From contig NC_092572.1 of assembly GCF_037975245.1 (NCBI RefSeq), positions 3,883,501 through 3,947,500 on the forward strand: a DNA stretch of 64,000 nucleotides, in the 5' to 3' direction. Positions 1-64,000 of the stretch are shown one piece after another (within the stretch, counting starts at the first letter, position 1; each line of letters opens with the position of its first letter). Made by a program: the position numbers and the translations under genes. The stretch comes from Apostichopus japonicus. Lineage: Eukaryota > Echinodermata > Holothuroidea > Aspidochirotida > Stichopodidae. The notes beneath the pieces are model-generated. The model was not told the DNA's origin and ran no database searches. It worked only from the letters and a program-made list of their open reading frames with translations.

Positions 1-1831
1 GGATGTATTCCAAGGTTAGTTAACCCTACTCCTTACAGCCAGGGATGTATTCCAAGGTTAGGTAACCCTACTCCTTACAGCCAGGGATGTATTCCAAGGT
101 TAGTTAACCCTACTCCTTACAGCCAGGGATGTATTCCAAGGTTAGTTAACCCTACTCCTTACAGCCAGGGATGTATTCCAAGGTTAGTTAACCCTACTCC
201 TAACAGCCAGGGATGTATTCCAAGGTTAGTTAACCCTACTCCTTACAGCCAGGGATGTATTCCAAGGTTAGTTAACCCTACTCCTTACAGCCAGGGATGT
301 ATTCCAAGGTTAGTTAACCCTACTCCTAACAGCCAGGGATGTATTCCAAGGTTAGTTAACCCTACTCCTAACAGCCAGGGATGTATTCCAAGGTTAGTTA
401 ACCCTACTCCTAACAGCCAGGGATGTATTCCAAGGTTAGTTAACCCTACTCCTTACAGCCAGGGATGTATTCCAAGGTTAGTTAACCCTACTCCTAACAG
501 CCAGGGATGTATTCCAAGGTTAGTTAACCCTACTCCTAACAGCCAGGGATGTATTCCAAGGTTAGTTAACCCTACTCCTAACAGCCAGGGATGTATTCCA
601 AGGTTAGTTAACCCTACTCCTAACAGCCAGGGATGTATTCCAAGGTCAGTTAACCCTACTCCTAACAGCCAGGGATGTATTCCAAGGTCAGTTAACCCTA
701 CTCCTTACAGCCAGGGATGTATTCCAAGGTCAGTTAACCCTATTCCTAACAGCCAGGGATGTATTCCAAGGTCAGTTAACCCTACTCCTAACAGCCAGGG
801 ATGTATTCCAAGGTCAGTTAACCCTACTCCTTACAGCCAGGGATGTATTCCAAGGTCAGTTAACCCTACTCCTAACAGCCAGGGATGTATTCCAAGGTCA
901 GTTAACCCTACTCCTAACAGCCAGGGATGTATTCCAAGGTCAGTTAACCCTACTCCTTGCAGCCAGGGATGTATTCCAAGGTCAGTTAACCCTACTCCTT
1001 ACAGCCAGGGATGTATTCCAAGGTTAGTTAACCCTACTCCTAACAGCCAGGGATGTATTCCAAGGTTAGTTAACCCTACTCCTTACAGCCAGGGATGTAT
1101 TCCAAGGTTAGTTAACCCTACTCCTTACAGCCAGGGATGTATTCCAAGGTTAGTTAACCCTACTCCTAACAGCCAGGGATGTATTCCAAGGTTAGTTAAC
1201 CCTACTCCTAACAGCCAGGGATGTATTCCAAGGTTAGTTAACCCTACTCCTAACAGCCAGGGATGTATTCCAAGGTTAGTTAACCCTACTCCTAACAGCC
1301 AGGGATGTATTCCAAGGTTAGTTAACCCTACTCCTAACAGCCAGGGATGTATTCCAAGGTTAGTGAACCCTACTCCTAACAGCCAGGGATGTATTCCAAG
1401 GTTAGTGAACCCTACTCCTTACAGCCAGGGATGTATTCCAAGGTTAGTGAACCCTACTCCTTACAGCCAGGGATGTATTCCAAGGTTAGTTAACCCTACT
1501 CCTAACAGCCAGGGATGTATTCCAAGGTTTGTGAACCCTACTCCTAACAGCCAGGGATGTATTCCAAGGTTAGTTAACCCTACTCCTTACAGCCAGGGAT
1601 GTATTCCAAGGTTAGTTAACCCTACTCCTAACAGCCAGGGATGTATTCCAAGGTTAGTAAACCCTACTCCTAACAGCCAGGGATGTATTCCAAGGTTAGT
1701 TAACCCTACTCCTAACAGCCAGGGATGTATTCCAAGGTTAGTTAACCCTACTCCTAACAGCCAGGGATGTATTCCAAGGTTAGTTAACCCTACTCCTAAC
1801 AGCCAGGGATGTATTCCAAGGTTAGTTAACC
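1..1831. repeat. 42-bp minisatellite array, about 43.6 copies
   Basis: A 42-bp unit (starting ggatgtattccaagg, ending ctaacagccag) repeats head to tail from the window edge to about 1831, where it stops abruptly. The array is cut by the window start, so its true length is unknown. Copies differ at a few positions: cttacagcc or ctaacagcc, ggttagtt or ggtcagtt, gttaac or gtgaac. The variants cluster (ggtcagtt near 640-1015, gtgaac near 1363-1530), which suggests local homogenisation. Because 42 is divisible by 3, one plus-strand frame is open over the whole array (14-residue repeat GCIPRLVNPTPNSQ). The array lies upstream of the visible ACOX3-like exons and is probably intronic. Confidence 0.97.
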
Positions 1832-3016
1832 CATGTATTATTTATTTCATCCTCTTCCACGCCCAAGCATAAAAAATCATTTAAGAATTTTTCCCGAAAA
1901 TGGTTAACTTTTCAGATGATGTATACACTACTCTTATTGTGGTATACCAGGTTACATGCAGCATCAGGGAGGTTGCCAAAGAAAATGATAAATTTTAAAA
2001 ATATGATATATACCAATATGGTTTTTCCCATAGGCGGGATTACAGGGGCAAGAGGGCAATTGCACCCCACCACTCCCTCCACCCCACCTCACCCCTTCCC
2101 CCGACATTTTCCCAGACCTTGAGTTGGCATTTTCTCCAATTCGGTCGGTATTTTTGTTGGTTATGCCACAGCAATACTGACAACTCTGCGATACTTTTAT
2201 ACTAATATTTATAATGTCATTACATAGGCTAAAAAAATTATCGACCCATTGTGAAGATTCTTATTTAAATCCACTTGTTACTTTTTATATCGCTGTATAA
2301 GTATATTTTGTATATTGTGTACAACGGTTCATCCACTATTTAACGTTTGCATGTCACACAGTTCCTTCTATACCATCCAAGTATATCACATATCAAATTA
2401 TGGAGTGACCCAAAGTGTCTTCAAGGAAATATTATTTTGTTGAAGGTATAACTTATAATGATATCAGCAATTAGCACAGTTTCAGTCTGTTAAATGGAGC
2501 ATAAAATAACCATTGCGCAGTGCTCATTAGCATACTAGCAGTATATGTAGCAAATCTTCCCAGTCCACCGAAATAACTCTAGAGAGGCAAAACCCACTTC
2601 GGTTTTCATTTAACCGACTAACCGTCTGTAGAATTAACCTTTACAATAACAAGAAGTCAACATCTAACAGTATGAGTTTAATCTTTTTTTTAGTGAGAGA
2701 GATAAAGTACAATTTGCTTATAGACTTGACAAGTCATTGCGTTCCCCACCAACCCCCCCCCCACCCCACCCCCATAATCTTTTAATTGATTTCTGATTGG
2801 ACCTACGTTCAATTCTTGCTTATCTTGCTGGTCAACATTCGATGGGAATAAATTGAACTGAATTATCTCAAACGAATGTATAATTTGATATAATATATGT
2901 TTAATAGGAAGTATATAGTACAATTTATAATGTTGTGAATTTAGATTTAATATATGTATATAGGTCTTTATATTCATAGTCATAAGTTTTCATGTTGTCT
3001 TTCTTATTTCTTGCAG
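1832..3016. other. Non-coding stretch before the first visible ACOX3-like exon
   Basis: AT-rich sequence with no convincing exon. It includes a C-rich patch near 2063-2110 and a C run at 2753-2774. The preceding ACOX3 exon, which should encode the conserved glycine-rich and FAD-domain region, is not found here and probably lies left of the window. It is therefore most likely intron. Confidence 0.5.
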
Positions 3017-3127
3017 GAAATGAAGTCCGCTCCCCTCTAGGCAGTCTTGATTTCTTGAGAAATGTTTCTGATATTCTTGGAGATAAATTCTCTGCAAAAT
3101 CAATCCAAGAACTCGCAGAACCAAATA
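3017..3127 (+). CDS. ACOX3: ACOX3-like exon (first visible)
   Basis: Acceptor ttatttcttgcag ends at 3016 and donor GTAAGG starts at 3128. The exon enters with two bases of a split codon and leaves with one. It reads NEVRSPLGSLDFLRN, then ILGDKF and ELAEPN, matching the ACOX3 segment before the RWLV helix. Confidence 0.85.
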
Positions 3128-6100
3128 GTAAGGGTGGAGAAATATTTTCTTTAACTTTAACCGGTGCTATTCCCAGAAATAGGAGTTTTAACTTATAGTA
3201 TTTACAGAAACTGTTTATGTCTTTTAGATAAGATGTTGCGCTTATATCTTTTCAAATCTTGAAGATTAAACTTCTTTGATTTTTCAGTCTCTAAAATGAA
3301 TTAATCATTTACAGGATTTCACTTCCTTTTAAAATTCACCGCAGTTGCTGTCGTTATTGAACACAATTATTTTTCTTTCTTTTTCCTTTCATCCAATTTT
3401 TATTGGATTCGTTTTACAAATAGCATCAGTCATAGAAAGAAAAAAAAATCGACTGTGTTATAATCCTTTCATACAACCATCACAATTCAGGGGCGGTAGA
3501 AAGAGTTTGTGTGTGTGGGGGGGGGGGGGGGCACAACATCATAGGGGCACTTTATCATTCCACAACCACCACTCGTTATGCTATAAAGCGATACGCACCG
3601 GCCATATTACTTAAATATATATGATGAGTTAGTATGCTATCAATACTATTATGGTGCACGTGAATAATTAAAATAAAATATTAAAATTAACAAAGGCTTA
3701 AGATATCCAAAAGACAGTTCTTCATCAAAGGGGCACATTTTATTTGCTAGTAGGTCACATTTGCTATTTTGGAAAAAAGTGGGGGAACGTGCCCCCCTCC
3801 CAGCTCCTACCCCCCCCCCCCCCGGCCCGGTCACAAGTTCTTTCAGGTTCGGCCAGTAGACAATCGTTTCACTTCATTCTTTTCATATCATATTTGTTTC
3901 ATCCTCTAAACCTCTCTGATTACTCTCATACTTTCCACAGCCATATTACGAGCCTACAGATGGCTGGTAGTGTATCTAATGGAACAGAGTGGGGACAAAT
4001 TCAGCAGAGAGTTGGAAGCGACTAAAAATGGGTTCACCGCAAACAACAATTCGCAAGTTTACAACTGTCGCTCGATGTCTATTGCATACATTGAGGTATA
4101 AAATTCAAAATAAAAGGATTAAGTCTCTTTCCCGAATTATTAACCCCCCACCCCCCCCCCCCCCGCATCGACAATGATTATGACCTCATATAGGAGGAGT
4201 AAATTTAAAGAAACATGAGCTGAAACTGTCATACAAAAAGTAGTATTTGTAAATTACCATTTTATGACGGAAAATCCCCAGTTTTGATGATGTCTCTTTT
4301 TTCTTTAGCTTACGACTTTAGAGTTAGACTGGTTCTATCAGCTGATTAATGGTCCAGATGTGTTATCGGAGCTACGCAATGTTCTACTAAAATTGTTCTT
4401 TATTTAGCTTACAGCTTTAGACTGGTTCTATCAGCTGATAAATGGTCCAGATAAGTTACCTGAGCTACGCAGTGTTCTACTAAAACTGTTCTACATTTAG
4501 TTTACAGCTTTAGAGTGGTTCTATCAGCTGATTAATAGTCCAGATAAGTTACCGGAGCTACGCAATGTACTACTAAAACTGTTCTTTATTTAGCTTACAG
4601 CTTTAGACTGGTTCTATCAGCTGACTAATGGTCCAGATGTGTTACCAGAGCTACGCAATATTCTACTAAAACTGTTCTTTATTTAGCTTACAGCTTTAGA
4701 CTGGTTCTATCAGCTGATTAATGGTCCAGATAAGTTACTTGAGCTAGGCAGTGTTCTACTAAGACTGTTCTTTATTTAGCTTACAGCTTTAGACTGGCTC
4801 TATCAGCTGATTAATGGTCCAGATAAGTTACCTGAGCTACGCAATGTTCTACTAAAACTGTTCTTTATTTAGCTTACAGCTTTAGACTGGTTCTATCAGC
4901 TTATCAATGGTCCAGATGTGTTACCTGAGCTACGCAATGTTCTACTAAAATTGTTCTCTTTGTACGGGGTATGGAGTCTGGAAAAACATACATCGACGCT
5001 AGTGAAGGGTAATTCAATCTTTTCTTAGTGACATTAATTTTTTTTTTTTCATAATTATGTAAAATTGAATTTTTATCAAAGTTCAAATTGATTTCCTTGT
5101 CCGTTTCGTTTCGAGTTATCTCTGTGACTAATTAGTAATTAGTACCAGTCATGAGTTTTATACGTCTTCATCGTGATTTGAAATAAAAGTTAAAATTTGT
5201 TTGAATTTGAATTTGTTATGATCGAATAAGTTCAAAATATTTATTCTTCTTTTCCAAAATGTATTATTCTGAATACCCACACCTTCTAAGTATGTGTGAC
5301 TCTTCATCTTTCTGAATCTCGCTGGTATCGTGACGACACAGTATCATGTATATTTAATACAACATGTGTTATCGATTTATTGATCCTATCTGAATGTATC
5401 AATCATTGATTTCTTTCAGGTGGCTACATCGTCGGGTCCGAGCCAATCCAATTAATAGAGGACGCTATTTTACATCTCTGCTCAAACTTGAAAGACGAAG
5501 CTGTCACTCTTGTAGATGCTATAGCGCCGACAGATTTTATTTTAAATTCTCCAATTGGACATTCAGATGGACAAGTAAGATCATATTTCTTTTTCCCAGT
5601 TAGTTTGTTAATTAGTTTATTAACATTAGTTATTATTGTTTATTGTCGTTTGCATGATTGAGCTTTAGGATATAATTTGTTAATAATACTAAAAAATAAA
5701 AATTAGTTCAATAAAAAGTTTCTGAAGGTTTAGAATTTAATTTTCCTTTTTTTTTGTACATTCCATACCGGGAGAAAACAGATGTGTGGATGATATCCCA
5801 CTCAAAGATAGCATATGAAACATTAATTTATTTTTAATATTATTGCTAATGTAGTACATTTGGATGGAATTCGTTCAATATTAGTCGGTTATCACCGTGA
5901 ATAATAGGCGTTCTTTGAGTCTGTTACATATTCTGATGGTTTGCATTACTGACTTGGAAAAAAAAAGAGAATTCTGAATGTTGTGTTTAAAATTCAAATC
6001 AATGTGTTTCTTATAAATATATTTATTTATTAATTTGCTGATTTATTACTTAGCTTATTTATTTTTCTTCTTTACAGGTTTACAAACGATTATACAACTC

Positions 6101-6185
6101 AATGCTACAAACACCGAATGTTTTCTCGAGAACAGAAAACTGGGAAACTTTTGTCAACTCCGCCAATCCTCAATCTAAACTGTAA
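3017..6185 (+). CDS. ACOX3: Peroxisomal acyl-CoA oxidase, ACOX3-like (C-terminal five exons, 5' partial)
   Basis: Flavin-dependent acyl-CoA oxidases of this type oxidise branched-chain or long-chain acyl-CoA to the 2-enoyl-CoA in peroxisomes and reduce O2 to H2O2. Five exons join in a consistent frame: 3017-3127, 3941-4095, 4873-5008, 5420-5574 and 6078-6185. They give about 220 residues covering the C-terminal helical domains. Family marks are SPLGSLDFL in exon 1, LRAYRWLVVYL and SQVYNCRSMSIAYIE in exon 2, LYGVWSLEKH in exon 3, AVTLVDAIAPTDF and NSPIGHSDG in exon 4, and a C-terminal SKL peroxisomal targeting signal. The pattern AIAP-DF-L-SPIG-DG followed by a W-rich tail fits ACOX3 better than ACOX1. 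The N-terminal half lies outside the window. The third exon is preceded by six extra copies of its own acceptor and first part. A candidate polyadenylation signal AATAAA lies at 6414-6419. Confidence 0.9.
3487..3830. mobile_element. Degenerate non-autonomous inverted-repeat element, related to the one at 8845-9468
   Basis: It begins with caggggcggtag, then a G run and ggcacaacatca. It ends with aaaagtgggggaacgtgc and a long C run. The same order of motifs (gggggcac, gacatcaaagggcac, aaaagtggggg, acgtgccccc) appears in the better preserved element at 8845-9468, so I read it as a decayed copy in the ACOX3-like intron. No clean target duplication is visible; tcacaatt on the left and tcacaagt on the right are only similar. 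Confidence 0.45.
3941..4095 (+). CDS. ACOX3: ACOX3-like exon (second visible)
   Basis: Acceptor ctttccacag ends at 3940 and donor GTATAA starts at 4096. With the split codon from the previous exon it encodes 52 residues including LRAYRWLVVYL and SQVYNCRSMSIAYIE, the conserved helices of the oxidase C-terminal domain. It ends in phase 0. Confidence 0.85.
4307..4963 (+). repeat. Seven tandem copies of a 3' splice site plus exon start (93-bp unit)
   Basis: The ag of each unit's acceptor falls at 4307, 4406, 4499, 4592, 4685, 4778 and 4871. The first interval is 99 bp and the others are exactly 93. Each unit carries ag|cttacagctttagactgg and encodes the exon start LTALDWFYQLINGPD in the same phase, then ctactaaaactgttc and ttatttag. 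In copies 1-6 the coding part runs straight into an in-frame TAG that is itself the next copy's acceptor AG. Only copy 7 continues into the rest of the exon (LFSLYGVWSLEKH) and a donor at 5009. Copies 1, 4 and 7 share gatgtgtta where copies 2, 3, 5 and 6 have gataagtta. Confidence 0.95.
4873..5008 (+). CDS. ACOX3: ACOX3-like exon (third visible), using the seventh tandem acceptor
   Basis: Only the seventh acceptor (AG at 4871-4872) gives an exon that reaches the donor at 5009 (ggGTAATT) without a stop. It encodes 45 residues plus one base: LTALDWFYQLINGPD, then LRNVLLKLFSLYGVWSLEKH. Use of any upstream acceptor would include an in-frame TAG. Exon definition would favour this shortest choice, but that is inference. 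Confidence 0.82.
5420..5574 (+). CDS. ACOX3: ACOX3-like exon (fourth visible)
   Basis: Acceptor ttctttcag ends at 5419 and donor GTAAGA starts at 5575. The split glycine codon continues as GGYIVGSEPIQLIEDA, then DEAVTLVDAIAPTDF and NSPIGHSDGQ. These are among the most conserved ACOX C-terminal blocks. Confidence 0.9.
6078..6185 (+). CDS. ACOX3: ACOX3-like terminal exon with PTS1
   Basis: Acceptor cttctttacag ends at 6077; stop TAA is 6183-6185. It reads VYKRLYNSMLQTPNVF and ends NPQSKL, a canonical peroxisomal targeting signal type 1. Confidence 0.9.
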   Translation, partial: VYKRLYNSMLQTPNVFSRTENWETFVNSANPQSKL

Positions 6186-6413
6186 TTCTGTGTACAGAAC
6201 GAATGACCTATGACCTATATGTCCAATGTCATAACAAATTGATCATTGGTGGAATTAGTCTCACGTGACTTTAATCTTAATACAGGACAAACGATTGCAA
6301 GAATAACTTTAACCGTCAGTCCAGCTTTTTCATACCTATCACTATTTTATAAATTTGCGAGAAAATAATGTTTTAAACATAAAAGATTCTTCTGTAAAAT
6401 TATATATCAAGGA

Positions 6414-6419
6414 AATAAA
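6414..6419 (+). terminator. Candidate polyadenylation signal of the ACOX3-like gene
   Basis: AATAAA lies 229 bases after the stop codon. It is the first canonical hexamer I see in the 3' UTR. Confidence 0.45.
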
Positions 6420-8834
6420 TGTTTATAGCCAACAGTGCTTAACAAAGGGATAATACAAACCTAAAATAAATTAAAATTGATATACAGATTTGTCAAAAAC
6501 GCAAGTATTTGATTCCATTATTTTGCATACAGTGTTTTTGAGACGAAGCTAAGATATCACTGATCACCATAACATTCCAAACATTAATGTTTTATTTCTA
6601 AATCATACATAGCATTTATTGACAACAATAAATGACGGATATATGATATACAATGCCGGTATGGGTTTTATTCAAACTTAAATTTGATAAAAAATACAAC
6701 AGTTACTTATTTATATTTCATTCTGAATGTATGATGTGTAGGGCGTGGATAATTTAGTTTATAAATTCAATGCTTCCGCAGTTTCATATATTGCCACAAA
6801 ATAGCCAAATATAATTTATATCAAGTATTCCAAACTGAAGTTTGCTTCATGTTTCCAAAGATTAAGTTTTGTTTGGAGTCTTCGAAGGGTCACTTAAGTT
6901 GTTACCTTTCAACAAAAGAAAAATTATCATTGAGCTGAATCCTACCCCCAGACCTTATCTGTTGTATACAAAACGTTCGACCAGAAGCTGTTATTATTCA
7001 TAATTATCGGTTAAATGTATAAGTTTAGACAAGATGAGAAGCTTTACAGAACTTGTACAAGATATTTCTATGTCTTGAGTGAATTCTGGTGAAAAGAGGA
7101 AATAGTCTTGAAAGGTAAAACTCGAGCCACGTGATTTTGTCGTCCATTTTCCCTATATTTTAATTTTTTCTTGACTTTCATTTTTGAGTCGCAGTTGACC
7201 GGCAGTTGTTTGTCTTTCAGAAATATAGAGTTTCACTCAAAATCAGATAATTTGCAATTGTTCAAACAAAGATGCTTTTTTTTTTACTATTATTGTTCTT
7301 ATTATAGTAAAGTGAACGCTTACACGCGAGTTTGTTTATGTGATTAAAAGTCTGAATCCGTCTCACATTAATCTCAATCATTTGCAAAGATCACAATGGA
7401 AATTTCTCACTAGAATGTCCCTTCAGCTATTGCAATGAAAGTGGACTATATCAACATTCAGTTAGGCCTATCTATCGAAAATTTACTAAAATTTGTACGA
7501 AAGGCTGTTTTAAACGATGAAAGTTTTCAGTTTTAGCCAAAATTATTATGTGTAACTATAAGCTTGTGGTCGACTCTTGAAGGAGGTTATCAACTGTGTG
7601 GTCAAATAGTTGGTGTTGAGTCTCAGGGCGTCGGGGTGGCACGATGGGTTTTCGGTGGTTGGAAACTTGGAGATGCCATAGAAAAAGATAGTAAATATAG
7701 CCTCGCATGTTAATACCCAGACGGATAAGTTTAAGGATATTCTATGCCCTCGATCCTCTCTTACCTGTTTCGAATCTTTTATCAGAATATCGCTGAGAAT
7801 CGAAAGTTACTGCCACGTTGGTGGAACGGTCGGAACGCCCACCACCACGGCCGGATTGCTTTCCTCTTACGCGAGTACCGCGTATTGTTTGACAATGTTT
7901 ATTATCATGATAAGAGTTAATTTAAAGGTATTCTCTCAGCTAATCTTGTCTCAACGTATTCCCCGATTTAAAAATAAAATCAATGCTGCCCTCTGTTCAC
8001 AGCGGCAACAGATTCATTCCTTTAATGTGGCATTCTCATCTTGAAAATGGTTTGTTAATAATACAAAAGCATATGACGTTAAAAACTTTTCTTATTTTGC
8101 CTCCTTAGGGTAACATATGGAGATATCTTAGTGTAAATGATATCTTGAAGGAACACACGTTAACCTCACGCCACTGAATATTCGCGGGAAAGTGAATATT
8201 AATAATGATTAAGAATTGGTAATAAGTTTGATTTAAATTTTTGGTATGAACCGAGTAAAAGTTGGTTTTCATATATGGTCATTGTGGGTATTGTGTAAAT
8301 TTCTTATATTTTAGTACGATTACAACTAGAATAATATAAATTCTTTCATATGAAAACTGCTTCTTAATAACGTTATTGCAAATCTTGCCTTGCAGCTAGA
8401 CTTACTTAAATAAACTTTCCTGTTGCGTTTCAAGCGTATAGCCTATATCAACCTTTGTATATTAATTAAGAGATGAATGATGGGTGTGAATTTATAAAAC
8501 CAGTTATTTATGATAGTATTATAATACGGTGATCGTGTACGGTTTTATTCAACTTTAAGAAACACTCATGTTAATAAGAGGCATAATTATTAACCATTAA
8601 TAGGCCATGGTAAATCTCATAAGATCGAAATTTTCTATTTCAGTTATTGAGAATCCAAGCATGACTTGTATAAGAACTGAATCATTACTTTGGACACAAA
8701 TCGAAGGTTACATCATCTACAATTTTGTTGATAAAATAAATACTTTTGAGATGAAATGAATGATATCACACCTTAGTTTGTTTTCTGTAGATCTTTTTCT
8801 TGAAAACGATATGAACTTGTGTTGACACACTGCC
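6420..8834. other. Intergenic stretch without a recognised gene
   Basis: AT-rich sequence downstream of the ACOX3-like gene. Open frames here are short and show no familiar motif. A slightly more GC-rich patch at about 7560-7870 has no splice-supported exon that I can name. Confidence 0.5.
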
Positions 8835-9477
8835 GTCCATGATCAAGGGCGGCGGAAGCACTTTTAATCTGGGGGGCACCGACATCAAAGGGCACTTTGC
8901 AGAAATTCGATTGGACTGATGCAGCCTTATATTTAGTACCCTTTATAACTCTTATTGTATTATCTTATTTGCGTATACACATCACTCCATCAAGGCCCCC
9001 CCCCCCCTCAAGGAAAATATGCATACAGCACTGCAATATCCAATGAACAAATTGGGAAACAAGGAACAAGTTTTCTTTTGAGACAAAATGAGGTGCAATC
9101 ATGCTAGTTGCTAATGTAGAGTTTATTTCTTGTTAATATATCTTAAATTTTTTCCATTCGAAATAGCTTTGAGTTTGACCGACAGAAATTCATTAAAAGT
9201 CAGGGGCGTAGCCAGGATTTGCAAAGTTGTATGCACGACTATCTGAGCGGAGCGCCACCATCGGTTGGCGCGGAGCGTACAAGAAAATTTTTGGTTTTAC
9301 AAACCCCTCAGATGGCCGGAAACGGCCCTTCCCGAGTGTTCATTCTGGTTCCCTGGCCTCTAATTGCTAACTTGAGACACCTCAATTTTTATGTAGAAAA
9401 AGGGCACATTTTTAACCTGAGGAAAAGTGGGGGGGCACGTGCCCCCCCCCCCCGGTTCCGCCGCCCTTGTCCATGAT
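8835..9477. mobile_element. Non-autonomous DNA transposon with 13-bp TIRs and 9-bp target duplication
   Basis: The terminal repeats aagggcggcggaa (8845-8857) and ttccgccgccctt (9456-9468) are exact inverted complements. They are flanked by gtccatgat at 8835-8843 and 9469-9477, with one extra base on the left. The inside is non-coding and holds G and C runs near both ends plus a nested dispersed motif (caggggcgtagccagg, about 9201). A 9-bp duplication is not the hAT standard of 8, so the superfamily is left open. Confidence 0.85.
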
Positions 9478-12400
9478 AAAGCTATTACATTTTACTTCTA
9501 TGCACACATCAACAAGATTGGCTACCAAGTCAATTGAGTCAATGCATATATTTCTCGTTTCGCAAACATTTCTTTCTTCTTTAATGAAAACCAAAAGATT
9601 CACAATTTATGGTTACAGCGATAAATTTCATCAGTAGCCTATATAAGCCGCCTACACTTAAATCGAGGCTAATTTATTGCATAGGCTTCGTCCCGTGAAC
9701 GATTATACAAATCTGACTTAAAATGTGGCTAAGACTGGCAAAGCAGTATTTTTGTACGGTTTCTACAAGAATATTAACCAGAATTATGTCGTAACGGAAA
9801 AGAACAATTATTTCAGTACTAGCTTGCGATGGTGTTAATAAATGCGAATAGTGATATACGTATGATAATTCATGTGATCCGTGTCTTTTTCTTTTCTCTC
9901 TTCAAATGTTTTGCATAATAAAATTGTGTTGTTCAACGTCTTACACACCACTCAGCGGTTGAGGCTAATATAACCTATACCGCTTTAGCATTTTTCTTCA
10001 GTCTGATTTTCATATTCAAGGTTAACGCCATTTTCATTCCGTTCAGCCTGTTCTTATTATCCCTACAGCATGCCAATTGACTTTTGAAGCATTCCTTGCC
10101 AAATGAACAAACTCTTCAACAGTTTTTTTAGCCGGAAACAGGCAAATTGTGCTAGGCCCGTTAGAATCTGTCATAATTACAAAATTCAATTCTCCGGCTC
10201 TCCCTTGCGCCCTCTTATACTCTCTCTCATTACTATCCCTCAATTTTCCCACTCTTCACTCCACCGTTTTTCCGGCCGTCCACCTTCTTAACCTACCTTC
10301 TTTCCCCTGCCCGTCCGCTTCCCCCTCCCCCTTCCCTCCCACTTCTCCACCCTTCACAGGCCTTGCTTTTCACGCCAGAAAATGATGTCCCCGTTTTCTG
10401 CCCGTGAATTTGTCTAAGTTTCGACGTAAGTGTTTCGTGATATAAATGCAAAGCTTTCCCCTGTAATTTGTACGTAGTTGATATAAAAATCATATAACCA
10501 TTACAATTAATACTAGAACTGCCTAATGAAAAGGACTAAAAATATAAAATTAATATACAATAACATTTATACAGAGAAAACTTAAAAAGATGTTTTCAAA
10601 TATATTTGTTACCTTACTAAAAATTTAATATTTACGAATGTGCGCGAGACACTCGCTTTTTAGGGATGTTACCCAACTTTTATCGTCGTTTCCTGTTAGT
10701 ACACTACGGGCGAACGCCAGGGACCTCGAAAGCTAAGACTAGGGACAAATTTTTGGCTTTAAAAACGTTAGTATTGCCATAGTAGTTAACCGATACCTGG
10801 AGTGATTTAAGATATACCATTAAGTTTTAATTTCAACCCTTATCTTTGCATTTTCACAATTCAGTAACAGTTTGTTCCCATACTCCTAATCCTGGTATTT
10901 CAATTGCATCTGCCAAAAAGAGCATTGGTAGTAGTTGAGCGACATATACGTATAGATTCCGGGCTTTGTGAGCTACCACTACCAGAATAATAGATATGCC
11001 TAACATGTTCTTTAATATAAAGAAGTTCTGTAATGAAATAAGTTATTATGTTTCATCCTTGGATAACGTAGACCAAAGTTAAGCCTAGCACTGACATTAC
11101 TATTTAGCCGTTTTAAAGTAGCCTAGCCTAACTTGCAGTTACACATAGATGCTAGTGACACAAATTCTACAGCCAACAGGCCTCATTATCACTTTTTGGT
11201 GAAACTCTCAGCAATCACCTTTGATATCAAAATTCCAGTAAAAAAGGTGAATATGCATATCATTATATTTGCAAAAGAATAAAATATTATGTAAGTGCAT
11301 TGCTAGGGTTGCCCTATGAATCGAAATTTGACATGACAAAGATAAACATTGCCTAACCTTACCCTAAGGCCTATTGGTCTACAGTTCATTAAAAGTTTGA
11401 TTTTAGAGGGTGTGAACAGTTTAGGATGATCAACTGCTTGCAAGTTCCACAAAATTTACAATGTCATATGTAATCCAAATATATATGTCCCCCAGGCTGT
11501 CTGAACCACGTAATTGTAATTGAGTTTAATAATATACTTCAAATTCATCATCTAGTGTTGTGATCCATATTTTTCTAAATGAGAATGTATATAAGGAAAA
11601 TAACATTTAGTCTGATAGAATAAGGTATCTTGTTAGACCCAGATTTAATGATGTATTCTACTAAGGTTATTAGTGAATGGTTAGGTGTTACCTTTTCATT
11701 ATCTAGATCTGATGTTTTGGCCAACTATGTTGGAACAAAATGCATACTGCAGTGATTTTGTTTTCTTTTTTCTTCTTATATGAAAGGTATATGATTTAGC
11801 TCCAGGAAATAAAATCCTTTTTTTGTAATGAAAAAGCTAGATAGCTTTTAAGTCATCTAAAAGTACCAAAATGAAATATTTCAAGCTAAAGGATGACCAT
11901 CAATCTGCTAATAAAGTTTTTTGGCAAAGGTTTTGATATCCTTTTAATCACTGGGAACAAATTTCAGGGATTAAAATTTTAGGATCTAGTCAAAACACCT
12001 TGTTTGTTTTCAGATGACCAAATTTTCCTTGAAGGTTGTCCAATCATGGAGCAACTCCTAAAATTCACACTAGATTTAAAACAAAAAGTAGGGTTGGCGC
12101 AGTCTTTAACCAAATGACTAGAAATGTGTTGGCCTGATTATATCCTTATTTTAACCGCATAGGCCTTAGTCTGTTGTTCGGACAAGTTGGATTAGCTGAT
12201 ACAGAACACATTATTAACCATACATCAGAGGCAGAAAAATGCCGGTCATGTTGTTTTATGCTTATGTGTACAGTTATTTCTTAATGTAGGTAATAGTTCT
12301 GGAACCACATATAAAGTTTCAATCTGGACCAGTTGTCCTCAGTGGCATGTACTGCCCTTGAGTAGGAGGAAGTTGTATGTTTTGGTATGTTACTAGGAGA

Positions 12401-12745
12401 ATGAAGCCTGGGGGGTGGGGAGAGGGGAGGGAATTCACCAAAGAATCCATTTGCCATGTCTTCTCACAAAGTATGTACAGCAAGATCGCATCACCATTGA
12501 AGGGTAAAGTGCTACCATCAGTGAGACATGCTGGAGGCAGTAAGGCTAGTTGCTTTCAATTTGTTAAACAGCATATTTTTTGATATTTTTTGTAAGAATT
12601 TATATTATATTGCACATAATTAGCCTACCTTCTGCTCACTGATATACATCTTATATACTTTTAATCATAAAATTTGAATTTGAAGTGTGTTTACAAATAA
12701 AATGATAAGTCTAGACCCCCAGAGTTCCTTATTCTCCACTGTTGT
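9478..12745. other. Intergenic stretch without a confident gene
   Basis: Mostly AT-rich. A pyrimidine-rich tract lies at about 10195-10365. A minus-strand open frame at 10043-10252 is listed separately. I see no other exon with splice signals and a recognisable motif. Confidence 0.45.
10043..10252 (-). other. Small minus-strand open frame with protein-like composition, unknown
   Basis: The frame ends at a TGA and contains NFVIMTDSNGPSTICLFP followed by KKTVEEFVHLARNA and VNWHAVGIIRTG. Its amino-acid composition looks more like a real protein than neighbouring frames. I do not recognise the family, and no second exon was found. It could be a last exon, a gene remnant or chance. Confidence 0.25.
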
Positions 12746-13409
12746 ATAACACAGGGATGTAAGTCTTCCGTATTTTTACGGAAATCCGGTTTTTTTAAAA
12801 TTCCATTAAAGTTTCTACAAAATTGTACGAATATCAAAGACAACGCGCCAAAAATGCCTGGCCCGTTGCAGCAAGCTAACTTCAATTTCCACTCATCGAT
12901 CAACCAAAATACCATTTCCTGTTACACATCGCATTGCAATGTACAACATTGTGCCATGTGAACACATCATTGCGTACGTGCGAACTTCAAATCGCCATAG
13001 CTCATTTGTGTCGTTGAAAAACCTTGCCTAATTCACATCTTCTTAACTGCTGGTGCTCGACATAAGTTTTGGAATTAAAGCTTGTGATATTTGTGAGCGG
13101 CGGAAATCTACGGGATACGCATATGATAGTTGATATTCGTGATCGCATTCGAATGTGAGACTGTTTTTTATTTCGGAGTTCGCTGCGACGTATTCGTAAC
13201 TTTGAGCTAGCCTAACATAACGATAGTGTGTAAGTAGTCAGCACTAGGAGTAGGATGTGTTAGCGCTAATACTTTTGAGCTAGCCTAACATAACGATAGT
13301 ATGTAAGTAGTCAGAGCTAGGAGTAGGATGTGTTAGGACGGCATTCACCCGGGGTCTCCGAATAGTTTTCCGTATTTTTTTGGGGGCTGCACTTACATCC
13401 CTGATAACA
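12746..13409. mobile_element. Non-autonomous inverted-repeat element, 652 bp
   Basis: Ends cagggatgtaagt (12752 onward) and acttacatccctg (to 13403) are inverted complements, with ttccgtattttt motifs just inside both. Six bases, ataaca, are repeated immediately outside (12746-12751 and 13404-13409). The inside has a 73-bp direct duplication (tttgagctagcctaac at 13201 and 13274). It sits just before the first coding exon of the TBRG1-like gene, so it is either in its promoter region or in a 5' UTR intron. Confidence 0.7.
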
Positions 13410-13493
13410 TACCTTGTCGATATTAAACATCATTAAATTTTGCTTTGACTTTTGTTTTTCAGCAGGTGTTGTTGATCATAAATTTTGATCCTC

Positions 13494-13808
13494 ATGGCGG
13501 ACACTCCCAACGCATACCACACTCCAACGACCACCATGTCGGTGGTCCCACCTTCCACCATGTCCCCTCAGAATCATCCCCCTCCATCTCCAGCTGAGAG
13601 GTTTGTGCAAGCCTTGGGACATGACTACAATGCTATTCCAGTTTCTAACCATTATCCAAGAGATCTGGGTCCTAGACCAGTTACCACTCATAGTCCCTTT
13701 ACACTGCCTCTTTCCCTCCTGCCGAATAGTATTAGACTCCAAAACTTCCCAGGGGTTCCTGCTGGTATGATGGAGTTGAGGTCACCAATGGGTCATCAAC
13801 CTACCACT
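13494..13808 (+). CDS. TBRG1: TBRG1-like coding exon 1
   Basis: Starts MADTPNAYHTPTTTMS and is Pro/Ser/Thr-rich, probably disordered. An acceptor (tttttcagcag) just upstream, at about 13462, indicates a spliced 5' UTR. Donor GTAAGTA begins at 13809; phase 0. Confidence 0.8.
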
Positions 13809-16800
13809 GTAAGTACAGTATGTTACATAGTTAATTGTTTTATGGTTCGAGTATTGTAAGGTGTGAGCATTTGGAATGTAGGGGGGGGGGGGGGATGGGG
13901 GTGGATGGAATATCTGTACAGATATGAGAAGTTATGCTGTCCGTGTAACAACAGGCCATGTATTGTTATCAAGTGGTCATGGTACATACGGTTGACAATT
14001 ATCAAAAGCAAAAAAAATAGTATCAGAAATTCAATTTACAGATGTGATAAATCTTCACAGAAGACAGAGAATGTCAACTGTCATGAGCTTCTGAATCAGT
14101 GCTAAAAGTCTATTTGCCGTATCAAAATTTATTAACGTGTTTCTAAGTTGAGATTTTCTGTTTCTCTCTGCTTGATTATTTAATCGAACTAAGAGAACTA
14201 CAAATGTTTTCTTGTTATAACCCCAAATAGATGACGTGGGTATTATATTGGTTCTTTGATTTTTTTGTTTTTCTCCTCCTTTCTGCAGTTTATGCCGACC
14301 CATCCTAACTTCCAGCTGCCTTTTCAAGCTCTCAGTCCAACGATGGTACCCATGGAGTCCCCAAGCCCCACCCCTCTCTCACCTGGTTTCATGTACAACT
14401 CTGTGCCCGGGTTTAGTCCTCAGTTCCACCCAGCAAGGTAAGAATCATCATTTCATGTTCTAGTCATTGAATGACACAAACATTTACAACTTTTACAGAT
14501 GTTAATATTGCCAAGGTTGTCTGCAAACCCAATTTTTAGTTGATAAAACATTCTACTGAAGCATTATGTGTTAATAGGGATTCAGAAAAATATAGCTTTT
14601 CATCCCATTTAGTCAATTTTATCATATGATATCACATAGACAGATCAATTTTATGAAATTCATAGCTGAATGCATCTCAACATTCTTGGACATCTTAAAT
14701 AATTACCTTACTGACTATTGTTTGTTTAAATGTATAAGAAAAAAATGTTGTATTCATTTTTAGGGATGCACCCGATATCCAGTCCGGCCGGACTATCTGG
14801 CCGGATAGTGAGGAATTATCTGGTTCCGGTTCCGGCCGGATATTTTTCAAAATCCGGCTGGATCTTTTTCAAAATCTGGCCTGAATTATTCCTTATAAAG
14901 GTGTTGGTATTAACTTAAATCTATGTAAACTATTTCCAAAAATTAATAAAAACATTCAAAGTAAGGAAAAAATTAGGTTTAACATGTTCAATTTAATTTT
15001 CTCAATGGTCTGACCCACTGTTTCTAAAGATCAATCAAAGTAATACAACTACTGTAATAATATGAAGCTATATACAAAAAATAGTTTCAGTGAAATCATT
15101 TCTTGCAGCCTTCATCAGTTTAATATTGTGCAGTTAAAATAGACCATTCATATACTTATCAGTGAAAATACTGTTCCATTGAATCTTTACTTTCCCATTA
15201 TTGTTGGCATTCATGTTTTCTCTGAATATTTATGTGTGAAACAATCTCTTATATGGTTAAATACGTCTGAATTTTTTTAAATTCCACAAAACCACCTTCT
15301 TTATAATATGCGTATACCTCACCTAAGATTTGCTCCTTGTTTCATAGTACCTCTACTTCTTATTAATGATTTTCTTTTGTGTAATGAAAAAATCCGGTTC
15401 CGGCCGGATTTTATCCGGCCGGATTTCATGTACTATCCGGCAAAATCCGGTTCCGGCCGGATCCAAAAATTTGGATCCGGTGCATCCCTATTCATTTTTA
15501 ACAAAATTGGACAACAAGTTGGAATATTCATTTTATCATTACAAAATATGACATAACGTGGGATCCTGGAAGCCCCAAAAAAATGGGTAATATCAGATAC
15601 CTAGATATTACCAGTTTATGAACAGCGCCACCTACAATATATATATATATATATTGAATGTTCACAGCTAGTTTTCTGCACCACAGACAGTGTTATACTT
15701 CAGCTCTTCACTTCATCCGTGCATTTATAATTACACAGTGAGTCCATTCACAGATGGCTGAATACATAGGATAAAGCAAAACATATTCAAAATAGAAACA
15801 AATGGTATTTAATTACCTGTTAGTTGGATAACCACCTTCATATGATGTTTAGACAAGTATAAAGATAGACCTACCAGTACTGTCAGCATCAACCAGCAAC
15901 TGCCCGGAGGCCATTTATTATCCAATGCCATAAATGAAAACAAAGTTGAATGTTTATGTAAACATAAATACAGCCACCCACCCCTCTAGGCATTGCAGGG
16001 TATTCTGCATCAAGGATAGGGCATTGCTACTGCAGCAGTGTTTAAGTTTATTCTTGTCAGTTTAATACTGTTAAATCTGAGATAAACACAGTTTTCAATC
16101 AATTTTTACCCAGCCTTTTTTTGTACTTGGTGAGCAATTCAACCTAACAAACAGAATCTTACTAAAGATAAGATTGTAATTGACTTAAATGAAGACACTG
16201 CACAAAGCAACTTTAACTGTGTTATTTTGGAGGGGGGGGGGGGGGTGGGGGGAGGGTATATCTTGTTTCAACAGTGTTGTTGTAAGCTATCATAAAGTAT
16301 CCTTTAGTTTTATTTTGATAATATTTCAAGATGGTTGGTATCAGCCAGTGTAAGGTACCTCTCATTCGGTTTTCGTATTTCCTCAGCAGTGTCGGTGTCA
16401 GCCAGCGTAAGGTACCCGAAGTCAAAGAAAAGTCTGGAGTTGGATGGCTAGATGCTGCTCAGGTGAGGTTAAAAGCTTCAGCTTTCCATTGAAACTTTTG
16501 CATCATTCTCACCCAACCTTGTAATATTTGTACATGAACAGTCAGCTTCCATTAGTTTTATTTATTAAAAACACTCCTCATTGCAGGTTTTCTACCTTTT
16601 CATTCCCTGCTCCCTGCAGTTCTTAATGCCGCCCAGAACAAACAGTATTTTAAACATTTCCACCCGCCACTACTTTCGATGATTAATTTTAACAAATTTT
16701 ACCATAATTACCAAAATATTGGTGAATACTTGGGACAAAAGTTAGCTTCAGAATAGGAAAATAGAAACAAATTGCAAAACTTTTCCAAAGGGGAGGGGGA

Positions 16801-19800
16801 CACCTTTACCCCTTAAACCCCTCCCTCTGGACGTGGATCACCCTACTGAACAAATCCACCCCGCACTGAAATATTCCTGAGCACATCCCTGCATCCCATA
16901 ATGCAGGAATATCTGCGTTCTGTTATGTAATGTACTATGGTTTCATTTGCAAACTTGATAATGGCATCATTCCTGGTGCACTAATGATACAGGCTATGTG
17001 AGCAAGGAATCGTTTGGGTACGGATTGAATTGTACTGTAGATGTGTAACATTGGCTTTATCAGTTAGCGCAACGTATTGCCAGGTTATGTTCTTAATGTC
17101 TACCGGTAGAAAAGTGCAATTGCCTTTCTTTTGTTCTTCCCCTACTGGCAAATGGTAAAATCCTCTTTACTGTATACTGTCCAGTAAATTGCCTAAAGTT
17201 TGAGACTGGTGTATGATGTCTTGCCACATGTCTCAAAGGATGAATTTGGGCAAAAAGCTGTTTAAAACTTTATGGTTGCTAGGATACGGCCACACCTAGC
17301 AACCAAATCCAGGTTGCATTTTAAGAGCCCTAAATGTTCCCTCAAGTTTGGAGGCATCTTTGTAAAGTATTTTATGTCTGATATTGCAGATATTGTGAAA
17401 GACATGTGACCAGTCTTCGAATTTAGCTAATTTTGAGGAAAATTTAAGGTCTTAATTTTTCGTAACCAGTAATTAAAATGGCAGAAATGAAATAGGGGCC
17501 TTTTCTGGCCCTACCTTGAGTGTGCTCTATATTCACAAACAAAGGCATCTTTGAGTTTTAATTTGCATAGGATCCTTGTCCATTGGATGTTGTACAAGAA
17601 AAGTGCCCAAAAAAGTCAAGCGGGTCGTACGTTTTAAGAACAGCGCCCTCAAACAAAGAAATCTCACTTCTGGCCCTAATTGGGGATCCAATTTGGGCCT
17701 GTGGATAAATTTCAATATTTCTTTAAACATCATTTTTCAGGAGTGTGTTAGCCCTATTTTTAGAAACTCAAGTCAAAAGTTTGTGTATTTTATATCTACT
17801 CAAATTTACGACTCGACAATTGCGATATATTGAATATTAAAAGAGATATACATGTGGGTCATTCTATATCAAATCACCAAATTTTGGAGTATATTTTGTT
17901 TTGACCTCTTTCAAAAAGTACCAAATTCATGGTATACTTGGAACACCATGAAATAAGCATATTCTGAAAATTTCAGTTGGATTGCTTCAAAATTGGATGA
18001 TTTATCTCACGTCACCCTGAAGAAATCTCATTATTTTTTTCTAGAAGAGAATATAGTAGTACAGTACTACCCTGTTTGTACAAAAAATTTCAGGAGGGTA
18101 TTTTGCCTTAATATTTTTAAATGAACAATCCTCAAGTTTGGGATTTTTACAAAAAACGATTTTGCCTGAACTGTGCTGTTCCACATGTATAATTTGAGCC
18201 TGCGTATTGTAGTTCAAGGTCATACAATTCAATACTGCAGATTTCAATGTCATATAAACAAATACTATTGCAATGTACTGTCTGCTTCTGGTTTAATTCA
18301 GTTAATTAAAAGACTTTTAATACTATAAAATGAATGTTTAACCAGTACATACATGTACAGTGTGTACTGTACATGTGTAGAGTGTGTATTTATTAGTACT
18401 TGGTATAAAATAACACTGTACTTAAGTTTCTTACAAATGTTATGATGAAATTCAACATCATTTTAAAACAATGCACTTTAATTACAAAACTCCCCTCATT
18501 TGGGTAACTATTGATACAAGGTTTTCGTAGTTAACACAGCCACAGAACCTCGCTTTGTCAATGTAACTCAATTATCACATACTGCATATATATATATATA
18601 CAGTGTTCGCATACATGTCAATATACAGTATATATCCATAAATCTCTGTTTAATCGTGTAACAAATATGTGGGCATGAAACTCTGGTAGTATTCCTCCCC
18701 GTAGGTTTGTTATTTGTGTGTTCTTGGGGTTTTGTTCCCCCGAGGCCGAAAGATGAGTTCTTGCGTACATATCAGTACTACAGTAGTCTTCCAACCAGCT
18801 CTGATGTAATAGGTTTTTGGGGGGATTTATATGCTGGTATGTATGTTGTATGTTTTGTGTGTGATAAGTGAGCTTAGAGTCTGTTTAAATGAATAGCAGA
18901 TATATAATAATGAAACACCCCAATAGACATGTACTGTACTCAGTTCTACATGACTTCTGCTTGCAGCTTTACCTGACAGGTGAGTATTTCAAGAATTTTG
19001 GATTGCATCAGTCCAATGACAGGGGGGGAGTGGGGGGGGACGATATGACATCCATCTTCAGTAAATAGCTTTGTTATTTTGTCAGTTCCAGAAGAAAAGA
19101 AGAAAACTTAGGAATATAAGAACCTAATATAGTCAATTTGGTCTGCCTTAATTTTGATTTTTTTTCTTTTCTTTATTAATCAAGGTTTTGATCTAATTAG
19201 TCTGGTATTTCACTGTCTTTTTATGATTACTTTGTTTTATTCTTGACTTTGGGGTAATTTGTATTATTTTTCAGCTTAATGAAGACTTCTTTACCAGACC
19301 TAGTTAACCTAGTGCATAATGCAGTAGATTCTACAGTAGATTCATACTACAGTGGACAGTAGATTTATACTGCAGTAGACCGTAGATTCACATATATAGT
19401 AGATTCTACAGTGGATTCACAAACTACAGTATATTCTACAGTAGACTCATACTACAGTGGACATTAGATTTATACTGCAGTAGATTCTACAGTAGATTAA
19501 TAATATTGTGGACCTTAGATTCACAGTACTACAGTAGATTCTACAGTAGATTAATACTACAGTTAACAGTAGGTTCACATACTATAGTTGATTCATACTA
19601 CAGTGGACAGTAGATTTATACTGCAGTAGATTCATACTACAACAGTAGATTCTTTTCTAAAGAGGAAGTTTGTTATTGATTATTGCTACCTGAGTGAAGC
19701 AAAATAGTATTTACCCTTTCATGGCCAGTTAAGCTTAGGTTTTTCGTGTCCATATCAGGAATGCCGATTTCAGTAATTGTACCAAAAAATTAAAATACTT

Positions 19801-22800
19801 TTGCATTTTTGATCCAAAATCTTAGCTTTTAGGGTAAATATCACTTTGTCTTAGTTTTACCTGATGTTTCATTTCCATTTTCATATAAATGTAATTTGTG
19901 TTAATTTGCCAAACTGATGTTACCTCTAAAATGATCAGTTACCTTTAAGGTGATCAGTTACCTTTTGAAGTACTGTTCATATTGTTTACCATACTGTACA
20001 TGGTGTAAATACAATATACATTGCTTAAAACTGATTCTTGATTCATTTTTTTCATTTTTTATCAAAAAATCAGAAAATTGAGATCAAAGGTCACCTACAC
20101 ACATATCTTCAGGTGTTTGTAAAACAGACAATTGGGATCAAAGGTCACCTACACACATAACCTCAGGTCATTGTAAAGCATCATATGACATGTAGGCTGA
20201 ATCCCTTCACCATTAGTGCCTTGGGCTGACACTTTGCAGTTCTAAAGAAAAGTGCTGGTGATGACTTCATTGGAAATCAAGATATTCATGTCATTTTTTT
20301 TTTTTTTTACGATTAATTTATCTCTCTATGAATAAATTATTGAGGATTTCCTCCCAGGTTTCCAAGTTGGTACTATTTGCTTTTCCTAATTTATCTTTCA
20401 TTTGCTTCAATAGAGAATCCTGGAAGCAAGTAACGGACCTTTACACATCGACGAAATCAGGAAAAGGATTTTAGACCTCGACATTCTGAGGAGTAACACC
20501 AGATCGAGTCTGGAGTCTGTCTTGAGCAAAGACCTTCATCGAGGCAGTAAGAGATTCAGGAAGGTCAAAGGTCAAGTTTACAGACTCGTGGTAAGGGCTG
20601 AATGTTGTTACGATAACATCGGGGAGGGTTAACTACGTTCAGCCATCTTAACTGCTTTGTATTCTTGAAGTGGCGTTTGAAAATTAAAAGCTTTTTACCC
20701 AATCAGCTGTAGGATTATGTTAAAGATCTTTGTAATAGGGTATCCAAAGCAAAACCTTATTCCATATAGGAGTTATTGAGTCTTTAAGTTGGGTAGACTA
20801 CATGTCATAAAGGTGCTTAGAGGTTAAACACATTTCTTTTTCAGAATTCATAGTTTATAAGGTCAACGTAAATGCAGTTTGCAGTTGATAAGCTAAACGT
20901 AAAATGCAGTATGAGGTTTATAAGGTCAACGTACAGAATCATTCAAAGATAGAGCTTCACTTATAACTAAAACCAAGAAAAGTAAACGTTTGATCGTTTC
21001 CATAGCAACCTATATATCTTTTCTTCTTGTAGCAACCTATATATCTTTTCTTCCTGATTTGTACATTATTTTATTTCTCGTTAGACTCCTGAAGAACTCA
21101 CAGCTCAAGTCAAGCGACAAATAGCGATGACTTCCACAAATGCCAGAAATTCATCTCAGTCTTTAGTACAGGAACAGCGATCTCGGAAGCAGAAGCACAA
21201 ACGAAATTACCTCTACATGAGAAGAGTCGCCAAACAGCTGGTCTTTGTAAGTATTCGTTTATAAGATGCAGATGCTGTCAGAATCTGTGCATCCCCCTCC
21301 CCCTGCCCCCTGCCCCAAGCAGAGACATAAACAAAATTACCTCTACATGAGAAGAGTTGCCAAACAGCTGGTCTTTGTAAGTATTCCTTCATAAGATGCA
21401 GATGCTGTCAGGATCCAAGCATCCCCCCTTCCCTGCCACCAAAATTTTTCTCGATTGGTTTTAATATAAAATGTTCTTCGCACGGCCAATAACTGCATTG
21501 GTTTCTGTGTAGTTTGCCACTGATACACACTGACTGACAGTGACCATCGCAGACTTAATGAATCAAACTGAGAGCATTTGTGGTCACATGTTGATATCAG
21601 GCGATGGACATGTAAGCTAAGGATGACACATATGAGTACTTGCAGGACCATTACACTGAGACCTTGGGCATGGCACTGAGTGTCAATGGCCTCTCTTCAC
21701 CCAGGTATATAAATGCAAACAAGACTGTGGCTTCACCCAGGGTGTTTGGACCAGGGGACCAGTAGATTTGACATACTGTTATGGCCCAAGAGCAACAGTG
21801 AAAATTATTCAGATGAACAGGCAAATAGAATATTTATTTCATTCGTATCATCTATATAAGTTGCATATTAGTTGTTTTCCAGCACAACAGTGAACACAGT
21901 TTTCTGTAGTACTTGTGCTTATAAGCCTTTATTATTATGATTATATTAGCTGTAACTTGCTATAGCATAAAATTATATATTAATATATATTTGATGGTTT
22001 ATCTTTTCATGAAAATTTACTTTAATTGTATTTAGGGAAGTTCTTTCTGAAAATAGAGAGTCCACATTTTTTTACATTTTTTTTATTCATTCTCCCAATC
22101 CAGGAAAATGGTGCCCTCGCAGACACGCTGGCCCAGTCGGAGAAGAAGTTATCTCGCGCCAAGACAGAGAGGCGGTTCCTTTTGAACCGTCTGCTCAGCT
22201 ACATGGCGATGATGAAAGACATGTCCCTGCTGGAGGTCAAGAAGACCAGGAAACCTGAGAGGGAGGTGGAACGGAGGCAGGAGAAGGACTCCAAGAAGAG
22301 GAAGGAGAGGAACAAACATAGACATAAGAGGAACAAGAAAGTCAAAGGTCAGAAAATAAAAATTCAGTCTCAACAAAAATTACCTCTTGGAATTGTTATT
22401 TCTATACCTTGTGTGTGGCTTTTACAGGTTTCATATTTAAGTTAACAGCCAAACAATTTTAAGATTGTTTTTTTCCTTAATAGTACAATTCCTTTAGTGT
22501 TTGGTAATAGACGAAAGCTTAAGCCGTGATTATTTGTGGTGGCAAAATGAAAAAAAGTAAAATGTAAAACTCTTGAATGAGCTAAAATAAAGAATAAACG
22601 GCATACATTGTTTCCTCCTGATGTTTTACTGTCAATATTTTCAAAGGGAACATAAATAATGAGCCCACAATTGCTGACATGCTGATTTAAAACTTAACAA
22701 CATGTCATGTCTTTAAAAGAACTTTTTGTTGCAAACATTGCTATCATGTCACCAGTTGAAGGAACCAATCTTTGAATCAATTTCACTTCCATTAAATTGC

Positions 22801-25800
22801 TGGTTCTCTTTTACATAGTCCGTTTAAGGTATGACTGTGTACTGTTTTGAACAGCTGTTTATGCAAACTTTGCATTCATATGATGAGAGCTGGTACAAAG
22901 AATGTACCCCTCACTTAGCACCTGAGCTAGCCCCATCTTAGAGGATCTGCATATCTTGCCAGCCCCTGGTACAGTACCTATGTATAACTGCTTGGTTTTG
23001 TTTCCTTGTAGGCAACACCAACCCAGTGGAGATGGAACCACCGAGAAGGAAACTACAGACACTGTCCATGACAAAGCATTATATGCTTCCAATACCTCTC
23101 AATTCAACAAATGGTAAGCCCCCCTATGGTCCTCTAACCCCACCCCCATCTGCCCCCCTCCCCCCGCAAAGAACGAAAAGTAACAGCAGAATGAGCACAA
23201 AATAATCATGGATAGCCGCCCATGTTTAATTCAAAAATCATTGCTCAAGATTGTTTTACATTGTTATTAACAAATGCTACATTTTCTCCTTCAATTTTGT
23301 CATTCTCATGACCTTTGAAGGGAGATAGTTGGAATAAAATTTCCAGAGCTATTTTGGATAAATGCTCAAGCATTAACAGACAATGAAAAATGCTAAGAAA
23401 GTATTAAAATCACAAATTTTTATGTAAAGGAGAAAATATGTGTTTTGAAAGTGGCAGGCTTCACTACATTAAGGACTTGTTAATTAAAGATTTATTTTTA
23501 TAAATTATGTTCCAGCAAATGAACTTCATACATTTGCTTCTTTGCAAATTTTTGTCCAAAGTCAGGAAATAGTTTAGTGTTCTCATTTTATGCGGTAGAA
23601 GTTTATATTTTAACAATTATAAAAGATTATGCAAAAACTTGCCATTATACATATTTGCATTCGTGCATTAATTTGCCCGTGGTGCATATCTTTTAGCTGT
23701 ACTGGATAAATTATTCCTAATTTCTTTTCTTGTCCTACAGGTGAACCTATTTTTCCAATTGTTCTCTCAAACCTCAGAGTTCACAATCTGGGTCTAGTAA
23801 AATTTGACAGGCCCAGATATCATGACAAGAGCCATATATACACCCTTGGTTTCTCCAGCGAGAGATTATACGCCCACTACCAGGACCCTTCCAAGTCCAT
23901 GTGGTACATATGCAAGATTCTCGATGGTGGACCAACTCCAGTGGTGAGTCAAAATGTGTCAAGCTAATTATTAACCTGAAGGGAAAATCAAATAAAGAAT
24001 ATCTTAAAATTCAATTTAAATTTATATGACATGGAAACATCATGGGAATTTGTCTTGCTTAAGTTTTGGAAATATAAAAGTTGGAAGAAAGCTTTACTGA
24101 ATTTCTTTCAGACAACAACGTCATTGAAATAGCAAAGTGACAATTTTCAAAAACATTAATGTCAAATGGAAGGAAAAACCAAGTGCATTTCGTGCATTTA
24201 GTATTAATTTTTTTCCTTTGACAAATGCAAAGATACTACTACTGTGTGACTAGAAAGTCTTCTCAGACCAAACGACAACCCTTAAAATTTCAGCTATGGG
24301 GTGACAAAACTTTACTCAAGATAAGAAAATGTGGTCAAACAATGAGCAGTCAGGTATCACTCACCAGATGCATCAGGTCATGAGACTAGAATTTCATATT
24401 CCCCAAGATTCTATGGAGTAAACTCTTTCCCGCATACAAGGTCGTTATTAACTTGCTATGAGGGTTATCAATTTTACAAGAATGATAAATTCTTCCTGGA
24501 TTCTTGTGTGCAGAGTGTGCAAAAGTGTTACATACCTGCCCTTAAGGTATGTTTAATAAATAGTCCCAGCTGTTGATGTGTATGTGTTTGATATTGATGG
24601 GCTTTGTCTTGAGGCATTTGCATGTGTACAATGACATGCTTCATACTAAAAATACATATTAATAGTGTCTTGTGTTTGGTTTGCTAATTACGTTAAGACA
24701 CAAACATCTGTAATATTTAGTGTTCTGAAGATGGTAGCTGGCTTAAACGTTAGGATTAGTTATAAACTGCTTAGGTGTCAAAACTGAGGAAGCTGAGAGC
24801 TGCAGCATTACTGCTGCCAACCTGCATAGGAAATAATTGTTTGTGCTCCCCAGTTTCACAGGATATGGTCTGGCTGGTCTGTGGAGATAATCACCTTCGT
24901 TTGATTTTGCTTCAGTGCAGTGTAAATTTCTTAAGCTTCTTTTCTACATTTGTAAAATTTTCAGTTTGTAAATATTTATTTTTCCCTTTTACATAGTTCA
25001 TGCCAAATATAATTTATAATCTTGAACATCGAATGTTATTCTTTCACCTCACAGTTTCAGATTAGTGGCGAAGGTGAAGAGGCTCAGAGTTTTCGAGGTG
25101 AAAACATCAATATTTGTCATCAGAAATTAATGGAGGCTGTCAACAGAGCCAGGTGATGAACTTTTTCTCATTTCTAGTATTTTCTGGGTGATTTTGGCCC
25201 TTTACTATGCACAATGTCGCCCTGCTGAGATATTTAATGATCGTCATAATTAATGTCAATTAAAAGATTTAATTGTCTTCTCTGATTTAGCTGGTTAACT
25301 TTGTCAAGAGTGTTGAAAGGGACCATTCACAAATTGTTCATATACTGTGCTCAGTAATTCTGAACCTTTTCCATTTCTGACACCTCTTACTGTAGCAATT
25401 GAAATTTTTTTTTGCCCGCACCCATGCTACCCTTTCGAGAGGAGACACCCCTCAGAGGAAACAGTGCCTACCCCCCAGTTTTGAGCCCCATCCGTACCAG
25501 GGAGCAGGCCATTTCAATCAAAAACAAACTGGGGTGCACCTCTCAGCAAGAGGAGACACCCGGCCGGGAAACAGAGCTTACCGCCGTTAAGATTTGGGTG
25601 AACTTATTCTTTCAGGAAATTTGTATATGCCAATAGCTTCACACTCGAACTGTCCTTCATCCCACCCTAACAACATTACCAAATGCTGATCTGGGCCTGA
25701 TCCAGGATTTTAATAAAGGAGTGTGGCCCTGTTGTTTTTGAAGCCAAATCCCAACCAAAGAGGTCTTAGGGTCCTCCTCTAGGGAGAAAAAAAATTGGGG

Positions 25801-27245
25801 GCCACAAATGGTGCAAACTGAGGCATATTTAGGGTATAAATTAGCATATAATTTGTATTAATATTTTAATTTTTTTTGTGTTTGGTGAAAAGCTGGGGTA
25901 GAGCCAAGCCTGCTGCAATAGTATTATTTTAATCCGTTTCATGATTCCACAATATCTCTCTCATCCATTGAGGATCACGATTTTGAAAAATATTAATTTA
26001 CCTTAATAAGATGAAGATTTTGGAAAATTAGAATTTGTTAAAAGAAACAAAATAAGTTAAATAGATGTAATTTTTGTTATAATTTGTCTTAATCAAAGCT
26101 GATTGGCAACAATGACTAACTAATAAATCATTAATAATTATAAATCTATTCTGCAGTGGGAAGCGAATGGTGGACGACACTCGAGGCTCCGGTGCAGAAT
26201 TCTTCGGCATCTCCAATCCAACCATCTGTAACCTGATCCAAAATCTAGCAAACGCTGAGAAATGCCCCGGATACAAGATGATGCAGTTTGAAACCTGTCC
26301 GGAGAAAGATAGAAAAAAACTGAGGCTCTGGTGTGCGGAGGATCCAAGAATTGATTACGACGCCCTGCAGAGATCCCAAGAAGGTATTATAGGGAAATGA
26401 AACTGTGGAAGTGTATTTTGTGGGTTGTGTTTAGTTGACATGAAATGTTTCTAAGCGAGAAACTGGTGGGAAGGTATCTTGCTGATAGAAATGGAGAAGC
26501 AAAGATGATATTCTACGGATTTGATGGTCGGCCCATTATTAAAGGCTGACGTACTGGGATATCGAGACTTGGGTCTGACCAACAGGACAAGTTTATCACA
26601 GGGCCCCGTTTGTAGTCATCAGAAATTCATGGTACATCCTTGGGCCCATGAAAAAGTTTTCTTATAATGAGAATACATTGTACCCCCATCTGGCCCCCTA
26701 TAGGACCCAGGCTGTTGGGCTGGACCTCATGTAGCCCCCAATTCTCTTCAGGCCCTCCCCCTCATATGTCAACAACAGCTATAGTTATGTATAAGTAGAC
26801 ACAGCAACAGGCTAAATATCAGCAGTCCTATTATATTATGTGGGGTCTTCTACCAGTTGTAACTTTAAATATAGGCTTGGATTGAAAATTGTTGGCAATA
26901 GAACAAAACAATTGCAAATGTTGTTTAAGATGGCTCTTTCAAAAATGACCAATGAGTATAATCATTTCTGCCAAACAACTGAAAGAATATTTCATATTTA
27001 GTAATTATTTTATGGAATTTGTGTTTTTTTAACCATCATTTGCAGGATATACCAAGAGGATAGACCTGGGTGGCTCCAGTAGTCGACTAACGATGACAGA
27101 CAGTGAGAGATTAAGATTCATTTTGAACAGAACCAGCACGTCACACTTACAATCAAGTACAGTAGCATCTAGTGTTAGCTCTGTTGATGACCTTTCAACT
27201 CAGGATGGTGATGCTGATACCACAGATCATATTGATGTCACATGA
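13494..27245 (+). CDS. TBRG1: TBRG1-like protein with HARE-HTH-like domain and FYRN/FYRC domains, complete coding region in 11 exons
   Basis: FYRN/FYRC proteins are chromatin-associated; vertebrate TBRG1 is a nuclear growth regulator. The coding exons 13494-13808, 14289-14437, 16387-16462, 20414-20590, 21085-21246, 22104-22347, 23012-23113, 23741-23943, 25055-25152, 26157-26383 and 27046-27245 join into 651 codons including the stop. Residues 1-155 are rich in Pro, Ser and Thr. Residues about 165-239 (GVGWLDAAQ, then RILEASNGPLHIDEIRKRIL, ending FRKVKGQVYRLV) look like a HARE-HTH winged helix. Residues 294-327 are a coiled coil (LAQSEKKLSRAKTERRFLL) followed by a very basic Lys/Arg/Glu stretch to about 374. 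FYRN is at about 409-476 (EPIFPIVLSNLRVHNLG, IYTLGFSSERLYAHY) and FYRC at about 477-560 (GSGAEFFGISNPTICNLIQ). The start is the first ATG after an in-frame TAA at 13479. The body matches TBRG1; the N-terminal winged helix is the unusual part. Confidence 0.88.
14289..14437 (+). CDS. TBRG1: TBRG1-like coding exon 2
   Basis: Acceptor tttctgcag ends at 14288 and donor GTAAGA starts at 14438. It encodes more proline-rich sequence (MVPMESPSPTPLSPGFMY) and ends with two bases of a split codon. Confidence 0.8.
14753..15498. mobile_element. hAT-type non-autonomous transposon, 730 bp, with 8-bp target duplication
   Basis: The element 14761-15490 begins tagggatgcacccgatatcc and ends ggatccggtgcatcccta. 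It is flanked by exact 8-bp copies of ttcatttt (14753-14760 and 15491-15498), the hAT signature. Many ccggccgga motifs cluster inside each end, as subterminal transposase-binding repeats do in hAT elements. The middle is non-coding. It lies in TBRG1-like intron 2. Confidence 0.93.
16387..16462 (+). CDS. TBRG1: TBRG1-like coding exon 3
   Basis: The acceptor is a tandem NAGNAG (tcagcag), so the exon can start at 16387 or 16390 and gain or lose one residue in frame. It encodes SVGVSQRKVPEV and then GVGWLDAAQ, the first helix of the HARE-HTH-like domain. Donor GTGAGG starts at 16463. Confidence 0.8.
16463..20413. other. TBRG1-like intron 3
   Basis: A 3.95-kb intron. It contains TA and polyG tracts, a short-unit repeat field at 19315-19650 and paired copies of gatcaaaggtcacctacac at about 20083 and 20138. 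No exon is recognised in it. Confidence 0.7.
19315..19650. repeat. Irregular repeat of agattctacagtagattcat type
   Basis: Diverged short units built from tacagtagatt, catactacagtgg and acagtagattta are reiterated about ten times without a fixed period. This is an old degenerate minisatellite inside TBRG1-like intron 3. Confidence 0.7.
20414..20590 (+). CDS. TBRG1: TBRG1-like coding exon 4 (HARE-HTH-like core)
   Basis: Encodes RILEASNGPLHIDEIRKRIL, then LESVLSKDLHRGSKRF and VKGQVYRLV. The run 'A-R-L--S-GPLH--EI--RIL' followed by a conserved L-KDL and F-KV-G-Y-L ending is the HARE-HTH pattern seen in ASXL-type proteins. Phase 0 at both ends; donor at 20591. Confidence 0.83.
21085..21246 (+). 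CDS. TBRG1: TBRG1-like coding exon 5
   Basis: Acceptor tttctcgttag ends at 21084 and donor GTAAGT starts at 21247; phase 0 at both ends. It encodes TPEELTAQVKRQIAMTS and RNYLYMRRVAKQLVF. Its last 60 bases with the donor are duplicated 130 bp downstream. A 24-base duplication also sits in the pyrimidine tract just before its acceptor (caacctatatatcttttctt at about 21007 and 21035). Confidence 0.85.
21187..21441 (+). repeat. Tandem duplication (130-bp offset) of exon 5 end, donor and C-rich intron
   Basis: Copy 1 runs from aagcag at 21187 and copy 2 from aagcag at 21317. Both contain the coding end, gtctttgtaagtatt and agatgcagatgctgtcag, and then a C-rich tract. The C-rich end of copy 1 followed by aagcag precedes the coding part of copy 2 and so resembles a new acceptor. 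Confidence 0.92.
21323..21376 (+). CDS. Candidate alternative 18-codon exon born by duplication
   Basis: If the CAG at 21320-21322 acts as acceptor, the exon is 54 nt, phase 0 at both ends, and encodes RHKQNYLYMRRVAKQLVF before donor GTAAGT at 21377. It would insert a near repeat of the end of exon 5. The polypyrimidine tract is C-rich rather than T-rich. Use is untested. Confidence 0.35.
22104..22347 (+). CDS. TBRG1: TBRG1-like coding exon 6 (coiled coil and basic region)
   Basis: Encodes the coiled coil ENGALADTLAQSEKK to RRFLLNRLL, matching the TBRG1 leucine-rich segment, followed by a Lys/Arg/Glu-rich run (EKDSKKRKERNKHRHKR), a likely nuclear localisation region. Donor ag|GTCAGA at 22348 is weak. 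Confidence 0.8.
23012..23113 (+). CDS. TBRG1: TBRG1-like coding exon 7
   Basis: Acceptor tttccttgtag ends at 23011 and donor GTAAGC starts at 23114. It encodes GNTNPVEMEPPRRKLQTL, the linker before FYRN. Phases match both neighbours. Confidence 0.8.
23741..23943 (+). CDS. TBRG1: TBRG1-like coding exon 8 (FYRN)
   Basis: Encodes the FYRN domain: EPIFPIVLSNLRVHNLG, RPRYHDKSHIYTLGFSSERL and MWYICKILDGGPTPV. Acceptor ttgtcctacag ends at 23740 and donor GTGAGT starts at 23944. Confidence 0.9.
25055..25152 (+). CDS. TBRG1: TBRG1-like coding exon 9 (start of FYRC)
   Basis: Encodes FQISGEGEEAQSF and CHQKLMEAVNRA. Acceptor ttcacctcacag ends at 25054 and donor GTGATG starts at 25153. Confidence 0.85.
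26157..26383 (+). CDS. TBRG1: TBRG1-like coding exon 10 (FYRC)
   Basis: Encodes SGKRMVDDTRGSGAEFFG, ISNPTICNLIQNLANAEK and YKMMQFETCPEKDRKKL. The GADFFG-like and NP-I--LIQ motifs are typical of FYRC. Donor GTATTA starts at 26384. Confidence 0.9.
27046..27245 (+). CDS. TBRG1: TBRG1-like terminal coding exon 11
   Basis: Acceptor catcatttgcag ends at 27045; stop TGA is 27243-27245. It reads GYTKRIDLGGSSSRLTM and ends in a Ser/Thr/Asp-rich tail (STQDGDADTTDHIDVT). Its last 118 bases are duplicated 176 bp downstream in the 3' UTR. Confidence 0.85.
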
Positions 27246-27465
27246 CCATAGTCAGCATGGTGGGGGAAGGGGAGGGGGTGAGAGAAGTATGGGGTGGGGT
27301 CGACAGAACCAGCACATCACATTTACAATCAAGTACAGTAGCATCTAGTGTTAGCTCTGTCGATGACCTTTCAACCCAGGATGGTGATGACGATACCACA
27401 GATCATATTGATGTCACATGACCATAGGCAGGATCGTGGGGGAGAGGGGGGGGTAGGGAGGGACA
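27128..27465 (+). repeat. Tandem duplication (176-bp offset) of the terminal exon end
   Basis: Copy 1 begins cagaaccagcacgtcacact at 27128 and copy 2 cagaaccagcacatcacatt at 27304. Both run through the stop codon and cataccata-like sequence into a G-rich tract. Copy 2 lies in the 3' UTR and is not translated by the main frame. Confidence 0.93.
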
Positions 27466-27575
27466 AATTGAGGGCTGTACTACTGAAATGGACGATTAGT
27501 CGTAACTCTCCCTTTCTGCTCAGTACAAATCACTACCCAGCTAATGGAAAAATGTGAATTTAAATCTTTCAGAGG

Positions 27576-27581
27576 AATAAA
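27576..27581 (+). terminator. Candidate polyadenylation signal of the TBRG1-like gene
   Basis: AATAAA in gaggaataaataattttt, 331 bases after the stop codon and downstream of the duplicated exon end. Confidence 0.5.
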
Positions 27582-30536
27582 TAATTTTTAGTGTGAAAGC
27601 AGAAGAAATACTGTATATTAAATCTTGGACATTGGACATATTAATCAAAACGCCAACTACTACAAGGTTGTTCTTCTTGTCCTGCTGATTCTGTTATGAA
27701 ATGCTGCAATTCATATGCTGCAAAGAGTTCTGAGATGCTGCAATTTTCACATCAAGAGGTGAAGGAGAAAGTCACATGACAATACATATGGAAACAGACT
27801 TGAAACAAGTCTTAACATGAACTGCCTAATAATTTTTAGTTGCGTGAATTTGTTTTTTTCCTTCTTTTGTTTTCTATTTGCAAATCTGTATTGCCAAATT
27901 AAATTAAAGTTACTGCTAATCAATGGAAACTGATTCTGCTGTTGTTCTCCATGCAAACCCCTAAGTCACCCCTCCCGCCCCCCACCCATCCCTTCTCCTA
28001 ACCTCCTATACATTGCTATCTTAGCATTGGAAGTGTGAGGACTGTCTGAAAACCAAAGCATTGCAATACGAACAATTCTCCTGGCTTGAAAATGTCCCCA
28101 ATGCTAAGTACATTTTTCTACTAACATCAGACAATAAACTCAGATGTTTCTTAATCCTAATAAATAATAATTACAGAAACTAAAAAAGAGGACAGGAATG
28201 CATAAAAGGTTATTTATGTACAAAAGTTTTCATTGTAACAACATTGCACAAAATGGTTTTCAATGATATGAGATCTATACAACTACAAGTTGAAGTGGTA
28301 ATATGCTACATTATAAACCACCAAACAGTCCGAAAATGAAATAAAAAGGTTTTTTTATTGTATTTTTTTCTTTTTACATTCACACAGAAATTATTTAAAC
28401 AGTTTTATAATGGACAAGTTTAAAAATTGTTTTGTCTTGTAGAGTTTATCTTACAGTATAAAAATTTCCACCAGAAGCCCCAGGTAACACATGGTCAGTG
28501 CCACCAAGCCAATTCTCTTTACCATGGCTGTCACCGGCTATCAAATATGTGACCTTGTGATTTTTTTAATATATGTTCATTATTGATTAGCCATTTATTA
28601 CAAGATACCTCAGGGAAAGCTGGATCATATAGTTTTATCATCAAAGTTTTCTCATAGGACTTGTTTTACTGCCAACAACCTCCTATGTAATGGAAAAACA
28701 TGTCAGTCTTACCGATGCTTACCGATGTCATACATCAGGCCTTAATTAATTAATTAATTAATGGATCAATTATAATTTAGCCTTGGATTTTGTATTGTTG
28801 ACCAATATAAGTCCTAAATTTAAATTCTGGATCTTAATCTGACTGTTGAAGAAGAGGTTAAAATACTCGCTGTATTTTCAGAATCTGTGCCATTCCCCAT
28901 TCACTTTGCAGCACATTTTGAGGCAAAAACAGGTGGCAAAATTTAGGAGTCAACAAAATTTAAAACACTAGATGTGAATAAAAAACATCTAAAAATTACT
29001 AAGACGAATAACTGAAAAATTTAATTACACCTCTCTAAGTAATAATTCAAGGATAATACTAAAAAGAAAGAAATATTAGCATGGATTTTACAATTGGGTT
29101 GAAAATTGCATCACTTTGGCTGCAGGTGTGTTTAGCCAATATCTGTAACTCTTACCTTCGTAAAGAATTTTCTGGTGCTTATTGTCACAAATTTACGATA
29201 CTTTTGAATCCAGTTTAAGTTCCGATTTTAATGACATTCATTACCTTAATGTTTGGTTTTAAATTTATAAAAACAATTTAGCAACTTCTGACCCCTTCTG
29301 ATGTGCTTCTCACATGTGATTTACACAATATTCACACGTCTGTGATATTAAATTTTTTCCAAGTGTTGTAGCGCCTACTCCTAATGAAATTATTATCAGT
29401 GAAACAGCCTAGCAACGAAGTCTTTTCATCTATAAATTACAACCTTTGTTCTCAGTAATATAAACTGTAACAGCTGAGCTAACTTGCTTTATGAATATTC
29501 ATTTCATTGTGTGTCGGAGCTCAGCTACCTTATACAATACATACACAGTTTTTCAATCGTTATCTGTTACAATTATAGCAAAATTTATAGCATAAAATTT
29601 ATGGAAAGGTTTCAACCTGAAAGAAACTTTCAGTTCTCTTCGAATGAATTCCCGATAGTTAGAATTTGATGAGCAAACCAGCTCTTGAGTTCGCAGAAAC
29701 CCAAACCCATAGAACTTTACAAGAGACAAAATAAAGAGAATTCAAAACCGCAACACAACAATTTGAACGTTAACTTTTGCCCTGTAATAAAACTTTAAAT
29801 TCGATGAGCAGTTTGCAAATAATGCTATGAAAGGCAACCAGGTATTTGACAAATTAGCTGGGAGCCATGTTAGCTCCAATCCAGGGCACACATTTTGGCT
29901 CACTATTGCCTGCACTCTTTACAATATTACGACAGAAATTTATCTTGAGTCCCATCCACAAATTTCTCAACGTTGATGATTATGTAACATCAGATGAGAT
30001 CCCAACAATAAGCAACTTGCAACCGTTAATATTAAATACCGCAAATATTAAATACCGTTAATATTAAATACAGCACTTCTCTCTTCTTGTTCACCCAACA
30101 ACCACCGTAATTAAAAACAAAAGAGTCAGTTCAGCAGGAATAGTGCATATCTCATTGGTTGCTATGGTAACCAAATGAGAACACCTCTCTTAACCATATC
30201 CAGATCAGAAATAAAGAACCAAAAATGTCAAAAATTGTCTCGACAAATCGTGTGAAAGAAAGTTGTGAAGAGGCATAAATCTTCCGTGAAAAAAAATCTG
30301 GACATACACCTACAGAGAAACATAAAATCATTAGATGTTATTCAAACGCTTATTCCACCCTTTCGTATATATCTTTGGCGTTCTGCTACTTCACAGATGC
30401 ACAGCTTTTAATAGACCACTGACACCCTTTGAAGAACATTGACGGGAGATAATGGGTTCATGGTGGTTGATGGTAGCTGTGAGTTCCTTTTCGTTTGGCT
30501 ACAGCACCTGTGGGGGTTGGGGAGGGGGTAGGGGGA
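27582..30536. other. Convergent intergenic region and likely 3' UTR of the KAT7-like gene
   Basis: This lies between the two convergent genes and has no recognised gene. There is a (taat)n microsatellite at about 28743-28761. Part of the right side is presumably 3' UTR on the minus strand, but I cannot fix the polyadenylation site among several AT-rich candidates. Confidence 0.5.
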
Positions 30537-42256
<11,720 letters not shown>

Positions 42257-42263
42257 CTAGTTA

Positions 42264-42435
42264 GGAAAATAACATACAGTACTATAATGTTACATTCTAT
42301 AAAGTTTCTCTAAAATAGCATACTATAATGTTACATTCCATAATGTTCTCTTTAAAATAACATATTATAATGTTACATTCCATAATGTTCTCTCTAAAAA
42401 AGCATACTATAATGGTACATTCCATAGCGATCTCT
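42264..42435. repeat. Short tandem repeat next to the KAT7-like exon, about 55-bp unit, 3-4 copies
   Basis: Units of actataatgttacattccat followed by aatgttctctctaaaa are repeated with period about 55 immediately upstream (transcript sense) of the exon at 42050-42256. Together with the array on its other side, the exon is flanked by repeats on both sides. Confidence 0.75.
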
Positions 42436-42524
42436 CTTTCATAATATTTGTTGATCCTACCATTGTCTATAATGTTATACTGTACAGCTAGGTCATTCAT
42501 CATACCGAACTTAAATCATAAATT

Positions 42525-43025
42525 GACTATCCTAAGCTTGTTAGGCTCACAAATTGCAGTGATATGAAATGTGTGTTTTGTGCGTTCATAAATTGATATC
42601 CTATAGCATTTCACTATCCATCTTATTGTCACAACCTTTCATCCTTTTCTTCTTTAAAGCAGTGTGCATAAAACAATTAACAGTAACCATGCATAGTGTA
42701 GGCTGAGGAATGTCAGAGGTCAACTTCTAGTCTGTTTTCATTATTTCTCAATCTCAATGACTCACTGTGGTTTTGGTTTCATAAATTGACTATCCTAAGC
42801 TTGTTAGGCTCACGAACTGGGGTGATATGAAAACGTGTGCTTCTTTTGTGTGTTCATAAATTGACTATCCTTAGAAGCTTGTTGGGCTCACAAACTGGGG
42901 TGATATGAAAACGTGTGTTCGATTTGTGTCATCATAAATTGACTATCCTAAGCTTATTAGGCTCATGAACTGGGGTGACATGAAAACATGTGTATGTTTA
43001 AGCTTGTTGGGCTCACAAAGTGGGA
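42525..43025. repeat. Diverged minisatellite with unit about 75 bp
   Basis: cataaattgactatcctaag followed by cttgttaggctcac and tggggtgatatgaaaacgtg recurs at about 42528, 42780, 42856 and 42935, with partial copies between. Confidence 0.75.
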
Positions 43026-43080
43026 TGTGGATGATATATGGTTATAAATTGTTCATAAAGTTGAAGGTTTACAGTCTTGT

Positions 43081-43445
43081 ATGAGGCTAATGCCTCCTCA
43101 CATGACTTTACAACTTAACCCCTGGTCATTGGTAACTTGTCACACCCACACACCAAAGTGTGCACAATTCAATCAATCTCTCCTGGGGCACCACAGTGCA
43201 CCACAACCACGTGTCCCCCAGGGGACTTCCCACAGGGTGCAGCCACAAACCGGCGCACACAACTATATTTACAAGTTACCTCGCAGGTCCCCATTTATAC
43301 ACCTGGGTGAAGAGAGGCAATGGAGATAAAGCGCCTTGCCCAAGGACACAACGCAATGATCTGCCCAGGGCTCGAACCTGTAATCCTTAGATCACAAACT
43401 GTCCACTGCCTTAACCACTTGACCACTTGACTTCATGAAATGTAA
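43081..43445. repeat. Dispersed SINE-like repeat
   Basis: Contains cgccttgcccaaggacacaa, a stock sequence of repeats in many animal genomes, and gggctcgaacctgtaat, which resembles a tRNA-type B box. It ends in ccttaaccacttgaccactt. No clear A box or target duplication, so the class is tentative. Confidence 0.45.
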
Positions 43446-44487
43446 AGGATTACTTGACCACTTTTGCAAGCAACCTGTGCCAGGCCCTGCTGGTAGGTTC
43501 TGATTGGAGATTGTAGCTTGGCATGTGGAACATAAAAGTAGAGTGCCCACCCAACACCATGGCAACAGCTCTATATGTGTGGCATATACAGAAAGGATCA
43601 CTTTAACAACACTTAATGAATGTGTTATTTACCTATAAATGTCATCTCAACCTTGATGTAAGGTTTAAAATCAGCCAATCTTTTGCATTCATTTTTTACC
43701 TGTAACTTTCCTAAGCTACAAGTACATTTATCACAACACAATTAGAGTAGAGTATGTCGTCCACCTGGGAAAGGTTAACCATCGGAAAATTGTCCTAAAT
43801 TGATCTACTGTAGTGACTTATGTGAGGGATCATCATACTTCTTGATGCTTGGATGTTGAAGGGGACGAAATAAACTGTTGACTGTCTAAAACTCTGGAGG
43901 ATTGGAAGTGATTTCAGGCATTTTAGATAATCCTGCGTCAGACAAGAAGATCACAGAACCGAGAACTGGCAGATGGTTTGGGGAGCACTATGCTAACCTT
44001 TCACCTAGATTCTAACTCAAAATCTAAGTAAACAGTCATGATGGCATAAAATGAATGTGCTGTGATAGTCCAAGTAATCAGATATCATGTACTGGGTTGA
44101 AAGCGTCTATCAATACTCTAGTGGCCTTGGAAAGTGACAAATTTAGTTTTAACAAAGAAATAAATTGTGATACAACACCACCAACAGTACAGTATGGAGA
44201 GTGTTCTGTCGGTCATGTCACTGGCTATTATCATTTGCATCAACTTCTTACAAAGTTCTCCAAATGTTGTTATCTCCAAAATGGCATTGCATGGAAGGGG
44301 AAGTTAACTTCACCAGGAAGGTTTAAATGTTCCTCTTATACCAAATGTTACCCTTGGATATTTACTTTTAACTACATACAGTACTATCCAAGGTTATAAT
44401 GCATCTGTATGATAAGAAATTACACTATAAACACAGAGGCTCAGTAACACCATGCATGTTAGGTTTGTCACAATAGATTTATAACGA

Positions 44488-44493
44488 TTTATT
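44488..44493 (-). terminator. Candidate polyadenylation signal of the intact sulfotransferase
   Basis: Minus-strand AATAAA (tttatt on plus) lies 28 bases after the stop codon. Confidence 0.45.
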
Positions 44494-44521
44494 GAGAACA
44501 AATTCCAAAAGCACCAAGAAA

Positions 44522-45553
44522 TCATCTTATATCCATTTCATCCAACTGTTTATGAAATTGATCTTTAACAAAACCGTAAAATTCATAGTCCAGTTTCATA
44601 TCTTCTTTCATTTTTTCTATAATATCTGGTCGTGGCCTCTCCTTCTCCTTGGTCTTTACCTTCGACACGAATTCCCTAGTCTCCGATTTCTGGTACATCT
44701 CGTATAAGCCCTTAAAATGTGCGGGATATTTTTTCTCTAAGAGTTGCAAAAATTTGTCAAATTCTTCTAAAATTCCGACGACGGAAAAAGTTTGGGACGC
44801 GATCCTCTTCGCTCGCTCGATTGTCTTGCGAGCCATCTGGCTACAAATGCTTGTGACGCCGCAGAAACGCGGGTGTATCGTTTTGCCAAGCCAGTGACCG
44901 AAGCAGGTATCGTTCCGAAGAGACTTTTGACAGTGGCTAAAGTAATCTCGTTCGTATTTTCCTTTCAGACCTGTGTCTGGTCCTTGGATGCCATCACCGC
45001 TCTTTTCAAAGTAGTACGCGGACAGGAATCTCTCCAGAGGGTCCCTTATCAGGCTGATATAGACAAGATCGCCGGAGTCTCTCAACGGTACGAACGACGT
45101 GTCCACGTAGAGGAACGCGGGCCGGGTGGCGTTGTCCACGTACTCCTGGACCATGGACGTCCTATCGCGACGTCTCTCCTTCACGAGTTTCGTGAGGGCC
45201 GAGACCTCACCCCAGCCGTTCTTCTCTTTGAGATTACTGACCAGGTAAAAGAGTGTTCTACTGCCACACTTTGGAATGATAAAATAAACAAAGGTGGTGT
45301 TTGGAACGACTCGCTCCACACTAGAAATATCTCTGTCGACCTTCGGCGTGACGACCAATGTCTCTTTAATGATGGGCTCTCTAGAGTCTTCGTTCGAAGA
45401 TCGCATCTCCGACGGAAATTTCCCTTGGATGGCTGCGTTTTTACCATCGGACCTGATCAAGCCAAAGATGATGCCGAGGAACATTAATGTCAGTAGGAAC
45501 AGAAGTAACCTCAATAACTTCCTGATGGGAAGATAAGTTGAGATGCAACCCAT
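44522..45553 (-). CDS. Uronyl 2-O-sulfotransferase-like protein, intact, intronless
   Basis: A 343-residue Golgi type II membrane protein of the 2-O-sulfotransferase family. These transfer sulfate from PAPS to the 2-position of uronic acid in glycosaminoglycans. Residues about 12-32 (RKLLRLLLFLLTLMFLGIIF) are the signal anchor and about 33-85 a stem. The 5'-phosphosulfate loop is PKCGSRT at 94-100, as in UST (KCGSRT). The 3'-phosphate motif is RDPLERFLSAYYF at about 170-182. VVGILEEFDKFLQLLEK and the C-terminal DYEFYGFVKDQFH also match UST. N-glycosylation sequons occur at NTT (85), NAT (141) and NDT. The whole frame is a single exon, unlike vertebrate UST, so it may be a retrocopy-derived or lineage-specific paralogue. 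The closest named family is UST; the exact substrate is unknown. Confidence 0.9.
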   Translation of the reverse strand: MGCISTYLPIRKLLRLLLFLLTLMFLGIIFGLIRSDGKNAAIQGKFPSEMRSSNEDSREPIIKETLVVTPKVDRDISSVERVVPNTTFVYFIIPKCGSRTLFYLVSNLKEKNGWGEVSALTKLVKERRRDRTSMVQEYVDNATRPAFLYVDTSFVPLRDSGDLVYISLIRDPLERFLSAYYFEKSGDGIQGPDTGLKGKYERDYFSHCQKSLRNDTCFGHWLGKTIHPRFCGVTSICSQMARKTIERAKRIASQTFSVVGILEEFDKFLQLLEKKYPAHFKGLYEMYQKSETREFVSKVKTKEKERPRPDIIEKMKEDMKLDYEFYGFVKDQFHKQLDEMDIR

Positions 45554-48050
45554 ATTTCAAACATGAATTGTCATTTAAACAGCTGTACATACTTTAACCC
45601 CAAAGTATGTTGTTTCTCGGTTGTTATTCACCAATTATCTTAATGTCATCAACACATGTGATCTTGATATAAAACTGCTGATTATAGCCAAACGTGATGG
45701 CATGATAAACTATTACACATATGTAACTTGAGAACGTTACAGCTGTTTCTTTTGCTTTAAATATCTGTACATATATCTTTCCTGTATTTTCAGGACTCTG
45801 CTTCAACAAAACTTCAAAATGGCTACAGTAAAAGTCGAACAGTTAATATTTGCCATAACACTGGTTTCATGAGAACTTGAAGAAAAGAAATTTTGTTTTT
45901 CAAATGTTCCTCATACATGCGTCTGAAGGGTTTTGCTGATCATAATATGGTTTCAGCTCAACTCAGCTAAGAGGATGTCTAACACATTGCAATCCCTTCC
46001 AAAGCCACTTTCTGATTATTTTACAGAAAAATTCACAATTGGGTTCTATTTAGAGACAGATCATATATTAGATATGAAAACAGGATTGTGCTCCTTTAAA
46101 ATACAGACTGAAACTCTGTCCTTGTTTGAATAATCGCAGGTTATCACCATGACAACTTGAGAACTGGATATTAAACACTGTAGATATTATTAGTTACCAC
46201 CATTGACATATAAAAGCTTGTGTGACAAAGCAATAGCTAACAGACCAGTTTGTGTTTGCTATTAAAGCCATATGAACAAGTCTGTTATATCATTAAATAC
46301 ACACTTCAGGGTAATGTTTCAGTGGTTAACTATGAAAAAGAAACGATGTCCGCCAGTGATGAGAACTATACATAATACAGAATGACACTGAGATGAAAAA
46401 AAGGAAACTTAAATTATGACCAAATAGAAAACCTCAAAGGATTCTCAACCTTTGCATCCAATCCACAGCCAAATTTCTAATACAATTCAGTTAACCAGTC
46501 TACTTGGTATGTACTGGAGTTTACAGACTTTATAAGTAATGCAGAGAGTGCATTGCCTGCAGGGAATTATTGTGCAAAAAGACCTTGACAACGAAGATGG
46601 GCAATGTTTCCTTTAAATAAATAACTGGAAAGGTGTGACAAAATGTTCATTTCAGGTTATCACCATGACAACTTGAGAATTCCATGTTAAACACTTTAGA
46701 TCATGTTATTAGGTACCATGATTGATAAATAATATCTTGAGTGACAACAGAGAGATATTACCACATTATTGGTTTGCTGATGCCATAGCAACGACTACCT
46801 GTCTCAGTTTAAAACGTACGAATACTGCAGACGATATTTTCTTCAGGGTAAGACTCTAAGCAATAACCCCTCGACAAGAAATAAGGGTAATGTTATAAAA
46901 CAGATAGAAATTGAATATCAAAACTATATATATATAGGTTCTTCAAGCTTAACTTTTATATGAAAGTAAATAGCACTAATGACAAGAACAAATTGTTTAA
47001 AGTATCTCTTCCAACCACCACTTTTAAATTTTAACATCAACAAAGATGGTTTAATTCCACCGGATGTGAAAAGACACTGGAAAGCAAATATTTTCTTCAG
47101 ATCAAAATTTTTCGATGGAATTCCAAATTACGACTGAGCAGGCGTTGTCGAACCGGATCCAGATATTCGCAGATGTTCAAAAATGATGTGAAACTTTTGA
47201 GACATGATTTCCTGTTTGTTTTTCAAGCTAAGTGTAATTTCTCCAGACATTCGAGCAACCGATCGGAAATGAAACAAGCATTTCCAAGTTTAATCCGAAG
47301 AATGCAGATTGAGAACTGTTCATAGAGGTGGCTAGTGATTCATTAAAGGAACTGGATCTTGACTAAGAAGCAAGAAGGCAGTGAAAAGTCACTATTTAAG
47401 TCACATAAAATAAACTTTGCCCAGGAAATCCTTAAAATGTTAACTCCAAAAGGACATGTATTTATTTCCGCAGTGACATCAGTACAAATGTATCCACAGG
47501 CCATGTAAGCAAGAACAGTCCACAAAAACCCGGAACAACTTTCAACGCTGATTGATTCCAAAATGTCAAAGGTCAGGAATTGTTATTTACATTTCCTGCT
47601 ATCCAACTACAACTTCATGTAAAACTTCATGTAAAGTCCAATATTCATAGCACTGTTATCCTTTTTGATAAAATACAGAATTTTAAACTGCTTCATAGAA
47701 TCTGTCTCAAGTGGTGGAAATTCCTCGTAAATATCAATCCAATCTTTCAATACATTGAAACGTTTTTTTTCTGTTTCTCGTCCCTTGCTTGTTGGTGGCT
47801 AATGATAACACTATATAAGCCACCATGAAATGCCAACGCATAGGACTGTTGAGATAACTACGTGTCATAAGAAGGACAATGAAGTTTCCATTGGTATAGT
47901 ATTGGCTAGTTTTGATTGTACCAACAGCTAGGGGCACTGGTCCATGACACTGCTATTGGGAATGGCAGGTCAACCATGACACACTAACAGAATTAGTACA
48001 ATGACTGTGTAAACTTCCTGTGTGCAGACTATACTGTGTAAGTTGCAATA
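45554..48050. other. Non-coding stretch upstream of the intact sulfotransferase
   Basis: No recognised gene. It contains two diverged copies of a local repeat, ggttatcaccatgacaactt with ttaaacactntagat, at about 46139 and 46656. The sulfotransferase promoter is presumably near 45560-45850 but shows no distinctive motif to me. Confidence 0.45.
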
Positions 48051-49000
48051 TGCAACACACATACTTCATGTGTTAGAGAATATACTGTACACTACTTTAT
48101 GTGTTCGCATACTGTACAGGAAATAAGGTATGTGTTCCCATACTGTACAGGGAATAATGTATGTTCCCATCCTGTACCTGGGGATAAGGTATGTGTTCCC
48201 ATACTGTACAGGGAATACCCATACTGTAAGAGCAATAATGTATGTGTTCCCATACTGTACATGGAATAATGTATGCGTTCCCATATTGTACAGGGAATAC
48301 CCATACTGTAAGAGCAATAATGTATGTGTTCCCATATTGTACAGGGAATAATGAATGTGTTCCCATACTGAACAGGGAATACCCATACTGTAAGAGCAAT
48401 AATGTACATGTGTTCCCATACTGTACAGGGAATAATGTATGTGTTCCCATACTGTACAGGGAATACCCATACTGTACCAGCAATAATGTATGTGTTCCCA
48501 TACTGTACAGGGAATAATTAATGTATGTGTTCCCATACTGTACAGGGAATAATGTATATGTTCCCATACTGTACAGAGAATAATGTATATATGTTCCCAT
48601 ACTGTACAGGGAATAATGTATGTGTTCCCATACTGTACATGGAATAATGTATGTGTTCCCATACTGTACAGGGAATAATTGTATATGTTCCCATACTACA
48701 CAGGGAATAATGTATGTGTTCCCATACTGTACATGGAATAATGTATATGTTCCCATACTGTACAGGGAATAATGTATGTGTTCCCATACTGTACAAGGAA
48801 TAATGTATGTGTTCCCATACTGTACAAGGAATAATGTACAGTATATGTTCCCATACTGTACTGTAGGGAATAAGGTATGTGTTCCCATACTGTACAGGGA
48901 ATAAGGTATGTGTTTCCATACTGTTCAGGGAATAATGTGTCCCATACTGTACAGAGAATAATATATGTTCCCATCCTGCACCTGGGTATAATGTATGTGT
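48000..49000. repeat. 31-bp minisatellite, first array with duplicated flank
   Basis: Unit tgtgttcccatactgtacag followed by ggaataatgta, about 29 copies from about 48095 to 48990, with variant units (acccatactgtaagagcaat) in the left part. The left flank (48003-48095, tatactgtgtaagttgcaat, ttagagaatatactgtacac) is also present at 49445-49540. Confidence 0.95.
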
Positions 49001-49439
49001 TCAAATATTCATGATTAACCCCTGGGTGGCAGAGGGACACAGGTCGAACTATTAAATTGCATGAATTTTCATCGATATTTAAGATTGTACCAAACATCAA
49101 TTTTATTTGTTCAAGCTGACATATTTAACCCAAAGTCTGAACCTTGTTTTTCAGTTGTTATTCCCCTATGATTAAAATGCATAGCTGGTGTGGCCTTCAT
49201 ACAATAACTGATTATTTACATCCAGATGTCAGGATATCATAAAATGATATTACAGCCAGATGTGAGGATATCATAAACAGTTACATTTTATCATTTGATA
49301 AATCAGAACCTACATACAGTAGCATCATATTAGATTGAGAATCACATGACAATTGTCATGTTGGACAGTGGTACATGGTTGGAAATGTTCTGTTAATATT
49401 CAAGACATTATGGTAACATAAATGGCAGACATGCACATA

Positions 49440-49892
49440 CTTTCCCACACTGTGTATAACTTCCTGTGCACAGACTATACTGTGTACGTTTCAATATGCA
49501 ACACACATACTTATTGCGTTAGAGAATATACTGTACACTACTGTATGTGTTCCCATACTGTACAGGAAATAAGGTATGTGTTCCCATACTGTACAGGAAA
49601 TAAGGTATGTGTTCTCATACTGTACAGGAAATAAGGTATGTGTTCCCATACTGTACAGGAAATAATGTATGTGTTTCCATACTTTACAGGGAATATTGTA
49701 TGTGTTCCCATACTGTACAGGGAATAATGTATGTGTGCCCATACTGTACAGGGAATAATGTATGTGTTCCCATACTGTACAGGGAATAATGTATGTGTTC
49801 CCATACTGTACAGGGAATAATGTATGTGTTCCCATACTGTACAGGGAATAATGTATGTGTTCCCATACTGTACAGGGAATAATGTATCAAGT
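49440..49892. repeat. 31-bp minisatellite, second array with duplicated flank
   Basis: The same unit and the same left flank as the array at 48000-49000, with about 11 copies. The 1.4-kb spacing and the shared flank show that flank plus array start was duplicated as a cassette, after which the copy numbers diverged. Confidence 0.93.
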
Positions 49893-50132
49893 ATCGCAGT
49901 GCAAAATGCAATGCAAAACTTGCTATACAAGTGCAAACATACATGGCTGTTTTTAGACAAAGGAACATAGTATTTCTAAGACAAAGTCTGGCTGCCTTCA
50001 AATCTCCTACTGTATGCAAACTTTGAATGCTAAAGGAAGGCAGGGGTTCATGTGGTCAGGGGGTCATGTGACCAGCCTCAGTTGCACGAGTTTGTCCCAA
50101 ACAGTCCTGTCCGTGCATGCCTGTGTTGCTCT

Positions 50133-50171
50133 GACCATGGAGGTAAAAAAACTGTTTTTACCTCCATGGTC
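50133..50171. repeat. Perfect 17-bp hairpin
   Basis: gaccatggaggtaaaaa (50133-50149) and tttttacctccatggtc (50155-50171) are exact inverted complements around a 5-nt loop. No function assigned. Confidence 0.85.
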
Positions 50172-50490
50172 TGACATATTCCCTTTATTATTTATTATGT
50201 AGCTCTGTTCCTCTTAATAAAGCAAAAAGTAAAAAGTTCTCTGAAGTGGCTGCAGATATTCACTTTTGATTGCCTAAATTTAAATTCACAACATATTGAG
50301 GTAACCATCAAATGCAAATTAAAACCTAATAAATGTCTCACTGGCAGAGTTCATAAAACCAGTACGTGGTACTGGACAAGTCCTACAGTGAAGCAGGCAT
50401 ATATGCATCACCCTTGGAATTAAAAGGCGAGAAAAGCAATGAAAACTGTGTAATCAGGCCAAGTTTATCAAGCAAACAAACAACCCTAGA

Positions 50491-51316
50491 ATACTGTAGC
50501 GCCGCCAAATTGTAGAAAGTATAACGGAACTGTTCCACCGTAAATTGAGGAAACTTTCACGGAAAAGTTGACTGTTCAAAGAATAATATTGTAGCTCCAA
50601 AATAAGTCACGAAACACAGCTATTAAAGTTGGCTTCTATTTATTAATGTAAGACACTGACATAAAAGGCTAAATAACAACAAGGTAAACAAGAACTGACT
50701 GAATAATTACTAACAGCTGACAACTTACAACTAACAATTAAACAACTGAGCGAGTGACACAGACTAAAAATGATAACTGCAGAGAACTGCTAGAGTAGCA
50801 AACTAAATGGTAGCTGACAACTTATAACTGGGATCTGTATGAGTGAACGAAATTTTACCCCTGATCGACCTCGCAAGAGGTCCTGCGGGGGATAATAGAT
50901 TTGTTTTCAAAGAAAAGACAACGTTTTTTGACTACTGACTACATCCCTTTTAAAGCAGAACCATATGCCCAGCTACTGACCACCAATCCTGATAAGCTAA
51001 GCCAGCAGTCTTCGCACCTTTTTACAAAGAATAATATAAGTACATACATACAATGAAACTTTCCCAGGACTAATAATAAGATAAGAGCATGCAGTTAAAC
51101 TTTCCCAAGCTTTTAAATCAAGATAAGATATGCTTATAACACTTATTCTTATGGCTCATTAGGTTTTTTAATTAACACTTACAGATTCTCAGGAGTACAG
51201 ATTACAAAGACTACATAAGGCTCTTTCATTAAAGTCATATATATATATTACAATGGGTGTAAACAAATTAGTGTGAGAAAATCTAGTTTCTCACCACCCT
51301 GAAATCACTACAATAC
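50491..51316. mobile_element. Probable solo LTR, 818 bp
   Basis: Runs from tgtagc (50495) to actaca (51312), with TG...CA ends and TGTAG/CTACA inverted termini. It is flanked by 4-bp atac on both sides (50491-50494 and 51313-51316). No coding or internal retroelement sequence follows, so it looks like a solo LTR. Family not identified. Confidence 0.6.
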
Positions 51317-52230
51317 ATTTGGGTTTGCCTGCTTGTTTTCAATCAGTTTTACAGAATTGTCTGTACATGAAACAATAACAGTGCAAAAGTTCTTGACTTT
51401 GCTTAAATGATACATAAAGTGTATGGTAGGTATGTAATGTCACTACAGTGTACCCATCCCTCACACAAATACTGTCCAAGTGTCCATCTCTCAAACTTCT
51501 AAACTATCCTTTCTTGAGCTAATTAATCCTATATTCATTATATGTCAAAGGTTGTAATTTTAAAATAACTTGATTTGAAAATTTGAAAATTACGTTATGT
51601 ATTGTCAGCCCCTCAGAGAAGAAAATGTCCGTCCCTCATTTGATGACACCCCTCTCCCCCCCTCCCCCCTTTATGATCTAAATGTGACTTAGCTCTTGTT
51701 GATGACCGATAAATAAAATGTACTCTTCCTGTTTAATAATTGTTCAAATATATTAGGAAATATAACTTTCAAGTTTTAATAAAACATTACATGCTGTAAC
51801 AATTTCATCATTGTCATTTCTACTGACGTCCGTCCCTTTATACGCACAAAAATGGCTCTAGTTAATTATATTGATGCAATCTTTTATTTTAATTCAAGGT
51901 GACTTTTCCATAGTAAGTATTGTTAACTATAAATAGTAATTTAGGTAAAATTTACTATCTGTAGGATATTTTGACAAATAATTGAATCTACTCTAGCGGC
52001 GCTCACCATTCAACTTCTTCTGGGTTTTATCAGCAGCACCAAACTTAAGGAAGGACTGTACATGAACCATAAACTCAAAAAGTTTTAAAGTACAATGAAC
52101 TTTGAGGATTAAACATGTATTTAATGACCTACATACAGTATAATACTACCATCCTGGTTTGTAAATTTATCTAGTATTTAGTGCTAAGTTCAACTAAGTT
52201 CACAGACAGGTATTTCTCGTACGACATGTC
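51317..52230. other. Non-coding AT-rich stretch
   Basis: No gene recognised. A C-rich patch lies at about 51645-51670. Confidence 0.4.
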
Positions 52231-52235
52231 CCATA

Positions 52236-52692
52236 CGACATGCAGGCCGCATATGCGGGCCGCATAATTGGCAACAGCCAACGCTCCTACTCATCAAGTT
52301 ATACCCATCTACTCCAACAGAAATTAGACAGGATTTTGGATGATGCTGACCACCCACTGCAAGGACAATTTCAGAATGCAGTGATTCCTCGGAGCGGGAG
52401 GATGAGGCTGCCGACAGCCAAAACTAATCGCCACCTCTCCTCATTCGTCCCACAGTGCATCAGAATCCATAATCAAAATTACAATCGCTAGTGTTCTTGC
52501 CCTCTGGTAACACCTTCACTGTTTTTGTCATACTTAGTCTTGCCATTGTTGGACTTTGTAATTTTATTGTCTTATTGTTTTATGTGAGTCATTTTCCATG
52601 TGCTGAATTTTAATGTTATATCCATCTTATTCTGTACAACGAGCATTTAATTACCCGAAGCGGGTTTAATAAAGTGAATCTTATCTTATCTG
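52236..52692 (+). mobile_element. Non-LTR retrotransposon 3' end with (ttatc)n tail
   Basis: An open frame to 52491 encodes a typical reverse-transcriptase-element C-terminus: LDRILDDADHPLQGQF, AVIPRSGRMRLPTAKTNR, HLSSFVPQCIRIHN. It is followed by a UTR ending gggtttaataaagtgaatct and tatcttatc. The same end structure, with a different pentanucleotide tail, is seen at 39650-40047. 5'-truncated. Confidence 0.8.
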
Positions 52693-53505
52693 AAATATGT
52701 TGTTTGTACAGAACATTAATAAATGTTCATTGTCTAATTAAAACAGAAGACATTGTGAAGCAACCTGTTATGTAGATATGATTGTTAGTATAGGAAGCCT
52801 AAACAGAGATTACAAGGAAATGGAATCTGATATAGTTTGATAAGTGCAGATTATAAAACGTGAATAAAACATACGTCGTACGTGACAAACCATTAATGGA
52901 AGATTAGTTATTGACTTTCATTTAATGAGCATTGAACTACAAATTCCATTTTAAGTAAGGGTTCCAAAAGGGTTTCAAATATCAACTGTTAATTGCTTTC
53001 TGGGATTTTCTTTCAAAAGTAACTGTTACTATGTGTATATTTCCCAATTTTTCTACCTTTATAAAATTTATAAAGAAATAGCAAAAAATTGACATGTTCA
53101 GCAAAAGTAGGCATTTCATCAGGACAGTTGAATTTTCCCAATTACAAAATCTTTAATTAACTTAAAAATTTAACTATTTTACTACCAAAATCTACTACTT
53201 TTGGAATTTGATATTTTGACATCTGTGTAGACCGGCATCAACACGGAATCGCCCAGCTACACAATCCAAGTAAATCGGCCTGTTTCAATTTTACACAATG
53301 CAATTTCAAACAAAAACCATTGGGAACCACACCATGTGCCTAACCAGTCTAGAATATGAATCTCATACATGTACCAAATCAAACACACTCAAAAAACTGT
53401 TAAAGAGAGTTATTATATGCAGTTTGAAATCTCCTGATTGATCAGGAATGTGGCATTAACTGGTCAACCTTTGTTTTGTATCCTGTCTGCCACATATATA
53501 TATAC
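52693..53505. other. Non-coding AT-rich stretch
   Basis: No gene recognised. Confidence 0.4.
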
Positions 53506-53968
53506 TATAACCACCTCCCCCCCACCAATCCCCCTCTCCTCCCACCTTTCCCACTCCCTTCCACGACCATTCCCCACTCCCTTCCCAACCCATTACCCAC
53601 TCCCTCCCTCCCCACCCATCCCCTCCCTATCCACTTCCTACTCTTTCCTACTCCCTTCCCCCTCACATTTCCCCCACTGCCTTCCCACCAATCCCCCACT
53701 CCCTCCCAACCCATTACCCACTCCCTCCCCACCCACCCCCTCCCTATCCACTTCCTACCCTTTCCTACTCCCTTCCCCCCCTCACCTTTCCCCCACTGCC
53801 TTCCCACCATTCCCCCACTCCCTCCCAACCCCTTACCCATTCCCTCTCCACCCATCCCCTCTATATCCACTTCCTACACCTTTCCCATCCCCTGTCATTC
53901 CCACTCCCTCCACTTTCGTACTCCCACCCCTTCCTCACTCCCCCACCCCTCCCCCACCCCACATTAAT
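53506..53968. repeat. Polypyrimidine (C/T) tract made of about 122-bp tandem units
   Basis: About 460 bases are almost purely C and T on the plus strand. Units of about 122 bp share ccctccctatccacttccta, ctactcccttcccc and cccccactgccttcccacca. The strand asymmetry is extreme, and the sequence could form triplex (H-DNA) structures. Confidence 0.9.
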
Positions 53969-53999
53969 GTCTCACCATTCACCACCTTCCTGTTATACC

Positions 54000-55255
54000 A
54001 CCCATTACCAACGAAACACAAAGTAAATGATGGACAGTGTAAGATCTTATACCCATACAGGTACATTGAACATGCAGCCAATGAATATTACACACAATGT
54101 GTGTACATGTTTGTAATGTAATACATTCAATACCAAGGAGCTATCAATGTCACAAACTTTACAAGTGCTACAGATCAGTAAAATAAATGCATAGCCATAT
54201 CTGTACTAAATGACGGTCTAATAACAAATAATCTTTCAGCAACTCACTATATATGATCATGATTCAGAGTATAAGGCCTGCAATAACATTTTCTGGTCAG
54301 TGAACAAGTCTTTAATCAAGTAGAAACAATTTATTGTACCAAGCAGAGGATTAAACAGTGTCCTACTTCCCAGAAGGTTAAAGGACACTTTCATGGCCCT
54401 CGCAGATACAGTAGTTAAAAGATCTATTTCATGTAGGAGATCCTGTTTGTATCTAAATGGAGAGCTATTAATTTATGTTTCTGATGCTCATGGAGTGGTG
54501 TGCAGAGAAGGAAAAGGGGGGGGGGGGGGGGGGGGGTGGAGAGAAGAATGGAGAGGAAATGTTTGAATATCTGACAATCCTAATGATGAGTGATGGATAC
54601 TGTGAGGGGATGTTTGCTTCAATTGTTCTTTATTGAGATGTTCGTGGGCTTCATCCTGATTAGAACACTCCACCTGGAAATTGTTTGGGGATTGAACGAC
54701 AAACATTTATAAACCACAATGATATTTAGCTTCACAGTTGAACGACTCCTGCTGATTTCCTGACACTCTGCGCATCAAGGACAGACATGAGGGTACATTA
54801 TCAGGTGGCACAAAGGCCTGCTTGGTAAATATTGATTGATTGATAAAACTAGATACACACTACATGGTTTTATCTGATCATTGTCACAATCAAACAGCAT
54901 GATCTAGTGTCACCTTCACATCTGGAGTGTTCAGATAAACTTCAGGCTTGGTTTTTTTATCCATAACTCCAGATCTGATCTTCCCCATTAAGGGATCAAG
55001 AAATTCCAGATGTAGGCCCTGGGATAATACCGAGTACCCAGAGCTTACACACTTGACAGTTTATCTCAAACATTACAGACTTAATCCGAAACTTCTCCTC
55101 ACTTCCTAGGGAATAAGGTTGCTTTAAAAATCCCCCAAATGACGTTTTTGCTTTAAATATAGACTTCAAAGTTCATGTGCATAGCACTACAATTAACAAA
55201 CTTATTTATTCAAATTCATTCTTTTTTCTACTTTAGATGCTGGAAGCAGAGAGAT
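54000..55255. other. Non-coding stretch
   Basis: No gene recognised. A run of more than 20 G lies at about 54517-54537. Confidence 0.4.
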
Positions 55256-55264
55256 GAAACAAAA

Positions 55265-55334
55265 TGTATGTATGTATGTATGTATGTATGTATGTATGTA
55301 TGTATGTATGTATGTATGTATGTATGTATGTATA
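55265..55334. repeat. (tatg)n microsatellite
   Basis: About 17 near-perfect tetranucleotide repeats, directly followed by a SINE-like repeat. Confidence 0.97.
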
Positions 55335-55560
55335 GTGATCTTCCCGCAAGCAGGAACTCGCGAAAGAAGCCATGGAGGCTTATAGACTCGCAAGCTGACC
55401 GTAGCCAATCTCTCGGCACACATCCATTTAACGTCCATGTCGGGAAGTTGTTATTGAACAACACCCTTGCCAGACGACACACATTGCTGTCGGCGGGGAA
55501 TCGAACCGGGGATCTCATGACTGGGAAGCTTTTAAGCAATCTTTTAAGCAATCTTAAAAG
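55335..55560. repeat. SINE-like repeat after the microsatellite
   Basis: GC-richer block with gggaatcgaaccggggatct, a B-box-like sequence of tRNA-derived SINEs, followed by an aagcaatcttttaagcaatc short repeat. The tatg run next to it may be its former tail. Tentative. Confidence 0.4.
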
Positions 55561-55639
55561 GCTTTTAAGCAATCTTTTCTTCTATTCCACTGAACCATGT
55601 CCAAAAGTAAACTTTGATGGCACTTCTTTATAATCAGTA

Positions 55640-56530
55640 CTGTGAAAGTGGCAAAGGCAACACACTAACACAGTGAATGATATTAAGCATGGAAAAATTG
55701 TCTGAATAGGACAAGCATTTTACATAGCACACAGTCACTATAGCTCAACATTGACAGAGTGTACCAATTCTGTGTATTGAATGATTCTGTGGCCTGTAAA
55801 TTTTTATTAAAAAAAGAAAGAATTAACTTTCTTCATTTCTTGGATAAAATTAGTCTTGAAAGTTAGATTATATATATTCTATGCTCTGCATTCATAACAT
55901 TTGCATAAATGGATCGTGTTACCGAAGTTTTTGTTGATAGAAATACTATCTCAACAAAATGGAAGAAATTATTGCTTTAAACAAAATTCCTACATGAAAA
56001 ACTTGGAAAGGAGAGATCTGAGGAGACTGCAATTCAAAGATTAGCTGAAGATATTCAAAAGTTTGAATGATTTAATGTTGTTATGGATGGATGTTCTACC
56101 AGAGTGAGCCGAATGGGTATGTACGTTAGTTCAGTACAACCAATTGAGTAAGAAAGAAAATACCTTTCAGTAGCTTTAGAGAAAGGCTGGTTAATACTTT
56201 GGACGTCTAAATGTTCAGACAGACATTCCATGATCTTGAATGACTCTGACATATTGTGAATATTTTTCACAGGCTCTACTGATATATATTTTTCATTTGG
56301 AGTCCTTCATTGAAGATCGTCAGTTTTTAGTAATGACACTCACATAGAGTCAAACTCAACTGGACAAACACAAAGAGTTATTAAACTGATTGAATGAAAG
56401 AACTTCTTATATCTGCCTCGTTAAGAGTTAAATGTACGGCACCGTACTCTTGATCAACGCAAGATGCGGTAACCATGACAACATGTTCGGGGAAGACACT
56501 CCTCACATTGTGACAAATTTGACATGATTC
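55640..56530. other. Non-coding stretch before the sulfotransferase pseudogene
   Basis: No gene recognised. Confidence 0.4.
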
Positions 56531-56535
56531 TCCAA

Positions 56536-57676
56536 ATGTCATCCATCTTCCGATGAATCAGTTTTAAGATAATTCTCCTGGCTTTGACCGCCATCGCACT
56601 CTCCATCGGTTCAGGATTCTTAGCTTTCTCCATCTTCCACCTGTCTTCGAGCGATGCCATCGGCTCCCACGTGCGAATGGTAGGAACACATCGCCATGGC
56701 AACAGGGATCATGATCCCAGAGAGAACAAAGAAATGGTTCCTCGTCAAAACATTTCTGTCTTGGGAGAGGAAGTCCAGAACGGATCGCAATCAGAAGTGG
56801 CTGCTAACGTAGATTTGAAGATGAAGCCACGCCAACGCCCGCCTCTCCCCACAGCCCTGAGAGATCTGACCGTGATCTATTACATGGTCCCTAAATGTGG
56901 CAGTCGGACTTTCTTCTACCTCATTGGACAGCTGAAGAAGATAAATCCAAACTGGCAGGACGTTCTGGCTCTTACATCTGCTGAGAGTGATGTGAGAGTC
57001 GAACGGACCAAGGAAGTACCAAAGTTTGTCATGGAAGCAAAGAAACCGGCCTTTCTCTACGTGGACACGCACTTCGTCAATTTCAAACGTCCTGGTAACG
57101 TTATGTACATCAGTATCGTGAGAGACCCCATGGAGAGGTTTCTATCAGTTTTCATTTCATATCTCTGGTGATAATTTAACAGCGCCTAAAAACGATCGCG
57201 ACTGGGTCAAAACCAAGGAATCTGCTCAGGACCAATGTATTGAACAGAAGCGGCATATCTGCAGCGGACAGTGGCTCGGAAGGGCCATGCACTCCAGGTT
57301 CTGTGGGACTGGGATCGTCTGTTATCAAACGTGCCGCCAAAACTTTGAGCAGGGGAAACGTAATCTGCTAGAGAAGTACCATGTGGTTGGAATGCTGGAG
57401 GAATTTGAAGACTTTCTCTCAGTATTAGAAAGACTGGTACCTTCTTTGTTTGAAGGAATATTAGACTTGTACAAGCATCCCTCCACAAGAGAGTTTATGG
57501 CCAGAGTGAAAACAGCTGAGAAAGTCAAACCGAGCGAAGAGACGAGACAAAAACTGAGGGGTTTTTTGCAGAGGGATTTTGAATTTTATCAGGCGGTGAA
57601 ATCCAAATTTTATAAGTTAAAAGAGAAACTTGGACTTTCATCAAACTCTGAAAATTTATCTCACAAAGTGTCTTGA
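56536..57676 (+). pseudogene. Uronyl 2-O-sulfotransferase-like pseudogene (nonsense codon and frameshift)
   Basis: Intronless paralogue of the gene at 44522-45553, inverted relative to it. A plausible start ATG at 56536 is followed six codons later by an in-frame TGA (56554-56556). After it comes a membrane anchor (IILLALTAIALSIGSGFLAF), then the PAPS loop VPKCGSRTFFYL and the 3'-phosphate motif RDPMERFLS. At about 57141-57165 the frame shifts: the first frame ends at TGA 57169-57171, while the family sequence continues in another frame (ISGDNLTAPKNDRDW, then RFCGTGIVCYQTC, VVGMLEEFEDFLSVLERL, DFEFYQAVKSKF) to the stop at 57674-57676. The two products differ at many positions, so this is an old paralogue. 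Sequencing error could explain one lesion but is less likely for both. A spliced start upstream is an alternative for the first lesion. Confidence 0.82.
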
Positions 57677-57712
57677 TGATGGTTTTTTTCTCATCTACGA
57701 CATTATAGCTGC

Positions 57713-57718
57713 AATAAA
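57713..57718 (+). terminator. Candidate polyadenylation signal after the sulfotransferase pseudogene
   Basis: AATAAA 37 bases after the last stop, a position similar to that in the intact paralogue (28 bases). Confidence 0.4.
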
Positions 57719-58044
57719 AATGTGTTTGTTGGAGGATAAAAGAGTACAAATCTATAAACAACATTTTGGATAAATTTGCATCCATGATTGATATCTGAAA
57801 CATCAAGAATAAATTACAAATTATATAACTCCACACCTTTCTGTCTTTGTCCTTCTCCAGTTTATTCCCTTAATCCTCTCTTTGTCCCTCCACTGTTTAT
57901 CTCCCACCTCTCCTCTTCCCCTGTTGGTTTCTTTCTTTCTTCTCTCCATCCCTTGTCTACTAATCCCCTTACATCCATCTCTTTGTGTTCACCATGCTCA
58001 TTAACCTGTCTGTATTCTGTGTGTGTTTTTGTCCCTTCTGTTAC

Positions 58045-58110
58045 TGTTACTTGTCATTTGGCCTTTGAAGAAGATCCTGCTAGGATCGAAACGTCAGGCC
58101 AACTTACTTT
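58045..58110 (+). ncRNA. Hammerhead-ribozyme-like motif, copy 2
   Basis: tggcct (58059-58064) pairs perfectly with aggcca (58096-58101) as stem I. Between them are ttgaaga (58065-58071), stem gatcc/ggatc (58073-58077 with 58083-58087), gaaa (58088-58091) and cgtc. The core differs from CUGANGA by a first-position U, so activity is doubtful. It shares ctgttac, gaagaagatcctgctaggat and acttacttttacaca with copy 1 at 41064-41125. Confidence 0.4.
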
Positions 58111-58129
58111 TACACAAATTATATAAAAC

Positions 58130-58425
58130 ACGAGTTGATATTCATTAAATAACCTTTTCATTATCATTGCCAATAAAGCTTCCTTTTATGGTAACTATGT
58201 TTATGGTGCTCTTTGTAGTATTACAAAATGAACAACTTTTGTAGAACTACGGTAGATTGGAAATTAAATTCATAGGCATAAGAAGCATGATAAACCAAGC
58301 ATCTGGGAAGCTGTGGGCGGAGCCCTGTAACAGGGCAAAGGTTTAGTGGTAGTCGAGTCACCAGAGATGACCAAATTTATGTTTCGGACAACCAAAATCC
58401 AGCCGTGGAGGTTGTCCGGCAAACG
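58130..58425. other. Non-coding stretch
   Basis: No gene recognised. It carries ttcggacaaccaaaatcc, a motif that recurs on the other side of the next repeat (58908). Confidence 0.4.
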
Positions 58426-58431
58426 ACCAGA

Positions 58432-58875
58432 TGTTTCCATCAAATTCAGATTGCATAGTAACTAAATACCCTCAAATAGGTATAATGATAAATTGGGAAT
58501 ATCACCACCAGAGTTTGTGTGCTATCACCAACTTACGCATGTTTCCATCAAATTCAGATTGCATTGTAACTAAATACCCTCAAATAGGTATAATGATACA
58601 TTGTTAATATCACCACCAGAGTTTGTGTGCTATCACCAACTTACACATGTTTCCATCAAATTCCGATTGCATTGTAACTAAATACCCTCAAATAGGTGTA
58701 ATGATAACTTGTTAATACCACCACCAGAGTTTGTGTGCTATCACCAACTTACCCATGTTTCCATCAAATTCAGATTGCATTGTAACTAAATACCCTCAAG
58801 CAGGTATAATGATAACTTGTTAATACCACCAACAAAGTTTGTGTGCTATCACCAACTTACGCATGTTTCCTACAG
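58432..58875. repeat. 108-bp tandem repeat, four copies
   Basis: tgtttccatcaaattcagat starts at 58432, 58540, 58648 and 58756, with a truncated fifth start at 58864; spacing is exactly 108. The array is bracketed by two copies of ttcggacaaccaaa (58383 and 58908). Confidence 0.95.
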
Positions 58876-59419
58876 TGTACATATTGGTCACTGTTGTGAA
58901 TTTTTCGGACAACCAAATTCCAGGAGACAGCCACAAAGAATCCTTAAAAATTTGACACAGCCTAATCCCTATAAATAAGATTGTGTTTTCAACTTTTCAT
59001 TTGGGAGAAAATAACGGAATTCCCATTTGATTTGGTCTTCAAAATTGTAAAAACAAAACTTTGCAAACTAAGCTAAAACTGTAAATGCATGAGTGTGGGA
59101 GAAGTCTACATGGCCTGTATTACTAACACTTCAAATATGTGCCAACCTCACCATTTGTTGTGAGCTATTACATGGCAGAAATTTGCTAAATCTGATATGA
59201 TCAGCAATAAATAACAAACTATAATTTCCAAAAGTGTTCAAATTCCTACCCTTCAAGCGATATTCCAACAAATGTACAGTAGTTAGGGTGTCACTAACAA
59301 ACATCACTTTTGATGTTAGAAGCCAAATAGTGATGTGCAACGTTTGAGTACAAAATCAGTTACCAGAAGAAACAGAAAACAGTGATCACAATCTCACGAT
59401 ATATGCCTGTATATCACAC

Positions 59420-60770
59420 TACTTATCAGACTATATATACTATACTGTATATACTTTATATCTATTTATACTATGTATACACTATATATACACTATTTAT
59501 ACTATGAATACCCTATATACACTATTTATACTATGAATACCCTATATACACTATTTATACTATGAATACCCTATATACACTATTTATACTACATACACTA
59601 TATAATATACACTATTTATACTATGAATACCCTATATACACTATTTATACTATGTATACACTATATATACACTATTTATACTATGAATACCCTATATACA
59701 CTATTTATACTATGAATACACTATATAATATACACTATTTATACTATGAATACCCTATATACACTATTTATACTATGTATACACTATATATACACTATTT
59801 ATACTATGAATACCCTATATACACTATTTATACTATGAATACCCTATATACACTATTTATACTATGAATACCTTATATACACTATTTATACTATGTATAC
59901 ACTATATATACACTATTTATACTATGAATACCCTATATACACTATTTATACTATGTATACACTATATAATATACACTATTTATACTATGAATACCCTATA
60001 TAAACTATTTATACTATGAATACCCTATATACACTATTTATACTATGAATACCCTATATACACTATTTGTACTCTGAATACCCTATATACACTATTTATA
60101 CTATGAATACACTATATAATATACACTATTTATACTATGAATACCCTATATACACTATTTATACTATGAATACCCTATATACACTATTTATACTATGAAT
60201 ACCCTATATAAACTATTTATACTATGAATACCCTATATACACTATTTATACTATGAATACCCTATATACACTATTTATACTATGAACACCCTATATACAC
60301 TATTTATACTATGTATACATTATATACACTATTTATACTATGAATACCCTATATACACTATTTATACTATGAATACCCTATATAAACTATTTATACTATG
60401 AATACCCTATATACACTATTTATACTATGAATACCCTATATACACTATTTATACTATGAATACCCTATATACACTATTTATACTATGAATACCCTATATA
60501 CACTATTTATACTATGAATACCCTATATAAACTATTTATACTATGAATACCCTATATACACTATTTATACTATGAATACCCTATATACACTATTTATACT
60601 ATGAATACCCTATATACACTATTTATACTATGAATACCCTATACACACTATTTATACTATGAATACACTACATACACTATTTATACTATGAATACCCTAT
60701 ATATACTATTTATACTATGAATACCCTATATAATATACACTATTTACTATTACTATATAAATATACCATA
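59420..60770. repeat. 29-bp AT-rich minisatellite, about 45 copies
   Basis: Unit cctatatacactatttatac followed by tatgaatac, interspersed with variants (tatgtatacactatatatac; actatataatatac). It is nearly devoid of G and C and rich in TA steps. It gives rise to spurious Tyr/Ile/Leu-rich frames. Confidence 0.97.
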
Positions 60771-61894
60771 TATACTACATATATACTATATGTAACTATA
60801 TAAGTCATGCCTGTACATATAACACTAGTCCTACAATACTGCATATGCACAAATGTAGTGTAGTCCATAAAGAACAAATACAGTGCACAGGTGATCAGTC
60901 GAGATTAGGAAACAGATAGTAGTCATACAACTAATTGTCCACCTTAGCTATTCCAACTGGTCTGTCTGTGGTTAACACCTGCTTCCTAAAAAGGTCAGCA
61001 GTAACTTTGCCCCCCCCCCCCCTCCCACGAGGTCTCCCTCAAAGCTTGGTCAGCCTTTAAAAGCCTACAGTACTTTCCTGTATATAGGTTCTCATCCAAA
61101 TTGTTCCCATAGAAGGGAAAGAGGTAGAAGAATATTTAACTTGATATCAGTATGAGACAATGCTTGAAATGAGGCTTGAAAGGTGGTAATAAAGACCTTG
61201 TTTAGTCTTGAGTGACTACTATACTATTTCCTAGCAAATCTGCTATAATCTTTCATGTGAAATTGAATTGATTAGATTTATTTGTGACCTCTAAAATTTG
61301 GGCCATGATCTAAACTGGCAATGAAATATTTGTGAAAGTTTAAGTACTACTTTGATGGTCAGGTAAATGGTTGTGTATGTTCTGGTAGCAAGTTCCCCTC
61401 CCTCCTCCCCACCCCCCCCCCACCGCCCCCACCAGCCCACCGCACAAGAACATCTATGCTTTGAGCTCTGATTCTTCAAATCAAGTGCACTGAATATGTC
61501 ATATGGTGTCTATTTGGGGATCAGAGACCTGTATGTCTCTGAAAGGGGCAATCACTCAAGAGGCTGTACAGATTCACAGAGGTGGTCCATCGTTCATGGT
61601 TATCATGCATAATATTTCAAATTAAGTACAGGTAGTCCCTTACAGACGGTTATGTTCCTCGAACCCTATTACCCACAAAAGTGAGGAATTGATCATTTAA
61701 ATGTTATCTCTTACTGAAGAATAAAAGTAAGAATTTGCAGCAATCTGCATATACACATACTTACAATGTACTGAATATGTACTGCACAATTAGCACCCCT
61801 TTAAGTGAAGGTACAAATATTGTACCTGTCCAGGTGGGGTGAAGGGAGGCGGTTGGGGTTATGAAAGAATCCGGCCCATGGACAGGCTCACAGC
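60771..61894. other. Non-coding stretch
   Basis: No gene recognised. C runs at about 61010-61022 and 61399-61440. Confidence 0.4.
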
Positions 61895-62457
61895 AACTAG
61901 AGCCTTGGTTTTCAACCTTTTTTCGATCACGAGCCCAATTCGTCTTCCGAGCCGTCCTCGCGAGCCCATACCCTACCCTGCAAAGTTATCAACCTTATAA
62001 AATCAATTTCACAGCGTTTATTAGTGTATTCTTGACACAGGTGACCCAGGGACTCAATCAGAGCTATGTATGTTCCTCCGTGATCAGATGACAGGTACTG
62101 CCCAATTAGAGCCTATCTCAAAGATTTCTTGCAACCCTCAATGGTACAAGGCAATGGTACAAAGCAAGGCTTCCACACATCATAACCTTGGTAAATACGT
62201 AGTGTGCAGTGGTTGGTGGGAGTCACCGAATTCTCTTATACTAGTCTTATAGGATTAGGGTTGAGTAAATTTGACCCGTTGTACAAGGTTTCATCGAAGA
62301 GGCTTCCTAAGAAACATCATCATGTGCCTTCGCCACCAGCCCCCAAAAATGCCACAATTTTTAATCATTACTGGGGCAATGCTCGCGAGCCCACAAAATC
62401 GGCTTCGCGGGCCCAAATGGGCCCGCGAGCCCAAGGTTGAAAACCACGGAACTAGAG
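61895..62457. mobile_element. hAT-type non-autonomous transposon, 547 bp, with 8-bp target duplication
   Basis: The element 61903-62449 begins ccttggttttcaacctt and ends aaggttgaaaaccacgg, inverted with one mismatch. It is flanked by exact aactagag copies (61895-61902 and 62450-62457). gcgagccca motifs repeat near both ends. The termini resemble the common hAT 'CAGTGGTTCTCAACC' type. Non-coding. Confidence 0.92.
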
Positions 62458-62812
62458 AGAGTGGTTAATGCTTTCCACATGAACTCCGCAATCCCTCCTA
62501 CCCCATCTCACCTGCACCCCCAGTAACAAGAAAATATCAGAACATATAATATCCCACTTATATTTGTACAAATTTTCGACAACCCTTTACATAACATATT
62601 TTCTGTGTCTCTTGGCTTATTTAGTCAAATTTCACATACAGAAGCTGTAACTGGCTCCTCTCCTCCCTCTCCCTCATCAAAGCTTTCACAGAATCTTCAC
62701 TGTACCTTCCCTGACAAGATTGCCATAATAGATTCAGTATTGGACCAAAATATTAGCAAGATCAAAAAGTTTTTATTATCAAAAAAGCTTTCCTAGAGGA
62801 TATGATTCTCTC

Positions 62813-63070
62813 AATTTTTCGCAGCCATTAAGGATTGTTAAACTAGACAATTAAATATCAGTGTGGGTGGATAACTACCTTTAGAATGGCAGTCAAATGC
62901 TTAACAGTTAAAACTATTATCAACCATTGGTGGTATTATATACCATATAATTTTTCGCAGCCATTAAGGATTGTTAAACTAGACAATTAAATATCACAGT
63001 GTGGGTGGATAACTACCTTTAGAATGGCAGTCAAATGCTTAACAGTTAAAACTATTATCAACCATTGGTG
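62813..63070. repeat. Near-identical direct duplication, 122 bp, offset 136 bp
   Basis: aatttttcgcagccattaag through aaccattggtggt occurs at 62813-62934 and 62949-63070 with only a two-base difference (atcagtg or atcacagtg), so it is recent. Confidence 0.95.
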
Positions 63071-63334
63071 GCCATTGCCAGACTTTCTAGCAAATATGCT
63101 ATCTTGGCAGAGATACTGGAATCATCTTTAAAGTTATCTTCTTTTTCAGCAGTATTAACTTAGAGGAGGAGACAATGAGATTCACGCCAGCTGGAATTAG
63201 GAATAATTGAACTAAAAAAACATTGAGACAAAATAGAACTTGAGAAGTCTGTAACTAGCATATGATTCCATTTTGAAATAAAACTTGTTTTTCTTTTCGT
63301 GAAGGGTTATTGAATAGAGCTCATAGGAGCAAAG

Positions 63335-63955
63335 GGCCCACCACACTCCAAACAAAGTAGCTAGGAGGAATGCAGATCTCAACGACACTCAAAGCAGATA
63401 ACTAAGGGGAATGCAGGTCCAACCACACTACAATCAAGTAGCTAGGAGGAAGACAGGTCCAACCACCCTCCAAACAAGTAGCTAGGGGAACGCAGGTCCT
63501 ACAACACTATAAGCAGATAGCTCGGAGGAACGCAGGTCCAACCACACTCCAAAAAGATAGCTAGGAGGAATGCAGGTCCCACCACACTCCAAACAAGTAG
63601 CTAGGGGAACGCAGGCCCTACAACACTATAAGCAGATAGCTCGGAGGAACGCAGATCCTACCACACTCCAAAAAGATAGCTAGGAGGAATGCAGGTCCCA
63701 CCACACTCCAAACAAGTAGCTAGGGGAACGCAGGTCCCACCACACTCCAAACAAGTAGCTAGGGGAACGCAGGTCCCACCACACTCCAAAAAGATAGCTA
63801 GGAGGAACGCAGGTCCCACCACACTCCAAACAAGTAGCTAGGGGAATGCAGGTCCCACCACACTCCACACAGGCAGCTAGAAGGAACGCAGGTTTAACCC
63901 ACTCCAAACAGTTAGCTAGAAGGAACGCAGGTCCAACCCCACTCCACACAAGTCG
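63335..63955. repeat. 39-40-bp minisatellite, about 15 copies
   Basis: Unit aagtagctaggggaacgcag followed by gtcccaccacactccaaac, with variants aaaagatagctaggaggaat. It ends before 63960. Confidence 0.95.
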
Positions 63956-64000
63956 GAGTCAGTAAATCTCTGTTATTTACACAAAGCTATAAATTACACC

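Follow-up and report, generated by a model that had tools for sequence, protein, structure and literature searches.

A minisatellite across a 3′ splice site of an ACOX3-like gene in the sea cucumber Apostichopus japonicus, with the intact oxidase probably made from the last of seven acceptors

Which of several near-identical acceptors yields an intact enzyme when a tandem array lies across an intron-exon boundary? An ACOX3-like gene of the sea cucumber Apostichopus japonicus raises this question at the left end of the 64,000-nt stretch of DNA analyzed here (contig NC_092572.1; hereafter the window), where seven AG acceptors (positions 4308, 4407, 4500, 4593, 4686, 4779, and 4872) each precede a copy of the same exon start. 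A preliminary description, made from the letters alone, had reported seven tandem acceptors before one exon, and both the sequence and TRF placed them exactly as it had claimed.

The gene appears, from its domain content and C-terminus, to encode an ACOX3-like peroxisomal acyl-CoA oxidase. Specifically, joined translation of the forward-strand exons at 3017–3127, 3941–4095 (upstream of the array, with its donor at 4096, in phase 0), 4873–5008, 5420–5574, and 6078–6186 (the last coding exon, in which a PTS1-like SKL is followed by TAA) gave 220 amino acids ending in NPQSKL*. The C-terminal ACOX domain of Pfam (PF01756) was matched at 9.5e-48, from an exon join with one residue wrong, and proteins named ACOX3 from echinoderms were among the best protein hits, upholding the earlier assignment. 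An orthologue alignment was built from 17 of the 41 protein hits, the 17th being a truncated A. japonicus model (P0024) considered below; the C-terminus was kept in all 16 of the other proteins, and the seventh copy of the array aligned with the ACOX3 orthologues.

TRF delimited the array at 4324–4957 (93 bp × 6.8 copies, 91% matches). Each 93-bp unit comprises an intron end, the AG, and 84 coding bases, and the AG is kept in all seven units. The first unit is 99 bp long, having a 6-bp insertion, and the junction preceding copy 3 reads tacatttag, two corrections to the earlier picture of 93-bp junctions carrying ttatttag. With acceptors spaced at 93 bp, and once at 99, the arrangement is distinct from NAGNAG tandem acceptors, which are spaced by a few nucleotides. 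The first junction is TTGTTCTTTATTTAG, with TTTTTTCTTTAG as the native intron end and TTGTTCTCTTTG as the native exon. Copies 2–6 are 90–95% identical to one another and 85–89% identical to copies 1 and 7, that is, the inner copies are homogenized and the edge copies divergent, as in a homogenizing minisatellite. A search of the 671.6-Mb assembly with window positions 4200–5100 returned a single match, the locus itself. The array is a minisatellite across a 3′ splice site, of the type that has been called a "mirage".

Reading frames set the last copy apart. Copies 1 (4309–4407, 99 bp, behind the native acceptor AG 4308), 2 (4408–4500, 93 bp, AG 4407), 3 (4501–4593, AG 4500), 4 (4594–4686, AG 4593), 5 (4687–4779, AG 4686), and 6 (4780–4872, AG 4779) lie on the forward strand and each end in a TAG, as established for copies 2, 3, 4, and 6 by frame reading and copy alignment. 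When the exon ending at 4095 was joined to copies 1–6, this TAG fell in frame exactly at the next acceptor in six of six cases, with stops 601, 508, 415, 322, 229, and 136 nt upstream of the exon end at 5008. Acceptor 7 alone, opening copy 7 plus the remainder of the real exon (4873–5008, forward strand, AG 4872, donor GTAATT; delimited by its intact frame and the orthologue alignment), gave a full frame with the C-terminus ...NPQSKL*. The preliminary description had anticipated the TAG at each next acceptor, the truncation from the first six, and an intact oxidase solely from the acceptor nearest the donor, and the translations agreed with it throughout.

Because the intron is in phase 0 and ends in TAG, and because the 93-bp unit is divisible by three (31 codons), an in-frame TAG at the inner acceptors is automatic, and we rejected the notion that it is a designed feature. 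The same point weighs on the idea of a regulated switch, in which the array would act as a poison-exon-like dimmer set by copy number or splicing factors. Every upstream choice does lead at once to a stop, and one upstream acceptor is used in an annotated isoform; yet the stops need no such explanation, similar arrays were found mostly at donors (below), and an array across this acceptor was present in none of five paralogous ACOX exons, inspected as stretches of about 500 bp. In a second ACOX3-like gene, on C15 (L082, C15:10690780-10691280), the corresponding exon has the same phase, a single acceptor in 501 bases, and GTGCTCATCAAG at the corresponding codons, and in the paralogous exons L083, L084, and L085 repeats end before the acceptor. 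We consider such a switch very unlikely. Even less credence, indeed next to none, attaches to a reading of the copies as seven alternative or mutually exclusive exons: the coding units are repeated, but no unit shows a donor of its own, GTRAG (the donor form scored) being absent from 4309–5008, and this candidate was rejected.

The seven acceptors are not equally equipped. Only about 9–12 nt of intron are copied per unit, and the branch-point-like and pyrimidine sequence is for this reason supplied by exon codons, so that the earlier claim of exon codons doubling as the signals of the next copy stands at the sequence level. Since neither the native branch point nor most of the pyrimidine tract was copied, acceptors 2–7 would depend on the exon bases that precede them. 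TACTAA occurs before all six of these acceptors, with the branch-type A 17 nt ahead of the intron end, in the form TACTAAA or, in one, TACTAAG; variants of the motif include gtactactaaaa in copy 3, attctactaaaa in copy 4, and gttctactaaga in copy 5. The proposal of a branch-point-like sequence at each junction was thus borne out for acceptors 2–7, where it is exon-derived and accompanied by pyrimidines, but the motif varies, and TACTAA was found before none of 18 native acceptors from three genes, leaving TACTAAA unsupported as a branch-point consensus of the species. TACTAA precedes 63 of 3590 forward-strand AGs (1.8%), and its presence before acceptors 2–7 is one inherited event rather than seven. 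In an acceptor PWM built from the same 18 native sites, which were themselves scored leave-one-out (range 2.4–16.8), acceptor 1 reached 9.3 and acceptors 2–7 fell between -1.9 and 2.0, all of them under the lowest native acceptor. As the strong acceptor 1 truncates the frame and acceptor 7 is weak, the intact form is not favored by strength alone.

One annotated model uses an inner acceptor. The NCBI model of ACOX3-like isoform X3 (P0024, representing a cluster of four sequences) is 628 aa long and ends ...AYIELTALDWFYQLINGPDKLLELGSVLLRLFFI; its final 30 residues match the translation of copy 5 exactly, up to the TAG, and that of no other copy. Copies 2, 4, 5, and 7 are identical over the first 29 nt after the junction, and short-overhang reads are therefore unassignable among them and could mislead. 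This identity lends some weight to the possibility that the array is silent and neutral, only the last acceptor being used, the upstream copies behaving as intron, and isoform X3 being an artefact of short-read placement. Amphioxus mirages, moreover, were reported without disturbance of regular splicing (PMC3087553, PMC3902484). Against silence, acceptor 1, far stronger by PWM, would have to be ignored, and the annotated model does use copy 5. A silent array, which would share with the reading we prefer (below) the production of intact oxidase from the last acceptor, is a serious possibility that we nevertheless hold to be somewhat doubtful.

A more drastic alternative is that the truncated oxidase is now the main product and that the C-terminal exons are being lost. 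Neither the 41 protein hits nor the 12 hits for shorter fragments included an intact A. japonicus ACOX3, the truncated model being the sole A. japonicus ACOX3 model among them; many of the hits carried no name, and none of the unnamed was near full identity over the C-terminus. The strong acceptor 1 leads into a stop, and the second ACOX3-like gene on C15 could relax selection on the gene with the array. The frame is, however, open through copy 7 and the final two exons, which align with orthologues and retain SKL, and one protein fragment (P0067) is identical at 52 of 56 positions across the exon that follows the array. This fragment and another (P0069) start in intron-like sequence and are consequently uninformative on the array junction itself.

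The substitution pattern also bears on this alternative. Relative to the array consensus, copy 7 carried three synonymous and no non-synonymous changes with V16 set aside, and copies 2–6 carried four synonymous and 11 non-synonymous changes, close to the 75% non-synonymous share expected without constraint. The two classes differed at Fisher P 0.043 (18 changes, V16 treated as ancestral); counting V16 of copies 4 and 7 as a change gave 3:2 versus 4:13 and Fisher P 0.27. V16 is present in copies 1, 4, and 7 and was treated as ancestral, given that a hydrophobic residue occupies that position in several orthologues; copy 1 was omitted from the count, its 6-bp insertion having misaligned it. The pattern is suggestive of copy 7 being the coding copy and of copies 2–6 having been released from selection. 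If V16 is ancestral, copy 7 has no derived amino-acid change, which again speaks against a truncated main product, and we regard that account as unlikely.

The reading that we consider probable is that the array constitutes a 3′ splice-site mirage in A. japonicus ACOX3, with the intact oxidase arising from the last acceptor. The minisatellite would have grown over the intron's 3′ end and the start of the exon, each duplication taking along the AG with some 84 coding bases but almost no intron, and acceptors 2–7 would lean on the exon-supplied TACTAAA (TACTAAG once) and a short pyrimidine stretch. Intact oxidase would most likely be obtained by splicing from 4095 to the weak last acceptor at 4872, presumably with the help of exon definition of the 136-nt exon. 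Upstream acceptors may be used part of the time, giving truncated frames without the PTS1 that would be probable targets of nonsense-mediated decay; our confidence is greater in the mirage and its last acceptor than in any extent of such use. The array requires no adaptive purpose; minisatellites are numerous in this genome, and some of them span junctions.

Comparable arrangements are known, of which amphioxus BflGb6 and the human CBS insertion are precedents for this reading. In amphioxus, repeats spanning exon-intron boundaries were termed mirages, and RT-PCR suggested regular splicing of the globin gene BflGb6, in which units of 150–160 bp (six and three in number) run from an intron's 3′ end into the 5′ part of the exon (PMC3087553); further lancelet mirages include PGBD5, Adh, and troponin C (PMC3902484). 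The amphioxus cases (Adh3, BflGb6, BflGb9, PGBD5, troponin C) resemble the sea cucumber array in that repeats span a boundary, splice signals are kept in many copies, and inner copies are homogenized, and BflGb6 has the same layout as the ACOX3 acceptor array. The sea cucumber differs in being an echinoderm host, in having an in-frame stop for each upstream choice together with an annotated truncated isoform, and in having donor arrays of up to 124 copies. The use of copy 5 in isoform X3 either argues against undisturbed splicing or is a mapping artefact.

Among human cases, the CBS allele c.844_845ins68 duplicates the intron 7/exon 8 junction, and the distal site is strongly favored, which keeps the mRNA normal (PMC2630376); that text says "splice donor", and the title of Romano 2002 that it cites says 3′ splice site. 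This allele likewise presents a duplicated junction with competing sites, as does ACOX3, where the intact frame comes from copy 7 alone; unlike the ACOX3 array, it is a human polymorphism with one extra copy rather than six. The 31-bp CBS VNTR, c.1444_1467+7(16_21), has a unit that by its name spans exon and the first seven intron bases, which we read as a repeated donor (PMC2630376); it differs in lying on the donor side, with 16–21 units of 31 bp. In primate segmental duplications, internal tandem repeats at boundaries can yield alternative splicing and novel introns (PMC2812944), and those, unlike ACOX3, concern recent gene duplicates in which repeat number varies among paralogues. Introns created by repeat expansion are described for Cryptococcus (PMC2395259).

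The preliminary description had missed that the acceptor array belongs to a known kind and is one of several such arrays, including one of 124 copies at a donor of the same gene. The latter has a period of 42 bp and extends over -3375 to 1832 in window coordinates, its right part occupying 1–1832 of the window on the forward strand (TRF, copy count); the donor position is GT in 116 copies and AT in eight, and the array opens with the exon end ...SYEGDNNVILQQTSRHLLLTARDVFQG (...LLLTARDVFQG). P0024 holds this stretch once, a single donor thus being used in the model and the rest passed over. A second ACOX3 donor array, of 45 bp × 46, lies at -9243 to -7174 (L003) after ...AKLGLNGFSNGF (...GLNGFSNGF, then GTACAT), with GT after 35 of 36 exact copies of AATGGGTTT, and its stretch is also present once in P0024. 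On the reverse strand, a gene identified as KAT7 (best hit chain 6maj_A, 1.8e-158) has two donor arrays. The first (37131–37753, 157 bp × 4) shows GACTTCA followed by GTAAG in all four copies; in its three intronic copies a 40-nt exon-like piece is preceded by CCTTCCACAG and followed by GTAAG, and judging by these signals the copies could act as frame-shifting pseudo-exons. The second (41339–42102, 109 bp × 7) has an identical core, GGATATG plus GTAGGTTAAAT (GTAGGT), in seven of seven copies. Finally, a forward-strand gene with FYRN, FYRC, and INO80E-like matches, which we take to be TBRG1-like, has a donor array at 21187–21427 (130 bp × 1.9; ...AKQLVF then GTAAGT in both copies) and a second array at 27127–27453 (176 bp × 1.9) over the likely stop codon and the start of the 3′ end.

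Elsewhere in the window, a 29-bp × 43 array (CTATTTATACTATGAATACCCTATATACA) at 59462–60732 has no recognized gene on it. An intronless sulfotransferase ORF on the reverse strand (44525–45556) is 99% identical to an A. japonicus putative uronyl 2-sulfotransferase; it is one of two Sulfotransfer_2 matches, the other being at 56557–57171 on the forward strand and followed by an ORF in another frame (57122–57676). Searches of the window with Rfam at the gathering threshold and with ARAGORN (bacterial code) gave no match.

Whether arrays are enriched at splice sites within the window is ambiguous and hinges on the null model. Five of 36 junctions lay inside arrays, involving five of the 19 arrays of a hand-merged TRF list; the 36 include one added KAT7 acceptor and exclude one mis-hit, and window position 17 stood in for the 42-bp donor. 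Random placement of one unit per array gave a mean of 0.91 (P 0.0013), whereas placement of whole arrays gave a mean of 3.2 (P 0.20). Removal of the acceptor array and the 42-bp array left 3 of 17 (P 0.043), and addition of 40 hypothetical junctions gave P 0.031. For the larger ACOX3-KAT7 region, six of about 46 junctions were spanned, a junction count that is approximate in that upstream ACOX3 exon ends were not individually checked; 0.48 would be expected at genome density (P 1e-5) and 1.55 at local density (P 0.005). This stretch looks like a hotspot. Sampling 10 kb at 5.0 Mb on each of C1–C11 and C13–C19 (18 stretches) gave 19 arrays with a period of at least 29, equivalent to 6.8 per 64 kb, and the same count in the window was 22.

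Beyond this region, the first 60 matches of 150–330 bp from a list of 134 kinase matches were sampled with 600 bp on each side, and donor-spanning arrays were present in three of the 60 exons; the single piece submitted to Pfam was confirmed as a kinase domain. Two (L030 and L031, on C11) are paralogues, presumably CDK11-like, that are 94% identical and have 70-bp donor arrays, and the third (L068, on C6), which we take to be PKG-like, has a 42-bp donor array that is absent from its paralogue L071. Arrays near kinase exons L029, L055, and L060 were inspected and spanned no junction, and the remaining arrays in the neighborhood of kinase matches end more than 60 bp from the match. About 1.2 arrays would be expected across 120 junctions (two assumed per match), given the array density of the 18 stretches, their unit lengths, and a period of at least 25. 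With three seen, two being paralogues and hence two independent, there is no clear genome-wide excess, and junction-spanning arrays occur genome-wide at about the rate to be expected of a minisatellite-rich genome.

Of the independent arrays, seven spanned donors and one, the 93-bp array, spanned an acceptor (one-sided binomial 0.035); the numbers are small, the comparison was unplanned, and the stop-codon array was excluded. The acceptor array is the rarer type. We infer that donors predominate because the spliceosome meets the right donor copy first, everything after it being intron, whereas the right copy of an acceptor array is the last; in such an array the right copy would have to function at once, with signals drawn from the exon.

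The ACOX3 array constitutes a further case of a mirage, in a phylum for which no report of splice-site minisatellites was found by title or abstract start in the part of the literature searched, and it extends the phenomenon to an echinoderm, the earlier descriptions that we found being from amphioxus and some human cases. The wider recurrence of such arrays is more interesting than the single array. Extrapolation from three of 60 kinase exons would put splice-site minisatellites of the sea cucumber in the hundreds or thousands, with donor arrays harmless even at 124 copies because the first copy is right, with acceptor arrays obliging the cell to bypass a stronger acceptor for the last, exon-derived one, and with the ACOX3 acceptor array therefore constantly yielding truncated ACOX3 and its output set by copy number; we offer this broader reading tentatively, and think it rather improbable as a whole. 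Gene models across splice-site arrays may be wrong. The donor-to-acceptor ratio of seven to one, although small and unplanned, makes a testable prediction as to which duplications survive, and natural arrays of two to 124 near-identical splice sites provide ready tests of how the spliceosome chooses between first and last sites, between proximal and distal sites, and between exon and intron definition.
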